From a virus: a stretch of 23,393 bases of DNA. The notes beneath the pieces are model-generated. The model did no database searches. It was not told where the DNA came from and saw nothing but the letters and a program-made list of their open reading frames with translations. The stretch covers positions 1 through 23,393 of IMG/VR virus record IMGVR_UViG_3300022514_000002; one strand, given 5' to 3'. This document shows, piece by piece, positions 1-23,393 of the stretch (positions within the stretch are counted from its first letter, which is position 1; the number at the start of each line of letters is the position of its first letter). The position numbers and the translations under genes were made by a program.

Positions 1-84
1 TCGAGGCCTGATTTTGGAATCAAAAAGGCTAACTGGAGGCTGAAAGTGTCAAGTGATATTAGGAGAGAAACAAATAAGAATTAA
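1..84 (+). CDS. Possible C-terminal end of an upstream gene
   Basis: Frame 1 is open from the window edge to a TAA at 82-84. It would encode 27 residues, basic and ending RRETNKN. Its stop lies directly against the Shine-Dalgarno of the next gene, which is the usual compact phage arrangement. A second frame is also open from the edge but stops at 42, so the choice of frame is uncertain. No family can be recognised from so short a piece. Confidence 0.25.
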   Translation, partial: SRPDFGIKKANWRLKVSSDIRRETNKN

Positions 85-97
85 AGGCGGTGAAATG

Positions 98-460
98 ATG
101 TATAAAATTGTGGTACCCGGCCGACCAGTGCCAGCAGCAAGGATGACACAAAAAAATAAATGGGTATCGGTACGAGCTCAAAAAAGCCTGGCATATCAAC
201 AAACTATTGCTTGGTACGCCAAGGCAGCTCAAATACCAGTTTTGGAAGGTTTGCTCTCACTAACAGTTAAAATATATGTTTTTGGTAAAAAGCATGGAGA
301 TTTAAGCAACTACATAAAAGCAGTAGAGGACGGACTCCAGTATGCGGGAGTTATTCCTAACGATAAGCAGATAGTTCGGTATGGAGAAGGGACAGGCATA
401 TATTATGTGGATGACAAAGGAAAAGAGAAAATGGAAATTGAAATAGAGGAGGTATCGTGA
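98..460 (+). CDS. rusA: RusA-family Holliday junction resolvase
   Basis: The 120-residue product matches the RusA endodeoxyribonuclease family, which cuts Holliday junctions and branched DNA during phage recombination and before packaging. Visible hallmarks are the N-terminal PGRPVPAAR segment and the acidic core around residues 69-91 (GDLSNYIKAVEDGL, then GVIPNDKQI), with the spaced Asp residues that bind metal in this family. Length is normal for RusA. The frame is open from 53, but the Shine-Dalgarno (AAAGGCGGTGA, 83-93) sits best before the ATG at 98; the ATG at 95 is too close. The stop overlaps the next gene, so the two are probably translationally coupled. Function is family knowledge; I judge the assignment secure. 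Confidence 0.88.
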   Translation: MYKIVVPGRPVPAARMTQKNKWVSVRAQKSLAYQQTIAWYAKAAQIPVLEGLLSLTVKIYVFGKKHGDLSNYIKAVEDGLQYAGVIPNDKQIVRYGEGTGIYYVDDKGKEKMEIEIEEVS

Positions 461-645
461 TGAGCCCTGAGGTGTTGCAATATTGCTCAAGGGCAATTGT
501 GAGATATATGAGCGGTGACATGGCATTATTCAACTTCTATGTTAGACGGGCAATGAAAATATATGAGAAGGAAGCCAGGCTGCATGTACCGATTGCGGAG
601 CTGGTGAGTAAAGAAACCTTAGACAGGTTAAGGCAAATAAATTAG
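460..645 (+). CDS. Small phage protein of unknown function
   Basis: Encodes 61 residues with no family I recognise. It looks helical and basic in the middle (FYVRRAMKIYEKEARLH), with no membrane segment and no cysteine pairs that would suggest a zinc site. The ATG at 460 overlaps the stop of the RusA gene (TGATG) and has a good Shine-Dalgarno (GAGGAGGT, 446-453). A GTG at 457 is possible but too near. Its place between a resolvase and the late regulator is typical of small accessory genes at the end of phage early regions. That it is a real gene is supported by spacing and overlap only. Confidence 0.6.
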   Translation: MSPEVLQYCSRAIVRYMSGDMALFNFYVRRAMKIYEKEARLHVPIAELVSKETLDRLRQIN

Positions 646-652
646 TGGAGTG

Positions 653-1090
653 ATGAATTTGATTAAATATTTGAAGTGCACTTATAAAATTGTGAGAGAA
701 AAACTATATAACTACCCTGTTTTAAAAAAAGAAATAGAGGAACAGCTAAAAGATTTAGAATATACGCAAGCAGTATTTGCCAAAATATCTACTACACAGG
801 GGCATTACTCAGACCCTACTGCGAGAGCTGTATTATCGAAGGAAAAAATACTTCAAAGTAAAAATTATAAATGGGTTGAAACTATAGATACCGTTATAGA
901 AATTTTAAAAAAAGAACATCGTGGAAAATATAATCTGCTTATATTAAAGTATTTTCAGAATGTGAGAACAAATGAAGCGATAAATGAACTTAAGATAGAT
1001 ATAGACACGTTTAGAAAATGGGATAATGATATAATTGACTTAGTTTTATTGATTGCCGTACAAAAACATCTTATTAATGTTGTGGAATAA
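653..1090 (+). CDS. Putative late-gene regulator, sigma-region-4-like (ArpU/RinA type)
   Basis: Encodes 145 residues. The C-terminal part, about 90-140, has the spacing of a sigma-70 region-4 helix-turn-helix (LLILKYFQNVRTNEAINELKI, then a recognition-helix-like DIDTFRKWDNDIID). The N-terminal half is helical and charged. Small proteins with this layout, placed just before the packaging genes in Gram-positive phages, belong to the ArpU/RinA group that activates late transcription. The ATG at 653 follows GTGGAG; a GTG at 650 is the upstream alternative. It is the last gene before the promoter/terminator pair at 1133-1211, which fits a protein that controls the late operon. The family call is by pattern, not by search, and the alternative is an unrelated helical DNA-binding protein. 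Confidence 0.6.
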   Translation: MNLIKYLKCTYKIVREKLYNYPVLKKEIEEQLKDLEYTQAVFAKISTTQGHYSDPTARAVLSKEKILQSKNYKWVETIDTVIEILKKEHRGKYNLLILKYFQNVRTNEAINELKIDIDTFRKWDNDIIDLVLLIAVQKHLINVVE

Positions 1091-1132
1091 TTTTCCTTAA
1101 CAATTTTTTAACAATTAGCCTCATATTGAAAT

Positions 1133-1162
1133 TTGACAGAAATATGTTATCATGACTATAGT
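1133..1162 (+). promoter_or_regulatory. Sigma-A type promoter ahead of the late operon
   Basis: A perfect -35 (TTGACA, 1133-1138) is followed after 18 bases by TATAGT (1157-1162). Transcription would start near 1168-1170, in the 194-base gap between the regulator and the first late-region gene. It points into the long + strand operon. No other sequence this close to consensus was noticed on the + strand before the structural genes. Confidence 0.7.
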
Positions 1163-1186
1163 GATTAATTGCGTTTAATAAACTTC

Positions 1187-1211
1187 AGCCCGGTCACCCC
1201 GCCGGGCTTTT
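1187..1211 (+). terminator. Intrinsic terminator about 20 nt after the late promoter start
   Basis: A seven-base GC-rich stem (AGCCCGG, 1187-1193, with CCGGGCT, 1202-1208) is followed by a short T run (1208-1211). It could end early transcripts from the regulator gene. It would also stop RNA from the promoter at 1133-1162 after about 40 nt, so it may act as an attenuator that needs antitermination. Confidence 0.7.
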
Positions 1212-1284
1212 GTTATGCTTGTAAGAAAATTTATGTTGGTGTAGAATATATTTATAAAAATATTTTTGAAATGGGGGTATAATT

Positions 1285-1581
1285 ATGGCACTATTTGGCG
1301 GTAAAGACAATAAAGAAGAAAAACGACAAGAAGAAATGCAAAAATTTATGGAGAAATACCAATTAGAAGATTTAGATGAAAAAGACTTAGTGGTGTTACG
1401 AAGGATATCGCAAGATTTAGCAGGGAATAAATGGTTCAAAGCAGGTATGGCACTAAGTTTTGCAAAAGCAGAAGAACAAGCAAAAGTAACGTATTTGTCC
1501 GCATTGGTAGAGCAAAATTGGATGATAATAAGACAATTAAGCAGATTAAACAGAAATATAGAAAAGCTATTAGAAAAATAA
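1285..1581 (+). CDS. Small phage protein of unknown function
   Basis: Encodes 98 residues starting MALFGGKDNKEEKRQEE. The N-terminal third is strongly charged, the middle carries a WFKAGMALSFAKAEEQAKV helix, and the C-terminal 30 residues form an amphipathic helix that could be a short coiled coil. No signal peptide or catalytic motif is visible, and I do not recognise the family. The ATG follows a G-rich site (GGGGGT). It is the first gene after the late promoter and terminator and lies just before the HNH gene, so it may belong to the packaging region or be an accessory protein. Confidence 0.65.
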   Translation: MALFGGKDNKEEKRQEEMQKFMEKYQLEDLDEKDLVVLRRISQDLAGNKWFKAGMALSFAKAEEQAKVTYLSALVEQNWMIIRQLSRLNRNIEKLLEK

Positions 1582-1598
1582 GACATGTAGGTGATAGC

Positions 1599-1901
1599 GT
1601 GAAGCCATGGGCAGAGCGTTTTTATAAATCAAAAGCTTGGCAGGAAGTTCGCCAGGCTTATTTTATTTATCAGCATGGAATATGTGAGAGGTGTGGGAAA
1701 CCGGGAGAAATAGTTCACCATAAGATATATTTAACGCCAGAAAATATAAACGACCCGAATATAACACTTAGCTTTGATAATCTTGAACTGTTATGTCAGG
1801 ATTGCCATAACAAAGAGCATAGTACAAAAATGCCTGTTGCAGAAGGCTTAGCGTTTGATGATGAAGGGAACTTAATTCAATCCCCCCCACCTTCTAAATA
1901 G
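1599..1901 (+). CDS. HNH endonuclease, packaging-associated
   Basis: Encodes 100 residues with the full HNH signature: a CERC zinc pair near residue 30, the HHK catalytic histidines near 41-43, an asparagine in the SFDNLELLC segment and a second CQDC zinc pair followed by HNKEH. HNH proteins of this size next to the terminase genes (HK97 gp74-like) are known to assist terminase in cutting cos DNA. The GTG at 1599 is preferred because TAGGTGAT lies just upstream; the frame is open further upstream but that part overlaps the preceding gene. Residues after about 83 form a short acidic tail ending in a proline run that is encoded by a C-rich stretch belonging to the cos region. Confidence 0.9.
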   Translation: MKPWAERFYKSKAWQEVRQAYFIYQHGICERCGKPGEIVHHKIYLTPENINDPNITLSFDNLELLCQDCHNKEHSTKMPVAEGLAFDDEGNLIQSPPPSK

Positions 1902-1970
1902 AGGAGGGGCTTGGAGACCGGCGGCGCGGCCCTTCGAAAACCTCGGAATGGGCTTTTACACGAGGGGGGC
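1885..1970 (+). other. Putative cos site region
   Basis: Between the HNH gene and TerS is a GC-rich patch in otherwise AT-rich DNA, centred on GGCGGCGCGGCCC at 1920-1932. An imperfect inverted repeat sits on its left (CCCCACCT, 1885-1892, and AGGAGGGG, 1902-1909). On its right a second pair begins with CCTCG at 1942-1946 and is answered by CGAGG near 1961. In cos-type phages of Gram-positive bacteria the cohesive-end site lies exactly here. The nick positions cannot be read from the sequence. Confidence 0.5.
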
Positions 1971-1980
1971 TGACCAGCAG

Positions 1981-2030
1981 CGGCCAAAATCGGCCAAAAC
2001 GTCGCAAAACTGGCCAAAGTTGCGCAAAAA
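1981..2030 (+). repeat. Five tandem 10-bp repeats, cosB-like
   Basis: Five consecutive 10-base units lie in perfect register: cggccaaaat, cggccaaaac, gtcgcaaaac, tggccaaagt, tgcgcaaaaa. The consensus is about yGGCCAAAAy. A 10-base period puts one site on each helical turn, which suits a protein binding one face of DNA. The array ends 20 bases before the chosen TerS start and follows the cos candidate, so binding by the small terminase subunit is the natural proposal. Confidence 0.75.
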
Positions 2031-2049
2031 TTTTTTAAAGGTGGTAAAA

Positions 2050-2406
2050 ATGCTTAAAGAAGAAAAGGAAAAATTATACAAGAAAGAATTACAGAAACTG
2101 AATAGATACTTCAAGAATATTCCAAAGGCAGACCAACAATTGATAGAAGGGCTCAAACAACAAGCTGCGTTTTTATATGCGACATTGCAGGAACTACAGG
2201 AGCGCATAAACGAGGAAGGACCTGTCGAATTGTTTGTGCAGGGCAAACAGCGTTTATTACGTGAACATCCAGCGTCAAAGATTTATAACGAGATGGTTAA
2301 GAGCTATGCTGCTATTATTAAACAGTTGCTTAGTATGTTGCCAAAAGAGGAGGCAAAGCCAGTAGAAGATGAGTTGATGGCTTTTGTTAAAAGGGCGGGA
2401 AGATAA
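2050..2406 (+). CDS. terS: Terminase small subunit
   Basis: Encodes 118 residues, almost wholly helical and charged, directly before the large terminase and overlapping it by one base. Position, size and the central coiled-coil-like stretch (LYATLQELQERINEEG) fit the P27-like small terminase group, which recognises phage DNA and feeds it to TerL. The ATG at 2050 has a clear Shine-Dalgarno (AAGGTGG). The frame is open back to an ATG at 1948, but that start lacks a ribosome site and would translate the 10-bp repeat array, whose period is not a multiple of three. The call rests on context more than on conserved residues. Confidence 0.75.
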   Translation: MLKEEKEKLYKKELQKLNRYFKNIPKADQQLIEGLKQQAAFLYATLQELQERINEEGPVELFVQGKQRLLREHPASKIYNEMVKSYAAIIKQLLSMLPKEEAKPVEDELMAFVKRAGR

Positions 2407-4070
2407 TGCAGAACTATATACTGGAATACTGGGAGAAGATAGAAAGAGGCGAGATAGCGGCATGTAAAAGATTAAAACAACAATACAAAAAACTTGTCGA
2501 TGAAATAGAGAACCCACGTGAACCGTGGGTTTTTGATTTAGAGAAGGCCAATCAGCCCATCGAGTTCATAGAGAAATTCTGTAAGCACTCCAAGGGCAAG
2601 TGGGCAGGCAAGCCGGTCAAGCTGGAGCTCTTTCAGAAGGCGCTTATTCAAGCCGTGTATGGCTTTGTGCATAAAGAAACAGGATTGAGGCGGTGCAGGG
2701 AAGTATTTATCTTGTTGGGGCGGAAGAATGGTAAATCAACGCTCATGAGTGCTTTGGGGTTATACATGCTCGTAGGTGATGGTGAAGGTGGGGCAGAATG
2801 TTATTCGGTAGCCACAAAAAAAGATCAGGCAAGGATCGTGTTCGCTGAAGCTTGCAACATGGTAAGCCAAAGCCCGGCACTCAGAAAACATTTAAAGAAG
2901 CGCAAGACGGATTTATACTTTCCTGTTACATTTGGCAAGTATGAGCCGTTGGCATCGGAAAGTAACAGCTTGGATGGGCTTAACTCTCACTGTGTAATCA
3001 TGGATGAGCTACACGCTATTAAGGACCGGAACTTATACGATGTCATGAAGCAGTCGATGGCGGCAAGAGAACAGCCCATTCTGTTTATGATTACAACTGC
3101 TGGCTTTGTTCGTGAATGTATTTTTGATGATATATACAACTATGCCTGTAAGGCCCTTGATGGCGTGATAGATGATGAAAGGTTTTTGGCGTTTATTTAT
3201 GAGCTTGATGATAGAAGCGAGTGGACGGATTTTCGGGCATGGGAGAAGGCCAACCCAGGGCTTGGGACGATTAAGAATTACGAGGAACTGGCAGCAAATG
3301 TAGAGCGTGCCAAAAACGATCCTAATTTCTTGCCAACAGTCCTTACCAAAGATTTTAATGTTCGCGAAACTCTATCCAGTGCATGGTTAACCTTTGCTGA
3401 GGCGAACAATGAAGAAACGTTCGATATGGAAGAGATTCGAGGATGCTATGCTGTAGGTGGTGTGGACTTGAGTGCTACCACCGACTTGACGGCTGCAGCA
3501 CTTCTGGTGATGAAGCCTGGGAGCGAAAAGATATATGCTATTGTGCAAAGTTTTATGCCGGCTGACGCTGTAGAGGAGCGCACTAAAGAAGATAAGGTGC
3601 CATACGATATTTGGGTTCAGCGCGGATTAATAACACCCAGCCGTGGCAACAGGGTTGACTACAGAGATGTGACTGATTGGTTCTTGATGATGAAGGATAA
3701 ATACGGCATCTATCCTTATTGGGTTGGCTATGATAGCTGGAACTCACCCGCATGGGTTGAAGATATGGAAATGCGGGCAGGCTTTGAGCGTAACAAAACG
3801 CTAATACCAGTGATTATGGGAGCGAAGACATTGAGCGCTCCCATGAAACTTTTGAAGGCCGATCTGGGGAGTAAGCGAATAAACTATAACAACAATCCTG
3901 TATTGAAGTGGGCCTTGACAAATCTGGAAGTAGAAGTAGATAAGAACGAGAATATTAGACCGGTGAAGGGTAGAAATAAACGGCGTCGTATTGACCCGGC
4001 GGTAGCCCTCATCATTGCTTACACTGTTCTGTTGCAGGTTTATGAAGACTACCGTAACTTGAATTGTTGA
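2406..4070 (+). CDS. terL: Terminase large subunit (Terminase_1 / HK97 gp2 type)
   Basis: The 554-residue packaging motor has both expected domains. The ATPase carries a Walker A loop (LGRKNGKST, about 104-112), a Walker B strand ending in the acidic pair D200-E201 (CVIMDELHA) and a coupling motif TTAG at 230-233. The nuclease domain has its metal-binding aspartates at D354 (GGVDLSATTD), D443 (GYDSWN) and near 530 (RRIDPAVA). This is the Terminase_1 arrangement used by HK97-type siphophages. The length is standard and nothing is broken. It acts at the portal with TerS, and the neighbouring HNH protein probably helps with cleavage. The ATG shares one base with the TerS stop. Confidence 0.97.
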   Translation: MQNYILEYWEKIERGEIAACKRLKQQYKKLVDEIENPREPWVFDLEKANQPIEFIEKFCKHSKGKWAGKPVKLELFQKALIQAVYGFVHKETGLRRCREVFILLGRKNGKSTLMSALGLYMLVGDGEGGAECYSVATKKDQARIVFAEACNMVSQSPALRKHLKKRKTDLYFPVTFGKYEPLASESNSLDGLNSHCVIMDELHAIKDRNLYDVMKQSMAAREQPILFMITTAGFVRECIFDDIYNYACKALDGVIDDERFLAFIYELDDRSEWTDFRAWEKANPGLGTIKNYEELAANVERAKNDPNFLPTVLTKDFNVRETLSSAWLTFAEANNEETFDMEEIRGCYAVGGVDLSATTDLTAAALLVMKPGSEKIYAIVQSFMPADAVEERTKEDKVPYDIWVQRGLITPSRGNRVDYRDVTDWFLMMKDKYGIYPYWVGYDSWNSPAWVEDMEMRAGFERNKTLIPVIMGAKTLSAPMKLLKADLGSKRINYNNNPVLKWALTNLEVEVDKNENIRPVKGRNKRRRIDPAVALIIAYTVLLQVYEDYRNLNC

Positions 4071-4083
4071 GGAGGCAGGCTCC

Positions 4084-5262
4084 ATGAGTTTATTAGGCAC
4101 TATAGCGAATTTATTCAAAAAGAAACAGTACACATATATGCAGCCCGTGGATGATTATGAACCGATTTTTATCCAATGGGGTGGAATACCATACGAAAAT
4201 GACGTGGTGCGTGCTGCAGTGGATACTATAGCCAGGAACGCTGCAAAGCTGAATCCCAAACATGTGCGTGTGTCAGATGCCGGGATTTTTTGGATGAGAA
4301 GCAATTTGGAAAGGCTTCTTGCTTTGGAGCCCAACCCGTACATGTCGGCTTTTGATTTTTACTATCGTCTTGTAACTATGCGGGAACTGGATAACAATGC
4401 TTTTGCGTTGATTGTTTGGGGTGATTCAGGGGAAGTCCAGCAGCTTTTGCCAATCAACTGTTCGCAGGCAGAAATTCTTGAAGACAGGACAGGTACTCTT
4501 TATGTACGTGTGTGGTTGCTTGGAGAAAAATTTGAGTTTCCTTATAGCGAAGTCATTCATCTGCGCAAACATTATTACAAAAGTGAAGTGTGGGGAGAGA
4601 GTAATGATCCTATCAACACCGGCCTAAACATTCTTACAACTGTGGAACAGGGACTTGCAGAAGGGGTAAAAACCTCCACGTATTTACGTGGGATTATAAA
4701 ATATCAAGGGGTCCTAAAAGATGAGGACATAAAGAAAAATCGAGATAAATTTGTAGCCGAATATATGGATATTCAGAAGTCTGGTGGTGTGGCAGCTCTT
4801 GACGCCAAAGCGGAATATATTCCAGTCGAAAGTAAACCACAACTGGTTGATGCCGAGCAATTAAAAGTACTTAAAGACAAGGTTTATCACTACTTTGGCG
4901 TTAATGATGCAATTGTAACTGGAAATTACAACGAAGACCAGTGGACTGCTTTTTATGAAAGCATCTTGGAGCCTATTGCAGTGCAAATGAGCTTGGAGTT
5001 TACCAGAAAAATTTTTACGCCAAAAGAAATCGGCCACGGTAACCGGATTATTTTTGAGAGCAATCGCTTGCAGTATGCAAGCGTACGGACAAAAACTCAA
5101 CTTATAAAAGAGCTTATGCAATTTGGGATTTTGACGATTAATGAAGCCAGAGAAATTCTTAACCTAGCGCCTATTCCCAATGGTGATAGGCGGTTAGTGA
5201 GCTTGAATTATGTTAATGCTGACAAACAGGACCTTTATCAGGTAGGAAAGGAGGAAGAATAA
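4084..5262 (+). CDS. Portal protein, HK97 family
   Basis: Encodes 392 residues of the Phage_portal family, the dodecameric ring at the capsid vertex through which DNA enters and leaves. Recognisable parts are the N-terminal PYENDVVRAAVDTIARNAAKL helix, the EPNPYMSAFDFYYRLV segment, the GGVAALD turn and the late FTRKIF and LTINEAREILNL segments. The C-terminus follows the family pattern NLAPIPNGD. The ATG at 4084 is 12 bases after the TerL stop and has GAGGAGG upstream. Length and order (TerL, portal, protease) are normal. Confidence 0.96.
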   Translation: MSLLGTIANLFKKKQYTYMQPVDDYEPIFIQWGGIPYENDVVRAAVDTIARNAAKLNPKHVRVSDAGIFWMRSNLERLLALEPNPYMSAFDFYYRLVTMRELDNNAFALIVWGDSGEVQQLLPINCSQAEILEDRTGTLYVRVWLLGEKFEFPYSEVIHLRKHYYKSEVWGESNDPINTGLNILTTVEQGLAEGVKTSTYLRGIIKYQGVLKDEDIKKNRDKFVAEYMDIQKSGGVAALDAKAEYIPVESKPQLVDAEQLKVLKDKVYHYFGVNDAIVTGNYNEDQWTAFYESILEPIAVQMSLEFTRKIFTPKEIGHGNRIIFESNRLQYASVRTKTQLIKELMQFGILTINEAREILNLAPIPNGDRRLVSLNYVNADKQDLYQVGKEEE

Positions 5263-5263
5263 A

Positions 5264-6226
5264 ATGCCTGCTGTGCCTGTGCATCACACAGATTGGGTAG
5301 ATAAGCCGTGGGACGGACCCGGCAATGTGGCAAAGCTGCGTAGCGGGGAACCTAGAAGTTATTACAGAAAAATGTTTGCTTGGGAAGCACCAGAAGACGA
5401 GGCAGATCCCACAACCAAGTCGGCGTATAAATTGCCGCATCACGAAGTGGACAATGATGGCAATCCTGGCCCTGCGAATGTGCGTGGATGTATTGCAGTT
5501 ATAGCTGCCTTGAACGGCAGCCGTGGAGGGGTTGATATCCCCGACAAAGATAGACAACCTACCTGGAAACACGTTGCAACGCATTTGTGGGATGCAGACA
5601 TGGAGCCTGCCGAGCTTAAAAAATTGATTATACCTGAAAGAGAAACAAGAAGGGCAGAAATAAGGATCACACAGATACAAGACAATGATGAAGAAATGAT
5701 TGTCGAAGGCAGGGCTATAGTTTACAATTCACCCACGGTTATAGCGGAAATCGATGGGCAGAAGTATTATGAAGTTATTATGTCAGGCGCTTTGGATGGT
5801 GCAGATTTGCGGGATGTGCCTTTTAAGTACAATCATAGTGATCACATTATGGTTATGGCCAGAACACGCAATAAAACCCTGGAATTGATACCAGACGATA
5901 AGGGGTTGCTGATAAGGGCCAAACTTGCCAACACAACTGCGGGAAGAGATTTATATGCACTGATAAAGCGTGGCGATGTTGATAAAATGAGCTTTGCGTT
6001 TACCGTGGCAGAGGATAGTTATGACTCCGAAACAAGAACACGAAAAATATATCGTTTTAAGCGTATTTGGGATGTATCTGCAGTGGACATACCGGCCTAT
6101 GAAGATACGTATATAGCTGCACGTAGCTATTTGCTTGAGCACGAGGCAGTAAATCAGATATATAAGTGGATAGAAAAAGAAAAAGCCAAAAAGCGCAGAA
6201 AGCTGTATTTGATGACGTTTGTTTAG
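5264..6226 (+). CDS. Prohead protease with an extra N-terminal domain
   Basis: The 320-residue product has two parts. Residues about 128-290 are the HK97 prohead protease (peptidase U35), with the catalytic histidine at H191 (KYNHSDH) and the nucleophile S243 in KMSFAFTV. This domain trims the capsid delta region and other head proteins. Residues 1-120 form a separate domain rich in conserved-looking tryptophans and a histidine/aspartate cluster (YKLPHHEVDNDG, HLWDAD), which ordinary U35 proteases lack. I have seen such extensions in clostridial phages but know no function for it. The ATG starts two bases after the portal stop. The short gap before the capsid gene shows no separate scaffold gene, in keeping with the capsid's own delta domain. 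Confidence 0.92.
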   Translation: MPAVPVHHTDWVDKPWDGPGNVAKLRSGEPRSYYRKMFAWEAPEDEADPTTKSAYKLPHHEVDNDGNPGPANVRGCIAVIAALNGSRGGVDIPDKDRQPTWKHVATHLWDADMEPAELKKLIIPERETRRAEIRITQIQDNDEEMIVEGRAIVYNSPTVIAEIDGQKYYEVIMSGALDGADLRDVPFKYNHSDHIMVMARTRNKTLELIPDDKGLLIRAKLANTTAGRDLYALIKRGDVDKMSFAFTVAEDSYDSETRTRKIYRFKRIWDVSAVDIPAYEDTYIAARSYLLEHEAVNQIYKWIEKEKAKKRRKLYLMTFV

Positions 6227-6350
6227 CCCTTGCTTCCTGGAGAGGAAGAATAGGGTTTGATACTTGGCTTGCTGTGCCGGACGGCAAGCAGGCACCACTG
6301 GAGAGTGGGATATAACGAAAATCAAAAATAAAATGGGGAGGTAGAATTGT

Positions 6351-7544
6351 ATGGAGAACAGACTTGCTCTGAAATTAGAGGAGCGTTTAAACGAAATTGA
6401 GGCACGGAGGGTTGAAATCCGTGCAATGTTGGAAACTGACGATGATGTAGATCTTGATGCTCTGGAAAAAGAGTTGAGGGAGCTAGAAGCTGAAGAAAAG
6501 AAGTTGAGGGCGCGCATTGAAGTAATTTCAAAGTTGGCAGGGCAGCCTGGGCAGAATTATAATCCTAGGAGTTTAGGTGCTGCTCCTGAAACAGCAGCCC
6601 CCAAAGACGCAGAGAGAGAAGAAGCCGAAAAACGAGGTCAGGCTCTAAAGGAAGGCCGTACCGTAACAATAAGCTCTACGCAGCTTATTCTGCCAAAGCA
6701 TTATGCTACTGACATTAAGCCTACTTTCCGTGAAGTGTCCAGTTTAATCGACAGAGTAAATATAAAGGAGTTGAAAGGCGGCGAATCTTTCCAGCAGCCT
6801 TACCTTGTTGGATACGGTGAGGGCGATTATACACTTGAGGAGGCCGATTATGCAGTAGCGAAGACACAGTTTGGGTACGCAACAATAAACAAAGCAAAGG
6901 TTACGGCTTATGCAGAGGACACCGAGGAGGTTTTGAAGTTGCCTGCGGCAGATTATGATGCTGAGGTGCGCAAAGGCGTTCGTGAAGCACTGCGTAAACG
7001 CATTACAAAGCAGATACTGGTAGGCGCTGGAACGTCTAATGCTATTGTGGGTATTTTCAGCGCCAACGCAACGGCCATCGATCCAGCAACTGACCTGCCC
7101 ATTGCAGCTATAGACAATAATACCTTGGACGAGATAATTTACAGCTTTGGTGGCGACGAGGCAGTAGAGGAACAGGCGGTGCTGATTTTAAACAAGAAAG
7201 ACTTAAAAGCTTTTGCGCAGCTCCGCACCACCGATGGCAGAAAATTACATGAAATTAAATTCAATGCTGATGGAAACAGCGGTACCATTGACGGCATTCC
7301 GTTCATCATCAACTCTGCGTGCAAGGCCATTTCCGATCCGGCCACTGTTGCAGGCGATTACTGCATGGCTTACGGGCCTTTGGCTAATTACATGCTAGTA
7401 ATATTTAGTGATATTGAAATATTGAGGTCCACGGATTACAAATTCCGCCAGGGTGTTGTAGCGCATAGGGCATCCATATTTGTGGGTGGTAATGTGGTGG
7501 CTAAGAACGGATTCCTGAGAATTAAAAAATCAGCTACTGTTTAA
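6351..7544 (+). CDS. Major capsid protein, HK97 fold with delta domain
   Basis: The 397-residue protein begins with about 65 residues of charged coiled coil (EERLNEIEARR and LEKELRELEAEEKKL), the delta domain that serves as built-in scaffold and is removed by the protease. After a linker near residues 70-100 comes the HK97 fold, visible in LILPKHYATDIKPTF, the FGYATINKAKVTAYAEDTEE segment before the long helix, and a C-terminal half with GIPFIINSACK and FRQGVVAHRAS. A strong ribosome site (GGGGAGG) precedes the ATG, as expected for the most abundant virion protein. A hairpin with a T-rich tail follows the stop. Confidence 0.96.
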   Translation: MENRLALKLEERLNEIEARRVEIRAMLETDDDVDLDALEKELRELEAEEKKLRARIEVISKLAGQPGQNYNPRSLGAAPETAAPKDAEREEAEKRGQALKEGRTVTISSTQLILPKHYATDIKPTFREVSSLIDRVNIKELKGGESFQQPYLVGYGEGDYTLEEADYAVAKTQFGYATINKAKVTAYAEDTEEVLKLPAADYDAEVRKGVREALRKRITKQILVGAGTSNAIVGIFSANATAIDPATDLPIAAIDNNTLDEIIYSFGGDEAVEEQAVLILNKKDLKAFAQLRTTDGRKLHEIKFNADGNSGTIDGIPFIINSACKAISDPATVAGDYCMAYGPLANYMLVIFSDIEILRSTDYKFRQGVVAHRASIFVGGNVVAKNGFLRIKKSATV

Positions 7545-7554
7545 TGATTACTAC

Positions 7555-7586
7555 AGCTGGGGGGAATTCCCTCCAGCTTTAATTTT
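7555..7586 (+). terminator. Near-palindromic hairpin after the capsid gene
   Basis: AGCTGG at 7555-7560 pairs with CCAGCT at 7573-7578 through a continuous stem containing GGGAATTCCC and a single G-T wobble. The tail is CTTTAATTTT. It lies in the 55-base gap after the capsid stop. It could trim or stabilise capsid mRNA, or end part of the transcripts so that capsid is made in excess. Confidence 0.55.
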
Positions 7587-7599
7587 GGGGTGATTGACT

Positions 7600-7821
7600 A
7601 TGAGGCTTTTGGTAGTTAAAGCGTTTATCGATAAACATACTAAAATACCATACAATGCAGGATATTACTATGAGAGTGACGATTTAAATAGGATAAAAGA
7701 ACTACAAGAGCTTGGCTATCTTGAAAAAATTCCGTTACAAATTGAGGGAGATAAACAAGATGAGCGTGAGGAGGCAGTTCCAACTAAATTAAACAAAACC
7801 AGCAAGCGGCGCAAGGTGTAG
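7600..7821 (+). CDS. Small head-region protein of unknown function
   Basis: Encodes 73 residues. The N-terminal 45 form a compact motif (VKAFIDKHTKIPYNAG, then RIKELQELGYLEKI), and the tail is basic and disordered (KLNKTSKRRKV). Small proteins with this KxFxDK and RIxEL pattern commonly sit between the capsid gene and the first connector in siphophages of Firmicutes; no function is established to my knowledge. The basic tail suggests nucleic acid contact. The ATG at 7600 is chosen over the TTG at 7594 because GGGGTGA lies at a better distance. Confidence 0.7.
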   Translation: MRLLVVKAFIDKHTKIPYNAGYYYESDDLNRIKELQELGYLEKIPLQIEGDKQDEREEAVPTKLNKTSKRRKV

Positions 7822-7835
7822 AAAGTGAGTGATGA

Positions 7836-8123
7836 ATGATGTTAGATGAAGTGAAACTAGCCTTGCGAATAACCTCTAACGATTTAGATGTAGAGATTCA
7901 GAGTCTTATTGATGCGGCGATTGCTGACCTAAAACTTTCCGGAATTTCGCCGGCCAAAGCAGAAGATATAACAGACCCGCTCATCAAGAGGGCAATTATA
8001 ACTTACTGTCAGGCACACTTTGATTACGACGACAAAGCTGCTGACCGGCTGCTTCAGTCTTATATCATGCTTAAATCTCACTTGGCTCTGGCTGAAGACT
8101 ATCGAGCAGGTGAAACGTTATGA
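7836..8123 (+). CDS. Head-tail connector (gp6-like adaptor)
   Basis: Encodes 95 helical residues of the gp6/gp15 connector type (Phage_gp6 or QLRG family): MLDEVKLALRI, LDVEIQSLIDAAIADL, then a PLIKRAIITYCQAHFDY helix. These rings attach under the portal and form the upper neck. Length is standard. The start lies in an ATGATG pair after AGAAAGTGAGTGAT, a near match to the ribosome anti-Shine-Dalgarno complement. The end overlaps the head-closure gene by four bases, so translation is coupled. Confidence 0.88.
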   Translation: MMLDEVKLALRITSNDLDVEIQSLIDAAIADLKLSGISPAKAEDITDPLIKRAIITYCQAHFDYDDKAADRLLQSYIMLKSHLALAEDYRAGETL

Positions 8124-8437
8124 GACTGCGGCATTTAGTGGAAATAGGGCGCTATGTTTCCGGCACCGACCAGTGGGGCGACCCGATAGAAAACCAGTGG
8201 CAGGAAGTATGCAAAGTCTGGGCACAAATAGAAGGGCTGCGTGGGAATCTATATTTTCAAGCACGGCTTACCGCTGAACAATCCGACCACCGTATCACAA
8301 TCCGATATCGCAATGACGTAGAACCGGGCATGGTAGTACGTTATGAAGGGCGTGAAATGATTATTCAGTCTGCACTTGACCCAGACGGGAAACGCCGCTG
8401 GTTGGAATTAATGTGCCGTGAGGTAAAACCGGCATGA
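8120..8437 (+). CDS. Head closure protein (head-tail joining, SPP1 gp16-like)
   Basis: Encodes 105 residues of the Phage_H_T_join family, a small beta-barrel that closes the neck and gives the tail its docking surface. Typical features are the LRHLVEI start, the DQWGDP turn, the WAQIEGLRG strand, the EQSDHRITIRYRNDVEPGMVVRY core and the final WLELMCREV. ATG overlaps the previous stop (TTATGAG). About 74 bases without a gene follow. Confidence 0.88.
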   Translation: MRLRHLVEIGRYVSGTDQWGDPIENQWQEVCKVWAQIEGLRGNLYFQARLTAEQSDHRITIRYRNDVEPGMVVRYEGREMIIQSALDPDGKRRWLELMCREVKPA

Positions 8438-8511
8438 TAGCAGATATAGAATCTAACCATGAGAATACAGTTAGTGGTTTCGGCAATAAAGATTGAAGAG
8501 GTGGAACTAAT

Positions 8512-8943
8512 GTGAGCATGAAAGTAACTATGAACATCAAAGGTGCCGAGGAAATAAAACAGCGCCTGAACATGATGCAAAAAGAGGTTGCTGGCGAGCA
8601 TTTGCGGGAAGTGGCACTAGAAGCAGCGGAAATAATCCGCAGCGAAGCTGAGGCCAGAGCACCGAGGAGAACTGGAACGCTGGCAAGTGATATTCATAAA
8701 GAGCTTGACGAAAAAGAAGTGCTCGGCACGAGAGTAAAAGTCAAAATTGGTCCTGGTAAAAAAGGCTGGTATGGTCGCTTGGTAGAGATGGGCCACAAAA
8801 TCGTACGTGGGCGACGGAAGGCAGAAAAACAAGTAGTAGGATATGCTCCTCCTAAGCCTTGGTTGAGGCCTGCATTTGACGCTACTAAGAAAAAGGCACA
8901 GGAGCATATGATTGAAGAATTCAAGCGGAGGTTAGGGTTATAA
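8512..8943 (+). CDS. Neck/tail completion protein, HK97 gp10 family
   Basis: Encodes 143 residues matching the HK97-gp10-like family: an N-terminal GAEEIKQRL helix, then AAEIIRSEAEARAPRRTGTL (the APxxTGxL signature), a GWYGRLVEMG strand-turn and a C-terminal PWLRPAFDA segment. These proteins sit at the head-tail joint or complete the tail terminator. The GTG at 8512 has AGAGGTGG seven bases upstream; the ATG at 8518 is the alternative. It overlaps the next gene by one base. Confidence 0.9.
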   Translation: MSMKVTMNIKGAEEIKQRLNMMQKEVAGEHLREVALEAAEIIRSEAEARAPRRTGTLASDIHKELDEKEVLGTRVKVKIGPGKKGWYGRLVEMGHKIVRGRRKAEKQVVGYAPPKPWLRPAFDATKKKAQEHMIEEFKRRLGL

Positions 8944-9332
8944 TGATAACTCCACGAATGGCAATATATGCTTATTTGAGTGCCGACCCGGACATACAGA
9001 ACCTGGTCGGCACTCGCATTTATCACCAAACGGTGCCGCAGAATCCTATCTTCCCGTTAATCGTACTGAACACCATCTCAAGTACTGATGAACGTGATTT
9101 GCAGGGTAGGGCGTGGAGTGAAACGAGAATACAGATAACCGCAATGGCTGATACCTTACGCAAGGCGGAAACAATCATCTTTACCGTCAGAGCGAAACTG
9201 GAAGGCTATAAAGGCATGATGGCAGGCGTTTTAGAGGTGTTAGATATAGAGACCATTACCTACAACCCTACTTATCAGGATGATGTGGGGCTGACGCATT
9301 ATCATCTTGATGTTTTAGTAAAACACAAATAA
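8943..9332 (+). CDS. Tail terminator/completion protein (DUF3168)
   Basis: Encodes 129 residues of the DUF3168 type, related to tail-completion proteins such as SPP1 gp17 that cap the tail tube and join it to the neck. Recognisable are AIYAYLSADPDIQNLVGTRI, the VPQNPIFPLIVL strand and the RIQITAMADTLRKAE helix start, then a C-terminal HYHLDVLVKHK strand. Start overlaps the previous stop (TAATGA). Order and length are as in other siphophages. Confidence 0.88.
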   Translation: MITPRMAIYAYLSADPDIQNLVGTRIYHQTVPQNPIFPLIVLNTISSTDERDLQGRAWSETRIQITAMADTLRKAETIIFTVRAKLEGYKGMMAGVLEVLDIETITYNPTYQDDVGLTHYHLDVLVKHK

Positions 9333-9350
9333 TTTAGGAGGTTGATTGGA

Positions 9351-9791
9351 ATGGCTGAAAGCACTGGTTTGAGGACAAAATTTTACCGGAAGGGCGAACC
9401 AGGCCCTACAACAGGAACTGCCGTGTTTAAGGAAATTGCACAAGTGGCGTCTATTCAGCCGCCACAGCCTGAAAGAGATAGTGTAGACGTTGAAGAGCTT
9501 AATCCTGAAGGTGATGTAAAGAAGAAGCTTATAGGATTGATTGACGCTGGCGAGGTTGAAATTACACTTAATTTTGACCCAACCAATACGGGACATCTTG
9601 CTTTAGAAGAAGATTTTAGAAGCGGAAACAAAAGGGAATACCAAATTAAACTACCTAGTGGTTATGGATGGACATTTGAAGCTTATGTTACTGCATATCA
9701 ACCACAAGAAATTACTGCAAGCGATGTAATTCAAGTTAAAGCAACCCTATTACTTGCTGGAAATTACACATTTGGGCAAATTACTGCTTAA
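9351..9791 (+). CDS. Major tail tube protein
   Basis: Encodes 146 residues, a lambda gpV-like tube protein. The pattern is a beta barrel: an N-terminal arm, SVDVEELN, GEVEITLNFDPTN, REYQIKLP, WTFEAYVTAYQPQEI and the last strands VKATLLLAG. It stacks in rings along the tape measure to form the non-contractile tail. The ATG at 9351 is chosen over the TTG at 9342 because AGGAGGTTGA (9337-9346) is correctly placed for it. It is followed closely by the two chaperone frames, the standard order. Confidence 0.9.
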   Translation: MAESTGLRTKFYRKGEPGPTTGTAVFKEIAQVASIQPPQPERDSVDVEELNPEGDVKKKLIGLIDAGEVEITLNFDPTNTGHLALEEDFRSGNKREYQIKLPSGYGWTFEAYVTAYQPQEITASDVIQVKATLLLAGNYTFGQITA

Positions 9792-9808
9792 TCTGATGAG
9801 GTGAGATT

Positions 9809-10183
9809 ATGGATACTGCAAAAAAGAAGTTTTTAAGTCGTGAAGAAATTTTGCAAATAAATGATTTGCCAACTGAAGATGTTTATATCGAGCAGTGGGG
9901 TGCTTGGGTAAGAGTTCGTGGGCTTACTGCTGCCGAACGAGATAAATTTGAACAGTCAATTATAGAACGAAAAGGCAAAAGTACACAAATGAATCTACAG
10001 AACATACGTGCTAAACTAGTGGCACTTTGTGTTGTAGATGAAAATGGAAACCGCATATTCACGGATGCAGATGTGGAAGCACTCGGAAAGAAATCTGCTC
10101 AAGCTTTAGACAAAATTTTTTCTGTGGCACAAAAGCTAAGCGGGCTTACACCTGAAGATGTGGAGGAGATGTTGGGAAACTGA
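9809..10183 (+). CDS. Tail assembly chaperone, short form (gpG-like)
   Basis: Encodes 124 residues, the gpG-like chaperone that coats the tape measure before tube assembly. The fold pattern is LSREEILQINDLPTEDVYI, WGAWVRVRGLTAAERDKFE, then a helical tail ending LTPEDVEEMLGN. It lies between the tube and the tape-measure genes as in lambda. Its last codons contain a slippery heptamer, so a fraction of ribosomes make the longer GT-like protein (see 10180-10536). Confidence 0.9.
   Translation: MDTAKKKFLSREEILQINDLPTEDVYIEQWGAWVRVRGLTAAERDKFEQSIIERKGKSTQMNLQNIRAKLVALCVVDENGNRIFTDADVEALGKKSAQALDKIFSVAQKLSGLTPEDVEEMLGN
10174..10180 (+). promoter_or_regulatory. Programmed -1 frameshift site GGGAAAC
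   Basis: In the zero frame the codons read G GGA AAC followed at once by the TGA stop (10181-10183), a perfect X XXY YYZ heptamer. After slipping, the ribosome reads CTG AAG CAA and so on in the -1 frame, which is open to 10536. The lambda G/GT pair uses the similar GGGAAAG. The position, the heptamer and the conserved-looking downstream frame all agree. Confidence 0.9.
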
Positions 10184-10536
10184 AGCAAAATCCGACCAGG
10201 CGCTTTATTTTTCGCTTAGCTTTAGCTCTAGGGATGACGGTCGGAGAGCTCCTTCAACGAATGTCGTCAAGGGAGCTCTCCGAGTGGATGGCTTTTTACC
10301 AACTTGAACCATGGGGTTGTGAAATAGAAGATTGGCGGGCTGGTATGATTGCGGCTACAATTGCAAATGTCAATAGAGACCCGAAAAAACAGCGTAAGCC
10401 CTATGAGCCACAGGACTTTATGCCGAAGCGTGGTGCTGATACAACGGAAGAGCAAAGCGTAGAAGAAATGGAGCGAGTATTAAAAATGTGGGAAACAGTT
10501 TTAGGAGGAAGTCAAGGAAACGTAAGGGGGCAATAG
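10180..10536 (+). CDS. Tail assembly chaperone frameshift extension (gpT-like)
   Basis: This -1 frame is joined to the preceding chaperone by slippage at GGGAAAC, giving a 242-residue fusion from 9809. The extension (118 residues) starts LKQNPTRRFIFRLALALGMTV and continues with LLQRMSSRELSEWMAFYQLEPWG and WRAGMIAATIANVNRD, the pattern of T-like chaperone domains that bridge tube subunits and tape measure. Residues before the internal ATG at 10234 fit the same domain, so the fusion rather than an independent start is the likely product. The C-terminal 30 residues are acidic. Confidence 0.88.
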   Translation: MKQNPTRRFIFRLALALGMTVGELLQRMSSRELSEWMAFYQLEPWGCEIEDWRAGMIAATIANVNRDPKKQRKPYEPQDFMPKRGADTTEEQSVEEMERVLKMWETVLGGSQGNVRGQ

Positions 10537-10565
10537 CCCCTCATTCTGTTTAATTTCTACACATG

Positions 10566-10596
10566 TCTAAAAAAATATCCCCGAATTCGGGGATAA
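10566..10596 (-). terminator. Terminator of the lipoprotein gene
   Basis: A perfect 20-base palindrome at 10576-10595 (TATCCCCG and its complement around AATT) is followed, reading the minus strand, by seven T (10569-10575 read as A on +). It lies nine bases beyond the lipoprotein stop, so it ends that minus-strand transcript. On the + strand it lacks a T run, so late transcription may pass. Confidence 0.85.
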
Positions 10597-10604
10597 CGTG
10601 AAAG

Positions 10605-10919
10605 TCAGTTTTCTATTATTTGCTTTTGCCATAGCTTTCCGTTTTCAAATGTAATTTGAATAAATGTTTTCCCGGCTTGCCACATAATCATGCGGTGAAC
10701 TACTTTTTGTCCTGGCATTATTTCAGATTCTGCAGTACTGTCGGAAACTATCTTAAAACCAGAAAGAATTTCTGCGACTTCTTCATAACTCATTCCGGTT
10801 TTAAGCTTACTATAGGCAGTTTGTGCATCAATTTTTGTTTTTTCAGTGTTGTTGTTTCCACAACTCACTACAAAGAAAAGGAACAATACAGTTAACATTA
10901 AAACAAAGTATTTCTTCAC
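10605..10919 (-). CDS. Small lipoprotein, SmpA/BLIP-like fold; candidate superinfection-exclusion moron
   Basis: Encodes 104 residues on the strand opposite to all neighbours. It has a lipoprotein signal peptide: MKKYF, a hydrophobic run (VLMLTVLFLFFVV) and a lipobox ending SC at Cys20. The mature part has the motif YSKLKTGMSYEEVAEIL, typical of SmpA/OmlA or BLIP-like domains, and a last strand pair (FIQITFENGKLWQKQI). The start is GTG at 10917-10919 with a strong ribosome site (AAAGGAGGTGA). It has its own terminator. A TAAGAT at 10946-10951 on this strand could be a weak -10. Such self-contained genes in a tail operon are morons expressed from the prophage; an outer-surface lipoprotein next to the tape measure suggests blocking of DNA entry by related phages. 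That role is inference. Confidence 0.85.
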   Translation of the reverse strand: MKKYFVLMLTVLFLFFVVSCGNNNTEKTKIDAQTAYSKLKTGMSYEEVAEILSGFKIVSDSTAESEIMPGQKVVHRMIMWQAGKTFIQITFENGKLWQKQIIEN

Positions 10920-10978
10920 TTTTTCACCTCCTTTTGATGTCTCTAATCTTATTTTACCAGAAAAGTAGGTGTTTTGCT

Positions 10979-13858
10979 ATGGCGACAGTAGGAACTTTTC
11001 ATGTAGCATTAACAGCTTCAACAGGACGTTTTGTAGGAGGGCTGTCACAAGCTGAACGCAGATGGGATAAATTTGTTCGCAGCATTCAAAGAGATGCAAA
11101 ATTACTACCCGAAACAATCCGAAAAGCCACATCTGCTTCATTAGCTTTGTTACGACTAGTAGTAAAATTTGGTGCCGCTGGTATAGCAATTACTACTGGA
11201 TTGGGATTGGTAGGGATTAAACTTGCTGCAAACTTTGAGCAGACAAGAATAGCATTTACAACGCTTTTAGGGGATGTTCAAAAGGCAAATGCTTTTTTGC
11301 ATGAATTAGTAGAATTTTCCGCAAGGACACCTTTCCGGTTTACAGGCGTTACTCAAGCTGCAAGACAATTATTAGCATACGGGTTTGCAGCTGAAGAAGT
11401 TTTACCAACACTTACAGCAGTTGGCGACGCAGTAGCAGCATTAGGTGGAGGGCAAGAAGGAATCAAACGTGCCGTACTAGCTTTAGGTCAAATGCGAGCA
11501 AAGGGTAAACTCGCAGGAGAAGAAATGCGCCAGTTGACTGAGCTTGGAATCCCTGCATGGGAAATGTTAGCAGAATCTATTGGAGTTAGTATTCCTGAAG
11601 CAATGAAATTAGTAGAAAAACGGGCTATTACTGCGTCGCAAGGTATTGCTGCTATTTTGGCGGGAATTAATCGCAGATTTGCTGGTGCTATGGATGTGCA
11701 GTCAAAAACTTTATTAGGGCGCCTTTCTACCTTACGTGACAACATCGAAATTATCCTGCGTGGGATGGGTGAGGACATAATCCGGTTAACTGACTTGGGT
11801 AGGCGAATAGATAGATTAACAAGTGCACTTAGTAGATTTGCAGCTATCGTAATAGAAAAAGGGTTCGTGAATGCTTTACGTGAAGCTTTCCCAGTTTGGT
11901 TAATTCCAATAATTGTTACTATTGCTGGCGCAATTACAGGAGCTTTAGTTCCAGCAATTACATTAGCCGCCGTTGCAATGACTAAAAAATTATTAGTATC
12001 CATGGGGCTAAGTATCGCGGTTTTATGGAAATGGGCATTGATAGGGGCTGCAGTTGCTTTAGTTGCCTATGTCGTTGCAAAGGCATGGGGACGCTTGGGA
12101 GATATAGCAAAAGCTGTATGGATGAGCATTAGTGCTGTTGTACTTTTTGCAGCAAGTCTTGTCGTCAGTGGTGTTGGTGCAATATTAACAGCATTATCTT
12201 GGATAATTCCGGCTTTAAGTAGAGCGGCACGGGCAGTGCATAATTTTGCGGCAAGTCTGCGTCAATCTGCAGCTTCCGCTTGGACGGCTGCAAAAAGCGG
12301 ATTTACTGGAGTTCAGCAGACTAAAGCAATAGCAAAATCTACGGAGAATGTTGCTAAGACTGCACAAGCCGCCGCAGAGTCTCAAGAACAATTTGGCGAT
12401 TCAATAAAAAAGGCTGGTGAAAGTGCAGCAAAGAATTTACAATCGTTCGATGAAGTCCACACCATAGAGGAAAAAATAGCAAGTTCTGCATCGGGATTGG
12501 ATGTATCTCAGTTAGAGTTAGATGTACCCGATATTGTTCCTTCTATTAATCCAATCAATGCTGCTGTCGCTCAGATGGGTGAGCAAATAAGCAAGGTGGC
12601 CGAAACAGCTTCAAGTGCTTGGGAAAGATTAAAGCAGGCAATGGAGCCGGTAAACCGGGCTGTACAGTGGATTAAAGATAATTGGCCGACAATTGGGCCG
12701 ATAGTACAAACAATAGCGGGACTTATTACAGCATTCTTAATTCCGGCATTAATCAAAAGCGGAATTGAAGCAATGATAGCCGCAGGAAAGCATGTTATAG
12801 CTTGGGGTATGAAAGCTGGTGCGGCTCTTATTCACGGAGCGGTAGTAATCGGTCAACTAATCCTTGTTGGTATTAAATGGGCATGGTTAGGCGTTCAAGC
12901 GCTTGTAAATGCCGGTAAAGTAGTATTGGCATGGGGTATGCAGGGCTGGGAAGCCGCTAAGTCAGTAGCAATTCAAATAGCACAGTTTGTAATTTTAGTT
13001 GCTAAGTGGGCATGGCTCGGGGTACAAGCTCTCATTAATGCCGGTAAAGTAGTACTGGCGTGGATAATACAGCAAGGGCCAGCAATAGCAGCAGCTGCGA
13101 CCACAGCTGCATCTGCTGCGATAATTGTAGGAAAATGGATTTGGATGGCAACAACTTCCACAGCTAACGCTGTTGTTATGGCTGCTTCGTGGTTTATTGC
13201 TCTTGGCCCTGTGGCTTGGGTAATAGCAACCATTGCACTTGTGGCAACAGTTGTGGCACTGAACTGGGATTTTGTAAAAACAAAAACGATTGAAATCTGG
13301 AATACTGTGAGTACTTGGCTTGCAGAAAAATGGAATAACATAAGTGAAAAACTAACTTCAATTTGGAGCGGGATAAGAGATATAGCAAAACAAAAATGGG
13401 AAAGCGTAAAGGACATAATTCGAGGGGTGTTGAACGATATAATTAGCATCATCAACCGTTTTATCCGTTTCTGGAACAAGATAGAGTTTAAAGTACCCAG
13501 CATGAATTTGCCACTTATTGGGCAGGTAGGCGGCTGGACAGTAGGCGTGCCTAAGATTCCTGAGATACCGATGTTAGCAAAAGGTGGTATTGTAACTGCG
13601 CCAACATTAGCTGTAATTGGTGAACGTGGGCCTGAAGTAGTAAAGCCGTTACCGAGAGCTGAACAGGAGGCGGATGCAATTGCCAGAGCAGTCTATGCAG
13701 CTATTATTGACGCTATGCGCTTTGTACAGCCTGAGCAGGGAGAAAGGGAAATTGTTATACAGCTTGACGGAACAAAGATAGCAAGAGTCATTTTACCAGC
13801 ATTAGTACGAGAAGGACAGCGTGTAGGCATGCCGATTATATCAGGGACGGTGATATAA
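10979..13858 (+). CDS. Tape measure protein
   Basis: Encodes 959 residues and sets tail length. The N-terminal tape-measure domain (about 84-190) is clear: ANFEQTRIAFTTLLGD, HELVEFSARTPFRF, QLLAYGF, then GKLAGEEMRQLTELGIPAWEML. Next come long hydrophobic helices that may insert in the host membrane at DNA entry, including a 43-residue repeat from about 590 to 760. The C-terminus has the common GGIVTAPTLAVIGERGPEVV segment. The frame is open back to 10823, but that stretch is antisense to the lipoprotein gene; the ATG at 10979 after AGTAGGTG begins the normal N-terminus MATVGTFHVALTAS. The gene ends as the next begins. Confidence 0.95.
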   Translation: MATVGTFHVALTASTGRFVGGLSQAERRWDKFVRSIQRDAKLLPETIRKATSASLALLRLVVKFGAAGIAITTGLGLVGIKLAANFEQTRIAFTTLLGDVQKANAFLHELVEFSARTPFRFTGVTQAARQLLAYGFAAEEVLPTLTAVGDAVAALGGGQEGIKRAVLALGQMRAKGKLAGEEMRQLTELGIPAWEMLAESIGVSIPEAMKLVEKRAITASQGIAAILAGINRRFAGAMDVQSKTLLGRLSTLRDNIEIILRGMGEDIIRLTDLGRRIDRLTSALSRFAAIVIEKGFVNALREAFPVWLIPIIVTIAGAITGALVPAITLAAVAMTKKLLVSMGLSIAVLWKWALIGAAVALVAYVVAKAWGRLGDIAKAVWMSISAVVLFAASLVVSGVGAILTALSWIIPALSRAARAVHNFAASLRQSAASAWTAAKSGFTGVQQTKAIAKSTENVAKTAQAAAESQEQFGDSIKKAGESAAKNLQSFDEVHTIEEKIASSASGLDVSQLELDVPDIVPSINPINAAVAQMGEQISKVAETASSAWERLKQAMEPVNRAVQWIKDNWPTIGPIVQTIAGLITAFLIPALIKSGIEAMIAAGKHVIAWGMKAGAALIHGAVVIGQLILVGIKWAWLGVQALVNAGKVVLAWGMQGWEAAKSVAIQIAQFVILVAKWAWLGVQALINAGKVVLAWIIQQGPAIAAAATTAASAAIIVGKWIWMATTSTANAVVMAASWFIALGPVAWVIATIALVATVVALNWDFVKTKTIEIWNTVSTWLAEKWNNISEKLTSIWSGIRDIAKQKWESVKDIIRGVLNDIISIINRFIRFWNKIEFKVPSMNLPLIGQVGGWTVGVPKIPEIPMLAKGGIVTAPTLAVIGERGPEVVKPLPRAEQEADAIARAVYAAIIDAMRFVQPEQGEREIVIQLDGTKIARVILPALVREGQRVGMPIISGTVI
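12875..13132 (+). repeat. 129-bp (43-residue) repeat inside the tape measure gene
   Basis: Two complete units start at 12875 and 13004, each coding KWAWLGVQAL(V/I)NAGKVVLAW and then a hydrophobic spacer. A third, diverged start (KWIWM) follows at 13133. A weaker earlier unit (MIAAGKHVIAWGMKAG) precedes. The DNA itself is still similar between units, for example in aatgccggtaaagtagta, so the duplication is fairly recent. Confidence 0.8.
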
Positions 13859-13859
13859 T

Positions 13860-14204
13860 GTGCTAAGGGTTGAGGGAATATTACTGCCTAATCCGTCTAA
13901 GTTAGAAGTAGGAGAATTTGATATTTCAAAAGCAAAGCGAACAGCAAGTGGTTTAATGGTAATGGATATAATCACAACAAAAAAGAGAATTGACGTGGAG
14001 TGGCACATGATAACGGACGACGAATTAGCACAGATTCTATATGCAGTGAAATTGCGTCGTCCGTTTTTTTCTGTGCAATTTCCTTTCGCTGGAGGAACTC
14101 AAACGATAACGTGCTATTTAGGTGATAGGCAGCTGGGGTTGTGGCATACTCGGAATGGAGTGAGGTATTGGGAGAACGTCAAGATGGCGTTCATTGAGAG
14201 GTGA
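13860..14204 (+). CDS. Small distal-tail protein (DUF6711-like)
   Basis: Encodes 114 residues between the tape measure and the hub gene. It is mostly beta: LRVEGILLPNPSKLEVGEFDIS, then RIDVEWHMITDDELAQILYAV, FFSVQFPFAGGTQTITCYLGD and a final strand. It fits small tail proteins of Firmicute phages that I associate with DUF6711; a role as a distal-tail collar is inferred from position. GTG at 13860 follows AGGGACGGTGAT, and the start overlaps the region of the tape-measure stop. A diverged partial copy of its C-terminal 80 residues occurs at 14589-14846, which is important for reading the rearrangement downstream. Confidence 0.75.
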   Translation: MLRVEGILLPNPSKLEVGEFDISKAKRTASGLMVMDIITTKKRIDVEWHMITDDELAQILYAVKLRRPFFSVQFPFAGGTQTITCYLGDRQLGLWHTRNGVRYWENVKMAFIER

Positions 14205-14209
14205 TAGAA

Positions 14210-14650
14210 TTGTACCCTGTAACGCAGGACTTTTTGGACAAAGTAAAATCAACAGAAAGAAGAATACACGCTAAAGTCCAAATCGACTACACAGACCCCT
14301 TCCTTGACCAATCTATTAAAGTCCAAGCCTCCGAACAAGCGAATGTCTCATACCCAGCCCAAACCGCCGACACCGTATCCGAGCCTTTCGCAAAGATAGC
14401 ATCCTTGGACGGTAGCTGGGTGCTGGACGGCAGCTTTGCACTTGCACCAGACCCCGAGGAAGCCGAAACGCACCAAATGGGTTGGTGGGGGTCGCAGTTG
14501 GCACAGGCAGACGGAACATTCGTGCAGCCATATCCTAGCTTGACAGTGACGCACTTCGCAAGGCCGATACATTCCCTGCGAGTAGTAGGCGACAGCAAGC
14601 GGGAAAATGGTAAAAGACATAATAGCAATAAAGAAGAAAATTCAGTTTAG
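14210..14650 (+). pseudogene. Truncated N-terminus of the resident tail-hub gene
   Basis: Begins YPVTQDFLDKVK, the same opening as the complete hub protein at 14856 (YPVTQDFLEAIR), and continues with a beta-domain (SLDGSWVLDGSFALAPDPEE, MGWWGSQLAQA, VTHFARPIHSLRVVGDSK). In relatives, as I recall them, this protein runs for many hundred residues; here homology stops near 14603 and the frame ends after a 15-residue nonsense tail (NGKRHNSNKEENSV) read across a junction. The TTG at 14210 aligns with the hub start; GAGAGGTGAT precedes it. A matching internal piece of what looks like the same gene is found 6 kb downstream at 20671-20920. It may still be translated but cannot be a working hub. Confidence 0.75.
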
Positions 14651-14846
14651 ATACGATGGGCTTACCGCTGCGAGTTTTAATTTATTCCAAACATATTACG
14701 AAGCAGGTAAGCCCGTTAATTTTATATATGATGAAGCAGGGCAAACAAAAACAATACAGTGCTATATATCTGAAATGCCACGACAGTTATTCGTTCACAA
14801 TACGAATTATGTCAGCAATATAACAATTACGCTTGAAGAAGTGTAG
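14589..14846 (+). pseudogene. C-terminal fragment of a second DUF6711-like distal-tail gene
   Basis: This frame (open from 14589; first ATG 14607) aligns throughout with the C-terminal 80 residues of the protein at 13860: TASGKMVKDII against TASGLMVMDII, KKKIQF against KKRIDV, GQTKTIQCYIS against GTQTITCYLG, and matching ends. The N-terminal third is missing because the frame enters from the truncated hub gene, in another frame. ATG 14607 has no good ribosome site. It is read as the left edge of an imported tail block. It overlaps the last 44 bases of the truncated hub gene. Confidence 0.75.
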
Positions 14847-14855
14847 GTGATGGCT

Positions 14856-16217
14856 ATGTATCCAGTGACGCAGGATTTTCTCGAAGCAATACGTGCAGAT
14901 GCACGACAGGTATGCGGACGACTTGATATTTATTATACCGAGATCCCAGTATCTTTCGATAACAACAAGTTACAATCTATTGAGCTTATGGAAGAGGTAA
15001 GTGCAGACAGCACTGTTCCAATCGGAGTAGTTTCATCAAATGAGTTAGTCGTTACGCTGATAAATGATGACCATGCCTTTTCTCCTGACAATCCTAATAG
15101 CCCGTTTGCTATCAGAAAAGGGTTGAAGATTGTGCCGTATCTTGGGGTAAATGAAGAATATGTGCCCCTCGGAGTTTTTTGGGTCTATGATTATGAGCTC
15201 CAAGAAGATTTGAGCATCCGCCTAACCTGCTATGATAGGCTTTATGAACTTTTGAACCGCGATACTCCATATCTCATGCCACGCATGAATACTTCAATCA
15301 TCGAGCTTTTCACGGAGCTGTTTACCGCGCTAGGACTCTCTAGTAATGACTACGTGATTGATCAAGAGATCGATTTTTCGATTCGAATCGGATGGATTCA
15401 GGGAAGGAAAGTGAAAGAAGCTCTACAATTTCTCTCTACTGCGAGTCTCAGCAATGTATTTGTCGATAGGCTCGGCAAAATTCGTGTAACAAACGCATTC
15501 CGAGCTCCGACTATTGTAGAAGAGTGGACTAGTGAACAGATTTTTGATGCACAAATTCCACGGGGTTTGACAAGTACATTCGAGTCTTCGCAGGTCTACT
15601 GCTTCGATGTGTCTCTTGGAGAAAGTACTGAGCTGCTGAAGCTGACACAGCGACTCCTTCCGGGGATCAATCATACTCGTAGAATCGAGTTTAACCAACC
15701 TTTAGGATGTCTTAACTCAGTTGTAGTAAGTGGTTCTCAAGCTCTCAATGTTCAATTAGTCCAGTTAGGTGTACAAGGACTTGACCTCGATATTACAAAC
15801 AACAGTAGCCAGACAACAACCGCGGACATCACTGTCTACGGTCGACCAATAATACTGTCAAAACACAGCATAAGTAATGTAGATGAAGAATGTGCATCGT
15901 TGACGATTAAGAATGAACTTATTCAGGATCCGGACTTCGCAAAAGGTTATGAGACGTTACTGAATAACCTACTATCCGATGGAAAATCTTTAGTTACTGT
16001 CAAGACGCGCGGCAATCCAGCGATTGAACTCCTGGATGGCGTTCGACTCGTAACGCAGCGAGCTGGCGTCTTCGATGCAGTCGTGTTGAGACAACACATC
16101 AAGTATGACGGAGCAATGGAGGTAGAGACAACTTTGAGGGCAATAACTGTTCCGAAGCAGTGCTTGTTCGTAACTCCTAACTTAGTTGTTGAGGCTAGTC
16201 TTAAGACTTCAACATAA
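14856..16217 (+). CDS. Complete tail hub / tail-associated protein
   Basis: Encodes 453 residues. It opens YPVTQDFLEAIRADARQ, like the truncated gene upstream, then has the hub core: VVSSNELVVTLIND, PFAIRKGLKIVPYLG, EEYVPLGVFWVYDY and the LTCYDRLYELLNRDTPYL segment. The equivalent of this last part is also seen in the stranded piece at 20752-20920 (YVPLGTFW, GRDRLELLRKSTYS). The middle and end are beta-rich with repeated strand-turn units. Such proteins form the base of the siphophage tail and carry the fibres. ATG 14856 is chosen because GTGTAGGTGAT lies upstream and it aligns with the family start; ATG at 14850 is possible. It probably replaces the broken resident hub. Confidence 0.82.
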   Translation: MYPVTQDFLEAIRADARQVCGRLDIYYTEIPVSFDNNKLQSIELMEEVSADSTVPIGVVSSNELVVTLINDDHAFSPDNPNSPFAIRKGLKIVPYLGVNEEYVPLGVFWVYDYELQEDLSIRLTCYDRLYELLNRDTPYLMPRMNTSIIELFTELFTALGLSSNDYVIDQEIDFSIRIGWIQGRKVKEALQFLSTASLSNVFVDRLGKIRVTNAFRAPTIVEEWTSEQIFDAQIPRGLTSTFESSQVYCFDVSLGESTELLKLTQRLLPGINHTRRIEFNQPLGCLNSVVVSGSQALNVQLVQLGVQGLDLDITNNSSQTTTADITVYGRPIILSKHSISNVDEECASLTIKNELIQDPDFAKGYETLLNNLLSDGKSLVTVKTRGNPAIELLDGVRLVTQRAGVFDAVVLRQHIKYDGAMEVETTLRAITVPKQCLFVTPNLVVEASLKTST

Positions 16218-16243
16218 AATAAATAAAGAAGGAGGAGATGAAA

Positions 16244-16870
16244 ATGGCATCTTTACTACGTGACGATCTTGGTCTTCCAATTCCACAGTATCGAACTGAA
16301 GATGGAACAGCGTTTGAACCTCTAACTGGCAGTAGCGGTGCAATGTTTATTCGAAAGAAGGACGGACATGATGTCGCACTCGGTGCGACTACTGACGCAG
16401 AAGCAGCCGACGGCAACGGCTCAGTAATTGCGCTACTGAAGAACCTTCGTACGCGCCTCAGTAGAGTAGAGACCGTACTCAACACGCTACTCGATCCGAC
16501 ATCGAATGGGTTGAAGCTCGCACCGCGTCAGCCTGTAGAGATTGTAACTCACAATGAACTTGCGATCCGAGATACAGGTAACTACAACTCTGGATTAATT
16601 GATGTTCGTCCGATTTCCGGTAGAAAGTACTTTCGAGTAATCAATGGCTGCGATCAACCGATGACATTAAAGCTTTTAGTCTACAGCCTAACAGATCTTT
16701 TAGGTCCAATATACAGTACTACGATTGCTGCTAACACGAGTACTCTGGTGACAGCGACGGAAATTCCCATACTCGCTGAGCCGTTAACTCAAATTGAAGT
16801 ACAAGTTAGATTCGACACCGCACCGACGACGGGTGCCGTAAAGGTTCAGTTATGTGGGATTCCTGCATAA
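16244..16870 (+). CDS. Tail-tip structural protein with coiled coil, unknown family
   Basis: Encodes 208 residues. Residues 1-60 contain RTEDGTAFEPLTGSSG, and 62-88 an amphipathic helix (ALLKNLRTRLSRVETVLNTLL) that could form a trimeric coiled coil. The rest is beta-rich (KYFRVINGCDQPMTLKLLVYS and VQVRFDTAP). This head-stalk-blade order suggests a small fibre or an adaptor that links a fibre to the hub; that is inference. ATG 16244 follows AGGAGGAG at the correct distance, and ATG 16238 lies inside that site. Arginine codons are mainly CGN, somewhat unlike the packaging genes. Confidence 0.7.
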   Translation: MASLLRDDLGLPIPQYRTEDGTAFEPLTGSSGAMFIRKKDGHDVALGATTDAEAADGNGSVIALLKNLRTRLSRVETVLNTLLDPTSNGLKLAPRQPVEIVTHNELAIRDTGNYNSGLIDVRPISGRKYFRVINGCDQPMTLKLLVYSLTDLLGPIYSTTIAANTSTLVTATEIPILAEPLTQIEVQVRFDTAPTTGAVKVQLCGIPA

Positions 16871-16888
16871 GAGAGAGGCGCAAATCTT

Positions 16889-17656
16889 ATGTTGGAGGTT
16901 ACGTATTCTTTCGATGAGAACGTTCTGATTAACGGTTCAGCTGAGATGGGCCTGTCTGGTTGGGAAGCAAGTGGACTCGTAGAGAGTGTAACAGGAGGAG
17001 TCTCCTCACGATGCTTTGAGCTAAATGCGAATTCGAGTCTTCGACAGACTCTTCACTTAGCACGCAATGTAGATGTCTTCAAGTTATCAGCATATATGGG
17101 TGCGCCTGAAATTGCACCACCTTGCCAGCTTCCAAGCAGCTTAGTACTAGAAATTTACTACACAGACGGAACCTGCTCGAAGACTGTTGTTCCGTTTGTT
17201 GTAACTTTGAATGACATCGTTACTGGCATTGTCAACGGGGCTGAAATCCAGTTTTACTACTTTGAGGCGATCCAGAAAGTGGAGAAGAAGGAGTTCGCAT
17301 CGATTGTCGTAGAGATCTCTACTGGAGCACTAGACAGGCCCATCTATGTCGATGAGGTCTCACTACAGCCGAATATACAGCTTCAAACACAGGTTGCCGA
17401 AACAGACGTTCCGGAAACTGTATACTATAGAACACACTCGATAGATAGTCAGGTCGTTACGATTGTGTTTCCGACTTCTTTCGCTTTAGAGCCTTCGGTT
17501 CTTGTCAGTGTTTATGGAGATGTAACTCAGTTTACTCCGGAATTTATAGTAGAATGGTCTGAGGAACAAAACGCATACATGTATACGAAGCTTAATCTAT
17601 CTTTTCCTGAAACGTATATTGGTAAGCATTTCGCAATCTTGGTAATCGGAAGATGA
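16889..17656 (+). CDS. Tail-tip protein with carbohydrate-binding-like jelly roll
   Basis: Encodes 255 residues. The start (LINGSAEMGLSGWEASG) is the typical opening of CBM-type or discoidin-like jelly rolls, which read N-G-x-x-E-x-G-x-x-G-W. Strands follow to a late YVDEVSLQP, the usual closing strand of that domain, at about residues 10-170. The C-terminal 80 residues (TVYYRTHSIDSQVVTIVF onward) form a second beta-domain. No catalytic motif is seen. Together with the enzyme-like gene that follows, it probably helps the tail bind a surface glycan. Domain type is by pattern only. ATG 16889 has a GAGAGAGGCG site upstream. Confidence 0.7.
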   Translation: MLEVTYSFDENVLINGSAEMGLSGWEASGLVESVTGGVSSRCFELNANSSLRQTLHLARNVDVFKLSAYMGAPEIAPPCQLPSSLVLEIYYTDGTCSKTVVPFVVTLNDIVTGIVNGAEIQFYYFEAIQKVEKKEFASIVVEISTGALDRPIYVDEVSLQPNIQLQTQVAETDVPETVYYRTHSIDSQVVTIVFPTSFALEPSVLVSVYGDVTQFTPEFIVEWSEEQNAYMYTKLNLSFPETYIGKHFAILVIGR

Positions 17657-17675
17657 TAGAAGGTTGGTGATCGCG

Positions 17676-20672
17676 TTGGCGATATTGTATAACGTCGTTC
17701 TCTGCTATCACGGTTTTGCTGAGCAGCCACTTACGTTCCGATCGAGATTAGAGGATTTCCAAGCCCAAGTTCAACATTTGCAAGAGCTAGGCTATACATT
17801 CAAGAAACCGAGTGAAGCAGCTCAGCAACTGGGTAACCTAAGTTGCATAGCATGCATCATCTTTGACGACGCACTAGACTCAATCACTCCAGCGCTAGAT
17901 TGGCTCGTCGAACATCACATTCCGTTTGGTATCGCCGTCATTGCGCGCCGCTTGCGGAAACTTGACCCAGAGAGCGGCTTTATGTCCTGGGAGACGTTAA
18001 AATACTATCTGCAAACAGGTCTGTGTGAGCTAGTTAATCACACGTACAATCTACACCACCTAACATTGCGGATGGGAGAGAGTGGTATAGATGGAGCACC
18101 AATCCTTGAAGGTCCGAGTTGGATTCCAGACGGTGATTTTGTATATATTTCTGCCGATGACTCTCGATGGTATTGGGATCTTACATTCGTCGATGACTAT
18201 GCATGGGGTTTCCCAATCTTTGGAACTGATCCGAACACGCAAGAAACGATTCGCTCAACGTTGCGTTTCAAAGCGAAAAAGTCTGTGACAGTAAACGAAA
18301 TTATCGTTTGGGCGTCTCTTCATTATCCATCTTCGAGTGGTTATGACGCACATGTTCGTATAACAATAAACGGCACGATCGTCAAAGATGGAATTATCTC
18401 TCCGCGGGCTTACGAAACACGCTTACAGTGGCAGGAACGAGAGTTTTTGCGTATTCCTCTTGACACTCCAGTAGACATCATCTCGGGTGAGACGGTTGAA
18501 ATTACATGGGAGACATTGAACGTCGGTAATGGTGCTTTTCAGATTTATGTAATTCCCGATGTCTCTGGAAACTACGAATTGATAACGACATGCACTAACA
18601 GAGACTACCCACCCAATGTAGTTTGGCCCGCACGACCAGCAATCATTCTAACGAGTGGCAGTGGTCGAGTAGCAACGGATGCGGAATACGAGCAGTATGT
18701 ACGACAAGACTTTGAAGCCTTCTACGACTCTCTTAAGAAATATCTCGGTGAGTGGTCCGTTGAGAGACTCTTCAATCCGCTTAAAACGGATCTTTATACA
18801 CTTGCTATAGCAGGAACATACAGTGATGGAAGTCTCGTAGATACGTACGTACGTGTGAGAGTATCGCGTACAGTGACCATTGAAGCTTTGAAGATTAAGT
18901 ACGCTGGTCAACTTGGTGAACGGTACGCCGCTGTTGTTGAAGTCTCCATTGGACAACGCACTGGAGTTGGAGAGTATACTAACCCTACAGTAATAGCAAC
19001 CTTTACACCGAACTGGCACTTGTGGCATTGGCAGACTATCAACATTACCCCGATTACACTCTACGAGGGAGTTGACTACTACTTACGCTTCCGGACTCTC
19101 AATCAGAGTCCGTTCGGACAGGGAGTACTACAGCTCTACCTCGATCAACAGCGTCCACCGGAACCGAAGTGGGACGTAGTAGGCTATGATTTGCAAGGAA
19201 ACCCGATTTACGGCTGGATTCTCCCTGATCCATCTGAGTATAATCACGAAGACTGGTTCGTAGTGACTGAACCTGAAGGAACGGCTGTCTATCCAGACGG
19301 AGTCTATGTGGACCACAATAGTGACTGGCAGTGGCTGATCGAGTCTCCTTATGACGGTCCTGGAAAGGCATTCATTGAATTATGGGCAGTCTCAGAAGAA
19401 GCTTCTCCACCGCCGGTTTTGACGATGGCGTATCCATTTGGAGCGTATTACGAGATAGGAACAGGAGGGACGTATATTCCGCCAAATCCGCAACTCATAA
19501 ATCCGGCACTTCAGCGCATCTTAAACGACTTCGGCATCCAAGCTGGATGGACGATCACACCAACAAGATTCAGAGACGGGTTATTAGAGCCGACGCTGCG
19601 AGTAGATCAGTATACTCTGCCTCGACTATTGATCTACGGAGACGTGCCGCTCGATACAATCCTGAACAATCTGGATGCTTATATTGGAATTACATGGAAA
19701 CAAACATTTCAAAATGATGTTATATGGCAAGTTGCAGTAGAGTACGATCAATATTACAACGCTACCGTGAGACTCAGTAAGGTTGATCTGGTATGTTTTG
19801 ACGCGTACTTTTTTCGAATTCCAAACTCTATTGTTAAAGGACCGATTAACACATCCGATCGAGAGATTCTGCGACAACAAGGCAAGAAGCAGTTGATAAT
19901 TTTCTCAAACTATGATGATACAATCGATGAGCCTAATCCGGAAATTGCACGTCATGTTCTTGAAAACCCTGATGTGTTTATAGACAAAATTGACAAGATT
20001 GTAATGACCGAAGAGTGGGATGGGGCTAATGTGAACCTCGAGTGGGTACCTCCAGACCTCCGTGAAGCTGCGAACCGGTTTGTACAGCTTCTCGCTGAGA
20101 GACTAATTCCAAAAAAGAAGTTGATAATGATAAACTGCCCGGCAATAACTGGAACAAATTATGATGATCCTAATTGGACTGGGTGGTGTGACTATGCGAC
20201 ACTCGTAAAATACGTCCATCTACTGAAGATTATGACTTACACTGAGAGTGGAGAGTTTGGCCCTCCAGCGCCACATGCTCCTACGGACTTCTTCAATGCA
20301 GTTTACGAGTACGTCAAGAAAACTATTCCGCCTCGTTTCCGGGCTAGGGTACTAGTTGAAGCGAACGCATTTGGCCATCTCTGGACGGACAAAGACGTCG
20401 AATATGTAGACTTTCACGAAGCGTTGCTAAATGCAATTCTGCACGGTGCTGCAATTGAAGAGAAAGACGGAGAAGCGCACTGGCAAGCAAGCAATTACGA
20501 AAGCTACTTCGGAAGCCCTTTAACAATTTCAAGAGCATATGACATCGCACTCACCCAAGGATTTGCTGGAGTCGCCGTCTGGAAAGCTGATGACGGTGAT
20601 GTACTGCAACACTATCCAAAAGCGTTAGGAATCCGCCGAGCGAAATTGAATTGGCATATCAAGAACATATAA
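17676..20672 (+). CDS. Bifunctional tail enzyme: split CE4 deacetylase plus GH18-like domain
   Basis: Encodes 998 residues. Residues 5-130 match the start of a PgaB/IcaB-like CE4 polysaccharide deacetylase: VVLCYHGF, the FDD pair (catalytic base D64, metal ligand D65) and H122/H127 in NHTYNLHH, the H-x4-H spacing of PgaB. The CE4 domain is interrupted by beta-sandwich segments (about 132-325 and 358-580); between them is its helix EYEQYVRQDFEAFYDSLKKYLG (334-355), and motif 3 (YPFGAY) comes at 586. Residues about 700-980 look like a GH18 barrel: KIVMTEEWDGANVNLE with the acid E789, KIMTYTE near 853 and GVAVWKADDGD near the end. TTG 17676 fits AAGGTTGGTGATC; GTG 17667 or TTG 17664 are possible. 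As the last gene of the tail block it is probably a glycan-degrading receptor-binding or tip enzyme. Activity is unproven. Confidence 0.8.
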   Translation: MAILYNVVLCYHGFAEQPLTFRSRLEDFQAQVQHLQELGYTFKKPSEAAQQLGNLSCIACIIFDDALDSITPALDWLVEHHIPFGIAVIARRLRKLDPESGFMSWETLKYYLQTGLCELVNHTYNLHHLTLRMGESGIDGAPILEGPSWIPDGDFVYISADDSRWYWDLTFVDDYAWGFPIFGTDPNTQETIRSTLRFKAKKSVTVNEIIVWASLHYPSSSGYDAHVRITINGTIVKDGIISPRAYETRLQWQEREFLRIPLDTPVDIISGETVEITWETLNVGNGAFQIYVIPDVSGNYELITTCTNRDYPPNVVWPARPAIILTSGSGRVATDAEYEQYVRQDFEAFYDSLKKYLGEWSVERLFNPLKTDLYTLAIAGTYSDGSLVDTYVRVRVSRTVTIEALKIKYAGQLGERYAAVVEVSIGQRTGVGEYTNPTVIATFTPNWHLWHWQTINITPITLYEGVDYYLRFRTLNQSPFGQGVLQLYLDQQRPPEPKWDVVGYDLQGNPIYGWILPDPSEYNHEDWFVVTEPEGTAVYPDGVYVDHNSDWQWLIESPYDGPGKAFIELWAVSEEASPPPVLTMAYPFGAYYEIGTGGTYIPPNPQLINPALQRILNDFGIQAGWTITPTRFRDGLLEPTLRVDQYTLPRLLIYGDVPLDTILNNLDAYIGITWKQTFQNDVIWQVAVEYDQYYNATVRLSKVDLVCFDAYFFRIPNSIVKGPINTSDREILRQQGKKQLIIFSNYDDTIDEPNPEIARHVLENPDVFIDKIDKIVMTEEWDGANVNLEWVPPDLREAANRFVQLLAERLIPKKKLIMINCPAITGTNYDDPNWTGWCDYATLVKYVHLLKIMTYTESGEFGPPAPHAPTDFFNAVYEYVKKTIPPRFRARVLVEANAFGHLWTDKDVEYVDFHEALLNAILHGAAIEEKDGEAHWQASNYESYFGSPLTISRAYDIALTQGFAGVAVWKADDGDVLQHYPKALGIRRAKLNWHIKNI

Positions 20673-20946
20673 CAGCTATTTTAGCGGAACAGATAACAAA
20701 ATTTACGTCCAACCCGGACGGTCAGAAGAAATTGTAACAACGCATGATATTGTGTATGCGTATTTATACGAGGCAGATAATGCAACAAAACTGGAATACG
20801 TCCCGCTAGGCACATTTTGGAGCGGGGATTGGACTACTCCTGAAGATTCTATTTATGCACAAACGACAGGCCGGGACAGGCTAGAGCTTTTGCGGAAGTC
20901 CACCTACAGCACGTCGCAGGTGCAGCAGAACAAGAAGCGAAAATAG
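20650..20946 (+). pseudogene. Stranded internal piece of the resident tail-hub gene
   Basis: The frame is open from 20650 with its only usable start a GTG at 20752 lacking a clear ribosome site. It encodes YVQPGRSEEIVTTHDIVYAYL, EYVPLGTFWSGDW and TTGRDRLELLRKSTYSTSQV, the internal hub segment that corresponds to YVPLGVFW and YDRLYELL of the intact protein at 14856. Homology stops near 20920, and the frame then runs only nine residues to a stop. Together with 14210-14603 it marks the two sides of an imported block. It is probably not functional. Confidence 0.7.
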
Positions 20947-20975
20947 ACGAGCTCTTGGAGAGGGCTCGAAGATAG
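20916..20975 (+). pseudogene. Possible C-terminal remnant of another lost tail-region gene
   Basis: In a different frame from the hub piece, the end of this segment reads GAAEQEAKIDELLERARR and a TAG at 20973-20975, a charged helical C-terminus of the kind found on short XhlA/XkdX-like tail or lysis accessory proteins. No start codon or ribosome site belongs to it. It stops 11 bases before the holin gene, at the normal distance for the gene that should precede the holin. I infer a deletion that joined the hub piece to the end of this gene. Confidence 0.4.
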
Positions 20976-20986
20976 GGAGGATAAAA

Positions 20987-21391
20987 ATGAAGTACGAAAA
21001 TATATCCAAGACAATCTGTAGTGTTGGAGGCGCTCTTGCCTCCTATCTTTTTGGGGGGTGGAGCGCGTTGCTAGAAATATTGTTGGCATTTGTGGCTATT
21101 GATTATATTACCGGTGTTATTGCTGCTGGCATAGAGGGAAAACTGAATAGTAGTATAGGTTGGAAGGGCATTGCTAAAAAAGTGGGCATATTTGTGATTG
21201 TGGCGGTTGCTAACCTTGTAGACAGGGCACTAGGCGATGCTCACATCTTTAGAGATGCAACTATATTTTTCTACCTTGCGAATGAGCTTTTGAGCATCAT
21301 AGAAAATACCGGCCGTATTGGACTGCCTGTGCCTGATGCGATACAGAAGGCTGTAGCGATATTAAAAGGGAAGGGAGATGTGAAACAATGA
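20987..21391 (+). CDS. Holin, phage_holin_4 (TcdE-like) family
   Basis: Encodes 134 residues with hydrophobic segments at about 12-32, 33-50 (ALLEILLAFVAIDYITGVIAAG), 66-80 (GIFVIVAVANLVD) and 90-103. The DYITGVIAAG motif, then the GLPVPDAIQKAVAILKG tail, identify the phage_holin_4 / toxin-secretion holin family, which opens the membrane for the endolysin at the end of infection. ATG follows AGGGAGG. Its stop overlaps the amidase start by four bases (ATGA), so the lysis pair is translationally coupled. Confidence 0.93.
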   Translation: MKYENISKTICSVGGALASYLFGGWSALLEILLAFVAIDYITGVIAAGIEGKLNSSIGWKGIAKKVGIFVIVAVANLVDRALGDAHIFRDATIFFYLANELLSIIENTGRIGLPVPDAIQKAVAILKGKGDVKQ

Positions 21392-22095
21392 TAGTGTGCA
21401 TTGACCCGGGACATGGAGGCAAAGACCCCGGCGCAAGTGGGAATGGTGTAATTGAAAAAGAAGTAACCCTTGATTTGGCATTTCGCATAAAAGATAAATT
21501 GCTTAAAAATTACGAGGGAGTAGAGATAATTTTGGCTCGCAGTAGTGATACTTACATCAGTTTAGAAGACAGAGCCAAAATAGCAAACGATGCGAATGCC
21601 GATTATTTTCACTCAATTCACATAAATGCAGCAGAAAATCTCGCAGCAAAAGGATATGAAGACTATATACACAGCAGCCTAACAGATGACTCAAAGACAG
21701 CAAAAATAAGAGACGTAATCCGTGAAGAAATTATAAACTATCTCAAAAATTATGGGATAGTTGACAGAGGGAAAAAGAAGGCCAATTTTGCCGTATTAAG
21801 ACTGACTAAGATGTCAGCAGTTTTGACAGAGAATTTATTTTTAACTAGTCCGGAAGAATCTGAGTTGCTAAAGAACGATAGCTTTTTAGACGGATTAGCC
21901 GACGCACATGCGAAGGGAATAGCGAAGGCCCTTAACTTACCGCAAAAGGCAAACACACCAACAACGGTAGCACAAAGCAATGTTTTATGGTTAGTGCAAT
22001 TGGGAGCATTCAAAAACAAGGAAAATGCAGAGAGGTTAGCAGCAGAATTAAAGAGCAAAGGTTATTCAGTTTTTATAAAGAAAGAGACAAGATAA
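21388..22095 (+). CDS. Endolysin: N-acetylmuramoyl-L-alanine amidase (Amidase_3) with partial SPOR tail
   Basis: Encodes 235 residues. Amidase_3 (about 1-183) has all zinc and catalytic positions: H9 (DPGHGG), E23 (VIEKE), H78 (HSIHINA) and E148 (VLTENLF). It cuts the bond between muramic acid and the stem peptide after the holin acts. The C-terminus (about 199-235, WLVQLGAFKNKENAERLAAELKSKGY) is the first half of a SPOR domain, which normally binds denuded glycan and is about 70 residues long; here it ends after one strand-helix-strand unit. The truncation may be a real variant or a recent loss. The family assignment is secure. Confidence 0.94.
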   Translation: MIVCIDPGHGGKDPGASGNGVIEKEVTLDLAFRIKDKLLKNYEGVEIILARSSDTYISLEDRAKIANDANADYFHSIHINAAENLAAKGYEDYIHSSLTDDSKTAKIRDVIREEIINYLKNYGIVDRGKKKANFAVLRLTKMSAVLTENLFLTSPEESELLKNDSFLDGLADAHAKGIAKALNLPQKANTPTTVAQSNVLWLVQLGAFKNKENAERLAAELKSKGYSVFIKKETR

Positions 22096-22149
22096 AAGCT
22101 TGAGAACTGTAGACATAGCAAGAGCAAAACAGCAGTAATCCTCTTCCTT

Positions 22150-22176
22150 GTACGGCCCTTCGGGGCCTGTTTTTTT
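22150..22176 (+). terminator. Terminator of the late/lysis operon
   Basis: A five-base GC stem (GGCCC, 22154-22158, with GGGCC, 22163-22167) has a TTCG loop and is followed by TG and a run of seven T. It lies about 60 bases after the amidase stop and ends the + strand structural operon. Confidence 0.85.
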
Positions 22177-22187
22177 ATGCGCAAATG

Positions 22188-22196
22188 TGGTATAAT
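22188..22196 (+). promoter_or_regulatory. Extended -10 promoter for a small RNA
   Basis: TGGTATAAT is a consensus extended -10 (TG-N-TATAAT, with TATAAT at 22191-22196). The -35 position lies in the T run of the preceding terminator and is poor, as is common for extended -10 promoters. Transcription would begin near 22203, right at the start of a structured segment. Confidence 0.65.
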
Positions 22197-22202
22197 TATA
22201 TA

Positions 22203-22285
22203 TGAACCACTGAAAACACGAATGTGTCGTAGGTGGTGCAATGCCCTGCAAATCCGAATAGGAAATGCGGGGCCTCTTTTTTTTT
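22203..22285 (+). ncRNA. Small structured RNA with an embedded six-codon ORF
   Basis: About 80 nt from the promoter start to a terminator. Hairpin 1: ACCAC (22206-22210) pairs with GTGGT (22233-22237), enclosing ACAC/GTGT around a GAAT loop. Hairpin 2: GCCCTGCA (22243-22250) pairs with TGCGGGGC (22266-22273), then a symmetric AA/AA internal loop and TCC/GGA around GAATA; it is followed by CCTC and nine T (22277-22285), a strong terminator. A tiny ORF (22241-22261, MPCKSE) has AGGTGGT before its ATG; its coding region covers the left arm of the terminator. It could be a leader-peptide attenuator or a small RNA. No family recognised. About 90 bases of plain intergenic DNA follow to 22376. Confidence 0.55.
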
Positions 22286-22376
22286 ATGTCTTCATGAGGC
22301 GGATGTATATTTCTATGCCCGTTCAATTTTCTCTCATTGTAGGACAAATACAAACGTTATCATGGGGGTAAAAATA

Positions 22377-22398
22377 AAAGGGCTTGTTAGCCCTTTTT
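22377..22398. terminator. Bidirectional terminator between the late region and the minus operon
   Basis: AAAAGGGCT and AGCCCTTTT form a perfect stem around TGTT. Reading +, it ends in five T; reading -, the tail is TTTTATTTTT. It serves the minus-strand operon that converges here. The stop codon of the ribbon-helix-helix gene (22387-22389) lies in its loop and stem. Confidence 0.85.
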
Positions 22399-22542
22399 GT
22401 TCTCATCTATAATCTCTCTTAATTTCTCCCTAATAAACTCCGACATGGAATATCCCATCTCGGCAAGCTTTTGTTCGGCTTTCTTCTTTAGTTGAGATGG
22501 TAACTTTACTTGTATATATGTATCGTTTTTTTTGATTCTCAA
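22387..22542 (-). CDS. Ribbon-helix-helix (CopG/Arc-like) DNA-binding protein
   Basis: A 51-residue protein, short enough to be missed by usual ORF cut-offs. It reads MRIKKNDTYIQVKLPSQL, the N-terminal beta-strand with alternating residues that reads DNA in RHH proteins, then KKKAEQKLAEMGYSMSEFI with the GYSMSEFIRE turn into helix B, and a basic-acidic end. The TTG start at 22540-22542 has an excellent ribosome site (GGAGGAGG), 16 bases after the stop of the gene before it, so the two are in one operon. RHH proteins of this size act as dimeric repressors, antitoxins or autoregulators. As the last gene of a small operon it may control that operon. No partner toxin is recognised. Confidence 0.85.
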   Translation of the reverse strand: MRIKKNDTYIQVKLPSQLKKKAEQKLAEMGYSMSEFIREKLREIIDENKKG

Positions 22543-22558
22543 GTTTCCTCCTCCTTTC

Positions 22559-22939
22559 TTATTCCCAGCCGTCTATCCCCTTTTTAAAAGGGGAAATAAC
22601 ATACGTACAATGTGGAAGGGCGCCGTCAAATTGGCGACGCTTCCCTCCTTCTTCGTCCTCGTCTATGAACGAGAACGGAATCTGAAAACTATTCGCAAGC
22701 GTAGTAACTGCTTTTTTAAGCTTAGTAATTTCTTCCTCAGAGGCTTCATCTCCGAGATAAAGCCCACATACCTCTACAGGCTCTAAAACGCATCTGTACG
22801 GCCTGTAGAGGACGGCTACTCCTATGTTTCCCTCCCATTTCTGGGAAGGATGAATATGCAAGTCTATCCCAGCATAGTAGGGAATGTCCCCTACTACGAT
22901 TTTTATTTTTTTGACAAGAAATTCTTTTAAAAGGAACAT
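22559..22939 (-). CDS. Unknown small protein, 126 residues
   Basis: A 126-residue protein with alternating beta-strands (IKIVVGDIPYYAG, GNIGVAVLYRP, VEVCGLYLGD), then a helix (EEEITKLKKAVTTLANS) and an acidic loop with EDEEGGKRR. No signal peptide, membrane segment or zinc pair. I recognise no family. The ATG at 22937-22939 has AAGGAGGA at the correct distance. It lies in the minus-strand operon between an 89-residue unknown gene and the RHH gene, and is preceded by a hairpin (22969-22987) that also precedes the upstream gene. It is likely accessory: host takeover, defence escape or immunity. Confidence 0.8.
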   Translation of the reverse strand: MFLLKEFLVKKIKIVVGDIPYYAGIDLHIHPSQKWEGNIGVAVLYRPYRCVLEPVEVCGLYLGDEASEEEITKLKKAVTTLANSFQIPFSFIDEDEEGGKRRQFDGALPHCTYVISPFKKGIDGWE

Positions 22940-22968
22940 TTTTTTATTCCTCCTTTATTTTTTTAAAT

Positions 22969-22987
22969 AGGCGTATCGGCTACGCCT
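22969..22987 (-). repeat. Intercistronic hairpin repeat, copy 1
   Basis: AGGCGTA and TACGCCT form a perfect seven-base stem around five bases. On the minus strand it is followed by an AT-rich run and AAAGGAGGAAT before the ATG of the 126-residue gene. The same 19-base hairpin occurs at 23295-23313 with the same downstream pattern. There is no T run, so it is not a terminator. It could be an mRNA stabiliser, a processing site or an operator. Confidence 0.75.
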
Positions 22988-22993
22988 ATAATT

Positions 22994-23263
22994 TTAGTAC
23001 TCAAGAGTAATAGGTTCATCGGGCTGCAGATTGAAGTGTTCTGCAGTCCTTTGTTGTGCATAAGAGAGGATTGCCTCTCTTATGCTTTTTCCTATTGGGA
23101 CGTATAGAACTACGTCTTTTTCTATAAAAGTTTCTCGGGGAATACGTGTCCCCTTTTTGCAGACTGATAGTGTAAAAGTGACATACCAAAAATCTTGATT
23201 CCATTTAGTTAAATCCTGATCTTTATAATCAGTTATGTTGACTACATATATTCTTTTATTCAT
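22994..23263 (-). CDS. Unknown small protein, 89 residues
   Basis: An 89-residue protein: an N-terminal beta segment (KRIYVVNITDYKDQD), then WNQDFWYVTFTLSVC, a strand pair and a C-terminal helix (KSIREAILSYAQQRTAEHF) ending LQPDEPITLEY. No catalytic motif and no known family. ATG at 23261-23263 follows AAAGGAGGAAT and the second hairpin repeat. Its size, lack of homology to families I know, and its place in an operon that ends in an RHH protein are compatible with an anti-defence gene, but nothing in the sequence proves that. Confidence 0.78.
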   Translation of the reverse strand: MNKRIYVVNITDYKDQDLTKWNQDFWYVTFTLSVCKKGTRIPRETFIEKDVVLYVPIGKSIREAILSYAQQRTAEHFNLQPDEPITLEY

Positions 23264-23294
23264 TTAAATTCCTCCTTTATTTTTTTTGAAATTC

Positions 23295-23313
23295 AGGCGT
23301 ATCGGCTACGCCT
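23295..23313 (-). repeat. Intercistronic hairpin repeat, copy 2
   Basis: Identical to the hairpin at 22969-22987 over all 19 bases (AGGCGTATCGGCTACGCCT on +). It is likewise followed on the minus strand by an A-rich run and the ribosome site of the next gene. The stop of the preceding partial gene lies inside the hairpin. Confidence 0.75.
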
Positions 23314-23393
23314 GCACTGTAACTTTGAAGAATTTGAATTGGAATCCTTCCGGTAAAATTTTCCCTGCTCTAGCAGGTTGAGCGTAGCAGCCT
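23306..23393 (-). CDS. C-terminal end of another gene of the minus operon
   Basis: The minus strand is open from the window edge for 28 codons to a TAG at 23306-23308 inside the hairpin repeat. It reads CYAQPARAGKILPEGFQF, then FKVTVQA. The stop lies just before the leader of the next gene in the same spacing pattern, which supports a real gene. No family can be named. Confidence 0.45.
   Translation of the reverse strand, partial: GCYAQPARAGKILPEGFQFKFFKVTVQA

Follow-up and report, generated by a model that had tools for sequence, protein, structure and literature searches.

We found that a phage tail gene encodes a CE4 deacetylase domain of the PgaB/IcaB type and a GH18-fold barrel in a single chain. 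As judged from profile searches and structure models, the CE4 domain is interrupted twice by beta-sandwiches of the carbohydrate-binding type. We propose with moderate confidence, from the sequence, the models and the analogy with PgaB, that the protein sits at the tail tip of the virion and acts on an extracellular poly-N-acetylglucosamine (PNAG)-type polymer, deacetylating and cutting it. The gene lies in IMG/VR record IMGVR_UViG_3300022514_000002, for which no genome kin are listed. This record was analysed over its whole stretch of 23,393 nt, hereafter the window. Relatives are given by L numbers.

The enzyme gene and its surroundings

By its sequence, the enzyme gene belongs to the tail block of a siphophage of the Bacillota type. 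The terminase of the window shares ~52% identity with that of Caldibacillus phage CBP1 and is close to those of Clostridioides phages. As shown in Table 1, the tape measure and hub-type genes lie upstream of the enzyme gene, and the holin and amidase genes follow directly downstream. The start codon of the enzyme gene is uncertain among three candidates (TTG17664, GTG17667 and TTG17676), and AGAAGG is found at 17658-17663. The 255-aa gene in front of it has a counterpart of ~250 aa in the syntenic relative L007.

Table 1. Features of the tail and lysis region of the window and domains of the enzyme
Feature	Position	Strand	Evidence
Tape measure protein	10823..13858	+	PHROG 12798 4.9e-75
Tail hub/baseplate-type protein, 456 aa	14847..16217	+	PHROG 13879 7.6e-22; PHROG 6616 tail 2.5e-13
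Tail-block gene, 210 aa, no function assigned	16238..16870	+	Counterpart of similar size in L007
Tail-block gene, 255 aa, upstream of enzyme	16889..17656	+	Weak minor-tail-protein match, PHROG 3475 0.00029
CE4/GH18 tail enzyme, 998 aa (998 codons), one open frame	17676..20672	+	Full-length relatives
CE4 barrel segment 1, residues 1-140: strand 1, motif 1 FDD 63-65, motif 2 H122/H127	17676..18095	+	
First inserted beta-sandwich, residues ~150-315, carbohydrate-binding-module type	18123..18620	+	All-beta in models; Foldseek
CE4 barrel segment 2, residues ~316-360: strand and long helix	18621..18755	+	Colinear with uninterrupted CE4 when joined
Second inserted beta-sandwich, residues ~361-575	18756..19400	+	Models; Foldseek
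CE4 barrel segment 3, residues ~576-668, motif 3 YPFGAY 586-591	19401..19679	+	Joined-segment profile
GH18-fold barrel, residues ~701-978; motif DGANVNLE 782-789, acid E789	19776..20609	+	Pfam; Foldseek; PDB profile
Holin, opens lysis module 3' of enzyme	20987..21391	+	Pfam Phage_holin_4_1 2.9e-43
Endolysin, Amidase_3 and SPOR domain	21388..22095	+	Pfam 8.9e-48 and 7.7e-10

Fragments resembling broken extra copies of tail genes flank the hub-enzyme block at 14201-14846 and 20662-20946. They include a truncated hub-like N-terminus and a second partial copy of a 114-aa tail gene, and a hub-like fragment is also found downstream of the enzyme gene, in the 20662-20946 region. These fragments may be marks of recombination. 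A small lipoprotein-like ORF on the opposite strand (10605-10919, -) adjoins the tape measure gene and is possibly a moron. The SPOR domain of the endolysin is partial; in cell-division proteins, SPOR binds denuded glycan strands.

Tail location

DUF2460, the domain of the RcGTA distal tail protein Rcc01695, was found at the C-terminus of eight distinct metagenomic relatives. The eight Pfam matches represent seven distinct proteins, because L020 duplicates L008, and the eighth protein, L025, was recognized by reading the sequence. The extension of the relatives matched TIGR02217 (distal tail protein, Rcc01695 family) at 1.5e-74 and the RcGTA distal tail protein in the PDB at 7.4e-57. Domain searches found no DUF2460 in the window protein, L007, PMBT3, the Acinetobacter protein L005 or L058. 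The tree, which takes in the metagenomic relatives with a complete gene, requires the fusion to have been gained or lost three times or more.

Unlike in these fusions, Rcc01695 of RcGTA stands alone, as a protein of ~210 aa. It forms a hexamer in which the N-terminus contacts the hub (PMC7296036). Since Rcc01695 is hexameric, a tail tip built with the fusion would, by analogy, be ringed by as many as six enzymes.

The gene order of the relatives was compared. In L016 it is tape measure, enzyme-Dit fusion, hub, NlpC/P60 and an Rcc01698-like gene. In the Bacillota prophage L058, Dit and Prophage_tail genes are followed by the enzyme, holin and amidase. A gene resembling the N-terminus of the T7 tail fibre lies directly or close upstream in the podoviral L023 and in the Acinetobacter elements, and the enzyme gene of L007 adjoins an amidase gene. 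At the sequence level, the tail placement of the family is strongly supported by the DUF2460 fusions, the tail-fibre anchors and the Dit/Tal pairs of the relatives. The initial annotation had placed the window gene in a tail-tip block, and this placement was borne out and strengthened by the eight distal-tail-protein fusions.

In the annotated phage records, stand-alone DUF2460 proteins often carry the name 'glycoside hydrolase', among them many distal tail proteins of ~200 aa from phages of Rhodobacter, Caulobacter and Paracoccus, for which it looks like an annotation error. Because they bear it so often, this label alone is no evidence for a fusion.

The CE4 domain and its split

Pfam CE4 matched the window protein at 0.002, below the gathering score. 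It exceeded this score in L007 and in L058, in which both Pfam domains did so (CE4 3.6e-14, GH18 1e-10). Residues 7-129 matched IcaB of Ammonifex degensii in the PDB (4wcj) at 2.1e-9. With the N-terminal family profile, five PDB sequences were matched, all of them PgaB/IcaB-type deacetylases. The NCBIfam PgaB profile TIGR03938 gave 38 bits for L012 (6.3e-10) and 19.5 bits for the window protein. The window protein was rejected as a PgaB equivalog, since it scores far below the curated cut-off of 321.9 bits and its C-terminus is GH18, not GH153.

The motifs that the initial annotation had named (FDD 63-65, H122/H127, YPFGAY 586-591, DGANVNLE 782-789, KIMTYTE and GVAVW) were all confirmed at their residues. 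The five-residue spacing of the histidines, described there as that of PgaB, is the same in the matched PgaB/IcaB chains. D64, D65, H122 and H127 are kept in every family member covering the site. The row of a remote prophage is shifted by one column at DD in the alignment, and its sequence reads VFDDARAG.

The split was examined by joining the profiles of residues 1-140, 316-360 and 576-668 and searching them against 11 ordinary, uninterrupted CE4 proteins. Compared with segment 1 alone, the joined profile gained 106.9 bits summed over the 11 proteins; the gain was positive in all of them, and since several are close kin of one another, the summed bits do not amount to 11 independent tests. 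The joined profile spanned most of the 11 targets as a single colinear domain, the YPFGAY motif included. As controls, 60 joins of random segments drawn from the remainder of the same protein reached 18.0 bits or less, the wrong segment order gave 32.3 bits, and the uncut residues 1-668 gave -10.5 bits.

An AlphaFold model of residues 1-701 had a pTM of 0.76. Foldseek with this model retrieved PgaB (1.5e-8), IcaB (6.7e-8; 31% identity, 2.8 A) and BpsB. The matches of the inserted sandwiches were tandem CBM32/CBM22 modules and phage baseplate proteins. The loop at 589-604, after motif 3, had low pLDDT and was poorly modelled. These results show that the CE4 barrel is split, as had been proposed from the motifs. 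The structure prediction and fold search suggested at that time recovered both the CE4 and the GH18 barrel.

The GH18 barrel

Residues 766-972 matched Pfam GH18 at 4.1e-8, with 33.7 bits against a gathering score of 29.6. Foldseek on the GH18 model retrieved SleL (4s3k, 1.6e-19) and a Chromobacterium chitinase (5jh8, TM 0.80, target-normalised). The GH18 family profile matched YdhD in the PDB at 3.6e-22, together with chitinases and SleL. The GH18-like glycosidase domain of the initial annotation was upheld by the Pfam match above gathering and by these TIM-barrel matches.

The general acid E789 is invariant in the members covering the site, and D782 is kept. The motif has the form DGxxxNxE in the family. 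At the position of the third Asp of DxxDxDxE, 11 of the 16 members, the window protein included (N787), have Asn; three have Asp and two have Thr. GH85 was considered for the Asn-x-Glu pair and rejected, as no GH85 was among the Pfam matches at E<=10. Given the Asn or Thr at this position, some members could be poor hydrolases or lack this activity.

The Thr residues are found in L008 and L025 (DGIIATLE and DGIMATLE), which also have an extra inserted stretch before the GH18 strand; judged from the sequence, the hydrolase of this branch may be altered or inactive. In the podoviral protein L023:9974-13684, the GH18 part contains a long extra insertion, and its motif, DGAVVDIE, is canonical.

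Family and distribution

A single-sequence query against viral contigs gave no matches, and an alignment query was needed to find relatives. Apart from PMBT3, alignment-based scans gave roughly a dozen distinct viral relatives from metagenomes, and at least 15 distinct relatives have the same architecture. They comprise metagenomic siphoviruses and podoviruses, Pseudomonas phage PMBT3, two Acinetobacter phage-plasmids and the Bacillota prophage. The GH18 part alone, as a query against viral contigs, gave no additional contigs, so the CE4 and GH18 halves travel together in this family. A scan of 398 genomes from the phylum to which the Clostridia MAG behind L021 belongs gave one full-length protein, the prophage member; the other matches were mostly GH18-only. 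BFVD gave no full-length viral match.

L020 is a near-identical, 5'-truncated copy of L008 on a contig binned as Archaeoglobales, with 7 codon differences in 1213. Between L010 and L011, compared in the CE4-sandwich region only, there are 147 synonymous codon differences against 39 nonsynonymous ones, a pattern consistent with purifying selection. CE4 matches in the 'phage' records MT835655 and MT835718 were rejected, being ordinary bacterial deacetylases of ~300 aa beside housekeeping genes. A search for the IcaA/PgaC family in the lysogen did not discriminate, as this family gave matches in all control genomes.

Proposed function

In the PNAG-type reading, the twice-interrupted CE4 domain (DD64-65, H122, H127) would take off some of the N-acetyl groups, and the two inserted beta-sandwiches would grip the glycan chain. 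The GH18 barrel would cut at the remaining GlcNAc by substrate-assisted catalysis, with E789 as the acid. Placed on the tail tip, the enzyme would open the polysaccharide layer or keep hold of it, which would let the tail get through to the cell. The analysis shows which domains are present, how the CE4 domain is split, that the catalytic residues are conserved, that the gene lies among tail-tip genes and that relatives are fused to Dit; that the protein is in virions, that it is active, and on which polymer and in which sequence its two sites act, we infer. Because GH18 chemistry requires an intact N-acetyl group at subsite -1, the deacetylase and GH18 activities might work against each other if deacetylation is not patchy. 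In PgaB, the hydrolase depends on an active deacetylase when the polymer is made in situ, and the ends that it leaves are GlcN-GlcNAc-GlcNAc (PMC5933820); as PgaB shows this coupling, a deacetylate-then-cut logic is possible in the phage enzyme.

The main rival reading keeps the tail protein with its two enzymes but makes peptidoglycan the substrate. CE4 would deacetylate wall GlcNAc, and GH18 would cut the strand in a SleL-like manner during DNA entry. Both substrates are in play because the GH18 fold neighbours include the peptidoglycan enzymes SleL and YdhD, spore-cortex enzymes that are among the nearest GH18 structures by both fold and sequence. Peptidoglycan is found in Gram-negative and Gram-positive hosts alike, in keeping with the host spread, and the PMBT3 gene is annotated as peptidoglycan hydrolase/YvbX. 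However, the CE4 part is of the PgaB/IcaB kind and not of the PgdA kind, and relatives retain other proteins to deal with the wall, namely an NlpC/P60 tail protein, an endolysin or both. The Dit and tail-fibre anchor context also points to an outer role in adsorption. We regard action on peptidoglycan as somewhat unlikely.

In an extended form of the PNAG-type reading, the enzyme would be the phages' own functional counterpart of PgaB and would have spread through siphoviruses, podoviruses, phage-plasmids and prophages, whose hosts are Gram-negative as well as Gram-positive. The deacetylase would obligatorily act first, and the Asn-x-Glu GH18 would cut only partly deacetylated PNAG, so that at its tail tip the virion makes and cleaves its own substrate motif. 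This extension is tentative, and we consider it rather unlikely.

The state of the GH18 site bears on a further alternative, in which the protein is a receptor-binding protein built from enzyme folds. Binding by the CE4 and sandwich parts would then be what counts, and the GH18 barrel would have lost all or some of its activity. The third Asp is Asn or Thr in 13 of the 16 members, and the resemblance of the sandwiches to CBM32/CBM22 and phage baseplate proteins would suit a binding role. Yet E789 and all CE4 metal and base residues are kept in the members covering them, across an identity range of ~33-56%, and an Asn at the third-Asp position is a functional residue in GH85 enzymes. We consider this alternative improbable.

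It is very unlikely that the protein is a lysis or matrix-release enzyme instead of a tail component. In favour of this reading, the gene has the tail block on one side and the holin on the other; its neighbours include holin and amidase genes both in the window and in L058, and an amidase gene in L007. The reading is opposed by the distal-tail-protein fusion in eight relatives, the upstream tail-fibre anchor genes in the podoviral ones, and the start of the window protein at CE4 strand 1, which leaves no room for a signal peptide.

Comparison with known proteins

The likeness to PgaB noted in the initial annotation held for the layout and failed for the barrel. As in PgaB of E. coli and BpsB of Bordetella, an N-terminal CE4 domain of the same subfamily and a C-terminal sugar-hydrolase barrel are present in one chain. 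PgaB is a periplasmic export protein with an unsplit CE4 domain and a GH153 barrel, whereas the phage enzyme is a tail protein with a twice-split CE4 domain and a GH18-like barrel whose third motif residue is Asn. IcaB of A. degensii is the best sequence match of the CE4 part and shares the HTYxLH motif, but it is single-domain, uninterrupted and cellular. The closest solved GH18 structures, namely the N-acetylglucosaminidases SleL/YaaH and YdhD and small bacterial chitinases (5jh8), are cellular enzymes without CE4 and without a tail fusion.

TP84_26, a GH18-type protein of Geobacillus phage TP-84, is present in virions and strips the host capsule (PMC10131341, PMC10815759). Like the window gene, its gene is placed after the tail tip and before the holin. 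However, the sequence goes straight into GH18-like motifs, and TP84_26 was rejected as a CE4 + GH18 equivalent because no CE4 was found by profile. PMBT3 gp23 (AUM59625) is a full-length homologue with ~34% identity from a phage of Pseudomonas grimontii, but its host and tail context differ from those of the window, and its labels read 'peptidoglycan hydrolase' or 'minor tail protein'. In the PMBT3 genome paper, gp23 goes unmentioned in the main text, which contains no description of CE4 + GH18.

Tail proteins that deacetylate host polysaccharide have been described in other phages. The structural deacetylase of Acinetobacter phage Aristophanes is an O-deacetylating tailspike, for which chain cleavage is not described (PMC8471582). 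A structural tail deacetylase for the host polysaccharide is also described for Pectobacterium phage Possum (PMC9569702). RcGTA TspA was rejected as an equivalent, as the text mentions no deacetylase, GH18 or PNAG (PMC13420450). In the open-access literature, tail deacetylases and GH18 tail enzymes were found separately and not combined in one phage protein, in agreement with the earlier statement that no phage protein with this combination was known. PMBT3 was the only cultured phage carrying it among 50,697 phage records.

Phage depolymerases are usually pictured as beta-helical tailspikes with a single activity. In this family, two predicted successive polysaccharide-processing enzymes and two binding domains are present per chain, sometimes fused to a distal tail protein. 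The annotation 'peptidoglycan hydrolase YvbX' of the PMBT3 protein is thereby corrected. If active, the protein would be a ready-made anti-biofilm enzyme and would give a handle on how tailed phages pass through matrices of PNAG-like polymer, which is common to many unrelated bacteria. Its recurrence in viruses of very different bacteria suggests that it is probably a real and overlooked tool against the bacterial sugar coat.

Follow-up and report, generated by a model that had tools for sequence, protein, structure and literature searches.

Twister-sister ribozymes and a second RNA hairpin between the genes of a probable phage accessory operon

The window, by which we mean the whole IMG/VR virus record of 23,393 bases analysed here, rather likely holds the 3′ end of a polycistronic phage accessory operon, in which exchangeable genes are separated by RNA elements, the transcript is processed by ribozymes and a ribbon-helix-helix (RHH) protein represses the operon. 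Operons of this kind are found between a lysis module and an integrase, one of their genes is or was AcrIII-1 (DUF1874), and the RHH gene comes last; the phage itself is probably temperate. The original prediction had seen here small genes in the layout of an anti-CRISPR (acr-aca) operon. It was mostly right about the genes and partly right in that reading, and the unusual part of the locus is its RNA.

Results

Genes at the right end of the window

The right end of the window carries, on the minus strand, open reading frames of 51, 126 and 89 amino acids, each preceded by a GGAGG-type ribosome binding site (RBS). On the opposite strand lie a gene for a holin (PF05105, 147 bits) and one for a SPOR-domain amidase (PF01520, 163 bits). 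The features are as follows.

20987–22095, plus strand: lysis module beside the operon (holin 20987–21391, amidase 21388–22095)
22376–22397, minus strand: terminator-like hairpin closing the operon (9-pair stem, then ATTTTTA)
22387–22542, minus strand: RHH protein, 51 aa, last gene of the operon (PF01402 and phrog_2737)
22559–22939, minus strand: 126-aa protein of no known family; its gene is followed directly by the RHH gene
22967–22989, minus strand: AGCCGAU-loop hairpin with a 9-bp stem, between the 89-aa and 126-aa genes
22994–23263, minus strand: 89-aa protein of no known family, exchangeable cassette (open reading frame)
23294–23314, minus strand: AGCCGAU-loop hairpin with an 8-bp stem, holding the stop codon of the DUF1874 relic
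23306–23356, minus strand: DUF1874/AcrIII-1 relic, last 16 codons (LPEGFQFKFFKVTVQA) and stop, from blastn and translation
23362–23393, minus strand: twister-sister ribozyme, 3′ half only, truncated at the contig end (positions 46–77 of model R1)
23364–23377, minus strand: hairpin CCTGCTAGAGCAGG within the ribozyme half

The predicted operon opposite the lysis genes stands for three genes but not for the partial fourth that had been placed at the contig end. The minus-strand frame there (23302–23392) has no start codon within the contig; a ribozyme 3′ half and a gene relic had been taken for a gene, and the RNA elements had been missed. The last gene had been called an RHH gene, and this is borne out by a marginal match to PF01402 (21.4 bits, cut-off 20.5) and a match to phrog_2737 (E 4.5e-7). 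The 126-aa and 89-aa proteins, said to have no recognised family, gave only weak matches below cut-off in Pfam, PHROGs, NCBIfam and PADLOC. A search of the phages collection at E 0.1 found no relatives of either, or of the RHH protein. The AlphaFold2 model of the 126-aa protein was too poor to be of use (pLDDT 40). The single-sequence model of the 89-aa protein was fair (pLDDT 83) and has the order beta-beta-beta-alpha-beta, with no Foldseek match at E 0.001 in the PDB or the viral library. Its best VIA-align hits, a designed binder (8wwc_D, Z 6.0, 63 residues, 2.7 Å) and RAD52 (8rj3_I, Z 5.1, 72 residues, 2.8 Å), fall in the range that the tool calls common.

Three other stretches of the window were recorded. 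Between the amidase and the RHH terminator, positions 22240–22276 match the DUF3800-VIII RNA below threshold (27.1 bits, gathering 40.2). Some 50 nt between that terminator and the lysis genes (22313–22365, ATGATAACGTTTGTATTTG...TTGAACGGGCATAG) recur in contig L004 and, in a less exact form, in L002 and L003, where the flanking genes differ; the repeat is promoter-like or attachment-site-like. A 104-aa lipoprotein-like reading frame (MKKYFVLMLTVLFLFFVVSCGNNN...; 10605–10919, minus), on the opposite strand to the tail genes, could be a gene of the superinfection-exclusion type.

A DUF1874 relic and half a ribozyme at the contig end

Window positions 23259–23338 match the 3′ end of the DUF1874 gene of phage THSA-485A by blastn (E 1e-7, 78.8%). 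The protein ends in LPEGFQFKFFKVTVQA in the window and in LPAGFSFKFFKVTVQA in THSA-485A, each followed by a stop codon. Intact members with the conserved His occur in the operons of THSA-485A and L169 and are like AcrIII-1 (PF08960, 6scf), whereas the full domain with that His is absent from the window, which keeps only the 16 C-terminal codons.

Five nucleotides upstream of the relic ends a 32-nt stretch comprising the P2 3′ strand, the CGCUCA core and the P1 3′ strand of a ribozyme. It matches positions 46–77 of our own model R1, 5′ truncated, at 26.2 bits; chance matches to R1 score 19–36 bits, so its identity rests on the 30 nt that are identical to the L002 ribozyme at 4831 (RF02681, 42.3 bits) and not on the score. 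Cleavage is predicted between 23380 (C) and 23379 (A). A scan of the window with RF02681 gave no match; the ribozyme 5′ half, with the GCAAG core and the complete stems, lies beyond the contig end, as does the operon promoter. Since the end of the window matches both a ribozyme 3′ half and the L002 ribozyme, the contig ends inside a ribozyme copy. An assembly break at this point is plausible, because several similar copies are present in related contigs. Where ribozyme meets relic, about 36 nt from the end of a metagenome contig, the join may be a real deletion or an assembly artefact.

Related operons

Three contigs carry relatives of the 126-aa protein: L002 (86%), L003 (80%) and L004 (74% match, with the frame split by an indel). 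In all four contigs, the window included, the RHH gene lies directly downstream. Close homologues of the RHH protein were likewise found in only these three other contigs (84% identical in L002, 71% in L003 and 65% in L004). Upstream of this conserved end the genes vary among contigs, and those of L002 and L004 differ.

The L002 operon reads: integrase, promoter, a 23-codon leader (by eye), ribozyme, 90-aa gene, ribozyme, 120-aa gene, AGCCGAU hairpin, 91-aa gene, AGCCGAU hairpin, 126-aa gene, RHH gene and terminator, the last an element like the terminator hairpin of the window. Ahead of the operon there is one strong promoter match (11/12, extended −10), and beyond the terminator other genes lie on the opposite strand. 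The order in L004 is ribozyme, 91-aa gene, ribozyme, then genes for 70, 69 and 126 aa (the last frame split), RHH gene and a 97-aa gene. L169 has a poly(A)-polymerase-head protein, an intact DUF1874 gene, AGCCGAU hairpin, 119-aa gene, AGCCGAU hairpin and RHH gene; its opposite strand carries genes that by eye resemble holin and lysin genes. The THSA-485A counterpart comprises eight genes: Tsac_2836 comes first and has a ribozyme behind it, DUF1874 lies farther on, and a CopG-type gene ends the block. This block is flanked by lysins and a recombinase on the circular record, and the L002 operon by lysis genes and integrase. The RHH gene is the last in the window, L002, L003, THSA-485A and L169. 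Gaps that hold no RNA element are the 126-aa/RHH junction and, in L004, also the junctions between the 70-, 69- and 126-aa genes.

The 89-aa protein was matched in one other contig only, L002, where its gene is 97.4% identical at the DNA level, but the sequence upstream of its RBS differs. This fall in identity suggests a cassette boundary at the RNA element.

Two tRNA-like observations were made in these contigs. L002 has a tRNA-like piece behind the integrase (4344–4398, minus; 25.5 bits, below gathering), perhaps an attachment site, and L006 has, between Tsac_2835 and Tsac_2834 (2880–3150), two stretches resembling a tRNA T arm that lie beside an AGCCGAU hairpin.

Twister-sister ribozymes between genes

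The ribozyme elements in the relatives are almost certainly of the twister-sister class. The Rfam model RF02681 matched above gathering in L002, L004 and L008, with 12 further rows for other phage loci and scores of up to 63 bits. It was searched against 49 records; the remaining DUF1874 loci were scanned with R1. At E 1, Rfam did not find the second copies of L002 and L004 or the copies of THSA and L009, and all copies other than the RF02681 matches are recognised by R1 only. The elements have the parts of the class (RF02681), as outlined in PMC5660989: P1, the GCAAG/CGCUCA internal loop, P2, a stem with a GUGNAAG-type loop and a fourth stem. They differ from RF02681 in that many phage copies have U for the first core A (GCUAG), and in that the 3′ strand of P1 is shared with a downstream hairpin.

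Scanning viral contigs by pattern gave 7 distinct matches with the A core and 27 with the U core; at E<=0.05, R1 recorded 51 matches from 38 sources. When 30 whole records were scanned with R1 at E<=0.001, 26 gave matches, and 15 of these carried between two and four copies. Phage copies score 42–93 bits with R1, apart from L247:4383 (35.6), L264:3988 (22.7) and the window half; cores are broken in some copies (L247:4383, L159:1074). In an alignment of 42 distinct rows, 95.1% of cells are paired, against 35–46% when the pairing is slid, and 12 of the 19 pairs show changes on both sides. Such two-sided changes occupy 174 cells, compared with 57.9 in shuffles and 27–56 in slid versions. P1 is nearly invariant because the search patterns demanded GCAGG/CCTGC.

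Distinct matches to the same pattern in genome_contigs (35) score 19–36 bits and were taken as chance occurrences in coding DNA; 34 of the 35 have enough DNA downstream for the control counts given below. A looser pattern gave at least 119 stretches; among the matches listed, only those in L112 and L159 passed the ribozyme anchors with an RBS.

Contigs that bear these ribozymes also gave matches to RAGATH-18 (L253, 706–767), DUF3800-VII (L248, 2550–2639), a group I intron (L112, 8321–8664) and a CRISPR repeat (L265, 1249–1278). At the ends of two DUF1874 genes (L183, 5250–5310; L202, 430–520) only the start of a ribozyme (GCAGGGCTAGG) is left, and in L183 the gene seems to have captured ribozyme sequence as its C-terminal QG and stop codon.

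Position of the ribozymes relative to stops and starts

Because the selection filter required both a hairpin and an RBS, alignment A5 and model R1 lean towards copies that have them, and the unbiased count is that of unselected pattern matches. This set comprised 33 viral matches with at least 70 nt downstream, and the control 34 genome_contigs matches to the same pattern. A GCAGG site able to re-pair with P1 lay within 17 nt in 24/33 viral matches and 2/34 controls, and an RBS with start codon followed in 26/33 and 2/34 respectively. No control match (0/34) had both.

Among 41 distinct R1 copies, 36 have an RBS and start codon behind them, the start at a median of 38 nt from the CTCAA core. 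These copies come from 46 listed of the 51 matches; left out were the window half, L264:3988, and L251, L254 and L257, which are the same contigs as L188, L190 and L191. A 4-bp re-pairing site for the P1 3′ strand is present in 30 of the 41, so the 5′-hairpin step is not universal. The cleavage product AACCUGCU..GCAGG..RBS is predicted to fold into a hairpin at its 5′ end (−7.4 kcal/mol, z −2.3).

Upstream, the U at the third core position (GCUAG) creates a TAG that the preceding gene can use as its stop. The core TAG ends an upstream frame of at least 40 codons in 12 of 33 U-core copies, a set that includes L159:1074 with its otherwise broken core. The other upstream stops (frames of at least 45 codons) lie 7–15 nt before the core, with one at 28 nt.

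A second element, the AGCCGAU-loop hairpin

The two 17-nt hairpins of the window far exceed chance: none of 100 shuffles gave as many matches (mean 0.03). A GCCGA loop closed by A-U stands behind stop codons in the window (two), L002 (two), L169 (two), L180, L262, L264 and THSA-485A; L262 and L264 carry ribozymes as well. For hairpins with stems of at least 6 bp in the viral loci analysed, no other loop precedes an RBS and ATG as commonly as GCCGA (9/40, against 6/80 for the next); two of the nine come from L169, which was collected by means of the AGCCGAU motif. The stems vary among relatives with pairing kept. As the set was chosen largely by stem complementarity and includes one degenerate THSA copy in which 4/6 pairs form, this covariation is weaker evidence than the fixed loop. 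Hairpin matches in L167, L168, L170 and L171 failed the RBS filter and were taken as chance.

DUF1874 loci and the acr-aca layout

Intact DUF1874 genes stand in the RHH-terminated operons of THSA-485A and L169, upstream of small unknown genes; the L169 protein matches PF08960 at 55.8 bits. The DUF1874 proteins of the relatives resemble PDB entries 2j6b, 2x4i, 2j85 and 6scf (E 1.3e-8 for the last). We take 6scf to be the AcrIII-1 ring nuclease, and the conserved His of the L169 and THSA-485A proteins is presumably its catalytic His.

A scan with two DUF1874 proteins gave 67 viral loci. PF01402 (RHH_1) was found at E<=0.1 in five of these records (4/43 and 1/24), and by coordinates an RHH gene shares the operon with DUF1874 in two of the 67, THSA-485A and L169, which rules out RHH as a general partner of DUF1874. 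R1 matched four of the 67 loci, L172 (THSA), L188, L190 and L191, the last three from one metagenome. The combination of DUF1874 with ribozymes or RHH is thus a local design and not a property of DUF1874.

Two of these loci have other features beside DUF1874. In L174 (286–1389) a protein with the head domain of tRNA nucleotidyltransferase/poly(A) polymerase (PF01743) is encoded just upstream on the same strand, with a possible role in mending tRNA ends that host defences attack. In L180 about 700 nt of apparently structured non-coding sequence (4080–4800), with no Rfam match at E 1, lie directly upstream of the DUF1874 gene.

Known Aca proteins are helix-turn-helix (HTH) proteins. Like acr-aca operons, the window has small unrelated genes followed by a gene for a DNA-binding protein, but that protein is of the RHH and not the HTH type. 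The acr-aca layout of the original prediction is partly supported by the final position of the RHH gene, the DUF1874 relic, the turnover of upstream genes and the place beside lysis and integration genes, and not by any usual partnership of RHH with DUF1874. Comparison of RHH homologues revealed differing small genes upstream in L002 and L004, a check of little power since close homologues occur in only three other contigs. No clear palindrome or binding site for the RHH protein was seen upstream of the L002, L169 or THSA operons.

Discussion

In the working that we propose, one promoter would give a long transcript, and each twister-sister ribozyme in it would cut at CGCUC^A, a short way ahead of the gene that follows. 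The choice of site follows the report of cleavage at C62-A63, adjoining C58-G59-C60-U61 (PMC5660989). After the cut, the P1 3′ strand (CCUGC) would re-pair with GCAGG just downstream, giving a single-gene mRNA that begins with AA, a hairpin and an RBS, and the 5′ hairpin may stabilise this mRNA. The RHH protein would repress the operon promoter; we give its role as operon repressor an even chance. That the ribozymes process the operon RNA in vivo seems to us, on the sequence evidence, somewhat better than an even bet.

The arrangement is like that of RiboJ, a ribozyme with a 23-nt hairpin ahead of the RBS (PMC6206723), and the cleaved phage mRNA would likewise begin with a hairpin. RiboJ, as described there, is engineered and has a separate hairpin, whereas the phage element is natural and intergenic and reuses its own P1 strand. 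The nearest natural case is that of tandem hammerheads, which flank single small prophage genes, including the anti-restriction gene ardA, and for which processing to single-gene mRNAs was proposed (PMC3088659). The phage elements belong to another ribozyme class, and features here that differ from that account are the gene end that can overlap the core and the recurrent re-pairing 5′ hairpin.

More tentatively, the ribozyme may be a gene-punctuation module: a stop codon in or just before the core, self-cleavage, and a P1 strand that refolds into a 5′ hairpin insulating and stabilising the next mRNA. Anti-defence genes could then be exchanged as cassettes whatever their neighbours, and cleavage might be coupled to termination of upstream translation. 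The AGCCGAU hairpin would be a second RNA element doing the same job, as a processing site or a protein-binding site. A literature search gave no title or abstract opening that describes twister-sister gene punctuation in phage operons, which says little because subscription papers lay mostly outside it.

The strongest competing explanation is an acr-aca operon proper, in which the 126- and 89-aa proteins would be anti-CRISPR or anti-defence proteins, the RHH protein a new Aca shutting the operon down, and the RNA elements incidental. We consider it slightly short of an even prospect. DUF1874 in the operon or its relatives, the final RHH gene, gene turnover and the integrase neighbourhood all agree with it, but the RHH homologues are too few, RHH shares an operon with DUF1874 in only two of 67 records, and in L004 the 97-aa gene comes after the RHH gene. 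Against our own main reading stands the report that SIRV2 AcrIII-1 did not act as an anti-CRISPR when naturally expressed (PMC11065993). The small genes, those for the 89- and 126-aa proteins among them, may have an anti-defence function, for which we see the chances as roughly equal either way.

It is unlikely that the intergenic elements serve mainly as recombination sites for shuffling gene cassettes at the DNA level, with self-cleavage secondary. Such shuffling would agree with the drop in identity between the window and L002 at the intergenic element, with a contig that ends inside a ribozyme copy and a DUF1874 relic that adjoins the ribozyme half, and with the ribozyme start left as the DUF1874 C-terminus in L183; but homologous recombination does not require stems that covary, and the near-constant spacing to start codons also speaks against it. 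A toxin-antitoxin module, with the RHH protein as RelB/ParD-like antitoxin and the 126-aa (or L004 97-aa) protein as toxin, is improbable: the RHH protein does match RelB_DinJ (E 8.5e-8), the 126-aa and RHH genes are 16 nt apart and the RHH stop overlaps the next start in L004, but the RelB_DinJ and PF04221 scores are below cut-off (32.3 against 45.65 bits and 19.6 against 22.4), no toxin family was found above cut-off for the 126-, 89- or 97-aa proteins in Pfam, NCBIfam or PADLOC, the antitoxin would stand second, and the 126-aa frame is broken in L004.

Twister-sister ribozymes came to light through a search around ribozyme-associated genes, some of which are phage genes (PMC10085705, PMC4604425), and the reason for the concentration of self-cleaving ribozymes near certain genes of bacteria and phages is posed as an open question in PMC10085705. 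Operons of small genes with ribozymes in successive gaps, at near-fixed distances from stops and starts, offer a direct test of that question. If the processing and punctuation proposed here are true, the unknown neighbours of these elements would be anti-defence candidates, since the genes beside them include AcrIII-1, and the elements a handle for finding more; the punctuation module would then be a natural counterpart of the insulator of synthetic biology.
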